Origin: Fibrobacteria bacterium AD312
GTDB lineage: Bacteria; Fibrobacterota; Fibrobacteria; Fibrobacterales; Fibrobacteraceae
Length of the DNA: 64,000 nt
NCBI GenBank assembly: GCA_001462345.1
Contig: LIUM01000002.1
Span: 57,954-121,953 of the forward strand
Direction of reading: 5' to 3'
Position 1 is the first letter of the stretch; each line of letters begins with the position of its first letter. Of this stretch, positions 1-64,000 are shown in pieces. Position numbers and translations under genes: made by a program. The notes below the pieces were generated by a model that was not told where the DNA came from, searched no databases, and was given only the letters and a program-made list of their open reading frames with translations.

Positions 1-2730
1 AGCTTTGTCTGCCAATTCTGAAACTTGAATGGATACCACACGCTTTGCCACTGCAAGCCCTTCGCTTGAGAAATATTGAATTTTGGCAGCAACGGCCGCA
101 TTTCCCTGAGGGATTGGAGCTGTTTTTGAAGACCCTTGATCTAGGGCTGAAAGTAATTCTGAATGATTCTCGCCAGTACCATCAATTAATACTCGAAGCA
201 CCGCAGGGCCAGCAATGTCTGAAAAACCCCATTCGGCAAGTACAGAAGGTTCCAGAACAAAATTGTACTGCATCATCAATCCACGAAGACCTGAGTTTTC
301 CCAAATAGAACAAGTAACAGAACCTTTACCCAATGCAGTCGCTAAATCAATAGCACCTTGAGTTAAAGGATGTTCCCAACTTAGAAAATCAATATCTTCA
401 CGAATCTTTGCTTGTGTTCTTGAATTAGTTAGAGTTAAGGTAGAAGAAGCGACTTCTCTCTCTTCCCCTTCTTGTTGAGCATACATGGATGATGTAGGCA
501 TCCCAGGAATGGTTCCTGACTCTACTTGAGGACCTGTTGTGAAAACAAAACTATTTGGAATAGAACTTTTTTCTATGTCTACACCATGGGAAGTAAGCAC
601 ATCATAAACAAAAGAAAATAAAGAAGTGTCTTTATCTAATCTCTGAATTTCATCAATGATCTTTCGAGCCGTTTCTGGATCTCTTGAATTAAACTCTAAT
701 AAACGATCTCGCCCTTTTTCAATATTTTTACGAAGTTCAAGACTATCTTGATGTACTAGCGGTATAATATTTTCCACGAAAGAAGCCAAATTCTCATTGG
801 GGCTATCTAACGCTTCAATTAATGCATCTGTATACTTTAAGAAGAGTTCTCCACCGCTCATTAATGGAGATGTAAATGCACCTAAGCCATCGTGATACCA
901 ACGGAACATCACTTCTTGAGCCGAGCCTTTAACATAAGGTACATGAATAATAATATCTTGATTTTGACCAATACGATCCAAACGACCAATACGTTGTTCC
1001 ACTAAAGCCGCGTCTAAAGGCAAATCAAATAAAATCAAATGATGAGCAAATTGGAAATTACGCCCTTCTGAACCAATCTCGGAAGCAATTAGAAGGTTCG
1101 CACCATCGGGTTCAGAGAACCAAGCCGCCGCTTGGTCACGAGCAAGAATAGAAAGGTTCTCATGAAAAACAGCATAAGCATCTTTACCTATTGTTTCTTC
1201 AAGCAAAGAATCTAAAGCCGAAACCACAGCAATATCTTCACAAATCAAAAGAATTTTTTCTCTTTGATGTTTTTTTAGAAAAGACATCAACCAAAGAAAG
1301 CGTTCGTCTTGATTCCAGCCTTCTTTATAATTTGTAATCAAAAGACCATTTTCTTGGATATCCGTGGAATGATCTTGGTCTTTGTTCGCGACTAAAGCAA
1401 CCCATTCTCTATACTTTGGATTAGGCGCGAGTTCAATCGCATCCAAATGACGTTTCGGAAAACCACCAACGCCTTTTCGAGTATTTCTAAAAACGACTGA
1501 TCCCGTTCCAAGAGCGTCTACAATCCGACGCATCCATTCTCCAGCAGACATTGCTTTAGAATTTTCTTTTTCAAGCCAAGAGCGAATTAAAGAATTTTTT
1601 GGAACTAATTCATAAAGATCATCCCAACTCAAATGGCTATCAGGATCCGTGGGTAATTTAGAAAGATCATTCGCTAGTTTTTGATACTTTTCTTGATCTT
1701 TTATAAACTCATTGAAATCCGAAAACCGAACTGGATCGAGCATTCGTAAACGATTAAAATGAGATTCTGGATGAAGCTGTAATGGAGTTCCTGTTAATAA
1801 TAGGATACCTTTTGAGCGAGCCACTATCGCACTGACAAGCATATACTCTTTACTAGTAAAACCGTCTTCGCAAACAAGGTGATGAGCTTCATCCACAATG
1901 GTTAAATCCCATTTTACCTTTAATAGATCTTCAATTAAAGCTGGATGATCCATTAGCAATTCTACAGTACAAATGACTTCATTTGCCTGTAAAAAAGGAT
2001 TTGGTTTATCATTACCGCTAAATAGAGCTCTTAAAAAGCCTTCATCCACTAGTGTGAAAATATGATTGAAACGTCGTTTCATCTCCACCATCCACTGGTG
2101 TTTCAAAGATTCAGGGACTAAAATAAGAGATCGAACAACACGTCCTCGCGCCCGTAAAGCATGCCAAATCATACCTGCTTCAATCGTTTTTCCTAAACCC
2201 ACTTCATCGGAGAGCATTAGTCTCGGTAGTTCAGAAGAAGAGCAAGCTCGATGACAGAGATAATACTGATGTTCGATCATATCCACTCGAGGGCCAATCA
2301 TACCTCGAACAGTGGATGATTGCCACTCCGAAGAAAGCATTAACGCTTTTTCTCTCAGCTTAAATTCTTTTAAATCTGAAATTTTGCCTTTTAGTAAAGC
2401 AGAAAATAAATCCGCAGGGCGAGCAGCCGCCTTAGACAACAAATCAGATTCATTCATTTCGCGGCCACCACGGCCACGATAAACGAATAAATCAGCCACA
2501 TTTTCAACAGACTCAATTAAAAAAGAAACGCCTTTTTCATTTTTTGCCGTTTCTCCAACAGCTAATACATAACGTTCTACGGGAGCAACATGATTTCTAT
2601 AAATTCGACTTTGTCCAACAGCAGGAAACTCAAAAACGATGTTTTTATTTTGTACGGCAAGAACACGACCAATGCCTAATTCTGGTTCGTGTATACTAAT
2701 ATAACGCTGACCTGGCTTAAAGATACTCAT
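1..2730 (-). CDS. rapA: RNA polymerase-associated SNF2-type ATPase RapA (3' end cut by window)
   Basis: Reading the minus strand from the ATG at 2730 gives 910 open codons that run past base 1, so the C-terminus is missing (E. coli RapA is about 968 residues). RapA is a Swi2/Snf2 translocase that recycles RNA polymerase. The N-terminus (MSIFKPGQRYISI) fits the RapA N-terminal Tudor-like region. Walker A (DEVGLGKTIEAGM) lies near residues 175-185, the DEAH box (VDEAHHL) near 282, and helicase motif VI (QRIGRLDRIGQ) near 581. The upstream sequence has no strong Shine-Dalgarno. The gene is divergent from the RDD protein gene at 2794, with only 63 bp between them. Family assignment is secure; cellular role is taken from the E. 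coli homologue. Confidence 0.93.
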   Translation of the reverse strand, partial: MSIFKPGQRYISIHEPELGIGRVLAVQNKNIVFEFPAVGQSRIYRNHVAPVERYVLAVGETAKNEKGVSFLIESVENVADLFVYRGRGGREMNESDLLSKAAARPADLFSALLKGKISDLKEFKLREKALMLSSEWQSSTVRGMIGPRVDMIEHQYYLCHRACSSSELPRLMLSDEVGLGKTIEAGMIWHALRARGRVVRSLILVPESLKHQWMVEMKRRFNHIFTLVDEGFLRALFSGNDKPNPFLQANEVICTVELLMDHPALIEDLLKVKWDLTIVDEAHHLVCEDGFTSKEYMLVSAIVARSKGILLLTGTPLQLHPESHFNRLRMLDPVRFSDFNEFIKDQEKYQKLANDLSKLPTDPDSHLSWDDLYELVPKNSLIRSWLEKENSKAMSAGEWMRRIVDALGTGSVVFRNTRKGVGGFPKRHLDAIELAPNPKYREWVALVANKDQDHSTDIQENGLLITNYKEGWNQDERFLWLMSFLKKHQREKILLICEDIAVVSALDSLLEETIGKDAYAVFHENLSILARDQAAAWFSEPDGANLLIASEIGSEGRNFQFAHHLILFDLPLDAALVEQRIGRLDRIGQNQDIIIHVPYVKGSAQEVMFRWYHDGLGAFTSPLMSGGELFLKYTDALIEALDSPNENLASFVENIIPLVHQDSLELRKNIEKGRDRLLEFNSRDPETARKIIDEIQRLDKDTSLFSFVYDVLTSHGVDIEKSSIPNSFVFTTGPQVESGTIPGMPTSSMYAQQEGEEREVASSTLTLTNSRTQAKIREDIDFLSWEHPLTQGAIDLATALGKGSVTCSIWENSGLRGLMMQYNFVLEPSVLAEWGFSDIAGPAVLRVLIDGTGENHSELLSALDQGSSKTAPIPQGNAAVAAKIQYFSSEGLAVAKRVVSIQVSELADKA

Positions 2731-2793
2731 GAGGGCATAAATTAGCTTTTTTCTTTTTAAATAGAAGAAGATGTTTCTAAATTAGTCGTTGTT

Positions 2794-3543
2794 ATGAATT
2801 GGTTTTATATAGATAAAAGTATTAAATCAGGCGATCGCCGTCAGGGACCATATTCCATTGATGAAATGCGTGAACTTGCAGCCCAAGGGTCTATCGAAAA
2901 GTCCACACTCGTCTGGCACACTGGCCTTGAAAATTGGATTCCATGGGAAAAATCCGATGGATTTATCAGTGAAGAAAAAGTGAATGAAATGATTCAGCAA
3001 ACGATTGCTGAAATTCTAATCGAAAAGAAAATCAAACAAAGAAATGCCGCAGGTTTTGGTATTCGGGCGATGGCTTTTCTAATTGACTTTATCATTCTAA
3101 GCTTATTTGGTAGTCTAATTGTTTATGTACTAAGTGCTTTTCAATGGATTGACTTAGAAGCAATTAATGTTTTAATGGATAAATACTGGTCCAACCCGCT
3201 TTCTCCTGACTTTGCACAAGAATTTCTAGAAGCCAAAGGGGTCTCCATTTTTATTTCCATATGGTTTATTATTCAAGCCCTTTATTCCATTTACTTTCAC
3301 ACCAAGTACGCTGGCACCATAGGGAAATTGTTACTTCATCTTAAAGTTCAAAATGCCGATGGGACAAAGCTCAATTTACTTAAAGCGTCTTTACGCTATG
3401 CTTATAGTATTTTAACTCAATTCACTCTTGCGTTTTATGGGATAGGCTATCTTCTCGCTCTCATTGACCCTAAGAAAAGAGCCCTTCATGATTTCTTAGC
3501 TAATACACGCGTGGTTTACAGCGATTTTGACAAGGAAAAATAA
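2794..3543 (+). CDS. GYF_2 (DUF4339) - RDD family membrane protein
   Basis: This 249-residue protein starts with a GYF_2 domain (about residues 1-55; WFYID, GPYS, and the closing WIPWEK). An RDD domain of three predicted membrane helices follows, near residues 90-112, 150-172 and 203-225, with the family-typical R and D residues (GIRAMAFLIDF). GYF_2 domains are thought to bind proline-rich partners and RDD proteins are usually membrane proteins of unknown or transport function, so no substrate can be named. It lies six bases upstream of murA and is probably cotranscribed with it. GYF_2-RDD fusions are common in bacteria. Confidence in the domains is high and in the function low. Confidence 0.8.
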   Translation: MNWFYIDKSIKSGDRRQGPYSIDEMRELAAQGSIEKSTLVWHTGLENWIPWEKSDGFISEEKVNEMIQQTIAEILIEKKIKQRNAAGFGIRAMAFLIDFIILSLFGSLIVYVLSAFQWIDLEAINVLMDKYWSNPLSPDFAQEFLEAKGVSIFISIWFIIQALYSIYFHTKYAGTIGKLLLHLKVQNADGTKLNLLKASLRYAYSILTQFTLAFYGIGYLLALIDPKKRALHDFLANTRVVYSDFDKEK

Positions 3544-3549
3544 AACAAT

Positions 3550-4818
3550 ATGGATCGTTATATAGTCTCTGCATTAAAAGAACCTCTTCATGGTGAAGTT
3601 GAAATTTCTGGTGCTAAAAATGCAGTACTTGCAGTAATGGCTGCGACTCTTCTCGCTGACGGCGTTTCTGAAATTACAAATGCTCCTCACCTAAAAGACA
3701 TGAAAACCATGTCTGATGTATTGCGCGTGATTGGTTGCCGAATTGATGGTGGTTCTCATACATTACGTATTGATACTCGTGGGGTGAGTCATCTTGAAGC
3801 ACCTTATGAGTTAGTTAAAACCATGCGTGCTAGCTTTTACGTACTAGGTCCTCTGGTAAGCCGTTTCGGCCGTTGTCGAGTTTCACTTCCTGGCGGTTGT
3901 GCTTGGGGTCCTCGTCCAGTGGATCTTCATTTAAAAGGCCTTGAAGCCCTTGGCGCCACAATCAATGTCACGCATGGTTATGTCGAAGCTATTTGTGAAG
4001 GACGCCTCAAAGGCGGAACATTCCATTTTCCTATTAGTAGTGTCGGTGCCACAGTAAACGTTTTAATGGCCGCGACTCTAGCCTCAGGTAAAAGCACGCT
4101 GCATAATGTGGCTCTTGAACCTGAGATTGATGCCCTTGTTGATTACCTCATTCAAATGGGGGCTAAAATTGAAGGCCGAGGCACAAGAACTTTAGTCATT
4201 GAAGGTGTTGAAAAATTAAACCCAGGATCTGGAGCAACAATACCAGATCGCATTGAAGCAGGATCTTTTTTAATTGGCGCTGCGATGACTCGCGGACGAA
4301 TAAAAACAACTCACATGAATCCTTCTCACATAGAAGCACTTACAGGTTGTTTGCGAGAGATGGGTTGTGACGTTTCTATTGGAGATACTTGGGTAGAAGT
4401 CGATGCTTATCAAAAAAAGCTAAAACCTATTTCTGTTACTACACTACCTCACCCTGGATTTCCTACGGACTTACAGGCTCCTATGATGGCTTTATTAACA
4501 ACGATTGAAGGCGCGAGTGTAATTCAAGATACTGTTTATAATGATCGATTTACCCATATTGCAGAACTTCAACGTTTAGGGGCAGACATTCAATTAACAG
4601 GGAACACCGCTTATATCCGCGGTGGAAAGCCCTTATCTAGCGCTCCTATTATGGCTTCCGATTTAAGAGCTGGCGCTGCTCTTGTTTTAGCAGCCCTTAT
4701 TGCCGAAGGAGAAACTTCAATTAGTCGTATTTATCACATTGACCGTGGTTATGAAAACTTTGAAGAAAAAATGCGTTCTCTCGGGGCTCAAATTGAAAGA
4801 GCTCAAGATGAAGGGTAA
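3550..4818 (+). CDS. murA: UDP-N-acetylglucosamine 1-carboxyvinyltransferase MurA
   Basis: MurA transfers enolpyruvate from PEP to UDP-GlcNAc, the first committed step of peptidoglycan synthesis, in the cytoplasm. The 422-residue length is normal. The N-terminal signature EISGAKNAVLAVM and the active-site loop PGGCAWGPRPVDLH are present. The catalytic cysteine is at residue 117, so this is the fosfomycin-sensitive Cys type rather than an Asp variant. An AAGGA sequence lies about 12 bases before the ATG, inside the end of the RDD gene. The gene ends base-to-base with the convergent secreted-protein gene at 4819. Confidence 0.97.
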   Translation: MDRYIVSALKEPLHGEVEISGAKNAVLAVMAATLLADGVSEITNAPHLKDMKTMSDVLRVIGCRIDGGSHTLRIDTRGVSHLEAPYELVKTMRASFYVLGPLVSRFGRCRVSLPGGCAWGPRPVDLHLKGLEALGATINVTHGYVEAICEGRLKGGTFHFPISSVGATVNVLMAATLASGKSTLHNVALEPEIDALVDYLIQMGAKIEGRGTRTLVIEGVEKLNPGSGATIPDRIEAGSFLIGAAMTRGRIKTTHMNPSHIEALTGCLREMGCDVSIGDTWVEVDAYQKKLKPISVTTLPHPGFPTDLQAPMMALLTTIEGASVIQDTVYNDRFTHIAELQRLGADIQLTGNTAYIRGGKPLSSAPIMASDLRAGAALVLAALIAEGETSISRIYHIDRGYENFEEKMRSLGAQIERAQDEG

Positions 4819-5943
4819 TTAGAAATTAATTTTCGTTCCCATTTTAAATTCAGTAAAGAGCATGGTTTCAGGAATTATTCCTTTCCACAGTTCAGGACGT
4901 TCTGTATAATAGCGAATAAAATGTTCTATTCCAGCATGAATTTGAACTTGATCCCACTTGGCAAATAAATAGCCTCCCAATCCACCTTCTAAAAAAGAAA
5001 CGGACAAAGAATCTTTTTCATTGATAAGAAAAGTAGAAGCCAGGGAGCCCTTCATTTCAATACCTATTGGATTATCAAATTGATAAGAAGATTTCAATTG
5101 AATTGCTGGCCCCCATTTTACACCCTGATAATAACTGACATCCAAATACGATGAATCAATCCCATCTAAATAATTATCATCCGTAATTAAAAGAATGGAA
5201 GCTGTAGAATCCACATTAAAAAGAAGACCTAATGAGGCCGACATCGAAAGGCCTTTTTTCTGAATTTGGTGCCAAGACAAATTAAGCCCAGAACGCATTT
5301 CTAATATTTTATTGATAAAAGCAAAACCTTCTAAAACAAACAAACGAGTATCTTTTTTAAAAGCATACTTTTCAAAGAGAAAGAAAAAGGCAGGATTAAT
5401 CTTATCACCTTCACTTAATGTAAAGTTCGCTCCAGTAGCTAAAGCAAAAGACTTTGACATCAAGGAATATTCAATGGCAGGCGAAATAACCCAATCATTT
5501 GTATCCAGCGAAGAGGAATCCGATTTCAAAAAGACTTCAGATAAAAAGGAGAATTCTATGGAATGCTTTCTTTGATTTCGATAAATATCATAAGCAATCG
5601 AAAAAACGGAAAAACCTTCTCCTAGCCACTCTTTAGAAGATTCCTCACTTTCTTTTTCTTCATAACGAATTCCAATAGCATCAAAATCAAAGCCAAAACG
5701 CCACAAGTTTTGCTTTTGAATATCTAGAAAATCAATACCTAGAACAGCATAGTATTCTTTTAATATCTGAAGGATTTCTTCCGTATAAGGGCCTTCAGTA
5801 AAAAGCGCATCTTCAAATAAGGTGATTGCATCAACGATATCACCTGAGGATTCTGCTTCTAATGCACGCTGATAAAGAGAAGTTTGCTCGTCAGCAAAAA
5901 CGTTTAAAACAAAAAGGAATAACAGTAGAACTGCCGTGCGCAT
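4819..5943 (-). CDS. Putative outer-membrane protein with N-terminal TPR-like segment
   Basis: I do not recognise this 374-residue protein. It begins with a clear signal peptide (MRTAVLLLFLFVLNVFA) with a likely cut after the alanine near residue 17. A short TPR-like helical stretch follows (about residues 23-65; YQRALEAESSGDIVDAITLF). The rest has alternating hydrophobic and polar residues with many aromatics and ends in an aromatic-type terminal strand (MGTKINF), typical of a beta-barrel inserted by BAM. Its start overlaps the stop of the gene at 5943 (TAATG), so the two form a translationally coupled pair. The barrel call is an inference from composition. Confidence 0.6.
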   Translation of the reverse strand: MRTAVLLLFLFVLNVFADEQTSLYQRALEAESSGDIVDAITLFEDALFTEGPYTEEILQILKEYYAVLGIDFLDIQKQNLWRFGFDFDAIGIRYEEKESEESSKEWLGEGFSVFSIAYDIYRNQRKHSIEFSFLSEVFLKSDSSSLDTNDWVISPAIEYSLMSKSFALATGANFTLSEGDKINPAFFFLFEKYAFKKDTRLFVLEGFAFINKILEMRSGLNLSWHQIQKKGLSMSASLGLLFNVDSTASILLITDDNYLDGIDSSYLDVSYYQGVKWGPAIQLKSSYQFDNPIGIEMKGSLASTFLINEKDSLSVSFLEGGLGGYLFAKWDQVQIHAGIEHFIRYYTERPELWKGIIPETMLFTEFKMGTKINF

Positions 5944-6383
5944 TAATGCTCATTACAATCTCCCCAAGGACAAGGAGGAAGAGGAGGCCAAGGGGGATAT
6001 CTGTTATCTCGCTCTGGTCTCACTTCATGAGATTCTGGACGTTCAATAAGAGGAGTACGTTCGCGAGATTTCATTGTTTTCGGGAAACCCCCATTAAAGC
6101 GGGCATTATGGTTCCGATTTTCAGAAAGTTGGCGACGAAGCTGTTCCTTTTCTTTTCCTGAACTTTCACGAATTTTAGACAAAATTTGCTCACGAGCCTT
6201 TTGTCTTTCCATTCTCATCTTTTTCCATTCTGTGCTTTCTTTTTCACCTAAAACCAAGTTTTTTGAAGAAATTGGCTTATCAGCGGGGGTGGAGACTTGT
6301 GGAGAAGGCACAGTTTTGCTATCAGCACCATATAGGAATGGAGCTAATAAGAAAATCAATAAGAAAAAAGAAGTCTGTTTCAT
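5943..6383 (-). CDS. Secreted, charged hypothetical protein
   Basis: This 146-residue protein has a signal peptide (about residues 1-19, ending LYGA). After a Pro/Ser-rich linker comes a strongly charged, probably helical segment (residues about 50-95, many K, R, E), then a proline- and tryptophan-rich tail (PPWPPLPPCPWGDC) with two cysteines. I find no known domain. It is the first gene of a pair; its TAA shares one base with the ATG of the putative barrel gene, which suggests the two products act together in the envelope. No clear promoter was seen in the 76 bases that separate it from the upstream sigma54 activator gene. Confidence 0.55.
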   Translation of the reverse strand: MKQTSFFLLIFLLAPFLYGADSKTVPSPQVSTPADKPISSKNLVLGEKESTEWKKMRMERQKAREQILSKIRESSGKEKEQLRRQLSENRNHNARFNGGFPKTMKSRERTPLIERPESHEVRPERDNRYPPWPPLPPCPWGDCNEH

Positions 6384-6459
6384 ATGAAATCTCTAACAAA
6401 AACGATGCCAACAAAAAAAGAGTGCTATTCCTTTAATAAAAAAACATATAGGTAATATA

Positions 6460-7914
6460 CTAATTTTTATAATCCTCTTTTCTTATTTTTATCCTTTCCA
6501 TGATTTCCCTCAACACTTTTCGGTCAATACCGAGAATCGTTGCCGCTAACGTTAAATTACCCTTACTATCTAAAAGAGCTTGGTGAATCACATTTTTTTC
6601 TGCCGATTCCCTTGCTTCCTTAAGAGTTCTAGGAGAATTTTTTGCCTCTTCAGTTATGTTATCAAGCCCCAAATCTTGAGGAGAAACAACCCCACGAACA
6701 GCCTGAATCAAAGATTTTTGGATCCTATTTTCTAATTCACGCACATTTCCAGGCCAAGAATAGCTCAATAGAGCCTTTTCTGAAGCTCGACTTAGCCTAA
6801 AACGACCTCGACCGTACTCCGCACTATAACGATCCAAAAAAGATTCCGCAAGAAGAATCACATCTTGACCTCGGCTTCGCAAAGGAGGTATTTCCACAGG
6901 CATCACTTGGATTCTAAAATAGAGATCTTCCCTAAATTTCTTTTCTTTGACAGCCTCTTCTAGGTCCACATGAGTCGCTGAAATCACTCTTACATTCACA
7001 GAAATTTCTCGATTATCACCTACTCTAGTGATATGTTTTTCTTGAAGCACCCGTAATAATTTCACTTGCATCGTAAGAGGGAGTTCTCCTATTTCATCTA
7101 AAAAAACCGTACCACCCTCCGCTTGTTCAAACAACCCTTTTCTGTTTTCTATGGCTCCCGTAAAAGATCCTTTCACGTGGCCAAACAAAATAGACTCTAT
7201 CAAGTTTTCAGGAATCGCTCCACAATTGACCGCCACAAATGGTTTATCTCGTCTTGGGCTCTCCGAATGAAGCCAACGGGCAAAGAGTTCCTTACCAGTT
7301 CCCGTCTCTCCACGTATAATAACAGGCAAAGGAAGAGGAGCTAGTTTTTCTGAAAGAGTCATTAAATCAGACATCGATTTTGAGCCGTAAAAAATCCCCC
7401 CTTTTCGAGAGATTCCTTTTAATACCTCTAGCGATTCTTTTTCTCTTAATCGATCATAAGCAGTAAAAGCAAGCTTTTCACAAATCGTTACAAAAGACTC
7501 AAATAAAAGACGTTCCTCTTCTGAGAAAGTATCCGTACGCGCTTTCCGTTGTAAATACAAAAAACCAGACTCACTTTGAGGCATTCTAAAGGGAGCCACC
7601 ATAATACTAGTCAATTGATTTTGAACAATCGATTGAGAAAGATCGGCATCATCATCTTTTAATTGATTCCAAAGAATCACACGATTTCCATCTTTTGCTT
7701 TTTTAACAGCCGATGCAGAAATAGGAAGTTTTTCTGGATAATAAAATTGAAGAGGATCGTCTCCTGGAACCTCAAGAACAGAGGCGTCCGCATGTAAAAC
7801 TTGTGTTGCTGCCTTAAGAATTTTTGGAAGCAATTCATCAGGATTCGATTCATCTAGCAATTGAATCATTGTATCGAGAAGTTCTTCTGTAGCTTGCAAT
7901 GTATCTAAATTCAT
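6460..7914 (-). CDS. Sigma54-dependent transcriptional activator (GAF - AAA+ - Fis HTH)
   Basis: This 484-residue enhancer-binding protein has an N-terminal GAF-like sensory region (about residues 1-155) and a central AAA+ sigma54-interaction domain (about 170-405). Walker A GETGTGKE is near residue 201 and Walker B is GGTVFLDEIG. The sigma54 contact loop reads GSFTGA instead of the usual GAFTGA, near residue 248. A C-terminal Fis-type helix-turn-helix (LTLAATILGIDRKVLREIM) ends the protein. It is the last gene of a three-gene operon; its ATG overlaps the kinase stop codon (ATGA at 7911-7914). The gene order suggests that the kinase controls this activator, but that is inference. No -24/-12 promoter was recognised in the window. 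Confidence 0.93.
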   Translation of the reverse strand: MNLDTLQATEELLDTMIQLLDESNPDELLPKILKAATQVLHADASVLEVPGDDPLQFYYPEKLPISASAVKKAKDGNRVILWNQLKDDDADLSQSIVQNQLTSIMVAPFRMPQSESGFLYLQRKARTDTFSEEERLLFESFVTICEKLAFTAYDRLREKESLEVLKGISRKGGIFYGSKSMSDLMTLSEKLAPLPLPVIIRGETGTGKELFARWLHSESPRRDKPFVAVNCGAIPENLIESILFGHVKGSFTGAIENRKGLFEQAEGGTVFLDEIGELPLTMQVKLLRVLQEKHITRVGDNREISVNVRVISATHVDLEEAVKEKKFREDLYFRIQVMPVEIPPLRSRGQDVILLAESFLDRYSAEYGRGRFRLSRASEKALLSYSWPGNVRELENRIQKSLIQAVRGVVSPQDLGLDNITEEAKNSPRTLKEARESAEKNVIHQALLDSKGNLTLAATILGIDRKVLREIMERIKIRKEDYKN

Positions 7915-9056
7915 AAAGAATCCTTATTCAAAACATCAATTGGACGAGGAGCGTTTTCAATAGCAACCCCTTTCATATCTGGTTTAGATTCTAAAGGAAT
8001 CTCTTTACTACGAACTCGTTCCAGCATTTGTTCCCCTGTTTCTAAAACATTTTGACTTTCTTTTTCATGATTAAAGAAAAAGAAGAAAATGAAAAAGAAA
8101 AAACAGAGTAAAAGAAAACCCTTTAAGAAAATAGGCCAAATAGAAGTGATTGAAGATGACTTTATAATAGCCATTTTAGAAATCCCTTTCGGGTATTCTA
8201 CTTTTTTTTGATCTAAGTCGCTTTCTTGTTCTATTATTTTATTCTGTAAAAATAAAAGCCACTTTTTGTATGGTTTTTCTAAAAAAACGGCCTGTTTTCC
8301 AAGATGAAGAAGAGCAATTTCTAAATGTTCTTCCAATTCTTCAAAACTAGAAAAACGATCTTCAGGATTAACTTGTATTAAACCTCTCCAAATTGGATCT
8401 AAAGCTGCTATTTCTTCAATTGTCAAAAAATTCTGTAGGTGTAATAAGGTAGAGATTTTTGAACTTTCTATATGAAGAATTTCTTCCACTAAAGAATCAT
8501 AATTGCGATGTTCATAAGGGACAGTAGCAGTGAGCCAATAATAGAGTAATATTCCTAAACTAAATAAATCACTTTTAATCGTAGGTTCGGCTTTTTCAAA
8601 GCGTTCAGGAGAGGCGTAATAAAGATGGCCAACGCCCTGAATGCCACCATCAATAATTACCGCACGCCCTTCTTTGGTTATTAAAATATTGTCAGGGGCA
8701 AGATCTCCATGAGAAAATCCAACATTTTCTAAAAAAGAAAGACCAGAAACGACCCCTCTTAATAAATGTAAGGCTGTAGAAACAGAGAAAGGAGCAACAG
8801 AAGAAGATCGTATGCCTTGAATATATTCTGAACAAGTCCAAAAGCATCCGCTGCAAAAACCATAATCTAGGATTAACGCCGTATTTGGATGCTTATTCTT
8901 TTTTAATGTTACATAAAAATCTTGATTAAAACGAAGACCTTCTTTATATACTTTTAAGGCGACCGTTTCCTTTTTTTTGTATTTCGCACGATATACAAAA
9001 GCCTCTCCACCATCATGCATTAACTGACAGTCTGAAAAAGATAGCCACTCTTTCAT
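7911..9056 (-). CDS. Membrane-anchored Ser/Thr protein kinase
   Basis: The first 240 residues form a Hanks-type kinase domain: the ATP lysine is K35 (VALKVYK), the catalytic loop is HGDLAPDN with D118 and N123 (HGD replaces HRD), and the metal-binding aspartate is D136 in IIDGG (replacing DFG). SPE near residue 150 matches the APE motif. All catalytic residues are kept, so it is probably active. A single very hydrophobic phenylalanine-rich membrane helix lies near residues 305-330, with a short extracytoplasmic tail of about 50 residues. It overlaps its neighbours by ATGA at both ends: the TPR lipoprotein upstream and the sigma54 activator downstream. Tight coupling suggests one signalling module. 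Confidence 0.88.
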   Translation of the reverse strand: MKEWLSFSDCQLMHDGGEAFVYRAKYKKKETVALKVYKEGLRFNQDFYVTLKKNKHPNTALILDYGFCSGCFWTCSEYIQGIRSSSVAPFSVSTALHLLRGVVSGLSFLENVGFSHGDLAPDNILITKEGRAVIIDGGIQGVGHLYYASPERFEKAEPTIKSDLFSLGILLYYWLTATVPYEHRNYDSLVEEILHIESSKISTLLHLQNFLTIEEIAALDPIWRGLIQVNPEDRFSSFEELEEHLEIALLHLGKQAVFLEKPYKKWLLFLQNKIIEQESDLDQKKVEYPKGISKMAIIKSSSITSIWPIFLKGFLLLCFFFFIFFFFFNHEKESQNVLETGEQMLERVRSKEIPLESKPDMKGVAIENAPRPIDVLNKDSL

Positions 9057-9778
9057 AAAGACTCCATCAATAACTTAATCGTTAAAGAATCTTGAGCTCT
9101 ATCTGTCCATGTTTTTAAATAGGAATTATTAGGATCTTTTTGTAACCCCATCGACCATATATCCCACGCATTTTCATAATCCCCTCTATCCCAATAAAGA
9201 TTTCCCAAATTAGAATAAGCGGCAATAAAATCAGGATTTTTAGTAATGATATAAACAAAAACCTGCTGTGCTAAAGAATCTTGCCCTACAGACTGTAAAG
9301 ACAAACCTTTTAAATTGAAACTAAAATAATTAGATGAATCTAATGCAATCGAACGATCTAGTACAGGTAGAACGGATGCCTCTGGATGAACATAAAGAGT
9401 GGCTCTTGCCCAATAAAAAAGGCAAGTAGAGTACATTTTTTCATACCCATTTATAGCTTTTGCTCTTTCTAAAATACGAAATTCATCGTATGCCTTTTGC
9501 CAAAAGGGCAAGGCATTTTCACCCCTCCACTCCATTTCTTCGGCGAGCCCAAAATAAGATAAAGCTAGGCCATACCTCGCCTTCATAAAAAGAGGTTCTT
9601 CATCTAAAACAGAAGAAAAATAAGATGCCGCCCGATTAAAATCACCTATGGCAAGAGTATTCTCCCCTTTTTCATAAATATCATTCTCGCAAGACCAAAA
9701 GAAAAAACAGCACAAAAACAAACAAAGTGCTTTTTCATAAGGAATAAAAAACCTTTTACTTTTATTAAAACGAGACAT
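9053..9778 (-). CDS. TPR-repeat lipoprotein
   Basis: This 241-residue protein has a long positively charged N-terminus, then a hydrophobic stretch ending in a cysteine (CLFLCCFFFWSC, cysteine 30) that looks like a lipoprotein cut site, although FWSC is a loose lipobox. The mature part is made of TPR-like helix pairs (for example DFNRAASYFSSVLDEEPLF and PDFIAAYSNLGNLYWDRGDY). TPRs mediate protein contacts. It is the first gene of the operon with the kinase and the sigma54 activator, and could feed an envelope signal to the kinase; this is inferred from position only. No Shine-Dalgarno is evident. Confidence 0.75.
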   Translation of the reverse strand: MSRFNKSKRFFIPYEKALCLFLCCFFFWSCENDIYEKGENTLAIGDFNRAASYFSSVLDEEPLFMKARYGLALSYFGLAEEMEWRGENALPFWQKAYDEFRILERAKAINGYEKMYSTCLFYWARATLYVHPEASVLPVLDRSIALDSSNYFSFNLKGLSLQSVGQDSLAQQVFVYIITKNPDFIAAYSNLGNLYWDRGDYENAWDIWSMGLQKDPNNSYLKTWTDRAQDSLTIKLLMESL

Positions 9779-9825
9779 TGTTTATTAAAATAATTAAATT
9801 TTGTCAAAACTATATCGGAGATCTC

Positions 9826-11016
9826 ATGTCTAAAGTACTTATCATTGGCGCCGGTGGCGTAGCAAACGTAGTCGCACGCAAGTGTGCACAAAATAGTTCC
9901 GTTTATTCCGAACTACTGATCGCTAGTCGAACACAATCCAAATGTGATGCGATTGCCAAAGACATTCATAATATTCCTGTAAATACAGCAAAAGTAGATG
10001 CCGATAAATCAGAAGAAGTCGCTGCACTAATTAGAGATTTCAAACCAGAACTCGTAATGAATATCGCTCTTCCTTATCAGGATCTCACCATCATGGATGC
10101 CTGCCTTAAAGAAGGCGTTCATTATCTTGATACTGCAAACTACGAACCTAAAGACGTAGCTCACTTTGAATATAGTTGGCAGTGGGCCTACCACGAGCGC
10201 TTTAAGAAAGCGGGCATTATGGCTCTCCTCGGCTCAGGCTTTGACCCTGGAATGACAAACGTCTACACCGCCTATGCCAAAAAGCATCATTTTGATCAAA
10301 TCGATACTCTTGATATTGTAGACTGTAATGCAGGGAACCATGGAAAGGCTTTTGCCACTAATTTCAACCCAGAAATTAACATCCGAGAAATCACACAAAA
10401 TGGTCGTTACTACGAAAATGGCAAGTTTGTGGAAATTCCTCCAATGTCTATGCATCAAACAATCAATTATCCTGAAGTTGGTGATCGCGAAAGCTATTTA
10501 CTTTTCCACGAAGAACTAGAATCTCTCGTCAAACATTTCCCAGAAATCAAAAGAGCCCGTTTCTGGATGACTTTTGGCCAAGCTTACCTCACTCACTTAC
10601 AAGTTTTGCAAGATGTAGGCATGACCCGCATCGATCCTGTTCGCTTTAATGGCGTAGATATTATTCCTCTTGAATTCTTAAAAGCACTTCTACCAGAACC
10701 TGGTACATTAGGTGAAAATTACAGTGGAAAAACATGTATCGGTTGCCAGGTTACAGGTATAAAAGAGGGTAAGCCTAAAACTTACTTTGTTTATAATGTT
10801 TGTGACCATGCCGAATGCTATAAAGAAGTGAAAGCTCAAGCCATTAGCTACACTACAGGAGTTCCTGCAATGCTAGGCGGGTCTATGATTCTTAAAGGAT
10901 TATGGAAAGGTGAAGGCGTGTTTAATATGGAACAATTTGACCCAGATCCATTTATGGCTGAAATTGGTCAATGGGGTCTTCCTTGGAAAGAATTATTAAA
11001 CGTAAAGCTTGTTTAA
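9826..11016 (+). CDS. Carboxynorspermidine / saccharopine dehydrogenase family enzyme
   Basis: The 396-residue product begins MSKVLIIGAGGVANVVARKC, an NAD(P)-binding Rossmann motif in the form typical of carboxynorspermidine dehydrogenases, which condense diamines with aspartate semialdehyde for (nor)spermidine synthesis. Saccharopine dehydrogenase is the wider family and cannot be excluded. The ATG at 9826 is preferred over an earlier start at 9778 because GGAG lies five bases upstream and the protein then starts at the Rossmann strand. The decarboxylase partner is not in this window. A bidirectional terminator follows at 11061. Confidence 0.85.
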   Translation: MSKVLIIGAGGVANVVARKCAQNSSVYSELLIASRTQSKCDAIAKDIHNIPVNTAKVDADKSEEVAALIRDFKPELVMNIALPYQDLTIMDACLKEGVHYLDTANYEPKDVAHFEYSWQWAYHERFKKAGIMALLGSGFDPGMTNVYTAYAKKHHFDQIDTLDIVDCNAGNHGKAFATNFNPEINIREITQNGRYYENGKFVEIPPMSMHQTINYPEVGDRESYLLFHEELESLVKHFPEIKRARFWMTFGQAYLTHLQVLQDVGMTRIDPVRFNGVDIIPLEFLKALLPEPGTLGENYSGKTCIGCQVTGIKEGKPKTYFVYNVCDHAECYKEVKAQAISYTTGVPAMLGGSMILKGLWKGEGVFNMEQFDPDPFMAEIGQWGLPWKELLNVKLV

Positions 11017-11060
11017 TTTATTTAAACCAAGAGTCCTGGCTCAAAGTCTTGAAGAAATAC

Positions 11061-11096
11061 AAAAAAACGGCCTCGATGATATCGAGACCGTTTTTT
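11061..11096. terminator. Bidirectional Rho-independent terminator
   Basis: The arms AAAAAACGG-CTCGAT and ATCGAG-CCGTTTTTT (one mismatch) pair around a GAT loop and are flanked by A and T runs on the two sides. It lies between the dehydrogenase gene on the plus strand and the DUF3332 gene on the minus strand and can serve both. Confidence 0.85.
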
Positions 11097-11111
11097 AATT
11101 CCAAAGAAAAA

Positions 11112-11543
11112 TTATTTTTCAATGTTATACTGTGCAACAACATTGCCTTGTTGATCGAGAGCACGAACAACATCAGCATCACGTTGAAGAACGAGATCAG
11201 CTTGATGACCTTGAACATCTGTAAGAGAAACAGATAAAGAACCGTCTGCATTCTTAACAGCTGTTACGGCATTACCTTGAGCATCTTTTTCAAAATAGGT
11301 GTCACCAGAAGCTACTGGATTTGAACCAGTCCAGAATTCAATGGTATTGAAAATCAATAAATCACCGAGTAAACAAATTTCATAAACAGGAACAATCCAT
11401 GCTACTAGATTAACAACAGAGTTAATCCACTTGTCACCAAAAGATCCTGTGAACTTCTGAACCTTACCAAATAATGCATAGTTTCCATAGCAACCACTGA
11501 AAAGTATAGCAGCGCATGAAAGGGCTATTAGACGTTTTTTCAT
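11112..11543 (-). CDS. DUF3332 family lipoprotein
   Basis: The ATG at 11543 is chosen because AAGGAG lies about six bases upstream and it opens a lipoprotein signal sequence (MKRLIALSCAAILFSGC-type, cysteine about residue 18). The body has the DUF3332 pattern: a conserved GDKWINS segment, two hydrophobic helices (VVNLVAWIVPVYEICLLGDLLIFN) and IEFWTGSNP. The C-terminal 60 residues form a small polar beta-rich region. The family is known from Vibrio and Bacteroidota-like genomes but has no assigned function. It is divergent from the binding-protein gene at 12030, with a CRP-type site between them. Confidence 0.85.
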   Translation of the reverse strand: MKKRLIALSCAAILFSGCYGNYALFGKVQKFTGSFGDKWINSVVNLVAWIVPVYEICLLGDLLIFNTIEFWTGSNPVASGDTYFEKDAQGNAVTAVKNADGSLSVSLTDVQGHQADLVLQRDADVVRALDQQGNVVAQYNIEK

Positions 11544-12029
11544 ATTGAACTCCTTAATAGAATGAAAAATTTGAATGAATATATAAAAATAAGTCAACTC
11601 TTTCATATAAAAAAAAGAAATACTTATTATTACTCTATACAACGACATCCATATTCAAATGACCCATGTTGAATTTCAAGAGGTGATTATTATAAATGGC
11701 ATAAAAACGGGTAATTCACAAAATTATTTCAATGTTTTTTAAATAAAAAAACTTTATCCTATATGTGATATATATCACATATACCTAGAATAATAAAACT
11801 CTATAAACTTCTTTTATGAAAAACACAAAACACTATCGTACAAATACGAAATAAAAAGTACTTTTTTATAATCCCGTGAAAAAAGATTTATTAACAAATT
11901 AAAGTTCTAAATGAATTTGTACAGAAAAAAATATGTTTAATTTTTTTTATGTGTTATTCAAAGAAAATTACTTATAAATAATATTAAATATTGTATATTC
12001 GTTATAATATGATTGGAGGTTGTTTGATA
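11544..12029. other. 486-bp AT-rich divergent intergenic region
   Basis: No gene of more than 60 codons is supported here. The region separates the divergent DUF3332 and binding-protein genes and carries the CRP-type palindrome at 11760-11783. Near the plus-strand gene, TATAAT at 12003-12008 could be a -10 element, but no matching -35 was found. Confidence 0.6.
11760..11783. promoter_or_regulatory. Perfect CRP-type binding palindrome
   Basis: A 24-bp perfect palindrome contains TGTGA-N6-TCACA with N6 TATATA, matching the E. coli CRP consensus half-sites exactly. It lies about 217 bases upstream of the DUF3332 start and 247 bases upstream of the binding-protein start. Binding by a CRP/FNR-family protein is inferred. 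Confidence 0.65.
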
Positions 12030-13556
12030 ATGCAAAAAATAATATTTGTTTTTTTAGCTTTTTTTGCTATTTCTTCTGTTTTTGCTGCAGAACCGTTAAC
12101 AGTCTGGATTATGCCTAATGGAGCATCTCCTCAAGAAAAACTAGAGCAAGAACTTGAGTTATTCACAAAATCTACAGGAATTAAAACTAAAGTAGTTGTT
12201 CTGGACTGGGGTGAAGCTTGGAATCGTATTTCAACAGCACTCAATACGGGCAAAGACATGCCTGCCGTTCTCCAACTCGGGACTACTTGGATTCCTTATT
12301 TTGCCTCTCGAGGTGAACTTTTAGAATTAAACCCCTCTCTTTCTAAAATAGATCCGTCTCGCTTTGTTCCTGTAAGTTTTTATACCACTCATGTTGATGG
12401 AGATACCTCCATTTATTCTGTGCCTTGGTTTATTGATGCCCGAGCTATTCTTGCAAACGAAAGAATTTTAAAAGAATTAAACATTAAAGCAAATGACATT
12501 AGTACTTATAAAGGTTTTCTTAAAGCACTTAAAAAAATCAAAGCTGCCTCTTTAAAATTAGATGATGGAACGCCTATTCAAGCCTACGCGTTTCCTGGTA
12601 GAAATGACTGGAACATTCCACATAATTTTGCCCCTTGGATTTGGTCTAATGGTGGAAACTTTGTTGTCAAAAAGAACAACACCTACCAATCTAATCTACT
12701 CTCTCCAAAAACACTTCAAGGCATCGCCTTATATCTAAATTTTGTTTTAGACTCTGTAGTAGACGCCGCCAATTTAAATTTGAATACAGCTCAAATTTCT
12801 CAACAATTTAATAATGGCGAAATTGCTTTTATCTTAAACACCTCTGAAATCGTCATGCAAACTCGTTTTCAAGTAGAAGATGGGGGGTTACTCCATTCCA
12901 GAATAGGTAATGATGGCGTTGTTGTGTTCCCTGTTCCTAGCGGTTCAGCAGGAAGTGTTAGTTTTATCGGAGGCAGTAACCTCGCGATTCCAGCTAAATA
13001 CAAGAACAAAAAACAAGCCTTAGATCTTCTATTGTATTTAACTCAAGATCAATTCTTAGATGCTTACACTAAACAAATCGGCTTTTTACCTCCTTCTAAA
13101 AAGGTCCTTGAATCTTGGTCTCAAGATTCCGTTTATAATGTACTAGTGGAATGCTTAAAAAATGGACAAACCTATAGAGGAATTACCCAATGGGGCGAAA
13201 TAGAAGGCATCTTAGGGAAAACCTTCAGCTCTATTTGGGCATCAATGGAAATTGAAGGCCTCTATTCTGAGGAAAAAATTTACTCTATCTTGCGTGAAAA
13301 TGATTCCCTTATTAACGTCGCCTTAGGTGTAAATCAACCTAAAGATATCATTTCTCTAGAACAATTTAAAACTCTTTGGTCTAGTACACTTGAAGAAATG
13401 AAAATGGATGAAATCTTTTCTTCTGAAGAAAAGATGAGTGAAGCGGCGAATAAAAACGAAGAAAAATCAATTGTAGATAAAAAGGTCTCAATTGGAATAT
13501 TCATCTTAATGCTATTATTTGGATTTATTTTTGCATACCAAAGAAAGAAAAAATAA
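12030..13556 (+). CDS. Extracellular solute-binding protein (family 1-like) with C-terminal membrane anchor
   Basis: The ATG at 12030 is chosen because GGAGG at 12015-12019 lies ten bases upstream and a signal peptide follows (QKIIFVFLAFFAISSVFAA). Residues about 20-400 look like a sugar-type ABC binding protein: LTVWIMPNG, an N-terminal lobe with TGKDMPAVLQLGTTW, and PSGSAGSVSFIGGSNLAIP. Unlike a soluble binding protein it has a long C-terminal helical extension and then a single membrane helix (VSIGIFILMLLFGFIFAYQ) with a positive RKKK tail. No permease or ATPase gene is near. Only 23 bases separate it from a membrane diguanylate cyclase, so it more likely works as a tethered ligand sensor than in transport. 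That role is inferred. Confidence 0.82.
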   Translation: MQKIIFVFLAFFAISSVFAAEPLTVWIMPNGASPQEKLEQELELFTKSTGIKTKVVVLDWGEAWNRISTALNTGKDMPAVLQLGTTWIPYFASRGELLELNPSLSKIDPSRFVPVSFYTTHVDGDTSIYSVPWFIDARAILANERILKELNIKANDISTYKGFLKALKKIKAASLKLDDGTPIQAYAFPGRNDWNIPHNFAPWIWSNGGNFVVKKNNTYQSNLLSPKTLQGIALYLNFVLDSVVDAANLNLNTAQISQQFNNGEIAFILNTSEIVMQTRFQVEDGGLLHSRIGNDGVVVFPVPSGSAGSVSFIGGSNLAIPAKYKNKKQALDLLLYLTQDQFLDAYTKQIGFLPPSKKVLESWSQDSVYNVLVECLKNGQTYRGITQWGEIEGILGKTFSSIWASMEIEGLYSEEKIYSILRENDSLINVALGVNQPKDIISLEQFKTLWSSTLEEMKMDEIFSSEEKMSEAANKNEEKSIVDKKVSIGIFILMLLFGFIFAYQRKKK

Positions 13557-13579
13557 GTTTAAGAATTTAAATTAATTAA

Positions 13580-15400
13580 ATGACAGAAAAAAAGAACTCC
13601 ATTCGCTTAAGAAAGAGCATCATATTCCGAAGCCTTCTTATGCTAGTTATAACAATCACTCTTATTATGGGAGTGAGTGGTTCTGTTTTTATGTATTTTC
13701 AAAAACAAACACTTGAACAAGGTGTTTTTGAAAAAAACTCAAGTAACCTGAAGCAGATTTTACTCTCCATAGAACAAGAGCTTGATCAATTTGGAAGCCA
13801 ACTGTCATTACTTTCTAAAACCACTTCTGTTCAGCAAATGGATTCCATTGTTTCTGCAAGTTACTTAAAAAGCTTTGATGTCGCCTCTCTGTTTAATGCA
13901 GGTGAGTATGTGACTCTATATGATCGTCATAATCAGTTTATCTGTGATAATTCCATGATTGGTTCTTCTTTACCTCATCAAACATTTAAGGATTTTGATA
14001 AAGTAACGCCTCATCGTCCTTACACAACTAACTGGTATTCAGAAGATTTTATTCCTAATAAGTTTTTTGCTATTAGCGTTGGAGATAGAGCCGTAGCAGA
14101 TGGAACATTAGTTGCCAATTTTTCATTTAAGCGTATTTGGCAAAAATACGCTTCTCATAAAAATGGAGATAATGGTTTTTTAATTGCTTTTGATGATAAA
14201 AATCGTATTTTACTGTACCCTGATTTAAAAATGATATTAAATCAAGAACTTTATGCTGCTGATATAGGTTTAGAAAACTTCTCCGCTAAAACGCTGTCAA
14301 TTGATAAACCTACCTACATTATATTAAATAACGAAGAGTACTTGGCAACTTACAGCTATAACGCTCGTTACCAAATCGGAATTCTTTCACTACAACCGAA
14401 AGAAGAAGTTCAATCTTTAATTTCTGCCGTTTTCTATGGAATGTTTTTTTTGTTAACTCTTACGATTATTGCCGTAATCTTAATTATTCTTTGGCTATTT
14501 AAGAACTTTGCCTTTCCTTTACGAAATATTATTGAACATATCAATTATATCTCGAAAGGAAATTTCGATTCAGCACCTCTTCCCGATGTGGAAAAAGCCG
14601 ATGAACTTGGGATTTTATCAAAAGCATTTAATCAAATGCAATCCATTATTAAAAAACAAATTGAAGACTTAAATCAACACAAAAAGCATTTGGAATTAGA
14701 AGTTTTAGAACGTACTCGTGAATTAGAAGATGCCAAAAATCAATTAGATTTAATTTCTAGAACAGACGAGTTAACCAAACTCCCGAATCGTCGTGATATT
14801 CGCGAAAAGATTCATCAAGAGGCAAATCGTGCAGAAAGAAATCATCGCGATTTTTGTTTTATCTTTATAGATATTGATAAATTCAAAGACATCAACGATA
14901 CTTATGGGCACTATTGTGGAGACATTGTCTTAAAAGGTGTTGCTGATATTATTCGTAATAATTTAAGAAAGTATGATTATGTTGCTCGCTGGGGAGGTGA
15001 AGAATTTTTAACCGTTCTACCTGAAACAGATCTTAGTGGAGCAAGCATCGTTGCGGAACGCTTTAGAAAAAAAGTAGAGCAGATGAAGATTGAATTTTCA
15101 GACACCATTATTGGTGTTACTATTACTTTAGGTGTTGCTCTATACGATTCCAGATTAGGCGTTGATAGGAGTATTCAGCTTTCTGATCATGCTTTATATA
15201 AAGGAAAAACGAACGGTAGAAACCAAGTCGTAATTTGGGATCCTAAAGATACGTCTGAAGATGAATATAAAATGGCTTTATTAGACCAAAAGGCTTTTTT
15301 ATACGCATCTTGTCCAATTGATAACGAAGAAAAAAATGATCCTAGTGATTTTGAATTAGAACAGAATGAAGAAGAAAACTCTACTGAAGAAATAAAATAA
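13580..15400 (+). CDS. Membrane diguanylate cyclase (periplasmic sensor - HAMP - coiled coil - GGDEF)
   Basis: The 606-residue protein has a first membrane helix at about residues 15-36, a periplasmic Cache-like sensory domain (about 37-275), a second helix (about 280-305), a HAMP domain (LRNIIEHINYISKGNF), a coiled-coil linker and a GGDEF domain. The signature is RWGGEEF near residue 472, so catalysis of 2 GTP to c-di-GMP is expected. An inhibitory I-site RKYD sits five residues before GGEEF. The C-terminus is a long acidic tail. It follows the anchored binding protein by 23 bases, which suggests that the binding protein gates this cyclase. A terminator follows at 15422. Confidence 0.92.
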   Translation: MTEKKNSIRLRKSIIFRSLLMLVITITLIMGVSGSVFMYFQKQTLEQGVFEKNSSNLKQILLSIEQELDQFGSQLSLLSKTTSVQQMDSIVSASYLKSFDVASLFNAGEYVTLYDRHNQFICDNSMIGSSLPHQTFKDFDKVTPHRPYTTNWYSEDFIPNKFFAISVGDRAVADGTLVANFSFKRIWQKYASHKNGDNGFLIAFDDKNRILLYPDLKMILNQELYAADIGLENFSAKTLSIDKPTYIILNNEEYLATYSYNARYQIGILSLQPKEEVQSLISAVFYGMFFLLTLTIIAVILIILWLFKNFAFPLRNIIEHINYISKGNFDSAPLPDVEKADELGILSKAFNQMQSIIKKQIEDLNQHKKHLELEVLERTRELEDAKNQLDLISRTDELTKLPNRRDIREKIHQEANRAERNHRDFCFIFIDIDKFKDINDTYGHYCGDIVLKGVADIIRNNLRKYDYVARWGGEEFLTVLPETDLSGASIVAERFRKKVEQMKIEFSDTIIGVTITLGVALYDSRLGVDRSIQLSDHALYKGKTNGRNQVVIWDPKDTSEDEYKMALLDQKAFLYASCPIDNEEKNDPSDFELEQNEEENSTEEIK

Positions 15401-15421
15401 ATCGAATTGAAAAGCTACAAT

Positions 15422-15451
15422 AAAAAAAAGACCGTTATTAGGTCTTTTTTT
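15422..15451. terminator. Bidirectional terminator
   Basis: An A-run plus AGACC pairs with GGTCT plus a T-run around the loop GTTATTA. It lies between the cyclase gene on the plus strand and tRNA-Pro on the minus strand and fits both directions. Confidence 0.8.
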
Positions 15452-15452
15452 A

Positions 15453-15526
15453 TCGGGATGAATGGATTCGAACCATCGACCACTTGAACCCCATTCAAGT
15501 ACTCTACCAGACTGAGCTACATCCCG
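15453..15526 (-). tRNA. tRNA-Pro (anticodon GGG)
   Basis: The 74-nt minus-strand sequence folds as a full cloverleaf: acceptor CGGGATG with CATCCCG, D-arm GCTC/GAGT, anticodon arm CTTGA/TCAAG with loop ATGGGGT, a TGGTC variable loop, and T-arm GATGG/CCATT with loop TTCGAAT, then discriminator A. The anticodon GGG reads CCC and CCU proline codons. CCA is not encoded. A terminator lies just downstream at 15422-15451. Confidence 0.97.
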
Positions 15527-15582
15527 TTCTAGGTGGGCTAAATTTAGTTTTTCCTTTTTGTTTGGCAACCCTCGAAGAGGAT

Positions 15583-16314
15583 TTATTTCCAATAACCAAC
15601 GATTAAAATTTCTGGTGTTGCCTTAGGATTTACCTTGCTTTTAAAAGCCACAATATGACGTAGACTTTTCTGTTTTAAGGCAATTCCTTCTCTTGGAATT
15701 CCATTTGTTTTAAGGGTTATTTTAAGAGCAGGAACTGTTCCACCTTCCTTTATTTCATCTAGTTTATCTATGTTCAGCATCACTGATTTGTAGGAGACAG
15801 AAAAAGATTTTTTGGCGTCTGAATCAAGAGCTAAATCAGGACGATTTTTTTTATCTGGGCTCCATGCGTAAAAAGTCCATTCCCTTGTTTCTCCTGCTTT
15901 ATAATACCCCGCATCAAACATTTTTTCACTGAAGAAAACAGGAGATTGAACTTCACCTGTTACTGTTGTTTTATAGTAAGCACCCGACGTATCTACAAGA
16001 ATAATGTTATGATTAAACTCCCCTTCCATAAAGGCTGTATTTAAATCAAATTCAATCGAAATCGTTTCATTTGGTTTAATCAAAGAGGGGTATTTGAAAT
16101 TAGAAGCTCCCGTATTTTGACTCATTACGGATTCCAAAACAATTGTATTAGAAGTCGTATTTGCTCCCTTTAGAACAATATGACGAACATCCCCTTGTTC
16201 TAAAACACCTACAGAATATGGTTCTGGGACAAAGCGAATTTCTGTATTTTGTGCCAAAATAGGTAAAGCCGAAAGGCTAAATAAAATGATTAAAAATAAT
16301 TGTATTCTTTTCAT
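15583..16314 (-). CDS. Periplasmic DUF1573-like Ig-fold protein
   Basis: The ATG at 16314 opens a signal peptide (KRIQLFLIILFSLSALPILA), so it is preferred over a TTG 15 bases upstream. The 243-residue product is beta-rich. Residues about 25-115 resemble DUF1573/ASPM-type Ig-like domains (SVGVLEQGDVRHIVLKGANT, followed by an IKPNETISIEFDL strand pair), and a second similar domain may cover residues 125-243 with DAGYYKAGETREWTFY. Function is unknown. The gene ends about 57 bases from tRNA-Pro on the same strand and is divergent from the PFP gene. Confidence 0.6.
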   Translation of the reverse strand: MKRIQLFLIILFSLSALPILAQNTEIRFVPEPYSVGVLEQGDVRHIVLKGANTTSNTIVLESVMSQNTGASNFKYPSLIKPNETISIEFDLNTAFMEGEFNHNIILVDTSGAYYKTTVTGEVQSPVFFSEKMFDAGYYKAGETREWTFYAWSPDKKNRPDLALDSDAKKSFSVSYKSVMLNIDKLDEIKEGGTVPALKITLKTNGIPREGIALKQKSLRHIVAFKSKVNPKATPEILIVGYWK

Positions 16315-16444
16315 ATTCAAAAAATACAAAAAAATGGATAAGAAAGCCTATTTAACCAAGACCAGAGGTACTAATTCTTTTTTCTTTTAGACTTTTTTTT
16401 TAACTTTATGCCGTAAAATTTAACTTACTCCTAAAGAGGTTACT

Positions 16445-18109
16445 ATGTCTGATAATCTGTCTGTTCTGGGTAAAGCTCGCGCAGCTTACCAACCCAAACT
16501 TCCCTCTTCTTTGAAAAATGGTGCTTTGAAGGTTTCTATTAATAAAGGAACTGCCACAGAGTCCGTTCGTGATCAAGAAAAAATTAAGGCCTTGTTCCCA
16601 AACACTTACGGTGCTCCTGTTGTTTCATTTACACCTGCCTGTGGTTGTTCTTGCGGTTCTGAATCAAAAGCGATTCGTGTAGGCGTTGTTCTTTCTGGTG
16701 GTCAAGCTCCAGGTGGCCATAACGTGATTGCTGGTATTTTTGATGGCCTTCAATCCATCTCTAAAGAATCCGTACTCTTCGGTTTTCTTGGTGGACCTTC
16801 TGGTTTAGAAAACGGAAAATATATCCAGATTGATGCCAAACTAATGGACGCTTATCGCAATACTGGTGGATTTGATATTATTCAATCTGGCCGTACCAAG
16901 CTTGAAACAACAGAACAATTTGATCGCTGCATTAAAGTTGCTAATGATTTAAAATTAGATGCCATAACCATTATCGGTGGCGATGACTCCAATACAAACG
17001 CTGCTGTTTTAGGTGAATACTTCCAAGCCAAAGGCGCATCCTGCGTTGTTTGTGGTTGCCCAAAAACAATTGATGGTGACTTAAAGAATGAATATATTGA
17101 AACTTCTTTCGGTTTTGATACTGCGGTAAAGACCTATTCCGAACTCATCGGTAATATCATGCGTGATGCAAACTCCGCACAAAAGTACTGGCATTTTATT
17201 AAGCTCATGGGTCGCTCCGCTTCTCATATTGGTTTAGAAGCTGCACTACAAACACATCCAAATATTTGCCTAATTTCTGAAGAAGTGAAAGCCAAGAAAA
17301 TGAAACTTTCTGAAGTGGTTCAGTTTGTTGCTGATATCGTAGCAGAACGTGCTAGCCAAGGAAAGAACTTTGGCGTGGCTTTAATTCCAGAAGGCTTGCT
17401 CGAATTTATTCCTGATGTAGGCGTTTTGATTTCAGAACTTTCTGAAGTTCTTGCTCACCATGAAAAAGAAGTAGAAGGTTTAGACACACAAGCAAAAGTG
17501 GAAAAACTTTGTGGCTGGTTAAACACTGAATCCGCTAACGTATTAAAAAGCCTTCCAGTTGGTATTCAAGCTCAATTAATGCTTGACCGTGACTCTCATG
17601 GTAACGTTCAAGTGTCATTGATCGAAACTGAAAAACTAATTATTGAAATGGTTGCTAAAGAACTTAAAAAACGTTCCGACTTTAAAGGAAAGTTTGCTGC
17701 TCTTAACCACTTCTTTGGTTACGAAGGCCGCTGCGCCGCTCCTTCAAACTTTGATGCCGATTACTGCTATAGTCTTGGTTTTGCCGCATCTGTTCTCGCC
17801 TTCAATAAAATGAATGGTTATATGAGCTCCGTTCGCAACTTAACTAAAGGCATTGAAAACTGGACCGCTGGTGGTATTCCTATCACTATGATGATGAATA
17901 TTGAACGTCGTCATGGAGCAGATAAACCTGTGATTCAAAAAGCCCTTGTAGAACTTGATGGTGCTCCATTCAAGTACTTTGCCGCTCACCGTGATGTATG
18001 GGCTAAAACAGAATCTTACACTTACCCAGGCCCTATCCAATACTGGGGTCCAAGCGAAGTTTGTGATGTGACCAACTTCACAATCAAGCTTGAACGTGGT
18101 GCGATGTAA
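16445..18109 (+). CDS. pfp: Pyrophosphate--fructose 6-phosphate 1-phosphotransferase
   Basis: This 554-residue enzyme phosphorylates fructose 6-phosphate with pyrophosphate, a reversible step of glycolysis. It is of the long type seen in plants and spirochetes. GGDDS near residues 178-182 has Asp where ATP enzymes have Gly, and PKTIDGDL near 206-213 has the lysine typical of PPi use; both point to pyrophosphate as donor. LSGGQAPGGHN and GGPSGL are also present. The start at 16445 follows AAAGAGG by seven bases. A strong terminator follows at 18123. No ATP-dependent PfkA is in this window. Confidence 0.96.
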   Translation: MSDNLSVLGKARAAYQPKLPSSLKNGALKVSINKGTATESVRDQEKIKALFPNTYGAPVVSFTPACGCSCGSESKAIRVGVVLSGGQAPGGHNVIAGIFDGLQSISKESVLFGFLGGPSGLENGKYIQIDAKLMDAYRNTGGFDIIQSGRTKLETTEQFDRCIKVANDLKLDAITIIGGDDSNTNAAVLGEYFQAKGASCVVCGCPKTIDGDLKNEYIETSFGFDTAVKTYSELIGNIMRDANSAQKYWHFIKLMGRSASHIGLEAALQTHPNICLISEEVKAKKMKLSEVVQFVADIVAERASQGKNFGVALIPEGLLEFIPDVGVLISELSEVLAHHEKEVEGLDTQAKVEKLCGWLNTESANVLKSLPVGIQAQLMLDRDSHGNVQVSLIETEKLIIEMVAKELKKRSDFKGKFAALNHFFGYEGRCAAPSNFDADYCYSLGFAASVLAFNKMNGYMSSVRNLTKGIENWTAGGIPITMMMNIERRHGADKPVIQKALVELDGAPFKYFAAHRDVWAKTESYTYPGPIQYWGPSEVCDVTNFTIKLERGAM

Positions 18110-18122
18110 TTCGTAATACATG

Positions 18123-18158
18123 AAAAAGGCCTGAAAGTGAATCTTTCAGGCCTTTTTT
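18123..18158 (+). terminator. Rho-independent terminator of pfp
   Basis: The arms AAAAAGGCCTGAAAG and CTTTCAGGCCTTTTT pair perfectly around the loop TGAAT, followed by a T-run. The symmetry also allows use by the minus-strand gene ending at 18172. Confidence 0.92.
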
Positions 18159-18171
18159 TATGGTAGTTTAA

Positions 18172-18363
18172 TTATTTAATGCTAGGTAATTTTGCGATAT
18201 CTCTAAAATCCAATTTGGATGAAGAGGGCTCAGATATTGAGACTAATCGAGCAATGGACTTACCCGAACGTTCAATTACAATCTCTTCTCCTAATAGAGA
18301 GACTTGATTCAAAAGGGCTCCAAAATTTTGGCGCACTTCCATTGCGGAAACAATCTTAGCCAT
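18172..18363 (-). CDS. Phd/YefM-family antitoxin-like protein without adjacent toxin
   Basis: The 63-residue product has the full N-terminal Phd/YefM fold: VSAMEVRQNFGALLNQV, then GEEIVIERSGKSIARLVSI, which forms the DNA-binding dimer. The C-terminal toxin-binding tail is short (about 15 residues). No toxin ORF follows: the next feature downstream is the pfp terminator. It lies four bases after the OmpA-family gene and is probably read with it. It may be an orphan antitoxin or a repressor; toxin partner elsewhere cannot be excluded. Confidence 0.85.
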   Translation of the reverse strand: MAKIVSAMEVRQNFGALLNQVSLLGEEIVIERSGKSIARLVSISEPSSSKLDFRDIAKLPSIK

Positions 18364-18367
18364 ATAA

Positions 18368-19378
18368 TTAGAGGGCCTTATCTTTAATAACTAAATCCAC
18401 TCGTCTATTCTTTTGACGTCCTTCTTTAGTTTTATTGTCTGCAATAGGAAGAGTCATTCCATAGCCTTTGGATGTCAAACGTGAAGCTTCAATTCCTTGA
18501 GCCACTAAGAAGTCAAGTACATTTTGAGCGCGTTGTTCAGAGAGCTTTAAGTTGTGTTCTTCTGAACCTGTATTATCAGTATGCCCTTCTACAGAGACAT
18601 TTAATTCTTGATATACAGATAAAATTCCGGCGACCTTAGCTAAACTAGTTTTCAAGTCCCCTTTCAAAGAAGCTTTATTCACATCAAATAAAATATCAGA
18701 CATGGATAGAATAATGCCTCGAGCATCTTGAGTTACTTGAATTAGCTTCGATTGCAAATCATTTAATTTATTTTTTGCTTCTTGCTGACGCGCTTCTGCT
18801 TTTTGACGTTCTTCATCTAGAGCCTTTTGTAGAGCCGCTTCTCTTTCTTTTGCTGCTTTTCTAAGAGAATCTTCACGAGCCTTTGCTCTTTGTCTTAACT
18901 CTTCACTTGTTAAAGCGAGACGTTCTTTTTCTTCTTCTAGAGCACTTGCAAAAACAGAGGTTTTGTTTTTATAGAAAAACTCAATACTATCTTTGGTGGC
19001 CATCGCCGTCTGCATCACAGCCATTCTTTTTTGCCATAAAGACTGGAGAGATTTTCTTAAAACTTGTGTTTTTGCCTGCACCTGAATAAGTTCTACATAC
19101 AAGGAACAATTCTTTTGAAAAGAGACAACAGATATAGCTTCTGGTTTTTTCTTTTCTTGTTCGAGCATTTGAGAGGCTTTTGCTTGTACTTCAGCTAAGG
19201 TGATTTTTGCATCTAAAGCTTCCGCTGGAATCTCTTTATTTAAGAGATCCAATTTCTCTTGACATTGCTTTACTGACCATGAAGTAGTTTTGCCAGAAGA
19301 AAGGGAATCCGTATTTGAACTTGCAAAAATAAAGGAAGCACTTAAAAGAGACGCGTATAAAAAGGTTGCTATTTTCAT
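18368..19378 (-). CDS. OmpA-family peptidoglycan-binding outer-membrane protein
   Basis: The 336-residue protein has a signal peptide (residues about 1-19), a long, charged, helical, probably coiled-coil middle (about 110-215; repeated EERQ/KAREDS/REAALQKA), and a C-terminal OmpA domain (about 222-335). The OmpA signature is NVSVEGHTDNTGSEEHNLKLS with the later RRVDLVI. Such domains bind the diaminopimelate of peptidoglycan. Its ATG overlaps the stop of the DUF4398 lipoprotein gene (ATGA at 19375-19378). The pairing of a DUF4398 lipoprotein with an OmpA protein is a known arrangement, suggesting a joint envelope role. Confidence 0.9.
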   Translation of the reverse strand: MKIATFLYASLLSASFIFASSNTDSLSSGKTTSWSVKQCQEKLDLLNKEIPAEALDAKITLAEVQAKASQMLEQEKKKPEAISVVSFQKNCSLYVELIQVQAKTQVLRKSLQSLWQKRMAVMQTAMATKDSIEFFYKNKTSVFASALEEEKERLALTSEELRQRAKAREDSLRKAAKEREAALQKALDEERQKAEARQQEAKNKLNDLQSKLIQVTQDARGIILSMSDILFDVNKASLKGDLKTSLAKVAGILSVYQELNVSVEGHTDNTGSEEHNLKLSEQRAQNVLDFLVAQGIEASRLTSKGYGMTLPIADNKTKEGRQKNRRVDLVIKDKAL

Positions 19379-19755
19379 TTTTCCTTCCTTATCTGTTCTA
19401 ATTTTGACTTTAATTCATTTTTATAAGATTCAGCGGCTTGGACTTCTTTTTCAAGAAGTTCATAATCGTTATTTAATCCATCAAGTGAACTTTGAGCTAA
19501 CACTAGACGATATTGTAAGAGGCTTTCTTCAGCAGCAAGCAAGGCTTCTTCTGTTTTACCAGCTTCATTTTGCTTTTTTGCTTCTTTCAGTTTTTCATCA
19601 GCCAAAGAAATCTTCACCGTCGATGCCTTATTGGCGACAGCTGTGGTTTTTAATGATTCTGCTTGTTGAATAGATGAATCTACAAGAGCCTGATTGGAAG
19701 CACACCCTATAAACAACATCAATAAAAAAACACCTAAAATTTGTTTTATTTTCAT
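19375..19755 (-). CDS. DUF4398-type lipoprotein
   Basis: The ATG at 19755 is preferred because GGAGG lies close upstream and the lipoprotein signal starts there (MKIKQILGVFLLMLFIGC, cysteine 18). The mature 108 residues are helical with alanine-rich DUF4398 pattern: ALVDSSIQQAESLKTTAV, KLKEAKKQNEAGKTEEALLA, and a final coiled coil. DUF4398 proteins often precede OmpA-domain proteins, as here, and are thought to act in the periplasm. The gene is first in an operon with the OmpA-family and antitoxin-like genes. Function is not known. Confidence 0.8.
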   Translation of the reverse strand: MKIKQILGVFLLMLFIGCASNQALVDSSIQQAESLKTTAVANKASTVKISLADEKLKEAKKQNEAGKTEEALLAAEESLLQYRLVLAQSSLDGLNNDYELLEKEVQAAESYKNELKSKLEQIRKEK

Positions 19756-19997
19756 AAATCCTCCATCATAAATCAATCTATCTAAATAATAACAACTATT
19801 ATTCTTATTGTAATTTTAAAATCCAATTCGGAATCATTTTTGATCTTGTTCTTTTTAGAAGCAGAAAATGAAGTTTTTAAGCACAAACCATGTAAAATCA
19901 GTAGTTAAAAGAAAAATCAAATCGTCATTTCCTGTTTTAAGTGAAATATTCTATTAAATCGCTTGTATTGGTTAAAGATGAAATTTAATTTAGCCCT

Positions 19998-21299
19998 ATG
20001 CAAGAAGAAGTCAAATCGTATCCAGTAAGTAAATACTTAACGTCCATAAAAAATCTAATTACAAACCAAGTCCCTTCTGTCTGGATTCATGGTGTTCTCA
20101 CCCAAATAGCAGAGCGCGGTAATATGATTTATCTTAATCTTGCTGAATTTAATCTAGATGATGTTAAACCCGTCGCTACCCTACCTCTTTATATTTTTAA
20201 GTCCGATTACTCCACATTAAAAAAGAAACTCGCTTCTCTACCTAGCCCTTTTGAATTAAAAGAACAGCTCAAGGTCAATTTATTAGTACAAGCTGATTTT
20301 TATATTCCCTATGGAAAATTCCAGTCCAAAGTGATAGACATTGACCCTGCCTATACCATAGGCGAATTAGCTTTGACAAGAGAAACCATTTTAAAGAAAT
20401 TAAATGCCGAAGGGTTATTACGAAAAAATGCGGAGCTACCATTCCCTTTAGTTCCTCTTCATGTTGGGCTTATCACTGGGGAAAAAACCGCTGCCTATCA
20501 AGATTTTTGTACCCAACTTAAAGAATCTCCTTATGCATTTAAAATCACAGAAGCCTTTGCTCGCATGCAAGGGAACGACACCGAAAATACGATTCTAGAA
20601 GCACTTGGAAAATTAAGAACTAATCCCGAAATTGATGTGGTCTGTATTATTCGTGGAGGAGGCTCTAAAACAGACCTAAACTATTTTGATAGTGAAGCCT
20701 TATGTCGAGCAATTGCTCTCTACCCAACGCCTGTACTCACTGGTATTGGCCATGAAATTGATCAAAGCCTTGTGGATATAGTTGCCTGGTTTGCTTGCAT
20801 TACTCCCACCGCTTGTGCCAAATACTTAATTGAAAAAACGGAAGAGTCCTGGATCAAGGTACAAGAAATAGCCTTTCAAATTCGTAATCAAACACAAATG
20901 AAAATACCTAGAGAAAAAGAAAAAATCCGTTCTATTCAAGATTCTCTGTTTTATAAAGCCTCCAGAAAAATAATTCGAGAAAAAGAACGATTAGTTCAAT
21001 TTCAATCCATCTTAAGAAAAGAACCCCTTCGCTATTTTAAGGTGGAAAAAGAAGTCCTACAACGATTTAAGCTTGGTCTAAAAAATGGATCTTTAAAAAT
21101 CTTGAATTTAGAAAAAGCAAAGTTTGAAATTTTAAATGCAAAGCTCGCTCTTTCTGACCCAAAAAATATTTTAAAAAAAGGGTATAGCTTAACTCTAAAC
21201 AATGAAGGGAAAGTGATTCGTCACTCAAGCGAATTATTGCCTGGGCAAAAAATTAAAACTCGATTTTATGATAGTTCCATTGATTCAATAGTCTCTTAA
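19998..21299 (+). CDS. xseA: Exodeoxyribonuclease VII large subunit
   Basis: XseA with XseB degrades single-stranded DNA into oligonucleotides. The 433-residue protein has an N-terminal OB-fold (about residues 1-100; VPSVWIHGVLTQIAERG) and the catalytic domain (about 120-310) with the hallmark RGGGSKTDLNYFDSEALCRA and PVLTGIGHEIDQSLVD, followed by ITPTACAKYLIE and a long coiled coil. The small subunit gene is not adjacent: the next gene is convergent. An 11-bp-stem hairpin spans the stop codon. Confidence 0.93.
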   Translation: MQEEVKSYPVSKYLTSIKNLITNQVPSVWIHGVLTQIAERGNMIYLNLAEFNLDDVKPVATLPLYIFKSDYSTLKKKLASLPSPFELKEQLKVNLLVQADFYIPYGKFQSKVIDIDPAYTIGELALTRETILKKLNAEGLLRKNAELPFPLVPLHVGLITGEKTAAYQDFCTQLKESPYAFKITEAFARMQGNDTENTILEALGKLRTNPEIDVVCIIRGGGSKTDLNYFDSEALCRAIALYPTPVLTGIGHEIDQSLVDIVAWFACITPTACAKYLIEKTEESWIKVQEIAFQIRNQTQMKIPREKEKIRSIQDSLFYKASRKIIREKERLVQFQSILRKEPLRYFKVEKEVLQRFKLGLKNGSLKILNLEKAKFEILNAKLALSDPKNILKKGYSLTLNNEGKVIRHSSELLPGQKIKTRFYDSSIDSIVS

Positions 21300-21314
21300 A
21301 TAAAAGAGACTATT
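21287..21314. terminator. Hairpin across the xseA stop codon
   Basis: AATAGTCTCTT pairs perfectly with AAGAGACTATT around a six-base loop, and the stop codon of xseA is inside. There is no strong T-run, so intrinsic termination is uncertain. It sits between the convergent xseA and CorC-family genes. Confidence 0.5.
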
Positions 21315-21327
21315 AGAAATCCATTCT

Positions 21328-22608
21328 TTATTTAGATGAAGAATTTGGAGTAATGATGAGCACTTTTTCCATACGAGTACCATCCATAGCTAACACACGA
21401 ATCTTATAGCCATCAATCTCCACTTCTGCACCTGGAGAAGGAATGGTTCCAAGAGTCGCTTGAATCAGACCAGATAATGTTTCAATATGGGAATTTTCAG
21501 GCTCTTTTAGTTTAATTTTCAGTTCGTATTCTAAATCCGAAAGAGTCATTAAAGGGTCTAAAATATAACGACCATCTTTTAATTTTTGAACACCTTCGTC
21601 TTCATCATCTTCATCTTTAATTTCACCGACAATTTCTTCAAGAATATCTTCCACTGTCACAAGACCTGCAGTGCCTCCATATTCATCAACGACAATCGCG
21701 AGTTGATTTCCATTACGACGAAGCTCTGTCAACAAATCATCAATTTTTTTGTAATAGGGAACAAAGAAAGCAGGCATCACAATTGATTCTATATTAAATG
21801 GTTCAGAACCATGTTCCGTGTACCACTCTAAGAAATCTCGGTTCGATAAAATACCAATGATATTATCAATAGAGTCTTTATATACCGGCAAACGAGAATG
21901 GCGTTCATTATTCAAAGTCTCAATTGTTTTTTCTAAAGAAGACTTGACATCAATAGCACACATATCCACACGCGGGGTCATAATTTCACGAACAGGCGTT
22001 TCTACAAAATCAAAGATATTGAGAATCATTTGACGTTCATCATCTTCTAAAGAACCTTCATTCTTAGAAGTAGTCATATCCGATTGAATCGCATCCCTTT
22101 GGTCTTCTGAAAGAAAGTTGAATTTGGCGTCATAACCAAACCATTGTAATAATTTATTGTAAATAAAATGAACTAAACGAGATAATCCAAGGATAGGCAA
22201 ACGAATCCATTTATAAATAGGCTCTAATATAATGGAGAGCATTCCTGGTTTTAAATGCCCAAAAAGATTTGGGAAAAACACTGTAATAAAGTAAACGACC
22301 AAACCAACGGCCAACAAGTATAAAATGAAAGCTAAAATAGGATAAGAAAATGATTTGATTAATGGCTCTGTCACAATATAACCAAGCACAGCAATGGTCA
22401 TATTGCAAAAAATACGGCCGATAGAGATGGTCTCATTAAAACCATTTGAATCTACAAAATCATTAATTCTCTTTTCTCTTACTGTAATATCACGAATTTC
22501 TTTTCGAGAATGAATTCTTAAAAAGACTACCTTCACCAAAGAAAAAACAGCTGAAAGCAACAAAAGAAAAATGATTAAAGCAACAGAATAATTAAAATTA
22601 ATAATCAT
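21328..22608 (-). CDS. CNNM/CorC (HlyC) family membrane protein with CBS pair
   Basis: The 426-residue protein has an N-terminal DUF21/CNNM membrane domain with about four helices (residues 1-150), a CBS-domain pair (about 195-320; VREIMTPRVDMCAID and LAIVVDEYGGTAGLVT) and a C-terminal CorC_HlyC domain (about 335-420). This architecture belongs to magnesium and cobalt efflux-type proteins; the label hemolysin is historical. It starts one base after the ybeY stop (22610) on the same strand, so ybeY and this gene are cotranscribed. Pairing of YbeY and CorC-like genes is widespread. Confidence 0.9.
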   Translation of the reverse strand: MIINFNYSVALIIFLLLLSAVFSLVKVVFLRIHSRKEIRDITVREKRINDFVDSNGFNETISIGRIFCNMTIAVLGYIVTEPLIKSFSYPILAFILYLLAVGLVVYFITVFFPNLFGHLKPGMLSIILEPIYKWIRLPILGLSRLVHFIYNKLLQWFGYDAKFNFLSEDQRDAIQSDMTTSKNEGSLEDDERQMILNIFDFVETPVREIMTPRVDMCAIDVKSSLEKTIETLNNERHSRLPVYKDSIDNIIGILSNRDFLEWYTEHGSEPFNIESIVMPAFFVPYYKKIDDLLTELRRNGNQLAIVVDEYGGTAGLVTVEDILEEIVGEIKDEDDEDEGVQKLKDGRYILDPLMTLSDLEYELKIKLKEPENSHIETLSGLIQATLGTIPSPGAEVEIDGYKIRVLAMDGTRMEKVLIITPNSSSK

Positions 22609-22609
22609 A

Positions 22610-23056
22610 TTACTTACTCTCTTTATAGGGGTCGAGTCCTAAAAATTCACATTCTCGTAAACGCATTTTAGAACGATCCTTGGGAGTTAAATGATCATAA
22701 CCACATAAATGAAATAAGCCATGAACGATGACTCTTTTCAGTTCAGCATAATAAGTATTACCGAATAGAGGAGCTTGTTTTTTCACTTGATTTTCAGCAA
22801 CATAAATTTCACCTAACAAATAGGGTTCATGCCACTCATAAGATAAAACGTCCGTGACTTTATCGAGATTTCGATATTGTTTATTCATGGTTCTGACAAA
22901 CTCATCAGAGCATAAAACCACATTGACATTTTGAGGAAAGCCTTCTTCTATAAGAAGTTGTCTCGCCATGGGTTCAAAACGAGATTGCCATGGAAATCTC
23001 GATATATCCCCTTCACATAAAAATTCAACATTAAAACTACTACTGGGGTCAGGCAT
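22610..23056 (-). CDS. ybeY: rRNA maturation endoribonuclease YbeY
   Basis: YbeY is a zinc metalloenzyme involved in 16S rRNA 3'-end processing and ribosome quality control. The zinc motif HGLFHLCGYDH is intact with H112, H116 and H122. The 148-residue length is normal. It directly follows the small conserved gene ending at 23057 and precedes the CorC-family gene by one base, forming a three-gene operon. The start MPDPSS is the first Met in the frame after the upstream stop. Confidence 0.94.
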   Translation of the reverse strand: MPDPSSSFNVEFLCEGDISRFPWQSRFEPMARQLLIEEGFPQNVNVVLCSDEFVRTMNKQYRNLDKVTDVLSYEWHEPYLLGEIYVAENQVKKQAPLFGNTYYAELKRVIVHGLFHLCGYDHLTPKDRSKMRLRECEFLGLDPYKESK

Positions 23057-23344
23057 TTATATTTCGTACCACTTTTTAAATATGGCAATCATAGCTTCCG
23101 CTTGCGCCTTATTACTAACATTAAATTTACTTCGTTGTTTCATAACGCCTTGGTACTTTTGATACCGACGAATAGATACCTTAGGTTCAGCAAAATCCCC
23201 CGTTTTTGGGTCTTTTTCTTGATAAAGAAACATAATCGTTTGCCAAGCACCTTTTGTCAAGTACTCTTTGGCAAGTTCTTTTACTATTAATTCGCCGTTT
23301 TCATCGGTCATTTCAACAGTGGGTTCAGTATTTTCCATATCCAT
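23057..23344 (-). CDS. Small conserved-looking hypothetical protein
   Basis: I do not recognise this 95-residue protein. The ATG at 23344 is chosen because GAGG lies six bases upstream; an upstream extension in frame lacks a ribosome site. The N-terminus is acidic (MENTEPTVEMTDENGE), and the body is basic (KEYLTKGAWQTIMFLYQEKD, then SIRRYQKYQGVMKQRSKFNVSN) with a helical end. It has no signal peptide and should be cytoplasmic. Its stop abuts the ybeY start, so it is likely part of the ybeY operon and might relate to RNA or ribosome work; this is only positional inference. Confidence 0.65.
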   Translation of the reverse strand: MDMENTEPTVEMTDENGELIVKELAKEYLTKGAWQTIMFLYQEKDPKTGDFAEPKVSIRRYQKYQGVMKQRSKFNVSNKAQAEAMIAIFKKWYEI

Positions 23345-23467
23345 GAGAAACCTCTTATATTTGTCTATAAAATAGAAAGTTTCAAACATAAAAAAATGTA
23401 AAGATGTACTTACGAAGCTGAAATGCTATATTTTTATAGGAATTAAGACAATCCCAGCGGAGGATGA

Positions 23468-25342
23468 ATGAATCGCCCCCTTTTTCTAATTGTTTTTATC
23501 GTTTCTGCTCTTTTTTTTGCCAATCCTTTATTGGCAGATGAAGGCACCTCCGGAAAAGTTCGCTCTGTTTTAGGAGAAGTCACTCGACAAAAGAAGGCTC
23601 AAAATCAATGGCTTCCACTTCGCGTCGGTGCTAAAGTATATGAGTCCGAATTAATTAGAACACTTGTCGAATCACAAGCAATCATTTCTCTTCCTGATGG
23701 TAGTTCTCTCACCATCGAAGAAAATGCCATCGTTGTTTTAGAAAAAGTATTTTCTAAAAAAGGATCCAAAGAAACAACCTTAAATATTAAAAGCGGATTA
23801 CTTCACTTTGATGTCCAAAAGCAAGCTGGGAAAACAGGGTCTTTCAAATTTAAGACAGGCACTGCCACTGCTGCTATTCGAGGAACAAATGGAGCTATAG
23901 GCATTGCTAAAAAAGGCCTATTCGCATCCCTTGCCGAAGGAGCTCTTGAAGTTCAAGACGCTCAGGGTAATAAAATACTCCTAAAGAAAGGGCAAACATT
24001 AGTACAAGACTCCGCTATGGGATTTATTGTAATAGATAACCCTCTATCAGGAACTAGCGATTTTTCAAAAAGTCTTCATATCATTCTTAATGACCCTAAT
24101 TCCACTAAACAAATTACTCCTGAGCTTTTAGATTCATTAACTACAACGTTCAATAGCAAAATAGATTCTCTTCTTGAAAAATCTAAATGCCAGTTTAACT
24201 CGGTTGAAGATACCCTATATTCAAATGAAATAAAAATTCAAGGAAGATGTATTCCTGGAATTTTACTTTCTATAGATGGAGAACAAACCGCGCCAACACT
24301 AGATAGCATTGTAGAACATACCATTACTTGGGAACAAGGTCTATTTGGAGAAAAGAAATATCGTATTTACTGTCTAGATAACCAAATACAAGCTCTATGT
24401 GGCGAAGTTCAATTCGTTTATGCCGATAATTCTAATGTAAAAAAAGAAGCGAAAAACAATTTTACTATTCAAAACCCTGGTTCAATTCAAGTTTGTGAAT
24501 CTAACTCTATTCAAATTGAAGGGACTTTTGAAAAAGCGAGTGAGGATACTGAATTAAGAATTAAAATGGGTAAATATATATCTGAAAACTTAATTCCTCT
24601 CCATGAGAACGACAAGTTCTTCCATTCCATTACAATCAATGACTTAAATAAAAATTGGAATGAAAAAACAATCGAAGTAGAAATGACAAATGCAAAAGGA
24701 TTAATTAAGAAAGAAACCATCGCTCTCGATATTAATAAAACTTGTAAAAGTGTAAATGTCATTGCGCCCAAAATAAAATGGCTTTCAAGTGATTCTTTAA
24801 GATGCCATGCGACATTAAAAATAACAGACGCTAATGAAGACGAATCTTTGCTCTCTACTTATGTCAATTCAAATCTCACTTCAGAATCTTATTATAAAGG
24901 GAATCAAAACAAAATTCAAATTTCATTAAAGCCAGGAATTCAAGATTATCGTTTTAAAGTGCAAGATTTAGCCAAAAATGAAAGTGAAATCAAAAAAACA
25001 CTCGGCTGTTTCCCTAAACGACAAGCTCAAATCCAGATTTATGGTGGTAAATCCGAAGTATGGCGAGTGCCTCCTCCTCCAAAGGGTGCAAGTAATATTT
25101 TGAACAAAGAATTACGCTTTTCTATTAAGAACATTCCCGAAAATGATACTCGATATATCCAACAAGTTTTGGTAAAAAAGAACGGCCGAATAATCTTAAA
25201 TCTTCTAAAACATCAGATTACAGATTTGAATTACAATATACCTATTGAAATAACAAGAGACTCAAATAATATTTTTGAAATTGAAGTCCGATTAAAAAGC
25301 GGAAATGTAAATAAAGCCACGAAAACTTTTGAGGTACGATAA
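23468..25342 (+). CDS. Secreted FecR-domain protein
   Basis: The 624-residue protein has a signal peptide (about residues 1-23) and a FecR domain (about 28-180): GKVRSVLGEVTRQ, then SLPDGSSLTIEENA and the FKTGTATAAIRGTNGAI strand, as in periplasmic FecR-type domains. The remainder (about 190-620) appears as several beta-rich Ig-like modules with paired cysteines (for example near CQFNSVEDT and GRCIPG). It lacks the membrane anchor of classical anti-sigma FecR. GGAGG lies four bases before the ATG. Its TAA shares a base with the ATG of the giant outer-membrane protein, so the two are coupled and probably form one envelope complex. Confidence 0.85.
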   Translation: MNRPLFLIVFIVSALFFANPLLADEGTSGKVRSVLGEVTRQKKAQNQWLPLRVGAKVYESELIRTLVESQAIISLPDGSSLTIEENAIVVLEKVFSKKGSKETTLNIKSGLLHFDVQKQAGKTGSFKFKTGTATAAIRGTNGAIGIAKKGLFASLAEGALEVQDAQGNKILLKKGQTLVQDSAMGFIVIDNPLSGTSDFSKSLHIILNDPNSTKQITPELLDSLTTTFNSKIDSLLEKSKCQFNSVEDTLYSNEIKIQGRCIPGILLSIDGEQTAPTLDSIVEHTITWEQGLFGEKKYRIYCLDNQIQALCGEVQFVYADNSNVKKEAKNNFTIQNPGSIQVCESNSIQIEGTFEKASEDTELRIKMGKYISENLIPLHENDKFFHSITINDLNKNWNEKTIEVEMTNAKGLIKKETIALDINKTCKSVNVIAPKIKWLSSDSLRCHATLKITDANEDESLLSTYVNSNLTSESYYKGNQNKIQISLKPGIQDYRFKVQDLAKNESEIKKTLGCFPKRQAQIQIYGGKSEVWRVPPPPKGASNILNKELRFSIKNIPENDTRYIQQVLVKKNGRIILNLLKHQITDLNYNIPIEITRDSNNIFEIEVRLKSGNVNKATKTFEVR

Positions 25343-28300
25343 TGATAAATTACCGCATCACTGGATTCACATTTTTATTATTGACTACCCTTCTATTTGC
25401 TCAATCAGCTGATTCTTTGAACAGCCAAAACGAAACAAACGTTGCCACTGATTCTTTGAATAGTCAAAACGTAACAACTGTTGCTACTGATTCTTTGAAC
25501 AGCCAAAACGTAATAAATGTTGCCACTGATTCTTTGAACAGCCAAAACGAAACAAATGTTGCCACTGATTCTTTGAATAGTCAAAACGTAACAAATGTTG
25601 CCACTGATTCTTTGAACAGCCAAAACGAAACAAATGTTGCCACTGATTCTTTGAACAGCCAAAACGAAACAAATGTTGCCACTGATTCTTTGAACAGCCA
25701 AAACGAAACAAATGTTGCCACTGATTCTTTGAATAGTCAAAACGTAACAACTGTTGCCACTGATTCTTTGAACAGCCAAAACGAAACAAATGTTGCTACT
25801 GATTCTTTGAACAGCCAAAACGAAACAAATGTTGCCACTGATTCTTTGAACAGCCAAAACGAAACAAATGTTGCTACTGATTCTTCGAAAAAACAAGACG
25901 AACCAAAAGTCGCCATTGATGCTTCAAAAGAGCAACAACAGTCTTCGACAATGCTTTCTGGAGAGATTCATGGCTTTTTAACAAAAGACAAGTCTCCTTA
26001 TACTGTCACACAATCCATTTCAATCCCTGTAGGAAGAGTTTTGATCATAGAACCTGGAGTTGAAATCCGTTTTGATACAGGGGCTTCTTTCTCTATTGAT
26101 CAAGGGCAACTCATCGCTGGAGGAACAAAAGCCTTTCCTATTATTTTCAAAGGGATTGAATCCTCTACCGTTTGGAATGGTATTTCCATCACTGGCCCTA
26201 AAAAATCGGATCTTCGCTTTGTAGAAATTAGTGGCGCCAAAACAGGAGTAGTTTTACAACAAGGTTCTCTTACAATTCAAGACACTAAAATAGCAGATGC
26301 CTCGGAACGAGGTCTTTTTGCCATTCAATCTAACTTAAAAATGATTCATTGCTTTTTTAAGAATAATCCGATTGGAGTTCATTTGGCTTCAAAAAATGAA
26401 GCTTATTTAGAAAGAATTCTATTCAAAGAAAATATCATTGGTTTATATTCATCTTCTGAATCTAACGCTCAAATAGTTTCCTCTATTTGGAAAGAGAATA
26501 GATTCGCTTTATTATATATGAAAAACAGTCAGCTAACACTTCATCGTAGTTCTATTGAAAACAATGAAGTGGGAATTTGTTCAAACGAAATGCTTCGACC
26601 AGAAACTCGTGAACAAGTGAAAAACAATAAAATTGATTTTCAATCAAAAGCTGATTTTTTAGCCACTAAGATTCCATTGCCTCCAGAGCTTAAACTTTCT
26701 TTAGAAGACGAACCTAAAACAGAAATCCCTGCCATTAGCCAAGCAAAAGATTCCACGAATTGGACAATGGTAGGCAACGTTTCAGCAGGTATAAACTACC
26801 GTTATGTATACACCAGAAGAAATCATGGCAAATTAAATGAAGTGATCAATCAGGACACCATCGGTGTAAAAGAACGCTATCCTAATCTATGGGAAATTCC
26901 TGGAATTGGTTTTGATGCAAGTGTTTACTTATTACTCAAAAACAATAATAATCAATCTCTAGAGCTTTCCACTGATTTTTATTCAGATTCATGGAATCGC
27001 TTCAATTTAGATCACTTCTCTTTAGAATATAGCGATAACTATAATGTACTCACTTTAGGAGACTTTAATTTAAGCTTAGGAGAAACGTATTTAGCAGGAC
27101 TATCTGCTTTTGGTGCCCACTATACTTTATCTCTTTTAAGAAAAAAAGAAAATCACCCTCTATTTACTTTTAGTGGTTTTTGGGGAGAAGCTCAAAAGCC
27201 ATTCATTACTGACACACGAAACCCAGATATTTACAAAGATTGGATTGATGAAGGCGAAGCGAAAGCACAGCGACTGGTTTGGGGTGGTGATTTCAAGTGG
27301 GATCCTTTACGTCGTTTTAACGCCAATTTCGGAGTTCTCTTCTCTGATGACGAAATCGATGATCCACTCCTTCGAGATGGTGACCGCGCCACCACCATTA
27401 CAGCAGATCCATTGCAAAGCGCCATGTCTGTTTATGCCGAAGGAAATTGGTTGTTTTTCCCTGGAGATATTGAATTAAACGGTCAAATCGCCCTCGGACG
27501 AGCTGATACTAGTGATGTCATTGCCCAAAGAGCCATAAATCAAGTGTTTCAAGATGCAGGTTTATCCACTTCTTCGTATGCAACGCTTCGTGAAATAATG
27601 CAAAATTCTAATCTAATTCAATCTCTATCAAGAGACGAAATGATTCAAATTTTTGGTGACTACACCTCTCTCACGAACAGTGAAATGAGAGATTCTTTAA
27701 GTTCCCTGATTCAAGAAGCAAAGAAAGTACGTGATGATTTTGAAAAAGAAACAAATGACTCTAGAACCATTGGACTTGATGTTACAAGTCAAAATGTCGC
27801 CATTGGAGCCTCTCTCTTTTGGAACATTAAAAAGACAACCTTGTTTGGGCATATTAATTACGTTGGCGAAAATTACTATAGTCCGGGATCCCCTAGTCAA
27901 TTAACTGACGTTCGAGAGTTTGGTGGCTATTTAAAACAAGAAGTCTCTCCCAAATGGACATTCAAATTCAGCTATGAATTAGACGTAGAAAATGCGGCCA
28001 AAGATACGAAGTATAATATTTTTGGTTTAAGTGAAGGAACTCGCTTAGGCTTATTTGAAGAACCTGATTCTCTATATCTGAAAGAACATGAACTAGATAT
28101 AGACCGCACAAAATACCTCCACGATCTTGGCATTGAAAATACATTTACACTCAATAAAAACACGAACGTCTTTTTTAATTTTCAATTTGAATATCAAACA
28201 CAACACCGTCCTTACCGTCTAAGAGCACTTTATGATGCAGAAAGCGGTATTTTTAACGATTCTTGGTTTGCCCCAATCAGAAATAGAGATACAACCACTT

Positions 28301-29139
28301 TAGTTTACAATAGAGATACGATTCTTGTCGATTCTGCTCGCTGGAGTCGTTATCAAGACCTAACTAAAGAGCCCTTTATCGCCTCCGATTTTGAAGAACA
28401 CTTATTTGAGCTAACCTTTGATCTAGGCTTCTCGTATGCTTTCTGGAATAGCGAATTTAGAATCGATGGTATCTGGAAAGGAAAGCTTGATGGTTCTGAG
28501 TTTAAGAATGATTCTATGATTCAAAAGATTGATTTATCCACTGAAAATTGGGGTAAAATGGGGTATTATTTTTATGGGAATAATTACTTTGAACAAAAAT
28601 ACCCGATGTCTATCCAGACGAATCATCCAAAATACATCAATCGTTTAACATTTACTCCTCGTTATAAATATTATGAAAGAGATAATTTGAAAGAAAGGGA
28701 ATTAAGCTTATCCAATAAATTTGAAGTTCCTCTATTTTCTAAATTCCTCTCTCTCGCCTTGTCTGTTGAAATGAAAACCTTCAAACTCTCATGGGTCGAA
28801 GCAGATTATATGCTCCAAGATACTTTAAGTCAAGAAAAATTTCATTATTATCGTTTAGAAGATAGTAGAATTGTGGCAACAAATAAACCTAACCCCACAG
28901 ACAATGAAGTCTCTTCTCAATTACAAAAATTAGAAAACGGCTATGAGTTAATTTCAGAAGATAAAGAAAAAGAAGAAAGAGAAAATGACTATATCGTAGA
29001 AATCTCTGCCAAAATGAATCATTCAAAACAAATTTCCAGCGAATGGATTTGCCGTGGAGAATTCTTTGATAGACCAAATCAATTATCTAATGAATATAAA
29101 AATCTGTATTTCGGATTTAACTTTAACTATTCCTTTTAA
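25342..29139 (+). CDS. Giant outer-membrane protein: signal peptide, 13-residue repeats, beta-helix, barrel
   Basis: The 1265-residue protein has a signal peptide (about 1-22), twelve tandem 13-residue repeats of the form DSLNSQNETNVAT (residues 24-179) plus degenerate copies, a right-handed parallel beta-helix (about 205-420; SIPVGRVLIIEPGVEIRFD, then regular short strands with N and S turns) and a long C-terminal region of alternating aromatic strands that ends FGFNFNYSF, which fits a beta-barrel. It probably displays or anchors the beta-helix at the outer membrane. It overlaps the FecR gene by one base (TAATG). No enzyme motif is evident. Repeat number could vary without changing the frame because each copy is 39 bp. 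Confidence 0.78.
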   Translation: MINYRITGFTFLLLTTLLFAQSADSLNSQNETNVATDSLNSQNVTTVATDSLNSQNVINVATDSLNSQNETNVATDSLNSQNVTNVATDSLNSQNETNVATDSLNSQNETNVATDSLNSQNETNVATDSLNSQNVTTVATDSLNSQNETNVATDSLNSQNETNVATDSLNSQNETNVATDSSKKQDEPKVAIDASKEQQQSSTMLSGEIHGFLTKDKSPYTVTQSISIPVGRVLIIEPGVEIRFDTGASFSIDQGQLIAGGTKAFPIIFKGIESSTVWNGISITGPKKSDLRFVEISGAKTGVVLQQGSLTIQDTKIADASERGLFAIQSNLKMIHCFFKNNPIGVHLASKNEAYLERILFKENIIGLYSSSESNAQIVSSIWKENRFALLYMKNSQLTLHRSSIENNEVGICSNEMLRPETREQVKNNKIDFQSKADFLATKIPLPPELKLSLEDEPKTEIPAISQAKDSTNWTMVGNVSAGINYRYVYTRRNHGKLNEVINQDTIGVKERYPNLWEIPGIGFDASVYLLLKNNNNQSLELSTDFYSDSWNRFNLDHFSLEYSDNYNVLTLGDFNLSLGETYLAGLSAFGAHYTLSLLRKKENHPLFTFSGFWGEAQKPFITDTRNPDIYKDWIDEGEAKAQRLVWGGDFKWDPLRRFNANFGVLFSDDEIDDPLLRDGDRATTITADPLQSAMSVYAEGNWLFFPGDIELNGQIALGRADTSDVIAQRAINQVFQDAGLSTSSYATLREIMQNSNLIQSLSRDEMIQIFGDYTSLTNSEMRDSLSSLIQEAKKVRDDFEKETNDSRTIGLDVTSQNVAIGASLFWNIKKTTLFGHINYVGENYYSPGSPSQLTDVREFGGYLKQEVSPKWTFKFSYELDVENAAKDTKYNIFGLSEGTRLGLFEEPDSLYLKEHELDIDRTKYLHDLGIENTFTLNKNTNVFFNFQFEYQTQHRPYRLRALYDAESGIFNDSWFAPIRNRDTTTLVYNRDTILVDSARWSRYQDLTKEPFIASDFEEHLFELTFDLGFSYAFWNSEFRIDGIWKGKLDGSEFKNDSMIQKIDLSTENWGKMGYYFYGNNYFEQKYPMSIQTNHPKYINRLTFTPRYKYYERDNLKERELSLSNKFEVPLFSKFLSLALSVEMKTFKLSWVEADYMLQDTLSQEKFHYYRLEDSRIVATNKPNPTDNEVSSQLQKLENGYELISEDKEKEERENDYIVEISAKMNHSKQISSEWICRGEFFDRPNQLSNEYKNLYFGFNFNYSF
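25411..25878 (+). repeat. Twelve tandem 39-bp repeats within a coding region
   Basis: Twelve head-to-tail 39-bp units encode DSLN-SQN-(E/V)-(T/I)-(N/T)-VAT. Variants alternate in blocks (ACG-AAA versus ACG-TAA in the middle), which suggests past duplication of multi-unit blocks. Two degenerate units follow to about 25930. Eleven of the twelve units contain an N-x-T sequon. Confidence 0.95.
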
Positions 29140-29144
29140 TCCAA

Positions 29145-30704
29145 ATGCCAAGTTACCAATATAGAGAGCTTTCCGTTGACTTAGATAAAAAAAATAATGT
29201 CGCTGAAGCTCTCTCCCATACGCTTCATATTTCATTAGATTCTATTCAAAACCTTAGCATAGAACGCCTCTCTCTTGATAGTCGTAAACGAGGTGCTCCG
29301 CATTGGTCTTATAACGTTTTTTTTGATACAGAAAAAACCTTAAAACCTCAACATGGCCTTTTCAAAAAAGAATCTGAAACTAAAAATGATCTCATTGTTG
29401 ATTCTGTAGATGTTTCTTCTCTTATCCATGTGATTGGAGCTGGTCCTGCTGGGTTATGGGCAACGCTACATTTACTTCGAAGAGGATTTCAAGTTAAACT
29501 TTATGAACAGGGAAAACCTGTGGAATCTCGTTTTAGAGATATAAGACGCTTTTTTAATGATAGACATTTTAATCCAACGTCTAACGTATTGTTTGGCGAA
29601 GGAGGAGCAGGAGCTTTTTCTGACGGAAAATTAAATACGAGAAGCCGTAATTTATTTTCACAAACAGTTTTAGAGGATATGGTTCATTTAGGAATGTCTA
29701 AAGAAATCCTCTATTTTTCAAAACCCCATATTGGCACCAATAAACTCGTTCTTTTACTACGCGCCCTTCGTCAAGAAATTATTGATCTTGGTGGAGAAAT
29801 ATTTTTTGAATCAAAATTAGAAGATATTGAAATCACTAACCAACAAATCTCTAAGATTAAAATCAATAATTCTTGGCTTGATTGTGACACGCTAGTACTT
29901 GCCCCAGGCCACTCTGCGCGAGATCTTTATGAGTTGCTAAATGAGAAAGGCGTTACTCTTGAAGCAAAGGGTTTTGCCATGGGAGTACGAGTAGAGCATC
30001 CTCAAGCCTTAATTAACGAACGCCAATTTGGGAAGAATGTCGACATTGATTTAACAGGAAGTGCAGAATACGCTCTCACGGCCAAAACATTAAAAGATAC
30101 TTCTTCTGCCTACAGTTTCTGCATGTGCCCAGGCGGAGTCCTTGTTCCTTGTGCTTCAGAGCAAGGAGCGCTAGCGACTAACGGCATGAGCCATAGCCAT
30201 CGAAAAGGACCATTAGCAAACGGAGCCATTGTTGTTCCTGTTCAAGCAGGTAAAAGCCTCTGGGATGGTCTTAATCACCAACGGCGTTTAGAGCGCATCG
30301 CTTATGAAATAGGCGAAAAGTCTTATTCAGCACCAGCCCAATCGATTGAAGCTTTTTTGAATAAAAAAAGAGATTCCATAGACTTACCAAAATCTACGTA
30401 TCCATGTGGACTTACTCCCAATAATATTTGGGATTGGATGGATCCCTATATTTGTAAATCTCTTGCAGAAGGTTTTTTATCCTTTGAAAGGAAAATACCT
30501 GGTTTTATAAAATACGGAACCATTATTGCCCCAGAAACAAGAACAAGCTCCCCTATACGAATTTTAAGGAACCTAGATACTTTAGAATCGGTATCCACAA
30601 AAGGCCTTTTTGTTTTAGGAGAAGGAGCGGGTTATGCTGGAGGGATTGTCACTAGTGCTGCAGATGGTGTTCGCTTCGCATTGAAAGCAAAAAAGCTACA
30701 TTAG
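29145..30704 (+). CDS. FAD-dependent dehydrogenase, COG2509 type
   Basis: The 519-residue protein has an N-terminal extension of about 90 residues that resembles the start of the COG2509 family, followed by the FAD-binding motif VIGAGPAGLWATLHLLRRG (about 97-115), the family signature FGEGGAGAFSDGKLNTR, and the C-terminal FVLGEGAGYAGGIVTSAADG that closes the FAD site. Substrate is unknown for the family. It begins five bases after the giant outer-membrane protein gene and is followed five bases later by a pseudouridine synthase, so a shared transcript is likely, although the functions look unrelated. Confidence 0.88.
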   Translation: MPSYQYRELSVDLDKKNNVAEALSHTLHISLDSIQNLSIERLSLDSRKRGAPHWSYNVFFDTEKTLKPQHGLFKKESETKNDLIVDSVDVSSLIHVIGAGPAGLWATLHLLRRGFQVKLYEQGKPVESRFRDIRRFFNDRHFNPTSNVLFGEGGAGAFSDGKLNTRSRNLFSQTVLEDMVHLGMSKEILYFSKPHIGTNKLVLLLRALRQEIIDLGGEIFFESKLEDIEITNQQISKIKINNSWLDCDTLVLAPGHSARDLYELLNEKGVTLEAKGFAMGVRVEHPQALINERQFGKNVDIDLTGSAEYALTAKTLKDTSSAYSFCMCPGGVLVPCASEQGALATNGMSHSHRKGPLANGAIVVPVQAGKSLWDGLNHQRRLERIAYEIGEKSYSAPAQSIEAFLNKKRDSIDLPKSTYPCGLTPNNIWDWMDPYICKSLAEGFLSFERKIPGFIKYGTIIAPETRTSSPIRILRNLDTLESVSTKGLFVLGEGAGYAGGIVTSAADGVRFALKAKKLH

Positions 30705-30709
30705 GTGTT

Positions 30710-31681
30710 ATGATCACAAGAATAATAGACCGCCATCATTCCAACATGAGACTTGATCGTTACTTACGTCAGAGTTTTTCTACCGAATCCCTTTCAACCT
30801 TATTCGCTGTTATTAGAAAAAAGAAAGTAAGAGTCAATGGCGTTGTTGCCAAAGCACCCTTAATTCTAAATGAAGGTGATTTAGTTGCTATTTATGAAAA
30901 CTTAAAGGAAGATAATGAAACGTCTGTTCCTCATTCGGGATGGGGTTCTTCAGCCACTTTTTGTAACCCTACTTTTTTCAAAAATAATTTTCAAATCGCC
31001 TTAGAAACGGAAGATTTTATTATTGTCGACAAACCTTCTGGAATTGATAGCCAGCCAGGTTCAGGGACTCGCCCTAAAGAAACTTTAGTTGATATGCTTT
31101 GGCAATGGGGGCTTAATGAAAAGCACGATTTTAAGCCAACCCTAGTTCATCGATTAGATAAAGAGACCTCTGGTCTTCTCATGGCAGCGATTCACGGTGA
31201 TGTTTTAAGAGGGCTTACAAAACTCATTCGAGAGCATCGAATTAATAAGCATTATTTTGCATTAGTTCAAGGTCATTTAGATAAAGAAAAAGGGACTATT
31301 ACAACTAAACTAGAACGTTCTGATTCGCCACAAGGGGCGAAGATGAAAACGAGTGACTCTAGTGGAAAAGAAAGCATTACTCACTATAGCGTCTATCGTC
31401 GTTTTGAATCTATGGATTTAGTCAAAATAAAACTTGAGACGGGAAGAATGCACCAAATTCGTGCACACTTTGCAAGTATTAATCATCCTCTTGCTGGAGA
31501 TTCTCGTTATGGAGATTATTCTTGGAACCGGGAACTACGAAAAGAGTACGGATTAAATCGACTTTTCCTTCATAGTTTTAAGCTTGAATTTGAATGGAAT
31601 AATCAAAAATACAATGTGGAATCGAAGCTTCCTCAAGAATTAAATAAAATCATTCAGACCCTTTCAAAAACAAACTCATGA
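30710..31681 (+). CDS. RluA-family 23S rRNA pseudouridine synthase (RluC/RluD-like)
   Basis: The 323-residue protein has an N-terminal S4 RNA-binding domain (about 14-75; RLDRYLRQSFS and VRVNGVVAK) and the RluA catalytic domain. The catalytic aspartate is in VHRLDKETSGLLM near residue 150, and TGRMHQIRAHFASINHPLAGD and RYGD follow. It converts uridine to pseudouridine in rRNA; the exact target sites cannot be read from the sequence. It is the last gene of the run beginning at 23468. A hairpin and T-rich sequence on the opposite strand lie downstream. Confidence 0.92.
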   Translation: MITRIIDRHHSNMRLDRYLRQSFSTESLSTLFAVIRKKKVRVNGVVAKAPLILNEGDLVAIYENLKEDNETSVPHSGWGSSATFCNPTFFKNNFQIALETEDFIIVDKPSGIDSQPGSGTRPKETLVDMLWQWGLNEKHDFKPTLVHRLDKETSGLLMAAIHGDVLRGLTKLIREHRINKHYFALVQGHLDKEKGTITTKLERSDSPQGAKMKTSDSSGKESITHYSVYRRFESMDLVKIKLETGRMHQIRAHFASINHPLAGDSRYGDYSWNRELRKEYGLNRLFLHSFKLEFEWNNQKYNVESKLPQELNKIIQTLSKTNS

Positions 31682-31739
31682 TCTCTAGAAGGCTTATTTT
31701 GGAGTGAAAGCCTAATTCCCAATTTTGAATTCATACAAT

Positions 31740-31835
31740 AAAAAATGCGGCGATAAATCGCCGCATCTTAAGAACACGCTCAAAGACTGTGACTAACAAC
31801 TATAAACCATTTGTTGATAGTCAGACAAGCTCTGA
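31740..31835 (-). ncRNA. Candidate small structured RNA with terminator
   Basis: On the minus strand this gene-free stretch contains three hairpins in a row: TCAGA/TCTGA (31821-31835), a GACTA-ACAAC type stem with one mismatch (31791-31822), and a GC-rich stem ATGCGGCGAT/ATCGCCGCAT (31745-31766) followed by a T-run, which is a strong intrinsic terminator for the minus strand. The terminator is about 165 bases past the stop of the lipoprotein gene at 31930, unusually far, so it may end a separate RNA or a long 3' UTR. No promoter was identified. Confidence 0.4.
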
Positions 31836-31905
31836 CACTACGATTAAAATACTTGTTACTCCTAGTTAAATCAAGTTTTGATTGCCTTTCTATAGTACAA
31901 TCCAC

Positions 31906-31926
31906 GTTATTCCATATTGGAATAAC
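31906..31926. repeat. Perfect 9-bp inverted repeat downstream of the lipoprotein gene
   Basis: GTTATTCCA and TGGAATAAC flank the triplet TAT. It lies three bases past the stop of the minus-strand lipoprotein gene. It could be a 3'-end hairpin or a protein-binding dyad. There is no T-run. Confidence 0.5.
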
Positions 31927-31929
31927 CCA

Positions 31930-32661
31930 TTAATTTTGCCAAGTCGTATCACAAACCATCCCTCCTTCTGTTGTTCCTTGACAAATGATAGTTGGTTCTA
32001 CTTCTGGCTCAGGAAGTGTATCAACAAAATTTTCACATTCTTCTATTAATGGTTTAGCCAAATCCTCTAAATAAAGAGTTTCTTGGATCTTCGCAATACA
32101 TATCATTTCAAGTTTTTCGGTGATACAGCCTTCCGAATAAGAAGCAAGAGAACCACCCAAACTATTACAATTGGCAATAAAGGCAATACTGTCAGCAGAA
32201 CATTCACCCGTAGGCCTTTCAAAGCCGTAATAACTTGACCATAAATAATGAATAAATTGACTCCCTTCAAACTCCTTCAATAGGATAGCCAGTATATTTG
32301 ATCCCCCTCTAGGAAATTTCATTTTCTGAACACCAGGTTCATCTTTGTATATGTTTACAGAGCAACCATCGGTACTGCCCTGATTCAAATAGTAATAATA
32401 AACTTCTTTTTCTGTCTTAAAGGAATAAGAAACAGGAGAAGGAGTGGTAATATTATAGACCAACCCTGGATCATCAAAAGAATTATTAAGATAAACCGTT
32501 GGTCCGTATGCATGTAATACACTATCCATAAAATAGATGTCTCTTTCAGACAATTCTGCCAAAGCATTAGGATCTACAGAGTTACCGACTATTTCTTCAT
32601 CAGAGCATGCCGCTAGAGCTATTATGACTATAACGGCTATCATATAATATTTCTTATTCAT
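31930..32661 (-). CDS. Lipoprotein encoded with a TIGR02147 regulator
   Basis: The 243-residue protein starts with a lipoprotein signal (KKYYMIAVIVIIALAAC, cysteine 19 or so) followed by an acidic linker. The mature part contains about ten cysteines (for example CSVNIYKD, ECSADSIAFIANC, GCITEKLEMIC, ECENF, IICQGTTEGGMVC), suggesting disulfides. I see no known domain. It overlaps the upstream regulator gene by eight bases, so it is translated from the same transcript. TIGR02147 genes in Fibrobacter are often next to secreted protein genes, as I recall, which supports a regulator-target pair. Confidence 0.7.
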   Translation of the reverse strand: MNKKYYMIAVIVIIALAACSDEEIVGNSVDPNALAELSERDIYFMDSVLHAYGPTVYLNNSFDDPGLVYNITTPSPVSYSFKTEKEVYYYYLNQGSTDGCSVNIYKDEPGVQKMKFPRGGSNILAILLKEFEGSQFIHYLWSSYYGFERPTGECSADSIAFIANCNSLGGSLASYSEGCITEKLEMICIAKIQETLYLEDLAKPLIEECENFVDTLPEPEVEPTIICQGTTEGGMVCDTTWQN

Positions 32662-33496
32662 TGCCCTTCTCCTTCTTACATTTATACTTTTTTGTAAATG
32701 GGAATAATTGAAAATTCAAACGGTACACTTGATTTATATTGTCGTGTTCTTCAGCAATAGCCATAATCTTCTTGCAGCATTTTTCTATTTCCTCAGTGAT
32801 CAGACCATAGGATTCATCATTTACGCCAAGAGTGACTCCTAAAAAGTGTCTTTCCTCTGGACTATATTTATCTACGGCATGGACAGCCAACTCAGCCATT
32901 TTATTGTGCATCGCGCGTATGGCAATAGGCAAAGATTCCATTGAACCGATTACCGTTTTTTCTGTTTGTACAAAATGATTTTCACTTGTCTTTTTTAAGA
33001 AGCCTGTCTTAGTCAAAAAAGAAAGTGCGTTTCGAACCTCTTCGGCAGAAACGGCCTCATGGCAGGCATCCGCCATCTCTTTAGGTAAAGCTCCTTGCAT
33101 CATAGGAGCAAGTTCACGAATCACTGGATACATCCAGCTTCCGTAATACTCAAAGGCATCACTGTCAATCACACGTGCCTTATGTTCCCTGGCAATCTTT
33201 TCCATTTTAAGCAAAGCTTCTTTCTTTATTTTGTCTGCTTTGGCGTTGCCAAAAATCACCATCTGTTCAAAGTATTCACGCTCATAGCCCTCCAAACCCA
33301 ATGACTGCGCAACCCTTCCCATTTTCGTTTTGCTGAGACTACTCTTGCCTTCACAAACAAGCTTCATGTAGATTGGTGAAGTAAAGCCCGCCAATGCGGA
33401 AAACTCCCTCCATGAAAACACAGAAGTCCGTTTACGCTCATTATATACATCTTGCATATACTCGCGATAATCTTTGTATTTCAAAATGTTCTTCAT
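32654..33496 (-). CDS. TIGR02147 family putative transcriptional regulator
   Basis: The ATG at 33496 is chosen over a TTG at 33526; the product is then 280 residues and begins MKNILKYKDYREYMQDVYNE, the family-typical start. A helix-turn-helix-like segment follows (FSWREFSALAGFTSPIYMKLVCEGKS within residues about 24-50). The family was first described as a large paralogous set in Fibrobacter succinogenes; its members are thought to be regulators but few are studied. The gene overlaps the lipoprotein gene downstream. A perfect 19-bp palindrome lies 114 bases upstream with an additional half-site at 33539, so it may regulate itself. Confidence 0.85.
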   Translation of the reverse strand: MKNILKYKDYREYMQDVYNERKRTSVFSWREFSALAGFTSPIYMKLVCEGKSSLSKTKMGRVAQSLGLEGYEREYFEQMVIFGNAKADKIKKEALLKMEKIAREHKARVIDSDAFEYYGSWMYPVIRELAPMMQGALPKEMADACHEAVSAEEVRNALSFLTKTGFLKKTSENHFVQTEKTVIGSMESLPIAIRAMHNKMAELAVHAVDKYSPEERHFLGVTLGVNDESYGLITEEIEKCCKKIMAIAEEHDNINQVYRLNFQLFPFTKKYKCKKEKGNE

Positions 33497-33609
33497 ATCT
33501 ATAAATATAAACTGAGATATAGACAAAAGAAACTAATTATGATACATAACTCAAATTTATTTGCTGGAAATTTGGTTTTTTTCATTTAAGATAAAATTAT
33601 TTTTTCTTA

Positions 33610-33628
33610 ATGATACAGCCTGTATCAT
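33610..33628. promoter_or_regulatory. Palindromic operator candidate upstream of the TIGR02147 gene
   Basis: ATGATACAG-C-CTGTATCAT is a perfect dyad of two 9-bp arms. A matching half-site ATGATACA lies at 33539-33546, nearer the gene. Both are in the 211-bp gap upstream of the regulator start at 33496. A role as its own operator is inferred. Confidence 0.55.
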
Positions 33629-33707
33629 ATAAAAAACAATTCTTGATAAAATGAAATCGTATTTTGAAAACTGATTGTTGTATAGAAGTAAAATTGGAAT
33701 GAGTGAT

Positions 33708-34523
33708 TTACCTTTTTTTCATCTTCATTTTTCGTTCTTCATACTCTTTTTGTTGATCTTCGCCAATTGGACCAACGCTAAAATAACGACTTTGAGGATG
33801 AGCCATATAATAACCACAAATGGAACAGTCTGGTAACATCATATCACTTTCAGTCAATTGAATCCCTACTCGTTCGTCTGGATGAAGTAATCTCCAAAAA
33901 GTTCTTTTTTCCGTATGATCAGGACACGCAGGGTACCCTGGTGCAGGCCTTATTCCAAATGGCTCATTTGGAGCGTAACCCCAATAGTCTTTCATCACAT
34001 CTCGATGTAATTTTTCAGCATAGGCTTCTGTTAACCTTGCCGATAGTGTATGCAACAGCATCCCTGAGTAAATATCTTCTTTAGAAGCACTCTCTTTTTG
34101 AAAAGCCTCTACTCCAAAACCCACACTAAGAGCAAATAAGCCTATCCAATCCGAATCATAAGGAGAAAAATAATCCGCTAATGAGCGAAGTGGAGCGTCT
34201 TTATCTTGTTCTACTTGCTGGCGTAAAAAATGAAGCATTTCATTTGTCTCATAAAGGTCTAAAGAATCCCCTATTCGACGAACCCTGTAAAATCCTATGA
34301 CCGCCCTTGCTTCTAACAAGCGTTCAGAAATTATTTTGTCTAAAAAGGATCTGCCCTCTTTTAACAACTGTTCTGATTGTTCTTTATCTTTTTGGACTCC
34401 CCACGCCATCAAAAAATACTTCCAGTCTATCCATGGAACTAGATTTTCAAGCGGTTCTCCGACAAGAACATGAACACCTTCTTTTTTAGGTGCTGGTGAA
34501 TATTTCCATACATTAGTTGGCAT
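33708..34523 (-). CDS. Free-standing methionine synthase (MetH) reactivation domain
   Basis: The 271-residue protein matches only the C-terminal SAM-binding reactivation domain of cobalamin-dependent methionine synthase: the motif GIRPAPGYPACPDHTEK, the LTESDMMLPDCSICGYY segment and FSVGPIGEDQQKEYEERK near the end. In E. coli this domain is fused to MetH and reductively methylates inactive cob(II)alamin. Here it stands alone, as in organisms with split MetH. The rest of MetH is not in the window. The ATG at 34523 is chosen over a TTG at 34544; AAGGAT lies about eight bases upstream. A MITE lies 40 bases upstream of the gene. Confidence 0.9.
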   Translation of the reverse strand: MPTNVWKYSPAPKKEGVHVLVGEPLENLVPWIDWKYFLMAWGVQKDKEQSEQLLKEGRSFLDKIISERLLEARAVIGFYRVRRIGDSLDLYETNEMLHFLRQQVEQDKDAPLRSLADYFSPYDSDWIGLFALSVGFGVEAFQKESASKEDIYSGMLLHTLSARLTEAYAEKLHRDVMKDYWGYAPNEPFGIRPAPGYPACPDHTEKRTFWRLLHPDERVGIQLTESDMMLPDCSICGYYMAHPQSRYFSVGPIGEDQQKEYEERKMKMKKR

Positions 34524-34575
34524 AAAAGGATCCTTATTCTTCAAATATACTCATTCAGAATCCCCAACAAATTTA

Positions 34576-34736
34576 GGGCACCTCTAAAAATTCTCTTTCT
34601 ATGGAATCGACTGCGACACATCACAATAGTTCGTCACCCAAAGTGGTGAATAACACCATTATTGGCCACTTTTCATTTCTGCTCTTGCTCGGTCTCGCTC
34701 AATTCCATGGTCGCAAACCAATTTTTAGAGGTGCCC
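34576..34736. mobile_element. 161-bp MITE with 17-bp terminal inverted repeats
   Basis: The ends GGGCACCTCTAAAAATT (34576-34592) and its exact reverse complement (34720-34736) enclose a non-coding interior. A 4-bp target duplication TTTA flanks both sides (34572-34575 and 34737-34740). The interior has weaker subterminal similarity (ATGGAAT) and no transposase. It therefore looks like a miniature inverted-repeat element moved in trans by a transposase not in this window. The family was not identified from the ends. It lies in the 428-bp gap between the MetH reactivation gene and rdgB; the rest of that gap (to 34951) holds nothing else I can support except a small TCTGT/ACAGA hairpin near 34843. 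Confidence 0.9.
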
Positions 34737-34951
34737 TTTATTTATTTAAAGGTTCGTCCAAAAAAAACAACTTAAATGATTTTAATACTTATGCAAAGCA
34801 CACAAATAGGGTGCTGAAATGAATTAACAAAATAAATATCTGTAAGGAAACAGACTAATCATTTTGTAAAAACTTCTGTAAGAAGCTGATTCTACAAGCT
34901 TTTATAGCTATAAACCATACCTAATATGCCCTTTTTTTATATCTTAATCCT

Positions 34952-35560
34952 ATGAAAGAATTATACGTTATCGCGACGAGTAATCCAGGAAAAGTAAAAG
35001 AATTTGCTAATCAATTGGGTTCAGATTTTTATGAAATAAAATCCCTTTCTGATATTGGTTTTAATGAAAAAATAGAAGAGACTGGATCTTCTTTTCAAGA
35101 AAATGCGAGCATCAAAGCAAATGCTGTTTGCGAGTTTTTAGAAAAAAAAGGCATTGTAGCTACAGTCATTGCCGATGATTCTGGGCTTGAAGTAGAAGCT
35201 CTAGATGGAGCGCCAGGAGTATATTCGGCAAGGTACGCCGGAGACGATGCTTCTGATCAAGAAAATTATGAATTGCTCTTAAGTCGCTTAAAAGGAAATC
35301 TAAATCGTAATGCTCGATTTGTCTGCGTTCTTTGCGTTCAAAAAGTAAACGAATCGCCTATTTATTTTGAAGGGGAATGCAAAGGAATAATTATAGAAAC
35401 GCCCAGAGGTTCTGAAGGTTTTGGGTATGATCCTATTTTTATTCCAGAATCGAATGATCGTACTTTTGCAGAAATGACTATTGCCGAAAAGAAAGCGTTA
35501 AGTCATCGTGGGCATGCAATTAAGAAATTAATTGAGGCGCTAAAACTTTCCCCCAATTAG
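34952..35560 (+). CDS. rdgB: XTP/dITP diphosphatase (RdgB/HAM1)
   Basis: The enzyme removes non-canonical purine nucleotides such as dITP and XTP from the pool by hydrolysis to the monophosphate. The 202-residue length is normal. It carries ATSNPGKVKEF at the start, the metal site DDSGLEVEALDGAPGVYSAR, and the C-terminal GFGYDPIFIPE with FAEMTIAEKKALSHRGHA. It is convergent with the amylase gene, and the two coding regions overlap by 41 bp at the 3' ends. Confidence 0.96.
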   Translation: MKELYVIATSNPGKVKEFANQLGSDFYEIKSLSDIGFNEKIEETGSSFQENASIKANAVCEFLEKKGIVATVIADDSGLEVEALDGAPGVYSARYAGDDASDQENYELLLSRLKGNLNRNARFVCVLCVQKVNESPIYFEGECKGIIIETPRGSEGFGYDPIFIPESNDRTFAEMTIAEKKALSHRGHAIKKLIEALKLSPN

Positions 35561-36863
35561 CATCCACTAATACTTTTATTTTTCCATTTTCTGCTTGATA
35601 AGGAGCTGCTTGTGGATCCGTGATATCAATCCAAATTATATTTGGATTATTTTCATTGATAAGAAAAGCCGTTGGATTTTTTTCTCCATTAATAAAAACC
35701 ATTAAATCTCCAGAACCATGCGTTCTCTTAAAAGCAAGACGTCTAGAGGTAACTTCTAATTCAGTATATCCTCCTTCTAATAAAGCTTTTTTAGATAAAC
35801 GTAATCCAGATAAATGTTCTAACACGCCAAGATAATGGGGCTCAGGTATTGTTTCTGGAGGAATTCCCTTTATAGAAGGCCTTAAATTAGAATCTTCCTG
35901 ATTCCCTTTAATCGCTTGAAATCCAAATTCTTCTCCATAATATATAGAAGGAATTCCTGGCAACGTATAAAACAAAAAATGTAATGGATACCAATCCGAA
36001 GGGTCTTTTAAAATACTTCGAACTCTAGATACATCATGATTTTCATTAAAAAGTGTAAGATGTTTTTCTCGACAAAGGCCCGTATTATTTGCAAATAAAC
36101 GTTTCAAAGAATACGCTATTTCAAAAAAATTATTGTCATTGAAAGAAGACCACAATGACTTATAGACTTCATAACCTGTGACAGAATCTAGTTCTGCTTC
36201 ATCTAGCCATAAACGTGGATTTCCAAAAACAACTTCACCCATAAGCCAAAAATTTTCTTTTCTTGATCGACAAAATGAAGAAAGTTTTTTTAAGAAATTA
36301 CGATCCATCACATCTGCAGCATCTAAACGAACGCCATCGATGTTTAAAGAATCTATCCAAAGAGAGGCCACATCCATAATTTCTTGCTGTACCGACGAAG
36401 AATTCAAATTCAGTTGAGGTAATTCTTGAAAGCCATTCCAGCCTTCCACGGTAAAAGAATCGCCACACTTATTTGGTTTATTCCAATCAATTTGACGGTA
36501 CCAATCAGCATATTTAGAATGCATGCCCTTTTCTTGTAAATCTCGATAGGCAAAATGTTTTCGAGAAGTATGATTCCAAACAGCATCTAATACAACACGA
36601 ATATCATTTTCATGTAATCGCTGAATTAAAGATTGCAAATCTTCCCAAGAACCGATTCTTGGGTCTACCCGTCTCCAATTCACAGTATCATAACCATGGG
36701 AAACGGATTCAAAAACAGGCCCTAATAATACAGTGTCTATGTGTAAACGTTTCCAATGATCAATCCAAGATTCAAATGTTCGAATAGAACGATAAGAATG
36801 ATTTGCTTTATCATATAAAGCACCCAAAGGAAATAAATGATAGATATGGTTAGGTGATTTCAT
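35520..36863 (-). CDS. Cytoplasmic GH13 alpha-amylase-family glycosidase
   Basis: The 447-residue enzyme has no signal peptide, so it likely acts on intracellular maltodextrin or related alpha-glucans. GH13 regions are visible: VVLDAVWNHTS (region I), the nucleophile in GVRLDAADVM near residue 180, the acid in LMGEVVFG near 207 and the third acid in FNENHDVSR near 272. The ATG at 36863 is chosen because AAGGAG lies about five bases upstream. A TetR-type operator lies 13 bases upstream of the start, identical to one in front of the tetR gene. The gene overlaps rdgB by 41 bp at its 3' end. Substrate specificity is not readable. Confidence 0.9.
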   Translation of the reverse strand: MKSPNHIYHLFPLGALYDKANHSYRSIRTFESWIDHWKRLHIDTVLLGPVFESVSHGYDTVNWRRVDPRIGSWEDLQSLIQRLHENDIRVVLDAVWNHTSRKHFAYRDLQEKGMHSKYADWYRQIDWNKPNKCGDSFTVEGWNGFQELPQLNLNSSSVQQEIMDVASLWIDSLNIDGVRLDAADVMDRNFLKKLSSFCRSRKENFWLMGEVVFGNPRLWLDEAELDSVTGYEVYKSLWSSFNDNNFFEIAYSLKRLFANNTGLCREKHLTLFNENHDVSRVRSILKDPSDWYPLHFLFYTLPGIPSIYYGEEFGFQAIKGNQEDSNLRPSIKGIPPETIPEPHYLGVLEHLSGLRLSKKALLEGGYTELEVTSRRLAFKRTHGSGDLMVFINGEKNPTAFLINENNPNIIWIDITDPQAAPYQAENGKIKVLVDANWGKVLAPQLIS

Positions 36864-36876
36864 ATAACTCCTTTTA

Positions 36877-36892
36877 TATACCAAATGGTATA
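36877..36892. promoter_or_regulatory. TetR operator copy 1 (amylase promoter)
   Basis: TATACCAAATGGTATA is a dyad with 7-bp arms around AA. It is 13 bases upstream of the amylase start and overlaps a TATATA sequence (36875-36880) that fits a -10 element on the minus strand. The same 16 bases occur upstream of the tetR gene. Confidence 0.85.
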
Positions 36893-36911
36893 CTGTTAAT
36901 GCAAAAAAATT

Positions 36912-37478
36912 CTAGGAATAAATGCCGTGCATAAATTGATGAGCCGTTTGATAAACACTTTCTTCATTTAAGGAGGTTAAGCCATGCATGGATGAGCTTA
37001 TGGTGGCATTAATAACTCCCATCAAGGTATAAGCATAACGGTAATGACGGCCTTTCATATTACCATGATCAAGAGAAGCTGCCTTAAAAAGTTCTACAAA
37101 AAGGCTCCATTGCTTTATCACAATCGGGTTTACAAAACGAAAAGCTTCATTTTCTTCTGGAACATGTTCTAAACCCATATACCAACGGTAGAAGTCTCTG
37201 TTTTCTTGAGCAAAACGAAAGTAATGGGCAATAATTTTCTCTATAGAATAGACTAAATCGCCACGATAAGAGGAAACAGATTCAAGAGAACGTAAGAAAG
37301 GATTGAAGTGAGACTCCAGTAGTTCTTTTAAGAGACCCGTTTTACTACCAAAATAATGATACAAAGAAGGCTTAGTGACGCCCACAGCATCCACTATTTT
37401 TTGTATTCCAGTAGACTCATAGCCTTCTCTTCGGAATAATTGTAATGCTTCTACTAAAAAGCGTTCTCTTGTATCCAT
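36912..37478 (-). CDS. TetR/AcrR-family repressor
   Basis: The ATG at 37478 gives a 188-residue protein starting MDTRERFLVEALQLFRREG, the usual TetR start; a longer frame extends upstream without support. The helix-turn-helix is IQKIVDAVGVTKPSLYHYFGSK (about residues 23-44), followed by a helical ligand-binding domain. Identical 16-bp operators lie in its own promoter (37487-37502) and in the amylase promoter (36877-36892), so it probably represses both. The inducer is unknown; a sugar would be plausible given the amylase. It is in the same orientation as the amylase gene. Confidence 0.93.
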   Translation of the reverse strand: MDTRERFLVEALQLFRREGYESTGIQKIVDAVGVTKPSLYHYFGSKTGLLKELLESHFNPFLRSLESVSSYRGDLVYSIEKIIAHYFRFAQENRDFYRWYMGLEHVPEENEAFRFVNPIVIKQWSLFVELFKAASLDHGNMKGRHYRYAYTLMGVINATISSSMHGLTSLNEESVYQTAHQFMHGIYS

Positions 37479-37484
37479 ATCCTT

Positions 37485-37513
37485 AATATACCAAATGGTA
37501 TAATACGTGTCAA
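37485..37513 (-). promoter_or_regulatory. tetR promoter with embedded operator copy 2
   Basis: On the minus strand TTGACA (37508-37513) and TATATT (37485-37490) are separated by 17 bases, a near-consensus sigma70 promoter. The operator TATACCAAATGGTATA at 37487-37502 overlaps the -10 and the spacer, so binding would block RNA polymerase. The predicted transcription start falls at or next to the A of the ATG at 37478, so the transcript may be leaderless. Confidence 0.82.
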
Positions 37514-37614
37514 TAGAAAAAATAATAAATCTCTCTTTCACGAGAAAAAGGCGAAAATCGTCAAAAAAAAGAATCTCTCCAGCCATATGTCTCTAAGATT
37601 GGTATTTTGTTCTC

Positions 37615-38496
37615 ATGAATGAATTAATGGAAGAAAACGAAAAAATCATCATCGCTTCAGCTAGTTACTCTACAATTAGAGAGTACAGTCTCGTTTTATC
37701 TTCTCAGTTAATCATTCACGATGTGATACCTACCGAAACAGGACCTTTTGAAATTTGGGTTTCAAAGAACGATGCCAAATTAGCTCGGCGTCAAATTCGA
37801 TTATATCGTTGCGAAAACCCCCCACGTCCAAACAATGCTCCTCTTCCAGTAATGGTTACCTTACAGCCTCTATGGATTTTATCTGTTCCAGCTATCATTA
37901 CCCTAATTCAATTTTCTGATCGTATTTCTTACCTTACCTCTCGAGGCATATCGGATGCGTCTTTGGTTTTGAAAGGCGAATGGTGGCGTTTGTTTACAGC
38001 CCTTTCTCTTCATGGCGACGCTAAACATGTTCTAGGGAATTTAATCTCTGGCTTTTTTGTTTTGAACTTATTATCACTTCGAATTCCTCTCTCTAGACTG
38101 GCGGCTCCTCTATTAATTTTTTCCGCTTTAGCAAATGGTCTCGTCAGCCTAACTATGCAAGAAAATTTTCGTTCTCTTGGCTTTTCCACTTTTGTTTTTG
38201 CATCTCTGGGAGCACTTAGCTCGATTGAGTTTCGTTTAATGCCCAAAGAATTTCATGGCTTGCAGAGACGTTTTGCTCCATTATTTGGAGCCCTACTTCT
38301 TGCTGTTTTTATGGGGCTTGGAGAAAACTCCGATATTTTCGCTCACGGCTATGGTTTTATATTAGGCTTAGTCGTAGGCTTTTTACCAAAAAGAAAATCA
38401 CTACAATGGGGTATTCATTTTACTCGTTTTGACATTCTTTTAATTATCTCTTATTTTGCTTTATTCCTATGCAGCTGGCTTTTTGCTCTGTCTTAA
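37615..38496 (+). CDS. Rhomboid-family intramembrane serine protease
   Basis: The 293-residue protein has a soluble N-terminal part of about 75 residues that resembles a DUF2007-like signal-transducing domain (IIIASASYSTIREYSLVL, then PFEIWVSKND). The membrane rhomboid domain follows: GEWWRLFTALSLHGDAKHVLGN, the catalytic serine S191 in LGFSTF and the histidine H244 in AHGYGF. Both dyad residues are present, so activity is expected. Substrates are unknown. It is divergent from tetR. Confidence 0.9.
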   Translation: MNELMEENEKIIIASASYSTIREYSLVLSSQLIIHDVIPTETGPFEIWVSKNDAKLARRQIRLYRCENPPRPNNAPLPVMVTLQPLWILSVPAIITLIQFSDRISYLTSRGISDASLVLKGEWWRLFTALSLHGDAKHVLGNLISGFFVLNLLSLRIPLSRLAAPLLIFSALANGLVSLTMQENFRSLGFSTFVFASLGALSSIEFRLMPKEFHGLQRRFAPLFGALLLAVFMGLGENSDIFAHGYGFILGLVVGFLPKRKSLQWGIHFTRFDILLIISYFALFLCSWLFALS

Positions 38497-38716
38497 TAGA
38501 AAAAATCTTTCATGCTAATTTTTTTTATCCCTTTCTATAATAAAGATATTTTTTCAAAGGTTCCATACAAAAATGGTTTCAAAAGAATAGTATAAGAAGC
38601 TAGATAAAGAATGAAGACGAAAAAAAAATTTATGTTTAGATAATTCTTAATGTTATTTGGAAGAACATAGGACTACTTCTTTTTTTGATGGAACGCGATT
38701 TTTTTACGGAGAACAT

Positions 38717-39637
38717 ATGTCAAAAGTGAACAGCATTATTGAATTAATTGGTAAAACACCTTTAATTAGAATTCAAAAAATGAATCCAAACGAAAATGAA
38801 ATTCTTGTAAAAATGGAATCGCTAAACCCTCTTTCAAGCATTAAAGATCGTGTGGCTCTAGCTTTAATAGAGCAAGCAGAAAAAGATGGTTTATTAAATC
38901 AAGACTCTGTGCTTATCGAGCCTACTAGCGGAAACACAGGCATTGGCCTTGCTTATGTGGCCGCAGTTAAAGGCTATAAACTCATTCTAACCATGCCCGA
39001 AACGATGAGTATAGAACGTCGAAAGTTGTTAAAAGCCTTAGGAGCAGAAGTCGTTCTTACAGAAGGAAGCCTTGGTATGCGAGGCGCTATTGAAAAAGCA
39101 AATAGCCTTGCCTCTGAAACAAATAATTCCTTTATTCCTCGTCAATTTGATAATCCAGCAAATCCTGAAATTCATTATCAAACCACAGGCCCAGAAATTT
39201 GGAAAGATAGCGAAGGGAAGGTAGATATTTTTATTTCTACAGTAGGCACAGGCGGCACTTTAACGGGAACAGCTGCGTATTTAAAATCTAAAAAGCCTTC
39301 AATTCAAGTCGTCGCCATAGAACCTGATACATCTGCAGTTCTCTCTGGTAAAGAATCTGGAGCCCATGGAATACAAGGTATTGGAGCAGGGTTTATTCCC
39401 TCGATCTTAGACACTAAAATCATTGATGAAATATATCTCACCAATGAAGAAAAAGCATTTCCTGTTGCTAGAGAAGCAGCAAAAAAAGAAGGCCTGCTGA
39501 TTGGCATTTCTTCTGGTGCCGCTTTAGAAGCCGCTTTAACAATTGCTGCTAGAAAAGAGAATAAAGGGAAAACCATTGTGGCGATTCTTCCAGATTCAGG
39601 AGAACGCTATTTATCCACCCCTCTTTTTGAATTTTAA
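38717..39637 (+). CDS. cysK: Cysteine synthase (O-acetylserine sulfhydrylase)
   Basis: This PLP enzyme makes cysteine from O-acetylserine and sulfide. The ATG at 38717 is chosen because GGAG lies six bases upstream and the product then starts MSKVNSIIELIGKTPLI as in the family, 306 residues. The PLP lysine is K43 (SSIKDRV), the phosphate-binding loop is PTSGNTGIGLA and the C-terminal TISSGAA-type loop appears as IGISSGAALEAA. The 220 bases upstream hold no other gene. Confidence 0.95.
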   Translation: MSKVNSIIELIGKTPLIRIQKMNPNENEILVKMESLNPLSSIKDRVALALIEQAEKDGLLNQDSVLIEPTSGNTGIGLAYVAAVKGYKLILTMPETMSIERRKLLKALGAEVVLTEGSLGMRGAIEKANSLASETNNSFIPRQFDNPANPEIHYQTTGPEIWKDSEGKVDIFISTVGTGGTLTGTAAYLKSKKPSIQVVAIEPDTSAVLSGKESGAHGIQGIGAGFIPSILDTKIIDEIYLTNEEKAFPVAREAAKKEGLLIGISSGAALEAALTIAARKENKGKTIVAILPDSGERYLSTPLFEF

Positions 39638-39769
39638 TTTTTAGAAAATAAATTTGCTTGTTTATTCACAATTTGAACATACGATTCTTAAAATTATTTT
39701 TGTTCTATAATACGAAAAAAAAATATCTGAATCTGAAATGAATTTTACCATTCCATATTGAAATACATT

Positions 39770-40969
39770 TTAGACATCGTTACTGATGATTCTTTTTTCT
39801 TTTTTAAGTTTAAACAAGAATTCATAAGTCGCAACATACTTGTCTAAAAAGACAATTAGAAATGACTCCTTATATTTTGGAATACGTGGAGTTAATGGCC
39901 ACATATGCTTCAAAATGATATCTTTTTCCACTTTATTTAATTCAAACAAAGACATTGAATTTTTTAAAGCAATTTTTGAATGACGAAAGCCGTGAAAGTT
40001 TTTTGTAGGCCTTCCAGGATCATTTCCATCTCGCCAATCATACAAGAAAAAATCATGAAGTAATCCGCCGCGCGCAGCGGAACGGTAATCCCAGCCTTTC
40101 TGACGGCATATTTTATACGCCAAAAAAGAAACCTTAAGAACATGATCAAAAATACTACTTTGATGGTGTTTGAAGTTTTTAGTTTTCAAAAACTCGCGAT
40201 TTTCTAAGATTTCTTTTACACATTCTAAATAATCATCATCCTCTATAAACTCGATATCTAATTCTTTAATAGATAGAATTGATTTATACTGATCTAGAAC
40301 AACACCTAAATTATTTTCAAATTTTTTTGATATTGCTTCAGACATATTTTTCCTTAAATGAGAAAAAGCAAGAACCAACCGTTTTTCTTGGCGTAACCAT
40401 TTTTCTAACTCAAAAGCATCAGAAGTAATGATTCGTTGATAGCCTGTTTCTAAAAGAATACCGAGCTTGCGTCCAAGAGAAATAGAATAAGCAAAATCAA
40501 TTATAAAATAAACAGCTAAAACACTCGCTACGATAATTGCTTGCCATTCATTCAATAAAACTACTTTATCCCATACCCAGGGGTGAAGAACTTCTATAAA
40601 AAAAACACCTAGGCCACCCCATATTAAAGAATATTTTAAACAAATTCGACCATGCAGATTAAAGCGATTATCTTCATAACTCCATAAACGTACATGAAGC
40701 ACCCTTTCTGAAAAAAAACCAACAATATATTCTAATGCACTAGCTAAAATAGTATAAAGAATAAATTGTACAATCAAAGGATAAGGGTTCGAAAAATCAT
40801 CTAAGGCCACAAAAAATAAAGCCACTACACCATAAATAGGAACAAAAAAACCACGCAAAAAGCCTGCATTAACAAAAGTCTTTTGATTCCATGAACGATA
40901 GACAACTTCTATCACCCAACCAAAAAAAGAATACAAAGAGAAACAAATCATTAATAATGCAATAATCAT
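39770..40969 (-). CDS. CmpB-type (PF06541) membrane domain fused to an HD domain
   Basis: The 399-residue protein begins with a putative ABC-transporter type IV (CmpB) membrane domain of about five helices (residues 1-165; FFGWVIEVVYRSWNQKTFVNAGFLRG and ALEYIVGFFSERVLHVRLWSY). A helical linker leads to an HD phosphohydrolase-like domain (about 270-385) with LLHDFFLYDW near 310, HGFRHSKIA and KHMWPLTPRIPK. HD domains of this type are predicted metal-dependent hydrolases; the substrate is unknown. The fusion would put a hydrolase on the inner face of the membrane. The family call is from motif recognition only. Confidence 0.75.
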   Translation of the reverse strand: MIIALLMICFSLYSFFGWVIEVVYRSWNQKTFVNAGFLRGFFVPIYGVVALFFVALDDFSNPYPLIVQFILYTILASALEYIVGFFSERVLHVRLWSYEDNRFNLHGRICLKYSLIWGGLGVFFIEVLHPWVWDKVVLLNEWQAIIVASVLAVYFIIDFAYSISLGRKLGILLETGYQRIITSDAFELEKWLRQEKRLVLAFSHLRKNMSEAISKKFENNLGVVLDQYKSILSIKELDIEFIEDDDYLECVKEILENREFLKTKNFKHHQSSIFDHVLKVSFLAYKICRQKGWDYRSAARGGLLHDFFLYDWRDGNDPGRPTKNFHGFRHSKIALKNSMSLFELNKVEKDIILKHMWPLTPRIPKYKESFLIVFLDKYVATYEFLFKLKKEKRIISNDV

Positions 40970-41083
40970 ATCCTGTAATATAAGAAAAAGCTCTTTTCCA
41001 AAAGGAACTTTATTTATTTAAAAACAAATAACGCCTTTTTTATGACACTGAAACAATCCTACGATAAATAAAATCTGTATGGA

Positions 41084-41118
41084 CAAAAAAAAGACCCTCT
41101 ATAAAAGAGAGCCTTTTT
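41084..41118 (-). terminator. Terminator downstream of the Asn/Arg-rich protein gene
   Basis: On the minus strand AAAAAGGCTCTCT pairs with AGAGGGTCTTTTT (two G-U wobbles) around a short loop, followed by a T-run. It lies 18 bases past the stop at 41136. Confidence 0.82.
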
Positions 41119-41135
41119 TAATCTTCAAAACCGTA

Positions 41136-41771
41136 TTAATCTTCGTCAGCAAGCTCAGGGAGCTTTTTGACTACATTACGACGGCCATAACGCACTTTCG
41201 AAGGATCAAAATCATTCACTGCTGTTTCTGCAGCCACAGGAGCTGCGATAGGAGCACTAACCACAGGAGCGACTGGTACTTCCGCTTGTATGCGAGGAGT
41301 CAATGGACGACGAGCCTCAGGTTGTTGTACCTGTGGTTGTACTTGTGGTTTTGGTTGATTTTGAACTGGAGAAGGTTGCTCTGCCGAAGAAAAGGCAGGT
41401 ATATTTTCTTGAACAGGGGTCGTTTCTGTACGTGGTAAACGATCATTGCGATTGTTATGTCTACGATCTCTGCGATCATTTACATTACGAGCATTAGCAT
41501 TACTACGATCAGGACGATTATTATCTTTATTATTTCGATCTTTACTAGAGGAATTATTGCGATTATCCTTATTATTGCGGTCTCCACGAGAAGCCATCTC
41601 TTGTGCGCTTAGAGCATGACGAGAAGATGGTTTTAAGTTCATATCGGGAGAAAGCTTTTTAATAATCGGCGTACGAAGCATAGTCGTAAGCTTATTCACT
41701 TTAGAAAGAATAACAACGCCTAAAACTACTGCGATAACAGCAAGAATTAGCGTAATGAGTTGTATTTCCAT
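41136..41771 (-). CDS. Membrane-anchored low-complexity Asn/Arg/Pro-rich protein
   Basis: I do not recognise this 211-residue protein. An N-terminal membrane helix (about residues 4-24; ITLILAVIAVVLGVVILS) is followed by a basic Asn/Asp/Arg-rich segment (about 65-110; repeats such as RNNKDNRN and RNDR), then a Pro/Gln/Ala-rich linker and a short conserved-looking basic end (RYGRRNVVKKLPELADED). The bulk is expected to be disordered and cytoplasmic or periplasmic depending on topology; the basic run suggests nucleic-acid or anionic polymer binding, which is inference. AGGTGAC precedes the ATG. A long structured leader lies upstream. Confidence 0.6.
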   Translation of the reverse strand: MEIQLITLILAVIAVVLGVVILSKVNKLTTMLRTPIIKKLSPDMNLKPSSRHALSAQEMASRGDRNNKDNRNNSSSKDRNNKDNNRPDRSNANARNVNDRRDRRHNNRNDRLPRTETTPVQENIPAFSSAEQPSPVQNQPKPQVQPQVQQPEARRPLTPRIQAEVPVAPVVSAPIAAPVAAETAVNDFDPSKVRYGRRNVVKKLPELADED

Positions 41772-42044
41772 TAGTCACCTCATATATAGAGTTAGCCTCG
41801 AAAACAAGCTGGAAAATAACTTGTCCTCAGGGTGGTTTACAATTTTTAAATGAGAGCCATCTTACTAGCGCCTTTCAGACTTGACGGCAGGGAGCTTTAT
41901 TGAGCTCAATTTTTCGTTTTAGCGAAAAAGCTGAAACCACGCGGCAAATTTAGATAAAAAGAATACCTTAAAGGAAGATTACACCCAAAAAAAGAATAAA
42001 ATAGAAGAAAAAGCTATTTTTTGAAATAATGTGCAGTGCCTATA
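41772..42044. other. Structured non-coding region between the Asn-rich gene and lexA
   Basis: No gene is supported here. Several helices can form in either strand: ACAAG/CTTGT (41804-41824), GTGGTTT/AAACCAC (41832-41838 with 41934-41940), TTTCAG/CTGAAA (41873-41878 with 41931-41936), GAGCT/AGCTC (41892-41907) and TTTTTCG/CGAAAAA (41910-41929). The long-range pairs compete for the same bases, as in a switch. It could be the 5' leader of the minus-strand gene at 41771 or a separate RNA. I could not match it to a known RNA family. Confidence 0.4.
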
Positions 42045-42073
42045 TTGACAAATGCACAATAATGCACTATATT
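42045..42073 (+). promoter_or_regulatory. lexA promoter with LexA box
   Basis: TTGACA (42045-42050) and TATATT (42068-42073) are 17 bases apart. The spacer contains TGCACAATAATGCA (42053-42066), which resembles the TGCNC-N4-GTGCA type box I remember for Fibrobacter LexA. Autorepression of lexA is therefore likely. Confidence 0.78.
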
Positions 42074-42096
42074 TATTAATCTCAAAGAGGTTAAAA

Positions 42097-42750
42097 ATGG
42101 ATAATATCGACTCTCATTCTTCAAAAAACAAGTTAACGGTACGTCAACAAGAAATTTTTGAATACATTCGAGATTGTACTCAATCTTCAAAAATGCCTCC
42201 TACAGTACGTGAAATTGGTGATCGGTTTAATATATCCTCTACCAATGGTGTTCGTTCTATTTTAGCTGCCCTAATAAAAAAAGGGTATATCAAGCGCTCT
42301 CCTCGGCTCAGTCGAGGAATTGAAATTCTAGATGAATCTTCTATTTCTACAGAATCCACTAATTCTATAGAAATTCCCATTGTCGGTCGTGTTGCAGCGG
42401 GTCAACCTATTTTGGCTGTTCAAAACATAGAAGGAACCGTTACAGTGGATCGAGATTTTCTAGCTAGTCGTACTGATGTATTTGCTCTTCGAGTCAAAGG
42501 CGATTCTATGATTAATGCAGGTATTCTAGATGGTGATCTTATTTTCGCCAAACAGCAACAATCTGCAGAAAGAGGTGAAATCGTCGTTGCTCAAGTCGAT
42601 AATGAAGCTACCATTAAATATTTTCAACCTCAGCACGATTGGATAGAACTTCACCCAGCAAATCCAAAATATCGTCCAATCATTGTTAAACCAGAATGTC
42701 CTTTTTCTATTGCAGGTCGAGTCATTGGCGTAATGAGAAAAATAAACTAA
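42097..42750 (+). CDS. lexA: SOS repressor LexA
   Basis: The ATG at 42097 follows AGAGG by six bases and gives 217 residues. The N-terminal winged helix ([32 protein letters not shown]) binds DNA; the C-terminal peptidase has the Ala-Gly self-cleavage site at A101-G102 (VAAGQPI), serine S137 (KGDSM) and lysine K174 (ATIKYF). RecA-triggered cleavage relieves repression. The promoter carries a LexA-like box. Two frame-disrupted small genes lie downstream on the same strand. Confidence 0.96.
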
Positions 42751-42834
42751 GAAGATAAAGTCCGATAAGCCATATTACTCGCTCATACTTAAATCATCGA
42801 AATACGAAGAAGACGAATACTAGGAGAACATAGT

Positions 42835-43006
42835 ATGACACTAAGAGAAAGTACACGAGTTATATGAGAGCTTAAAAGAACCCTGCAAAAAAGAAGGCAA
42901 GAATCTTTTCTGGGAAGTCCACAAGGCTCTTAATAGGCACTTGAAAGAGCATCCAGAAGACCATGCTAAATGGTACAATCACAACGATCCTTCCATCACA
43001 CAATAG
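42835..43006 (+). pseudogene. Small gene interrupted by a +1 shift
   Basis: AGGAG lies eight bases before an ATG at 42835, but frame zero stops after ten codons. One extra base after the third codon (CTA then A at 42844) restores 53 codons to the TAG at 43004: the joined product starts MTL-EKVHELYESLKEPCKK and ends HNDPSITQ. I do not recognise it. It may be a decayed gene, an assembly indel or a frameshifted gene. It is 14 bases from a second gene with the same type of break. Confidence 0.45.
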
Positions 43007-43019
43007 TGAGGATTATACT

Positions 43020-43182
43020 ATGAACAAATACACAGACACAGCCATGACGGGCTTTCTAGGAAGAACTATCGAAGGGGCTTAAAAAGGCCTTCAAGCGTAA
43101 TTCCGTAGGTGAGGCCTTATCAGGGGTTGAGAATGCCTCTGGTTCCTTTATCATTATGGAGGATGAATGGAATAATCTGTGA
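43020..43182 (+). pseudogene. Second small gene interrupted by a +1 shift
   Basis: GAGG lies about eight bases before the ATG at 43020. Frame zero (MNKYTDTAMTGFL) continues only to codon 20; skipping one G at 43059 after the CTA codon restores a frame of 40 codons (EELSKGLKKAFKRNSVG, ending MEDEWNNL) to TGA at 43180. The end resembles the tail of small antitoxin-like proteins, but this is weak. The break comes right after a CTA codon and before a GAA codon, almost as in its neighbour. Confidence 0.45.
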
Positions 43183-43220
43183 GATTAGATTATCGTAATA
43201 AAGCAGAATTTATTGAATAC

Positions 43221-43252
43221 AAAAAAGTCGAACTCAATAGTTCGACTTTTTT
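43221..43252. terminator. Bidirectional terminator
   Basis: AAAAAAGTCGAACT and AGTTCGACTTTTTT pair perfectly around CAAT. It lies between the two small broken genes and the convergent H1-like gene at 43279. Confidence 0.92.
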
Positions 43253-43278
43253 ATGTAATTTTTGAAAATAAAATCTTT

Positions 43279-44433
43279 TTATTCTTCTAAATCAAAGTCC
43301 TCATCTTCTAATTCATCTATAGAAGGCGCTTTTTCTTCTATATCATCTTCTTGATCTTCATCTAAAGAATCGCCACCCATCAAACCCATTTGATAATCGA
43401 CCTTTCGAGCTTCTTTTGTAAAACCAAGCCCTAATAGCAAAGCACATTCTTCACAATAACCAAGGTCTTTATCAACACGAAATTCTGGAGAAACGATATT
43501 GACACAACATTTCGTACAAACTTGCGTTGCGGCTTCACGATAAAAAGATTGGTTCTTTTCTTCTAACTCTTGAATCACTCGTTGATAAAGCTCTTCAGGT
43601 GTTTCTTCAGCAAGTGATGCCTTACGGCGCATGGCTGCTGTAGGTTTTTCAAGCCCCTTCATTTCAGCAGAGACTTTCTTTTTATTAAGACGATCTTCTT
43701 GCTCATCAATTTCCAAAAAGAATGCTACTTTCAAAGGCTTTTTCCCTGAAACTAGAAGTTTTGCAGAAGGAATTTCAGGAATTTCTTCTTTACTGCCCTT
43801 TTTTCCTTGCTTCGATGGCTTTTCATTTTTTTCGTCTGGTAATGCTACTGAAACATCTTCTTTTGAAATTACTTCAGCTTTTGCACTAGCAGCAGAAGCC
43901 TTTTTACTATCTGTTTTAGTAGAGATTTTTTTCTTATTTGAGTTTAATTCTTTTGCACTCTTAGTTTCTTCTTTAGAAGTCTTCTTCGCAGGAACTTTTT
44001 TAGCAGGAGAAGGTTTTAAAACTTCTTTTTCCTTCAAAGGTACTTTGTTTACAACTTTTTCTTTTTTTGCAGAAGCTGTCTTTTTCACTGGAACGGCTTT
44101 TTTTACAGCAACAATAGGAGCCTTTGTCTTTTTTGCAGAAGATTTAATTTCTACTGGCTTTTTCTTTGCAACTACTTTTTTTGCAGGAGCAGCCTTCTTA
44201 ACTGGGACCGCTTTCTTAGCAGGTGCTTTGACAACTTGTTTTTTTGGGGCAGCTACTTTTGATGTTGCTTTTTTTGCAGGAGCCGCTTTCTTAACAGCAA
44301 CGTCCTTCTTCGCAGGAACCGCTTTTTTTGCTGGAGCAGCCTTTTTCACTGGAACAGCTTTCTTAACTTGTACTTTTACCACGGACTTCTTAGCTGGAAT
44401 AGCTTTCTTAGGAGACACTTTCTTTGCGCTCAT
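43279..44433 (-). CDS. Histone H1-like Lys/Ala-rich protein with C-terminal DksA-type zinc ribbon
   Basis: The first 190 of 384 residues are a disordered tail of PAKKA/VPVKK-type repeats, like histone H1 tails and bacterial H1-like proteins, expected to bind DNA or RNA. The C-terminal part (about 280-345) is a DksA/TraR-type four-cysteine zinc finger, CTKCCVNIV and CEECALLLG with about 17 residues between the pairs, preceded by the helix EELYQRVIQELEEKNQSFYREA. A very acidic tail ends the protein (DEDQEDDIEEKA, DELEDEDFDLEE). It may link nucleoid or RNA-polymerase control to nucleic-acid binding; function is inferred. It is two bases from the cyclophilin gene. Confidence 0.82.
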   Translation of the reverse strand: MSAKKVSPKKAIPAKKSVVKVQVKKAVPVKKAAPAKKAVPAKKDVAVKKAAPAKKATSKVAAPKKQVVKAPAKKAVPVKKAAPAKKVVAKKKPVEIKSSAKKTKAPIVAVKKAVPVKKTASAKKEKVVNKVPLKEKEVLKPSPAKKVPAKKTSKEETKSAKELNSNKKKISTKTDSKKASAASAKAEVISKEDVSVALPDEKNEKPSKQGKKGSKEEIPEIPSAKLLVSGKKPLKVAFFLEIDEQEDRLNKKKVSAEMKGLEKPTAAMRRKASLAEETPEELYQRVIQELEEKNQSFYREAATQVCTKCCVNIVSPEFRVDKDLGYCEECALLLGLGFTKEARKVDYQMGLMGGDSLDEDQEDDIEEKAPSIDELEDEDFDLEE

Positions 44434-44435
44434 AT

Positions 44436-44966
44436 TTATTTTTTCTCAATAATTTCAATGTTAATAATAGGATCATTTTGTTCTATACGACAAACAACAT
44501 CATGCCCTTCAATCACGCGACCAAAAACGGTATGTTTTCCATCTAAGTGATGTTGTGGCATTAGAGTAATAAAAAACTGAGATCCAGCGGTATTAAGGCC
44601 ACGATTAGCCATAGAAATGACCCCTACCTCGTGCTTCAGATCATTGATTTCATTATCAATCGAATAACCAGGACCACCACTTCCATTACCTAAGGGATCT
44701 CCACCCTGCACCATAAAATCTTGAATAATACGATGGAAAGCTAACCCTTTATAAAAATCTTTTTTTGCCAATTCTACGAAATTAGCAACCGTGTTTGGGG
44801 CGGCCTTAAAATCTAAATCCAAGACAATTTTACCCTCGTGAGTAATAATTACCGCTTGGATTTGAGAAACACCTTCATAATTTTTATTAAATACTTTCCC
44901 TTCAGCAAAAACCAAGGAGACTATTCCTAAAAGGAACAAAAGAATAAAAGTCTTTTTAAATATCAT
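44436..44966 (-). CDS. Secreted cyclophilin-type peptidyl-prolyl isomerase
   Basis: The protein has a signal peptide (MIFKKTFILLFLLGIVSLVFA), so it acts in the periplasm. The catalytic domain carries FHRIIQDFMVQGGDP, GSGGPGYSIDNE, ISMANRGLNTAGSQFFIT and HLDGKHTVFGRV, all cyclophilin landmarks. It speeds cis-trans isomerisation of proline bonds. The start is uncertain: 44966 is used here, but an ATG at 44978 would add four residues, and neither has a clear ribosome site. It precedes the H1-like gene by two bases on the same strand and is divergent from lepA. Confidence 0.93.
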   Translation of the reverse strand: MIFKKTFILLFLLGIVSLVFAEGKVFNKNYEGVSQIQAVIITHEGKIVLDLDFKAAPNTVANFVELAKKDFYKGLAFHRIIQDFMVQGGDPLGNGSGGPGYSIDNEINDLKHEVGVISMANRGLNTAGSQFFITLMPQHHLDGKHTVFGRVIEGHDVVCRIEQNDPIINIEIIEKK

Positions 44967-45043
44967 CAGAATACCCATATTTAAAATACTGGAACAAATA
45001 TACATAACTATATTTGTCTTGAACCTTTATAAAATGTAGAAAT

Positions 45044-46864
45044 ATGTCAAAAAAGCATAACCTCATCAGAAATTTTAGTATTATCGCCCACATTGACCAC
45101 GGAAAATCGACTCTTGCCGATAGAATGATTGAAATGACTCACACCGTAGCGTCTAATGAGATGACAAATCAATTATTAGATAACATGGATTTAGAACGAG
45201 AACGAGGCATTACAATTAAGGCTCATGCCATTAGAATGGTATACAAAAGGCCTGAAGGCGAGTATATTCTAAATATGATTGATACACCAGGGCACGTAGA
45301 CTTTTCTTATGAAGTCAGTCGTTCCTTAGCCGCATGTGAAGGAGCTATTCTCGTAGTCGACGCTAGTCAAGGGATAGAGGCTCAAACACTATCCAACTTA
45401 TATCTTGCGATTGAAAATAATTTAACGATTATTCCTGTTCTTAATAAAATTGATTTACCTGGAGCAAATCCAGATCATATCGCACAATTAGTCGGAGATC
45501 TATTAGGTTATGATCCAGACCAAATCCCCAGAATATCAGCTAAATCAGGAATTAATATTCAAGCGGTCTTAGATAAAATCGTTGATGAAATACCTCCTCC
45601 CGAAGTCAACAATGATGGGCCTCTTCAAGCTTTAATTTTTGATTCTGTTTACGATAGCTATCGTGGAGTCATCAACTATATACGCATTGTTCAAGGATCT
45701 CTATCTGCTGGTCAAAAAATCAAAATGATGAAAAGTGGCGCAGAGTATATGGTGACAGAAGTAGGCACATTCTCCATGCAAAGAGACCCTAAACCTGAAC
45801 TCAGTGCAGGAATGGTGGGCTATGTTCTTGCAAACGTCAAAACCATTAGTGATGTGAAAATTGGCGATACCGTAACACTTGCTCAAAATCCATCACCTAC
45901 AGCTCTACCTGGTTATAAAGATATTCTTCCAATGATTTTCTCTGGAATTTATCCAATTAATCCTGAAGACTATAAAGATTTGCGAGATGCTTTAGAAAAA
46001 TTAAAACTAAATGATTCCGCCATTTCATGGGAACCAGAAACATCTGAAGCTCTTGGTTTTGGCTTTAGAGCAGGCTTTCTTGGGCTTCTGCACATGGAAA
46101 TTGTGCAAGAACGTTTAGATCGAGAATTTAATGTCGACATCATCACCACGGTTCCAAACGTGGAGTATCACGTTTATATGAATGATGGTTCTCATATTAA
46201 AATTGAAAGTCCTTCAAAACTTCCTGATGCGAGTCGCTATGACTATATCGAAGAACCCTATGTAAAAGTACAGATTTTTACACCTAAAGAATTTGTGGGC
46301 GCCATGATGACGCTTTGTGATGAGAAACGTGGTGAATTTACGACCATGGAATACATCGACGAAAATAAAGTCATTCTTAAGTACGAAATTCCATTAGCAG
46401 AAATCATGTTTGATTTTTATGATCGATTAAAATCGGTCAGCCGCGGTTATGCTGGTTTAGACTATGAACCTTGTGGTTACCGTCGCAATAACTTGGTCAA
46501 GCTAGATATTTTATTAAATGGTGATCCCGTAGATGCATTTTCTGTTATTATTCATAAAGATAAATCAGTTCAATACGCCAATGCCATTTGCGTAAAATTG
46601 AAAGAATTAATTCCAAGACAACAGTTTGATGTAGCTATTCAAGGGGCTATTGGTGGAAAGATCATCAGCAGAAGTACTGTGAAAGCAGTACGTAAAGACG
46701 TTCTCGCCAAATGCTATGGTGGTGATATTACTCGTAAACGGAAACTCTTAGAGAAACAAAAAGAAGGCAAGAAGAGAATGAAAAACATAGGTTCTGTGGA
46801 AGTTCCTCAAAAGGCTTTCCTTGCTGTTCTTTCTCTTTCGGATAATTCTTCAAGTGCAGAATAA
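45044..46864 (+). CDS. lepA: Elongation factor 4 (LepA), ribosome back-translocase
   Basis: The 606-residue GTPase has G1 [14 protein letters not shown], the switch [15 protein letters not shown]3 [16 protein letters not shown] and G4 NKIDLPGA, followed by EF-G-like domains II, III and V and the LepA-specific C-terminal domain ([22 protein letters not shown]). It promotes back-translocation or initiation-related steps on stalled ribosomes. It is directly followed, one base after the stop, by the signal-peptidase-like gene, the same order as lepA-lepB in E. coli. Confidence 0.97.
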
Positions 46865-46865
46865 A

Positions 46866-47711
46866 ATGAACCCATCAGAAAAACTATTAAAAAAATTAAT
46901 TGTTAAAAATTCGCAAACTCGCGTATTTTTTATTTTTCTTGTTTTAATAGTTGTTTTTACTCTATCTATTCTCACCCGTTTTTACGCCATTGAACACATA
47001 CAAATTAAAGACAACTCCATGGCTCCTGAAATCAAAAACAATGAGCGTCTATGGATTTGTAAGACTCCTTGGTGTAAAAATCAAATTCATCCCAATGATA
47101 TTGTTCTTGCCCAAAAGAGAATTGGAGAAGTTTTATTACGTCGTGTAATTGGGCTTCCTGGTTCAGAACTTAAAATTTCTTCTGAAGGTCATGTCAAATC
47201 TGCTTATCTTGATTTTGTTTGGAAAAATGAAACTGCATTTATAGATTCAAGACACTTTTATATTCCAAAAAAAGGAGACACTCTATTTTTGGATAGTTTA
47301 AATGATGTTGAAATGGATCTAGCCATTTCCATTCTAAAACAGCAAAACACTTCTTTCTTTATTAAACCAAGCGTTTTTCAAGGTTCTCAAGAATTACCTT
47401 TAAATGTAGTAGGGAGCGCAAGAATTGCATCAAGACCCGTTAGCATTAAAGAAATTCAAGGACTTCCTTGGCAAGAGCTTTTTTTAATAGGATTGCAAGT
47501 ACAAAAAAATCAGCCTAGTGTAGGCGAAGTAAAAATAAAAAGAGAAGTTTATTCTTTAAAAGACTCATCTAAAATAGAATCTTTTATTGTTTTAGAAGAC
47601 TACTACTACCTTGCTTGTAATCAAGGCGCCCGATGCATTGATTCGAGAGAATTGGGGTTATTCTCTCGATCAACAATCATCGGGAAGAAAATTAGACTTC
47701 CTTGGAATTAA
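46866..47711 (+). CDS. Signal peptidase I-like protein lacking the catalytic lysine
   Basis: The 281-residue protein has one N-terminal membrane helix (about residues 19-38) and the S26 fold: the nucleophile serine is S51 in KDNSMAPEI, and the RRVIGLPGS box is near residue 92. In active signal peptidases the box reads KRxxGxPGD and the first lysine is the general base; here it is arginine R92. The later GDNR box is also changed (CNQGARCIDSRELG), although DSR remains. It follows lepA by one base, as lepB does. It may be a divergent or inactive peptidase. Its stop overlaps the convergent gene by four bases. Confidence 0.82.
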   Translation: MNPSEKLLKKLIVKNSQTRVFFIFLVLIVVFTLSILTRFYAIEHIQIKDNSMAPEIKNNERLWICKTPWCKNQIHPNDIVLAQKRIGEVLLRRVIGLPGSELKISSEGHVKSAYLDFVWKNETAFIDSRHFYIPKKGDTLFLDSLNDVEMDLAISILKQQNTSFFIKPSVFQGSQELPLNVVGSARIASRPVSIKEIQGLPWQELFLIGLQVQKNQPSVGEVKIKREVYSLKDSSKIESFIVLEDYYYLACNQGARCIDSRELGLFSRSTIIGKKIRLPWN

Positions 47712-49549
47712 TCTAAGGTGTGAACTAAAAGACCATCTCTCAGTTTTGGCTCAAACCAAGTGCTCTTTGGAGGCATGATTTCATTAGCATCAGCGATTGC
47801 CATCAATTGATCTAAAGTAGTTGGATACATAGCAAAAGCACAAGAACATTCACCGCTATCCACTCTTTTCACTAGCTCAGAAAGCCCACGAATACCCCCA
47901 ACAAAATCAATGTCTTTTGATGTTCTTGGGTCATCGATTCCAAAGAAAGGATTCAATACATGCTTTTGTAATAGAGAGACATCAAGGGTGTCTACTGGGC
48001 CTAAATCCTTTAACAACTCATCCTTAAATTCACATTGATACCAAGAACCCTGCAAATACATATGAACTTGATGCATTTGTTGAGGATGAATCATGTCATT
48101 CAATTTCTTAACATTAAAAATAGACTCTAGTGCTTTTAAAATGGATTCTGGTGTATGGCCATTCCATGTTTTTAAGACACGATTATAGTCCATAATTTTT
48201 AATTGTGTAGAAGGAAATAAAATAGCTAAGAAACGATTATACTCTTCTTCACCTGTATTATTCTTGTTTTGTTCAGCGCGATAACCTGAAGCACGAGCCC
48301 CTGCAGCACTACGATGATGACCATCAGCAATATAAGAAACAGGTACCTGATTAAAAGATTCACAAATGGCTTGAATTTCTTGTTCGTCTTCAATTAACCA
48401 AACCGTATGTCCAAAGCCATCTGCTTCAGTCACAAAGTCATAAAGAGGTTTACGGGAACGAACAGCTCCAAAAAGATCGAATTGACCTTGATCTCGATAA
48501 GTTAAAAAGACAGGTCCTGTATTTGCATTAGTAGCAAGCACATGACGTAAACGATCTTCTTCTTTATCAGCTCGAGTCAACTCATGCTTTTTAATAATTT
48601 TATGAAAATAATCTTTTGCAGGGACGCAACAAACTAGACCATACTGTTCTCGCCCTTCCATCACTTGACGATAAACATACAAACAATTTTTCTTTTCATG
48701 GGCAATGACGCCATCAGCTATCATTTTATCTAAATTTTCTTTCGCACGAAGATAAACCTTCGAATCATAAGCATCAGATATTTCTGGAAGCTCAAGTTCA
48801 GCACGAGTCACTCGCAAATAGGAATGAGGGAGGTTTTCCGCCATCTTAGCGGCCTCTGCTCTATTCATAACATCGTAAGGGAGGGCTGATATATCTTTTG
48901 CTTCTTCCGAACGAACTGGACGAAGCGCTTTAAATGGATAGATATGCATATGAAATGATTTTCCTTGTTGTTTTGCTTCTTTAATTAATAGTTCATCTTC
49001 TAAAACTAAGTTTCGAATATAGGCATTTTTAACTTCAACATGCTTTCTTTTTCTATAAGAGACAATAAAATAAGCGGCACCAAAAAAGAGAAGGGCAAAT
49101 ACTAAAGCTAATAACATAATACCTATCATAAAAGAAAGCAAATGATCTGCTGCATTTGCCCATAAATGAGAAATGATTTCTCTAAAATTACTAATAGATA
49201 CTTTTTCTAATTGTTCTAAAAAATCAAACGATATTTTTTTAGGTTCTACGATAGATTTTCCAATCATATAACCTACAGGATAAAAGAATCCGAACTGAGT
49301 GAATGGATTCGCTACAAAAGAAGCGACAACGGCGGGCACTTTAGGTAATTTTAAAGCTGCACATACAGCGACAGTTAAAATAACAGCAATTCCAATTGTT
49401 GGAGCAATGCCTATAAAAACACCAATTGCAACTGAAAAAGCCACTTTTAAGGCATCTAATCGTTTTGGGAACATTCTATTAAACATGACTCGTCCAATAC
49501 GAGTGGAACGTGAGTCAGGATGTTTTCTTTTTACAATCGGAAGTTTCAT
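47708..49549 (-). CDS. DUF2062 membrane domain fused to DUF1015 domain
   Basis: Two domains form one 613-residue reading frame. Residues about 8-160 are DUF2062 with several membrane helices (FSVAIGVFIGIAPTIGIAV, VPAVVASFVANPFTQ, and a third hydrophobic block). After a helical linker, residues about 198-610 are DUF1015: YPFKALRPVRSEEAKDIS, LPYDVMNRAEA, the charged motif SYIADGHHRSAAGA and the closing MPPKSTWFEPK. DUF1015 is related to ParB/sulfiredoxin-fold nucleotide-using enzymes, but its role is not known here. The ATG at 49549 is chosen because the more upstream one overlaps the divergent gre gene start; neither has a clear ribosome site. Confidence 0.85.
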   Translation of the reverse strand: MKLPIVKRKHPDSRSTRIGRVMFNRMFPKRLDALKVAFSVAIGVFIGIAPTIGIAVILTVAVCAALKLPKVPAVVASFVANPFTQFGFFYPVGYMIGKSIVEPKKISFDFLEQLEKVSISNFREIISHLWANAADHLLSFMIGIMLLALVFALLFFGAAYFIVSYRKRKHVEVKNAYIRNLVLEDELLIKEAKQQGKSFHMHIYPFKALRPVRSEEAKDISALPYDVMNRAEAAKMAENLPHSYLRVTRAELELPEISDAYDSKVYLRAKENLDKMIADGVIAHEKKNCLYVYRQVMEGREQYGLVCCVPAKDYFHKIIKKHELTRADKEEDRLRHVLATNANTGPVFLTYRDQGQFDLFGAVRSRKPLYDFVTEADGFGHTVWLIEDEQEIQAICESFNQVPVSYIADGHHRSAAGARASGYRAEQNKNNTGEEEYNRFLAILFPSTQLKIMDYNRVLKTWNGHTPESILKALESIFNVKKLNDMIHPQQMHQVHMYLQGSWYQCEFKDELLKDLGPVDTLDVSLLQKHVLNPFFGIDDPRTSKDIDFVGGIRGLSELVKRVDSGECSCAFAMYPTTLDQLMAIADANEIMPPKSTWFEPKLRDGLLVHTLD

Positions 49550-49594
49550 GAATTCAAATTTAGTAATAAATAATTCTTTTTCTATTATTGTTTT

Positions 49595-50065
49595 ATGCAA
49601 CATCATATTTCTAAAGAAGGTTTTGAAAAATTCAAAGCCGAATGGGAATCACTTAAATATACCGAACGACCGGCAATGCAAAAACAGGTGAGCGACGCTG
49701 CTGCCGAAGGCGATCGTTCTGAAAATGCCGCTTATACTTTTGGTCGCATGCGTTTACGTGAAATTGATCAACGTTTACGTCAGTTAGATAAACTTTTAGA
49801 TGGAGCCCAGATTGTCGAAGCAAAAGCGCCTGCCGATGGTTCTATCCGTTTTGGTGCAAAAATCCAATTAAAAGAAGAAAAAACACAGAAATTGAAGGTT
49901 TATTCCATTGTTGGGGGTGAAGAAATTGACCCTCTTCAAGGTAAAATCAGCATGAAATCTCCTCTTGGAACGGCTCTTTTAGGGAAAAAAACCGGAGAAA
50001 AAATATCAGTACAAACACCACGCGGTGAACTCACCTATGTCATTTTAGAGGTTCTATACCCATGA
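49595..50065 (+). CDS. greB: GreA/GreB transcript cleavage factor (GreB-like)
   Basis: The factor rescues backtracked RNA polymerase by stimulating cleavage of the nascent RNA. The coiled-coil tip has AAEGDRSENAAYTFGRMRL; the D and E residues of the tip are present and GDRSENA plus RLREIDQRLRQL fits GreB more than GreA. The C-terminal FKBP-like domain runs from about residue 85. At 156 residues it has normal length. Its stop overlaps the start of tatD (ATGA). Confidence 0.88.
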   Translation: MQHHISKEGFEKFKAEWESLKYTERPAMQKQVSDAAAEGDRSENAAYTFGRMRLREIDQRLRQLDKLLDGAQIVEAKAPADGSIRFGAKIQLKEEKTQKLKVYSIVGGEEIDPLQGKISMKSPLGTALLGKKTGEKISVQTPRGELTYVILEVLYP

Positions 50066-50841
50066 ACTCTTTTGTAGATACCCATTGTCACTTAGATACT
50101 TACGAAGAACAAACTCAAGAATCATTTGAATCCCTTTGGGCAAAAATGGAAGTCAAACCCGAAGCCATGATTCAAGTCGCCTGTGATCCTCATGAATTTG
50201 AATACGCAAAAATTATGTCTGAAAAGTATGATTTTATTTATGCTGCTTATGGAGTACATCCTCAATATGTCGATTCATATCGTCCAGAACACGAAGAACT
50301 ATTAAAATCATATTTAGTCCACCCTAAAGCGGTTGCCTGTGGAGAATTTGGACTTGATTACCATTATGGGGCCGAAAGCAAAGAAGCTCAATGCCTTTTA
50401 TTTGAAAAAGAATTAGAAATTGGTCTTCAAAAAGGAAAGCCTCTTGTTCTTCATCTCCGAGAAGCTGAGAAAGATAGCCTTTCTATTTTAAGAAATGCTC
50501 CAATTCAAAACCATCCTATCCATGTGCATTGTTTTACAGGAACCCCTGCCTTTGCAGAAGCTCTTCTGAAATTATCTTCTAGTATTTACATTGGTTTTAC
50601 CGGGATTATCTCATTCAAGAATGCTGAAAACGTAAGGGCTGCCGCCAAACTAGTTCCACTGGAAAGATTACTTCTTGAAACAGATGCACCATACCTTGCG
50701 CCTGTTCCCTTTAGAGGTAAACCTGCGCACAGTGGAATGATTCCTCTGATTGCAGAACACTTAGCTCAAGTTAAAAATATTACTAAAGAAGAACTACTTT
50801 CTCTTTGCCGAGAAAATACTAGGCAGTGCTATCATATTTAA
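50062..50841 (+). CDS. TatD-family metal-dependent deoxyribonuclease
   Basis: The 259-residue TIM-barrel hydrolase carries the metal ligands: FVDTHCHLD at the start, GEFGLDYHY, HLREAEKD, HCFTGT and LLLETDAPYLAP. TatD enzymes cleave DNA 3' to 5' and assist repair. It overlaps the stop of the gre gene by ATGA and ends in a four-base overlap with the convergent EAL protein gene. The TatD subgroup cannot be resolved. Confidence 0.93.
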   Translation: MNSFVDTHCHLDTYEEQTQESFESLWAKMEVKPEAMIQVACDPHEFEYAKIMSEKYDFIYAAYGVHPQYVDSYRPEHEELLKSYLVHPKAVACGEFGLDYHYGAESKEAQCLLFEKELEIGLQKGKPLVLHLREAEKDSLSILRNAPIQNHPIHVHCFTGTPAFAEALLKLSSSIYIGFTGIISFKNAENVRAAAKLVPLERLLLETDAPYLAPVPFRGKPAHSGMIPLIAEHLAQVKNITKEELLSLCRENTRQCYHI

Positions 50842-52829
50842 TTCAGAACTGGCGTGGTTTTATTCTTTAGATAATGTGCTTCTAAATAACTTAACGCATC
50901 GACTTCAGATAAAGGACGACTAAAATAAAAGCCCTGAATTAGTCGACAACCTTCATTTCTTAAAAATTCTAATTGTGCCTTTGTTTCTACACCCTCTGCA
51001 ATAAGTTCAAGATTTAAGGACTGAGCAATTCCTATAACCATACGTGCAAAAGTGCCATCTTCTTCATCTTCTGCGACATGATTTACAAAAGATTTATCCA
51101 TTTTTAACGTATGGATAGGATAACGTTTAAGATAAATAAGCGAGCTATAGCCTGTTCCAAAATCGTCAATGGATATTTGAAGCCCCATACCAGATAATGC
51201 CTTCATAATATCAATTGTTTTTTCCACTTCACACATCGCACTATATTCAGTAATTTCAATTTTTAAATTTCTTGGGTTTAATTTAGTTTCCACAAGAACT
51301 CGCTTTACTTTTTCGACCATATCATCTACAGCAAACTGTTTTGCAGAGAAATTAACAGCCACCATAATATCATGATACCCTAAATCCACCCATTTTTTGG
51401 CTTGAGTACAAGCCATTTGTAAAATCATTTCTCCTAGTGGAATAATCAAACCCGTTTCTTCTGCCATCGGAATAAATTCTGCAGGAGAAATGATACCTCG
51501 TTCGGAATTATTCCAACGCACTAATGCTTCAAAAGCGACAATTTTATTTTGGTCTCCAATATCAATCACTGGCTGATAATAAAGAAGAAATTCGCGACAT
51601 TGAATGGCTTTTCTAATTTCAAACTCTAATTTATAGAGTTTCATCGCCTTTTCTCGAATACCACTAGTAAAGAATTGTATTCCGCCTCGGTCATCACCTC
51701 TTTTTATTTCACGAAGCATCGCGTTCGCGTTAGCGAGCAAATCATCTACATTATCAAACTCGCGATTGACAACTACCGCCATGGAAGCACTAACATAAAC
51801 CTCATTGGAACCAATCTGCAAAGGCGTTTTGACCTTAGAATGCAAACGACGCACTATCGTATGTAATTCGTCATCCGTACGATTATTTTGTACATTGCGA
51901 AGAATAATTCCAAAGACATCTGGGCCGATACGTGCTACACAATCGTTCTGCCTGCAAGATAAAGAAATGCGTTCAGAAACCAACTGTAAAAGAACATCAC
52001 CCATATCTAATGAATAATTATCATTAATTGCACTAAAATGATCAATATCTAAAAGAACCAAAGCAAATAAATAGTCTGGTCGTTCTTTTGCTTTTTGAAT
52101 TTCTTTTTCCAATTTTTCTAAAAAACAACGTCTATTCCGAACCCCAGTTAAAGCATCCACATAAATAGAAAGGGCATTTTGCTTTTCAAACTGAGCTGTT
52201 CGTTCTGACGGTTGGCTCAAAGAGCCAAAAACACAAACAGGACGACCTTCATCATTGCATTGTGCCCTACCACTAATAGTGATTTCTTTTTTACCAATCA
52301 AAAGTCGAAGAGGGGTTGAAAAAGATTCTGATTGATTTAAAGCTTCAGCGAATTTATTTCGAAATTCACTCCAATCTTTTTCAAAAACTTTTGTTTTTAA
52401 AATATCAAAACTATCTCCCAATTCTTGCGGAGAAGCACCTAGAATAAAAGCCGCTCGATCAGACCAAGAAACTTTCCCTGTTGGAATATCATAAGTCCAA
52501 AAACCATCGATAGAAGAATTAAACATGAATTGAAAAAGACGTTCTTTTTCCATTAAATCTTTTTTGAAATCTCTTGAAACAGTAGCAATCTCATCTGGTA
52601 AAGGAATTTCTATATCAGTTCTAATCTTTCGACGTTTTAATCCATTAGAAATTATTGGGGCCTTATAAAATATAGTTCCGACCGCTGTTATTAAGAAAGC
52701 AATGAAATAAAATGTTTTAAATAAAAAGTTTCCGTCAAGTGTAAAAACATCCATAGCAAAAACAGCTAAAATGACACTAATCAGAATTAATAGCACTCTA
52801 ATAGAAAACAAACTTTTTAAAAAACGCAT
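50838..52829 (-). CDS. PAS-GGDEF-EAL c-di-GMP phosphodiesterase with degenerate GGDEF
   Basis: The 663-residue protein has two N-terminal membrane helices (about 8-50), a PAS-like domain (about 95-210), a GGDEF domain whose signature is replaced by GPDVF near residue 300, so no cyclase activity is expected, and an EAL domain. The EAL residues are intact: FEALVRW near 432, VNFSAKQF, IEITEYSAM, ISIDDFGTGYSSL near 553, the lysine in TLKMDKSF and AEGVETKAQL. It should hydrolyse c-di-GMP to pGpG, opposing the cyclase at 13580. It is convergent with tatD. Confidence 0.92.
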   Translation of the reverse strand: MRFLKSLFSIRVLLILISVILAVFAMDVFTLDGNFLFKTFYFIAFLITAVGTIFYKAPIISNGLKRRKIRTDIEIPLPDEIATVSRDFKKDLMEKERLFQFMFNSSIDGFWTYDIPTGKVSWSDRAAFILGASPQELGDSFDILKTKVFEKDWSEFRNKFAEALNQSESFSTPLRLLIGKKEITISGRAQCNDEGRPVCVFGSLSQPSERTAQFEKQNALSIYVDALTGVRNRRCFLEKLEKEIQKAKERPDYLFALVLLDIDHFSAINDNYSLDMGDVLLQLVSERISLSCRQNDCVARIGPDVFGIILRNVQNNRTDDELHTIVRRLHSKVKTPLQIGSNEVYVSASMAVVVNREFDNVDDLLANANAMLREIKRGDDRGGIQFFTSGIREKAMKLYKLEFEIRKAIQCREFLLYYQPVIDIGDQNKIVAFEALVRWNNSERGIISPAEFIPMAEETGLIIPLGEMILQMACTQAKKWVDLGYHDIMVAVNFSAKQFAVDDMVEKVKRVLVETKLNPRNLKIEITEYSAMCEVEKTIDIMKALSGMGLQISIDDFGTGYSSLIYLKRYPIHTLKMDKSFVNHVAEDEEDGTFARMVIGIAQSLNLELIAEGVETKAQLEFLRNEGCRLIQGFYFSRPLSEVDALSYLEAHYLKNKTTPVLN

Positions 52830-53020
52830 AAATAGATTCCAAAAACGTAAACGATAAAATAGGGTTTTTCTAATATAAACAAATAATAAAATAGTGTACT
52901 TGTTTTTCTATTTAATAGGATTATTGTAAGTTTCTTTCTTTCTCTTTACATAAAAGATAGCCTTCTTATAAACGATTTAATGGAAATAATGTGCGTTCTA
53001 TCACATTACTATTTAAAATA

Positions 53021-53053
53021 AAAAAGGCCTTTTACATTTTTGTAAAAGGCCCT
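53021..53053 (-). terminator. Terminator of gdhA
   Basis: On the minus strand GGCCTTTTACA pairs with TGTAAAAGGCC around a short loop, followed by a T-run. It lies 20 bases past the gdhA stop. Confidence 0.9.
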
Positions 53054-53072
53054 TGACTTTTATCAAGAGAAA

Positions 53073-54755
<1,683 letters not shown>

Positions 54756-55523
54756 TTACTCTTCATTTTCGACTAAATCGTTCAAATAAGCTGAGGCAGA
54801 AATCGTGATTGGCATAAAATAAGCGTTACAATTAGCGTCAGCAATACGAGCTAATAACAATTTGGCTAAATCTCTATTTTCCTTTTTTCCATAATTATAG
54901 TCAGCAGGAAACACCACTTGATTGACTTTTTCCCAATATTTTCTCGATTTGTCAGAATATACAGGACTAATCCCAAACCATATTTCCGTATCTGAAAGCT
55001 GTTCTAACCAAAGATCTAACACTTTTAAGGAAAAAAATGGTTGTGTATAAAAGCCATTACAGCCAGCATCCATTTTTTCCTTTGCATAATCTAATTCACG
55101 GCGAAAAGAAGATCTATAGGGATCAAGCCCAGCATAAATTTTTAAGGATGGGAATGCTTTTCGAACTTCAGCAATAGCCACTAATGTGGTAAGCCCCGAT
55201 GGAACAAACTCATCATTTTTTGGTGGATCACCGCCAATCAAAAGGACTTCTTCTAAACCAAGCGTTTTTAAAGCAGATACTTTTTCTAACAAATCATCAA
55301 GAGTTCTATCAATAAGGCGAAAATGCGGTACAGCAGGCAAAGAATTTTTCAAAAGTACGTGGGATGCTTCAAACGATTTAATCTCTACCGATCGAATTTC
55401 AGGAACATTAATCTTTTGAATAAAGGAATACCGTTCTAAATTCAAACGACTTTCTTCCAAAAAAAGATTCAAATCTCTTGGAACTAATTCTAAAGCAATA
55501 GAAGAGGGCATTTTAAATTTCAT
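54756..55523 (-). CDS. Methylenetetrahydrofolate reductase-like protein
   Basis: The 255-residue barrel protein matches MetF-type enzymes in several places: VPHFRLIDRTLDDLLEKV (the folate-binding HLTCRD-type strand), LIGGDPP (FAD site), and GCNGFYTQPFF (the ADFIITQ-type strand). It is shorter and more divergent than E. coli MetF (296 residues). If active it would make 5-methyl-THF for methionine synthesis, fitting the free-standing MetH reactivation domain at 33708 and MetK at 60153. No close operon partners are seen. The call is family-level. Confidence 0.75.
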   Translation of the reverse strand: MKFKMPSSIALELVPRDLNLFLEESRLNLERYSFIQKINVPEIRSVEIKSFEASHVLLKNSLPAVPHFRLIDRTLDDLLEKVSALKTLGLEEVLLIGGDPPKNDEFVPSGLTTLVAIAEVRKAFPSLKIYAGLDPYRSSFRRELDYAKEKMDAGCNGFYTQPFFSLKVLDLWLEQLSDTEIWFGISPVYSDKSRKYWEKVNQVVFPADYNYGKKENRDLAKLLLARIADANCNAYFMPITISASAYLNDLVENEE

Positions 55524-55585
55524 AAGATAAATGTAACATTTAATTCGATTTAGTCAATGCATAAATTTATATTTTTGCATAGTAT

Positions 55586-56008
55586 TCATTTTTCTTTGCT
55601 CTTAGGGTACTTTGGAAGCTCTGAGATGGGGATATAAGAATTCTTCTCTTTTGAAAAAGAAAAATAACGAACCTCCCCTCCAAGCCCTAACATAACGTAA
55701 GAAGGATTCAATACTTTTAAATATCGATTGAGTTGTATTTCAAGATCTGTCCAAGTATACTCACCTTCTGCCTTGCACTCCACTAAAAGCCAAGGATTTG
55801 AAATCTCTTTTCCACGACGAAAATCATGAACTAAAACATCGACTCGATCCCTGGATGTTTTTTTTATTTGAGAAAGACTAAACTCTATTTCCATCAAGTG
55901 AGGAGGGACTCCCAAACACTCTAGCAAAAAACATATAACCCTTTGACGTACGGCTTCTTCTGGAGTTGAAGCCACACTTTTCTGACGAATAGGATCATAG
56001 CAAGTCAT
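55586..56008 (-). CDS. Stand-alone HsdR N-terminal (PD-(D/E)xK nuclease-like) protein
   Basis: The 140-residue product begins MTCYDPIRQKSVASTPEEAVRQ, typical of the type I restriction enzyme HsdR N-terminal domain (HSDR_N_2) found as short single-domain proteins. A nuclease-like core has the acidic residue in RVDVLVHD and the EcK of WLLVECKAEGE. No HsdM, HsdS or helicase lies nearby, so it is not a restriction system. The ATG at 56008 is preferred over an upstream one at 56029. Real function is unknown. Confidence 0.8.
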   Translation of the reverse strand: MTCYDPIRQKSVASTPEEAVRQRVICFLLECLGVPPHLMEIEFSLSQIKKTSRDRVDVLVHDFRRGKEISNPWLLVECKAEGEYTWTDLEIQLNRYLKVLNPSYVMLGLGGEVRYFSFSKEKNSYIPISELPKYPKSKEK

Positions 56009-56095
56009 TGCGAAAATATAAATATTCAAAATAAAACTGCACTCAAGATTATGACTTATTGTTACATTTGAACTATCTGTTTATAGGAGTTTCTG

Positions 56096-57403
56096 ATGAG
56101 ATTAAAATTATTAAGCGAAGGTGCTAAAGAACTTTCATATGAAATTCGTGAAATTGTAAAGAAAGCAAATCAGCTCCAAGCGCTTGGACTCTCTATCCAT
56201 TGGGAAAACATTGGTGATCCAATAGAAAAAAAATGCCAAGTACCTGATTGGATTAAGAATACCGTCGGCGAAATAGTACAACAAAACAGTAGTTATGGTT
56301 ATTGTCCTTCTCAAGGTGTACTTGCCACTCGTGAATTTTTAGCTAAAGAAACCAATAAATTAGGCGGTGCTCAAATTACCGCCAATGACATTTTATTTTT
56401 TAACGGTCTAGGTGATGCTATTGCCACCATATATAGTTTACTTGCTTTAACTACTCGCATTATTGGGCCTTCTCCAGCTTATAGCACCCATAGTTCTGCA
56501 GAAGCAGCTCATGCTCATTCGGCTCCAATTACTTATCGACTAGACCCAGAAAATCATTGGTACCCTGATTTAGAAGAACTTGAAAATAAAGTCAAGTTTA
56601 ATCCAAATATTGGTGGTATTTTAATTATTAATCCCGATAATCCAACTGGAATGGTGTATCCTCTCGAGTACTTGGAAAAAATTGTAGATATTGCAAAACG
56701 TTACAAACTGTTTATTATTTCCGATGAGATTTATAATAAAATTGTTTATAATGGAGCTCGTGCTTATGCTCTAGCTGAAATCATCAAAAATGTTCCAGGT
56801 ATTGCATTAAAAGGGATTTCAAAAGAATACCCATGGCCAGGATCTCGTTGTGGCTGGGCTGAATATTATAATCGTGATAAAGATGAACAATTTGATGCGT
56901 TCTGCAAAGCTTTAGACAATGCAAAAATGATTGAAGTCTGTTCAACAACAATTCCTCAACTTACAATTCCAAAGATTTTAGGCGATCCTCGCTATATGGT
57001 TCATCGCAATGCGCTTAATGAAAAAATTGGACGCCGTAGTTCTATTATCAATGAAATTTTAAGAGATGTTCCTGAACTCAACTTCAACCCTACTTATGGC
57101 GCTTTTTATAATACAATCACCTTTAAGGAAGGCGTTCTTAATGAGAGACAAACTCTCCCTATTAATAATTCTGAAATCCGTGCAAAGGTCGAAACCTGGG
57201 TTCAAAACGTCCCAAGTTTAGATTATCGATTTGTTTATTATTTATTAGGCGCCACGGGTATATGCGTAGTTCCAAGCAGTAGCTTCTGCAGTGAACTACA
57301 AGGATTTCGTGTCACATTACTAGAAGAAAATGATGATGAATTACGTCGTATTTTCACTATTTTACGTGATGCGATTAAGGCCTTTATAAAAAGTGCTTCT
57401 TAA
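56096..57403 (+). CDS. Class I/II PLP-dependent aminotransferase
   Basis: The 435-residue enzyme has the fold type I layout: FNGLGDAIATIY, the conserved NPDNPTGMVYP, IISDEIYNKIVY with the aspartate that holds the pyridine nitrogen, and the PLP lysine K243 in KGISKEYPWPGSRCGW. It transfers an amino group between an amino acid and a 2-oxo acid; the substrate is not readable, with alanine and aspartate types both possible. TAGGAG lies about seven bases before the ATG. It overlaps the convergent exonuclease gene by four bases at the stop codons. Confidence 0.9.
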   Translation: MRLKLLSEGAKELSYEIREIVKKANQLQALGLSIHWENIGDPIEKKCQVPDWIKNTVGEIVQQNSSYGYCPSQGVLATREFLAKETNKLGGAQITANDILFFNGLGDAIATIYSLLALTTRIIGPSPAYSTHSSAEAAHAHSAPITYRLDPENHWYPDLEELENKVKFNPNIGGILIINPDNPTGMVYPLEYLEKIVDIAKRYKLFIISDEIYNKIVYNGARAYALAEIIKNVPGIALKGISKEYPWPGSRCGWAEYYNRDKDEQFDAFCKALDNAKMIEVCSTTIPQLTIPKILGDPRYMVHRNALNEKIGRRSSIINEILRDVPELNFNPTYGAFYNTITFKEGVLNERQTLPINNSEIRAKVETWVQNVPSLDYRFVYYLLGATGICVVPSSSFCSELQGFRVTLLEENDDELRRIFTILRDAIKAFIKSAS

Positions 57404-58203
57404 ATCGAAGGAACTATTTTTATCGGTGGGAAAGGCGGGTCTAGCTCGATACAAATAGGGCAATGATCAGAGCCTTCCACTTCTGATAAAATCTTTGAGT
57501 CTAGTACACTTGCCATTAGGCCTTTATCAACAAAGCTATAATCCAAGCGCCAACCCACATTCTTTTCTCTAGAACTATAAAGATTTGACCACCAAGTATA
57601 TGCATTTGCCTTTGATGGATTCATTTCTCTGAAAGAATCCACAAATCCACTTTTGATATATTTATCAATCCAAGCGCGTTCTATAGGTAAAAAGCCGCTC
57701 ACATTTTCATTATCTTTAGGGCGAGCAATATCTATTTCTTGATGAGCTGTATTGTAATCACCAACAGTTACCACATGTTTGCCATTAGAAAGCCAATGAA
57801 GAGAGTTTTCAAGAAAAGCATCGTAAAATCTAAGCTTATAATCTAAACGATCTTCTCCTCCTCCTCCGTTTGGAAAATACACATTATTTAAAACCCAATC
57901 AGGAAAAACCAGTTGAATCATTCGACCTTCATCATCAAACTCACTAATCCCCATGCCATAGTTGACATCATCTGGTTCAATTTGGGAATATATGGCAACT
58001 CCACTATACCCCTTCTTTTTTTTACATGAATTCCAATAAGTAAAATAGCCTTTTGGATTCTGAAGAGTCTCTGGAACTTGATCCAATTCAGCACGCACTT
58101 CTTGAAGGCATAGAATGTCTGCTTGGACTTCTGAGAACCATTTTTCAAATCCTTTTTTTGCAACAGAACGAATCCCGTTTACATTCCAGCTATAAATATT
58201 CAT
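57400..58203 (-). CDS. xthA: Exodeoxyribonuclease III
   Basis: This apurinic/apyrimidinic endonuclease and 3' exonuclease acts in base excision repair. The 267-residue protein shows the family residues: MNIYSWNVNGIRS, LCLQEVRAELDQVP, the TVGDYNTAHQEID site, GWRLDYSFV and the closing SDHCPI. Asn, Asp and His active-site residues are all visible. The length is normal. It is convergent with the aminotransferase gene. Confidence 0.95.
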   Translation of the reverse strand: MNIYSWNVNGIRSVAKKGFEKWFSEVQADILCLQEVRAELDQVPETLQNPKGYFTYWNSCKKKKGYSGVAIYSQIEPDDVNYGMGISEFDDEGRMIQLVFPDWVLNNVYFPNGGGGEDRLDYKLRFYDAFLENSLHWLSNGKHVVTVGDYNTAHQEIDIARPKDNENVSGFLPIERAWIDKYIKSGFVDSFREMNPSKANAYTWWSNLYSSREKNVGWRLDYSFVDKGLMASVLDSKILSEVEGSDHCPICIELDPPFPPIKIVPSI

Positions 58204-58463
58204 GAATACAACAACCTTTTATTTGGATCAGGAACTCAAAGATAGAATAATTAATTCTTTTTTACTATGAGGTGATTTTTTTCTTAGTAAAGAATCGTTG
58301 CAAAATAACTTTTTTGCGCAATATATCAAAAAAAAAGCATAAATTAATCCTGATGAAATAATTCTTTTTTTAATCATTGCTTATAAGTAAAAAAAAAGGC
58401 TATTTTGAGACATAATAAAGAAAAAACATCCCCCTTTTTTTGATTAAGTTTATATTTAGCTTT

Positions 58464-59045
58464 ATGAAATCTCTATTATCTCTTTTCTTTGGGTTATTGT
58501 CAGTCGTCTTATTTATTGGATGCGCTGGATCGAGTGATGGTTCTGATTTAGAAGTTCCAACAAATATGCCTCCGATTTGCAGGGATATTGATTTTGTGGC
58601 ACAGCCCGATATGCGTGAAATGTGTGGCGTTAGATCAGTACGCTATAAAGCCTATCGCAATATTCCACAACAACGTTATTTGATTAAACCTAAAGAGACT
58701 TCTCTTGTTAAGGTTCGAGATGTTATCGAGTTACGTTTTCCAAATACGCTTCCTATTATTTTAGAAGGCCCTATTGTTAGTGAAATTCAATTCAATCAAG
58801 ACAAACGCCTTCAGAAAATCAAAAACTCCTATGATTATTATGAGTTATACAACGAAGGGAATGAACGTATTCGAATCTTCAAAATGGGTATTCCTACCGA
58901 TATGGGTACATTCCATGAATTTTGTTTTAGAGTTCCAGACAAGCTTGGTAGTGAACGCACTCGAAGTGTAGCCATGGGAAACCGAATTGAAGCAATGACT
59001 TGCGAAGATTTCCATCGTTTATTAACTCATAACGTTAAGAAATAA
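58464..59045 (+). CDS. Lipoprotein of unknown function
   Basis: The ATG at 58464 opens a lipoprotein signal (KSLLSLFFGLLSVVLFIGC, cysteine about residue 20) and is preferred over an upstream start at 58440. The 193-residue protein is mostly beta-strand-like with several cysteines (ICRDIDFV, MREMCGVRSVRYK, FHEFCFRV, AMTCEDFHR), which may form disulfides. No domain was recognised. A terminator follows at 59070. The 260 bases upstream, shared with divergent xthA, contain no supported gene. Confidence 0.65.
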   Translation: MKSLLSLFFGLLSVVLFIGCAGSSDGSDLEVPTNMPPICRDIDFVAQPDMREMCGVRSVRYKAYRNIPQQRYLIKPKETSLVKVRDVIELRFPNTLPIILEGPIVSEIQFNQDKRLQKIKNSYDYYELYNEGNERIRIFKMGIPTDMGTFHEFCFRVPDKLGSERTRSVAMGNRIEAMTCEDFHRLLTHNVKK

Positions 59046-59069
59046 CGAAAACCCTCTTAATAAAATGAT

Positions 59070-59098
59070 GCCTCTATTTTTATAATAGAGGCTTTTTT
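59070..59098 (+). terminator. Rho-independent terminator
   Basis: GCCTCTATT pairs with AATAGAGGC around a short loop, followed by six T. It ends the lipoprotein gene at 59045 and abuts the stop of the convergent Nif3-like gene. Confidence 0.92.
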
Positions 59099-59099
59099 A

Positions 59100-59861
59100 T
59101 TAAACAGGATTATCAATATCAATAAATATTGAAGGGATTTTTAGTTCGTCATTTATCTTTTTAGCTAATGCTTCTACCCCAAAAATCTCTGTCCGATGAT
59201 GACCACAAGCTACCACATTTTGTTTTTCTTCTTCTACAAAAATAGGCGTTTGTTCTTTAATTTCTCCAGTAATATAAAGGTCTACTCCTAAAGAAAAAGC
59301 TTCATCGATGCCGCTACTTCCTCCTCCAGAACAAATCCCTATTTTCTGAATTTCAGAAGCGCCATAAAATAAAGAATGAGAAACCCCTAAAGGGAAAAGT
59401 TTTTGTATTCGCATTAACATTTCATCTTTAGAAATTGGTTTAGTTAATGAGGCGATACAACCGACTTCTTTTTCTCCTGAAGGCATAAACCCTGATATTC
59501 TATTCATTCCAAGCTTTGAAGCAATTAGAGCATTATTTCCTATTTCAGGATGACCATCTAATGGCAAATGAAATGCGTATAAAGAGATATGATGCTCCAT
59601 TAATTTTTGAATTTTACGCCCCAAAATGCCAATAGGCATTTTACTATCACTTGCCCAAAAACCATGAGGATGATGTACTATAATACAATCGGCCCCAAGT
59701 TCTATTGCTTTATCAATCAAAGATTCTCGAAAAGAAACCCCTGTCACTACTTTTGTCACCTCCTTCGAGGCCTCTACACAGAGTCCATTGGAGCAATAAT
59801 CTTTAAATTTTGAAGGTTCTAATAAGTCTGAAAGCCAATTTGAAAACGTTGATAAAAGCAT
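59100..59861 (-). CDS. Nif3-like dinuclear metal centre protein
   Basis: The 253-residue protein matches the NIF3/YbgI family: DCIIVHHPHGFW with two histidines, LYAFHLPLDGHPEIGNNALIA, ICSGGGSSGIDEAFSLGVDLYITGEIKEQTP and the final VVACGHHRTEIFGVEAL. The conserved His, Asp and Glu ligands of the two metals are present. The family is widespread and its biochemical role is uncertain, although it is often labelled GTP cyclohydrolase I type 2. AGGAT precedes the ATG. Confidence 0.9.
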   Translation of the reverse strand: MLLSTFSNWLSDLLEPSKFKDYCSNGLCVEASKEVTKVVTGVSFRESLIDKAIELGADCIIVHHPHGFWASDSKMPIGILGRKIQKLMEHHISLYAFHLPLDGHPEIGNNALIASKLGMNRISGFMPSGEKEVGCIASLTKPISKDEMLMRIQKLFPLGVSHSLFYGASEIQKIGICSGGGSSGIDEAFSLGVDLYITGEIKEQTPIFVEEEKQNVVACGHHRTEIFGVEALAKKINDELKIPSIFIDIDNPV

Positions 59862-59972
59862 AAATATCCTAAAAGTCTGTTTTTTTGAAAAAATAAATAA
59901 AAGAAATGATGATAAATCGTTTTTTAATCTAACTCGCCTAAAAACAACGGATTAAAAGAAGAGAATTCCAAA

Positions 59973-60004
59973 AATTGCTAAAAAAAGCCTTTTTTTTAGC
60001 AATT
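59973..60004. repeat. Perfect 14-bp-arm inverted repeat upstream of metK
   Basis: AATTGCTAAAAAAA and TTTTTTTAGCAATT flank a loop of GCCT. It lies between the Nif3-like gene start and the metK promoter, 149 bases before the metK start. It is not followed by a T-run on the plus strand beyond its own arm. A regulatory role is not known. Confidence 0.6.
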
Positions 60005-60090
60005 AAGACATAATAATCAGACGATTAATTTTTTGAAGAAGCCATTATAAGACCCCCCAATCATTATTTTTTAAATAAAAAGGATTTGCA

Positions 60091-60119
60091 TTGAAAAAGT
60101 CTATGCGTTTTTATAAATT
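60091..60119 (+). promoter_or_regulatory. Candidate metK promoter
   Basis: TTGAAA (60091-60096) and TAAATT (60114-60119) are 17 bases apart. A perfect 14-bp palindrome ATTTATGCATAAAT (60117-60130) overlaps the -10 and the expected start, which could be an operator. No known SAM riboswitch was recognised in the leader. Confidence 0.45.
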
Positions 60120-60152
60120 TATGCATAAATAAGCCTCCGCAAAAGGATAAAT

Positions 60153-61343
60153 ATGGCGAACTATCTTTTTACATCCGAATCCGTTTCTAAAGGTCATCCA
60201 GATAAAGTTTCCGATCAAATTTCGGACGCTATTTTAGATGCCGCTCTTACTGCAGATCCAAGTAGCCGTGTAGCCTGTGAAACGCTTGTAAATACAGGGC
60301 TTGTAGTTATTGCTGGTGAAATCACCACTCGTGCCACCATTGATTTTCCTCAAATTGCAAGAGATGTGATTAAACAAATTGGTTATACAGATTCTGATAT
60401 GGGCTTTGATTATAAAAGCTGTGCTGTTTTAGTTTCTCTTGACAAACAGTCTCCAGATATTGCTCAAGGTGTCAACGCAGAAAAAGCCGCTGGTAAAGCA
60501 ACAGCAGAGCAAGGCGCTGGTGACCAAGGCATGATGTTTGGTTTTGCTTGCAATGAAACAAAAGAATTAATGCCTTTACCAGTTTCTCTAGCTCATGAAT
60601 TAATGGCTAAGATTCAGGAACTTCGTGAGTCTGGTGAGATTCCTTGGTTACGTCCAGATGCAAAAAGCCAAGTCACTGTAGAATACGATGAAAATGATAA
60701 GCCCATTCGAGTGGATACTGTTGTTGTAAGTACGCAACACCAAGCTTCTTACAAAGGGAAAGAACTTTCTCATGCGACAATCGAAAAGACAATTATTGAA
60801 AAGTTGATAAAAAAAGTGATCCCTGCAAAATTACTTGATAAGAAAACTCGCTATCTAGTAAACCCAACTGGGAAATTTGTAGTGGGTGGACCTCATGGAG
60901 ACTGCGGTTTAACTGGAAGAAAAATCATTGTCGATACTTATGGTGGCATGGGCCGTCATGGTGGTGGTGCTTTCTCTGGTAAAGACCCTTCTAAAGTGGA
61001 TCGTTCTGGCGCTTATGCCGCTCGTTATGTTGCAAAAAACATTGTAGCCGCGGGCCTTGCAGATCGCTGTGAAGTACAAATTGCTTATGCTATTGGTTAT
61101 TCACAACCCGTTTCAGTTTTAGTAAATACTTTTAATACAGGTAAAATTGCAGATAGTCAAATTGAAGAAATTGTTAAAAAACACTTTGATTTATCTCCTG
61201 CTGGTTTAACTAAAATGCTTGACTTAAAGAAACCTGGCTACTTAAGCACAGCAGCGCTTGGGCATTTTGGAAGAACTGGAAAACGTTTTACTTGGGAAAA
61301 AACAGACAAAGCTTCTGCTCTTAAAAAAGCAGCCTCTTTGTAG
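60153..61343 (+). CDS. metK: S-adenosylmethionine synthetase
   Basis: MetK makes S-adenosylmethionine from methionine and ATP. The 396-residue length is normal. Landmarks are [32 protein letters not shown] and the C-terminal-side [20 protein letters not shown] loop with the phosphate-binding residues. AAGGA lies six bases before the ATG. It is followed nine bases later by mqnE, a SAM-dependent radical enzyme, so supply and use of SAM are transcribed together. Confidence 0.98.
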
Positions 61344-61352
61344 GGCTCTTCA

Positions 61353-62393
61353 ATGGAACGTATTAGTGTAGAAGAGGCTCTAGACCTATTCTTAAACGCC
61401 CCTTTAAAAGAATTAGGCGAGCGAGCTAATCTCGAAAAGCAAGCTAGGCATGGAAATTCTGTTTTCTGGGTGAATAACCGGCAGATCAACTACACTAACA
61501 TTTGCGTTTTGCATTGCAACTTTTGTGCTTTCTCAAAAATCAAAAAAGATAGTCCTCATGCTTATGATTGGAACCATGAGACTGTGATTGAAAAAGCCGC
61601 AGAAGCTGTAAGCAAAGGCGCTAGAGAACTACACATAGTTGGGGGGTTACACCCTAACCATCCCTTTTCTTATTATGTGGAAATGCTTTCTAAACTGCGG
61701 AAAGCGTTCCCTCTAGTCAATTTAAAAGCGTTTACTGCTGTCGAGCTCTGTTACTTTGCCAAAAAATCTGGACGAGCTCTAGATGATATTATCCATGAAT
61801 TAAAGGTCGCTGGGTTAGATGCGCTTCCAGGTGGAGGCGCTGAAATTCTTGTGCAAAGTGTTCGAGATGAAATTTGCAGCGGTAAAGAAACAGGAGAAGA
61901 ATGGCTTAACGCTCATCGAGCCGTTCATAAAGCGGGTATTTTCTCCAATGCCACGATGCTCTTTGGACATATTGAAACACCAGAACAGCGAATCGAGCAT
62001 TTAAATCTTTTACGTCAACTACAAGATGAGACCCATGGTTTTTATGCTTTTATTCCTCTCGTGTTTCACCCAGAACACAATAGCCTAGGGCGTCGCATTC
62101 CTCAAATCACCTCGGAAGAAGATATCCTTAGAACCGTCGCTATTTCTAGATTATTTTTAGATAATTTTCCTCACATTAAAGCCTACTGGATTCAAATGGG
62201 GATTTCAACCGCCATGAAGGCACTTCATGCAGGGGCTTCTGATTTAGATGGAACTATCATTGAAGAAAAAATAACTCACGCCGCAGGCGCCTCTTCTCCA
62301 GTGGGAATGACTCCAGAACATATTCAAGAACTCATTCGCGCCGAAGGCTTGATCCCTGTAGAACGCGACGCCAAATACGAAATTTACTCGTAA
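61353..62393 (+). CDS. mqnE: Aminofutalosine synthase MqnE
   Basis: This radical SAM enzyme makes aminofutalosine from chorismate-derived 3-enolpyruvyl-benzoate and SAM in the futalosine route to menaquinone. The 346-residue protein has the CxxxCxxC cluster motif with C51, C55 and C58 (ICVLHCNFCAF), and FIPLVFHPEHNSLG typical of MqnE rather than the related CofH or MqnC. It follows metK by nine bases. Other futalosine genes (mqnA, B, C, D) are not in the window. The gene-free repeat island begins just downstream. Confidence 0.9.
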   Translation: MERISVEEALDLFLNAPLKELGERANLEKQARHGNSVFWVNNRQINYTNICVLHCNFCAFSKIKKDSPHAYDWNHETVIEKAAEAVSKGARELHIVGGLHPNHPFSYYVEMLSKLRKAFPLVNLKAFTAVELCYFAKKSGRALDDIIHELKVAGLDALPGGGAEILVQSVRDEICSGKETGEEWLNAHRAVHKAGIFSNATMLFGHIETPEQRIEHLNLLRQLQDETHGFYAFIPLVFHPEHNSLGRRIPQITSEEDILRTVAISRLFLDNFPHIKAYWIQMGISTAMKALHAGASDLDGTIIEEKITHAAGASSPVGMTPEHIQELIRAEGLIPVERDAKYEIYS

Positions 62394-62400
62394 AAATCTA

Positions 62401-63040
62401 TTCTTTTTCTACGGGAATTATTACCACTAACTGTGCATGGTTCAACTTCAGCATTAGTGTTTGTGTTTTTGGAAACTATTTTCGCGAACCATGCATGTAC
62501 GAAAACGAGACGCCAATCTAAACTAACCCCATTTTTTCATGCAGAGACAAGCGTTTTTTTGTACCACAAGGGTATCACTACCACAAGGGTATCACTCTCA
62601 CGTAAGTAGTAAACTACTAAGTGTTCGTGTTTCTTACTAAGCGCAGCTATGCATGGTTCCGACTAAAGCACTAGAAGTGCTAAGTCTCACGTAAAAGCAT
62701 ATAAGTGTTCGTATTTCTTACTAAGCGCAGCTATGCATGGTTCAACTACAGCGGTGAACCGCTAAGTCTCACGTAAAACTACTAAGTGTTCGTGTTTACC
62801 ACAAGGGTATCACTACCACAGGGGTATCACTCTTACTAAGCGCTGAAGCGCAAGTGTACGTGTTTCTCACGTAAGTAGAGCTCTGCATGGTTCCGACTAA
62901 AGCACTAGAAGTGCTAAGTCTCACGTAAAACTACTAAGTGTTCGTGTTTCTCACATAAAAAGAGCTATGCATGGTTCAACTACAGCGGTGAACCGCTAAG
63001 TCTCACGTAAAACTTTTAAGTGTTCGTGTTCCTGTAAAGC
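62401..63040. repeat. Repeat island, left part: 234-bp nested tandem repeats
   Basis: No gene is supported. Shared blocks such as GCATGGTTC, CTCACGTAA and AAGTGTTCGTGTTTC recur. A segment from about 62647 recurs 234 bases later near 62881 (offset also for the second module, 62729 and 62963). Small hairpins sit at equivalent places but differ in sequence: AGCACT-AGA-AGTGCT, AGCGGT-GA-ACCGCT, GCGCT-GA-AGCGC and AGTAGT-AA-ACTACT, all followed by AAGT. A 17-bp unit TACCACAAGGGTATCAC is duplicated head to tail at 62562 and 62579 and again at 62797 and 62814. GCATGGTTC at 62434 and its reverse complement at 62487 form inverted arms. Confidence 0.85.
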
Positions 63041-64000
63041 AAATAGCGAAGGCTCAAGTAGAAAAAAATAACCCTATTCATTTAATCAACACAATACAAT
63101 GACTCAGATTGAAATGACTATTATTGATGAGCTCGTTTTGAAATGTAATTGCATGAAAAAAGAAAAGTTCATCTAAACAAACCGAGTTTTTTTTATGAAG
63201 AACCAAGCGTCATTTGCTTGGAAAGCAAATAGCGAAGGTTTGAATAAAAAAAATAATACTTTTCAATTAAATCATAATAGTGAATTACTAGACGAAAATG
63301 GATTTTACTTTAGAGCGACTCTTTTAGAGCGACTCTTGTGTGGCACACAACGGAGCGAGAAAGTAAAACCATTTCCGTCAACCATAGTATTATTGAGTTT
63401 TAATGAAAAAACCATTTCCGTCAACAATAACTGTTTCTGATTTTTATTAGAAACGCTATTGCACGAAAAAGAAACGCCCCTCTAAACCCATCCCCGTTTT
63501 TTTAATGAAAAAACAAGCGTTAATTGAATTGGCCAATTCAATAGCGAAGTTTTGAATAAAAAAAATAACCCTATCCAATTAAATAACAATAGTTGCATAG
63601 CAGACGAAAATGGATTTTACTTTAGAGCGACTCTTGTGTGGCACACAACGGAGCGAGAAAGTAAAACCATTTCCGTCAACAAGAGTAACATTGAGCTTTA
63701 GTGAAAAAACCATTTCCGTCAACCATAGTATTATTGAGTTTTAATGAAAAAACCATTTCCGTCAACAAGAGTGATATTAAAATGTAATGAAAAAATGCTT
63801 TCCGTCAACCATAACTGTTTCTGATTTTTATTAGAAACAGTTATTGCACGAAAAAGAAACGCCCATCTAACTCAACCCAGTTTTTTTTCATGAAGAACCG
63901 AACGTTATTTGATTGGATAATCAAATAGTGAAGGTTCAAGTAGAAAAAAATAACCCTATTCATTTAATCAACACAATACAATGACTCAGATTGAAATGAC
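63041..64000. repeat. Repeat island, right part: hairpin-bearing imperfect repeats reaching the window end
   Basis: Units of about 300-390 bp repeat imperfectly. Each holds a hairpin before AGCGAAG: ATTTGCTT-GGA-AAGCAAAT (63212-63230), ATTGAATTGGCCAATTCAAT (63523-63542), ATTTGATT-GGAT-AATCAAAT (63907-63926). Segment 63041-63118 recurs at 63923-64000 with about two differences (offset 882). The block GACGAAAATGGATTTTAC appears at 63291 and 63603, the 15-mer ACCATTTCCGTCAAC at least five times, and TTGTGTG-G-CACACAA hairpins twice. ATAACTGTTTC and GAAACAGTTAT form a stem at 63811-63844. The island continues beyond the window. Confidence 0.85.

Follow-up and report, generated by a model that had tools for sequence, protein, structure and literature searches.

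Arrays of short hairpin elements set in the tips of other hairpins in a Fibrobacteraceae genome

The genome of Fibrobacteria bacterium AD312 carries arrays that are best understood as short non-coding hairpin elements sitting in the tips of other such elements, and they have probably spread as miniature mobile DNA with the help of a putative enzyme. One of these arrays ends the window, the whole 64,000-nt stretch of DNA that was analysed, which is C2:57954-121953 of a 2.83-Mb genome in 50 contigs. An initial annotation of this end had described three 8-bp stems of differing sequence, each followed by AGCGAAG or AGTGAAG, and the stems are indeed there: ATTTGCTT-gga-AAGCAAAT at 63212-63230, ATTGAATT-ggcc-AATTCAAT at 63523-63542 and ATTTGATT-ggat-AATCAAAT at 63907-63926. 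They are the tips of a single hairpin family, called A here, and what had been noticed is the edge of something larger; the position at which that description began, 63041, lies inside the right half of a fourth A copy whose left arm is at 62531-62561. A loop starting with GG, also part of the description, is common to the three window stems but does not hold genome-wide, where gta, agtt, gaat, agcc and agct are found as well. The number of perfect hairpins of at least 7 bp is ordinary, since the six in the last 2 kb fall within the window's range of 0 to 8 per 2 kb; what stands out is that the position recurs and that both arms change. The folding energy of the 930-nt array is far below that of its shuffles (z -9.68, 20 shuffles).

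The base layer of the arrays is an alternation of A hairpins with a second family, B. The inserts found in their tips are called beta, and the elements found in turn within beta are called gamma. The parts of the window array are as follows.

62531..62561, plus strand: left half of A hairpin 0, ending in TTTTTTTG, the beta insertion point; the insert begins directly past TTG
62562..63030, plus strand: beta insert of 469 nt in the tip of A hairpin 0, made of tandem 17-nt and 36-nt hairpin units; the tandem periods were also found by TRF
62645..62691, plus strand: gamma element 1, 47 nt, in the tip of a beta 36-nt unit; arms GCGC/GCAT are unmatched (hybrid)
62729..62773, plus strand: gamma element 2, 45 nt; arms GCGC/CTAC are unmatched (hybrid)
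62879..62925, plus strand: gamma element 3, 47 nt; arms GTAG/CTAC pair perfectly, and the site is empty in 10 places
62963..63007, plus strand: gamma element 4, 45 nt; arms AAAAG/CTTTT pair perfectly, and the site is empty in 4 places
63031..63060, plus strand: right half of A hairpin 0 (CCTGTAAAGCAAATAGCGAAGGCTC...)
63187..63250, plus strand: A hairpin 1, intact, with tip ATTTGCTT-gga-AAGCAAAT at 63212-63230
63291..63379, plus strand: B hairpin 1, GACGAAAATGG ... TTGTGT-ggc-ACACAA ... CCATTTCCGTC
63380..63422, plus strand: 43-nt right-hand unit past B hairpin 1
63498..63562, plus strand: A hairpin 2, intact, with tip ATTGAATT-ggcc-AATTCAAT at 63523-63542
63603..63677, plus strand: B hairpin 2
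63678..63806, plus strand: three tandem 43-nt right-hand units
63811..63844, plus strand: 12-bp hairpin ATAACTGTTTCT...AGAAACAGTTAT of the unit joining to the next A hairpin
63881..63950, plus strand: A hairpin 3, intact, with tip ATTTGATT-ggat-AATCAAAT at 63907-63926

All four gamma copies thus lie inside the 469-nt beta chain of A hairpin 0, two of them between unmatched arms. The array continues past A hairpin 3 to the contig end at 64000, and it is cut, because the contig stops at the window's last base. As had been stated in the initial annotation, the window array has neither an ORF of at least 100 aa nor a known RNA family to account for it; in an Rfam search of the window a tRNA alone reached the gathering score, and the array was left without a family. 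The neighbouring gene encodes an aminofutalosine synthase of the MqnE family, with relatives mostly in Fibrobacter and Fibrobacteraceae genomes. The array at the C2 end probably continues on C22, which starts with an array followed by an NfeD-like gene; an NfeD-like gene follows the MqnE-family gene in L047. If continuous, the C2 and C22 array is at least 2.4 kb long. Elsewhere in the window, 13 copies of a 39-nt tandem repeat (25409-25924) lie inside a 1265-aa ORF (25342-29139) with no NCBIfam match.

The A hairpin reads GTTTTTTCATG..GAATC AAGCG..tip..TAGCG.AGATTC AAATGAAAAAAC and the B hairpin GACGRAAATGG ... tip ... CCATTTCCGTC. A minimal array consists of one A, a spacer of about 36 nt and one B, as seen at about C49:1650-1810 and C43:8100-8340. 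Common to most A and B tips is TTG...CAA around a variable, paired inner stem, and three B tips have TTATAT in place of the TTG-type tip. In the array stretches of this genome and of its congener G001, a motif search gave 68 A sites (40 empty, 26 filled with beta, one cut and one containing N) and 65 B sites (55 empty, nine filled and one cut). The tip stem is perfect in 34 of the empty A sites and has a mismatch in six; among the empty B sites, 34 have a perfect 6-bp tip and 21 are of another, shorter kind. Counting beta as well, there are five distinct A tip types, five B and six beta, across many loci; inversion copies from one duplication event, named earlier as one explanation that would undo the initial reading, do not fit this.

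The 43-nt right-hand units (...AATGAAAAAACCATTTCCGTC) resemble, by eye, the reverse complement of the left-hand units (CCAGTTTTTTCATGAAGAGTC...), which suggests that whole arrays may form one large closing stem. The arrays at C49:1409-1897 and C37:2900-3400 lie within copies of one host repeat (TCATTGGGTAAAATCAAAAAAGT...), and the C37 array looks, by eye, like an expanded version of the C49 array.

One argument for insertion comes from where beta and gamma sit. The basic beta unit of 53 nt combines a 17-nt hairpin with a 36-nt hairpin, starting with T[AC]CC and ending in TTCGTGTT or a near form. Of 37 first units (47 pattern matches less 10 judged to be chance outside arrays), 32 lie directly past TTG, three past TTGA and two past other bases, one of these two in an AT-only tip; in the stretches examined, 2.0% of all trinucleotides are TTG. 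These counts are partly non-independent, with at least nine different host tips distinguished by hand, five of them B. Gamma, of 45-47 nt, sits directly 5' of TAAA, either in the beta loop or further out at CTCAC/CTCGC, and hand assignment of its contexts gave 21 with perfect arms, six hybrid, seven at CTCAC/CTCGC and three without a left arm. The 79 beta 36-nt sites comprise 46 perfect stems, 29 flagged as holding gamma, three others and one cut, with six perfect stem sequences (ATGC, AGTAG, AAAAG, GCGC, AGTAC and AGGAG). Nesting reaches up to three levels, with hairpin elements inside the tips of others.

Several filled sites have an exact empty twin. Pairs of empty and filled sites were sought by motif, an automatic search with all 11-mers having been swamped by tandem repeats. 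Empty twins were found for nine of 34 beta sites (seven with flanks of 9+14 nt and two with only 3+14) and for 21 of 37 gamma sites (18 with 10+12 nt and three with 6+12), the gamma figures resting on a collapsed form in which an extra A (or G) 3' of gamma was first removed. For the remaining 25 beta sites and 16 gamma sites, none of the flank lengths tried gave an exact empty twin. All 21 twinned gamma sites show TAAAA past the insert and TAAA at the empty site. Where an empty twin could be compared, beta had no target duplication of more than 1 nt. Beta outside arrays was considered and rejected, as six further loci that were viewed are arrays or array remnants; insertion into plain host DNA was therefore not seen.

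A difference of a single unit separates the two congeners at one locus. C50 of this genome and C106 of G001 share a 1363-nt match at 99.4% identity that stops at the insert, where G001 alone has one clean 53-nt beta unit past TTTG, with no target duplication beyond 1 nt. The 17-nt and 36-nt halves of this extra unit have exact copies in three places and one place, respectively, of the present genome, which indicates that the unit was not copied from its neighbour. The difference could also be a loss in the present genome or a patch from another array. Further along the same alignment, a switch from A to B directly past a beta end is best explained by a recombination deletion. When C46 and C50 are compared with C3 and C106 of G001, their flanks are 98-99% identical, and at most other loci identity is about 78-91%; the high values suggest that genes have recently flowed between the congeners or that the bins are mixed.

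An alternative does without any transposition; in it, homologous recombination, gene conversion and slippage alone built the arrays, loop contents being copied from filled to empty hairpins by way of their common arms. In its favour are array sites that are common to the congeners while their contents differ, the six gamma copies between arms of different families and the one orthologous array from which the stretch bounded by two betas, one in A and one in B, has apparently been lost. It also gains from mismatched arms being commoner in gamma-filled tips (6/27) than in empty tips (1/47; Fisher p 0.008, rising to 0.022 with a second doubtful case included), a partly circular test, since the classes are hand-assigned and pairing was itself used to recognise empty tips. 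The excess of unmatched arms fits either repair copying or recombination. Against it, beta occupies the same TTG point in A and in B hairpins whose arms are otherwise unlike, and arm homology is unlikely to have placed it there every time. Recombination on its own is judged unlikely, and insertion of mobile elements remains the preferred reading.

Array DNA matches 98 places in the genome. The array pieces, some 40 in number, are intergenic; a repeat-word mask, which may overrun the true edges, marks 39 accepted pieces, 38 of which sum to about 26 kb, and three more pieces were found later. Some pieces belong together as the ends of a single array split by a contig break; a contig end often truncates an array, and runs of N occur in three of the arrays viewed. 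By a hand tally, 24 of 100 contig ends, the window's included, lie within arrays.

Copies in related genomes, which the initial annotation had proposed looking for, were found in the congener G001, probably isolate AS06rmzACSIP_176 (96% identity over the same 137 residues at the same place on the contig). A nucleotide search of 41 genomes gave matches in the present genome and in G001, plus two weak ones in G004. With a covariance model of the A hairpin run over 111 genomes of the family, 33 sites were found in the present genome and eight in G001, and none in the other 109, the congener G002 among them; weak A matches may have been missed because this search used stricter filters. G002 lacks an array at the orthologous position behind a second MqnE-like gene; on the contig presumed to be from G002, the interval from the MqnE-family gene to the following gene is likewise free of one. 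G001 is 74% complete, and flank comparison places 14 of its 15 array loci beside an array locus of the present genome; the fifteenth (C131) had no flank match in a comparison that covered only the present genome's stretches around arrays. Wherever orthologous loci were compared, the array contents differ between the two genomes. The beta pattern, with up to two mismatches allowed, has one match in each of three other family genomes, and these are taken as chance, all being one sequence with two mismatches. Horizontal spread by phage or plasmid was rejected: in collections from which records very near this genome may be absent, the array had no match in phages or plasmids, and viral contigs held no exact gamma pattern.

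This distribution bears on the three options between which the initial annotation did not choose, namely an array of structured RNAs, a recombination array and a non-coding mobile unit. The last is favoured here. An array of conserved functional RNAs is argued against by the finding of A in just two of 111 genomes, by arrays that differ at orthologous loci and by their insertion-built look. In its broader form, this alternative holds that the hairpins are selected as structured RNAs or single-stranded DNA signals (e.g., 3'-end or processing elements) and that nesting is a tolerated by-product in loops that are free to grow. Changes in both arms that keep pairing and the strong folding energy count in its favour. 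It sits poorly with the failure to find the A hairpin in G002 and 108 other family genomes, with the lack of an Rfam match, with arrays whose side and strand follow no rule with respect to the adjacent genes and with content that is unconserved at orthologous sites. It is regarded as improbable.

The pairing itself is real. Among 30 distinct empty A hairpins from the two congeners, 93.1% of 420 outer-stem cells pair, falling to only 38-54% when the partner is slid by 1-3 columns, and 28 cells are changed on both sides against 12.4 in shuffles (0/500 reach 28), both of these controls ignoring kinship among the hairpins. No excess was found in the A stem for pairs with a change on both sides (4 versus 3.8 in shuffles) or for further pair types (10 versus 11.2). 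A subset of 13 empty A hairpins behaves in the same way. Tip stems vary with pairing kept in A, B, beta and gamma alike. The initial annotation had taken such compensatory change as a sign of selection for structure; the changes in both arms with pairing kept are confirmed, but selection as their cause is not demonstrated, because template switching during replication can yield the same pattern in one event, by copying one arm onto the other, according to the parts of the source covered (PMC8794818). The same source weighs against the structured-RNA reading, as the pattern can arise there without selection. Pairing kept through changes in both arms is therefore no proof of a selected RNA.

Under the preferred reading of mobile hairpin elements, beta and gamma would move as single units, each inserted site-specifically into a folded tip by a putative enzyme that acts at hairpin tips. 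Repeated insertion at one TTG would give the tandem beta chains, recombination between copies would then delete and reshuffle parts of the arrays, and template switching or repair copying would keep the short empty stems paired. A bolder form of this proposal, put forward tentatively and with more doubt than belief, is that the smallest known site-specific mobile elements include beta (53 nt) and gamma (45-47 nt) and that the enzyme of these two reads a folded hairpin tip and not a chromosomal site. Each element's own hairpin would then be the next landing site, arrays would grow as nested brackets and tip stems would be rewritten as matched pairs while they are short.

No enzyme tied to the arrays was found in the genome. 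The one intact Y1 transposase gene (C18:7369) lies outside the arrays, a Y1 fragment is separated from an array by about 600 nt, and a search of G001 (74% complete) found no Y1 gene; a mobilising Y1 gene was rejected, as it is not linked to the arrays. The IS200-like element on C18 appears, by eye, to have ends other than those of the array elements. Elements of the IS200/IS605 type insert on the 3' side of a short fixed target and do not duplicate it. Like miniature elements derived from them, beta lies directly past TTG in 32 of 37 cases and shows a duplication of at most 1 nt at C50/C106. Unlike them, the arrays have no bias to one replication strand, being on the G-rich strand in 21 of 36 rows, some of which are the two ends of one array. 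This argues against insertion on one replication strand as in IS200/IS605, and lagging-strand insertion was rejected for want of a strand bias. The target rule would suit an enzyme of the Y1 type; the missing strand bias would not. Integron attC stems also vary with pairing kept.

Another candidate for mobilising or processing the arrays is the recombination-promoting nuclease Rpn (PDDEXK_2), whose genes lie by several of them. Profile matches put Rpn genes beside arrays at C11, C16 and C44, and inspection by eye adds C1 and C47, where the contig end cuts the reading frames; a broken Rpn gene lies near the C49 array, and the C16 gene sits between two array pieces. The Rpn loci on C13, C40, C41 and C43, however, have no array match close by, and G001 (74% complete) has arrays but no Rpn match; a role for Rpn is considered very improbable. 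Genes or remnants of the Rpn family (PDDEXK_2, TIGR01784, Transposase_31) adjoin arrays at five to six of about eleven Rpn loci, the array-side places being C1, C11, C16:31091, C44, C47 and C49:2347 of the present genome (G000). Loss of the hairpin nuclease SbcD as the cause of accumulation was also rejected: the present genome and G002 to G005 have SbcD above the cut-off, and G001 has a match below the cut-off only.

Among known systems, the arrays appear to be best filed as nested palindromic selfish DNA and not as REP elements, their nearest likeness being the palindromes of Volvox organelles, followed by bacterial REPs. In the parts of the Volvox carteri account covered, mitochondrial and plastid DNA carries short palindromes with TAAA or TTTA loops, palindromes inserted within palindromes make larger composite repeats that are regarded as selfish DNA and an origin from organelle introns is offered as speculation (PMC2670323). 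The arrays share with these repeats their intergenic short hairpins, short loops and palindromes inside palindromes, a likeness that rests on described form and not on sequence comparison. They differ from the repeats of green-algal organelles, as described in those parts, in being found in a bacterium and in having fixed insertion points past TTG and before TAAA, an ordered hierarchy and a congener difference of a single unit; the same parts of the account (PMC2670323) give no insertion rule for the Volvox palindromes. Repetitive hairpin-forming elements have also, judging by the title of the report, invaded sponge mitochondrial DNA (PMC2800124).

The REP/REPIN sequences are, in the portions of the sources covered, high-copy intergenic hairpins whose doublets form a miniature mobile unit, with folding of single-stranded DNA thought to matter (PMC3116915, PMC6006769). 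The arrays resemble them, so far as those portions go, as high-copy extragenic palindromes (33 A-model matches in the present genome and eight in G001, with arrays between genes), and differ in pairing two hairpins of unlike sequence where REPINs have an inverted doublet, and in the insertion of hairpins into each other's tips. The REP hairpin has a GTAG foot, per the sections covered (PMC3733652); this foot is absent from the aligned A hairpins, where it is CGT. No RAYT (Y1) gene flanked by array repeats was found in the present genome or in G001. The same sections describe CGTC-tagged palindromic repeats, for which no dedicated transposase is known, in clusters in Neisseria and Wolbachia (PMC3733652). 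Several A hairpins show a partial likeness to this tag, with CGTC plus an 8-bp stem starting with AT, and the commonest A sub-family is CGTC+ATTTGCTT. Unlike the CGTC repeats as those sections present them, the fourth base of the tag varies (C, T, A or G, with CGTT, CGTA and CGTG as the other sub-families), and A lies within a longer stem. An unpaired CCA tail past the A stem is absent, the AGCG or AGTG at that place pairing with CG on the left.

The open PMC literature listed held no account of such arrays in Fibrobacter and none of bacterial nested hairpin elements with fixed insertion points. The reading given here would also account for the position of 24 of this assembly's 100 contig ends within arrays. 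The arrays carry a warning for covariation tests, since pairing is kept here through changes in both arms of what is apparently mobile DNA. Nested repeats are known from the organelles of algae, and the arrays would be their counterpart in a bacterium; with fixed insertion points, empty and filled sites and congeners that differ by one unit at one locus, the spread of such repeats would become testable.
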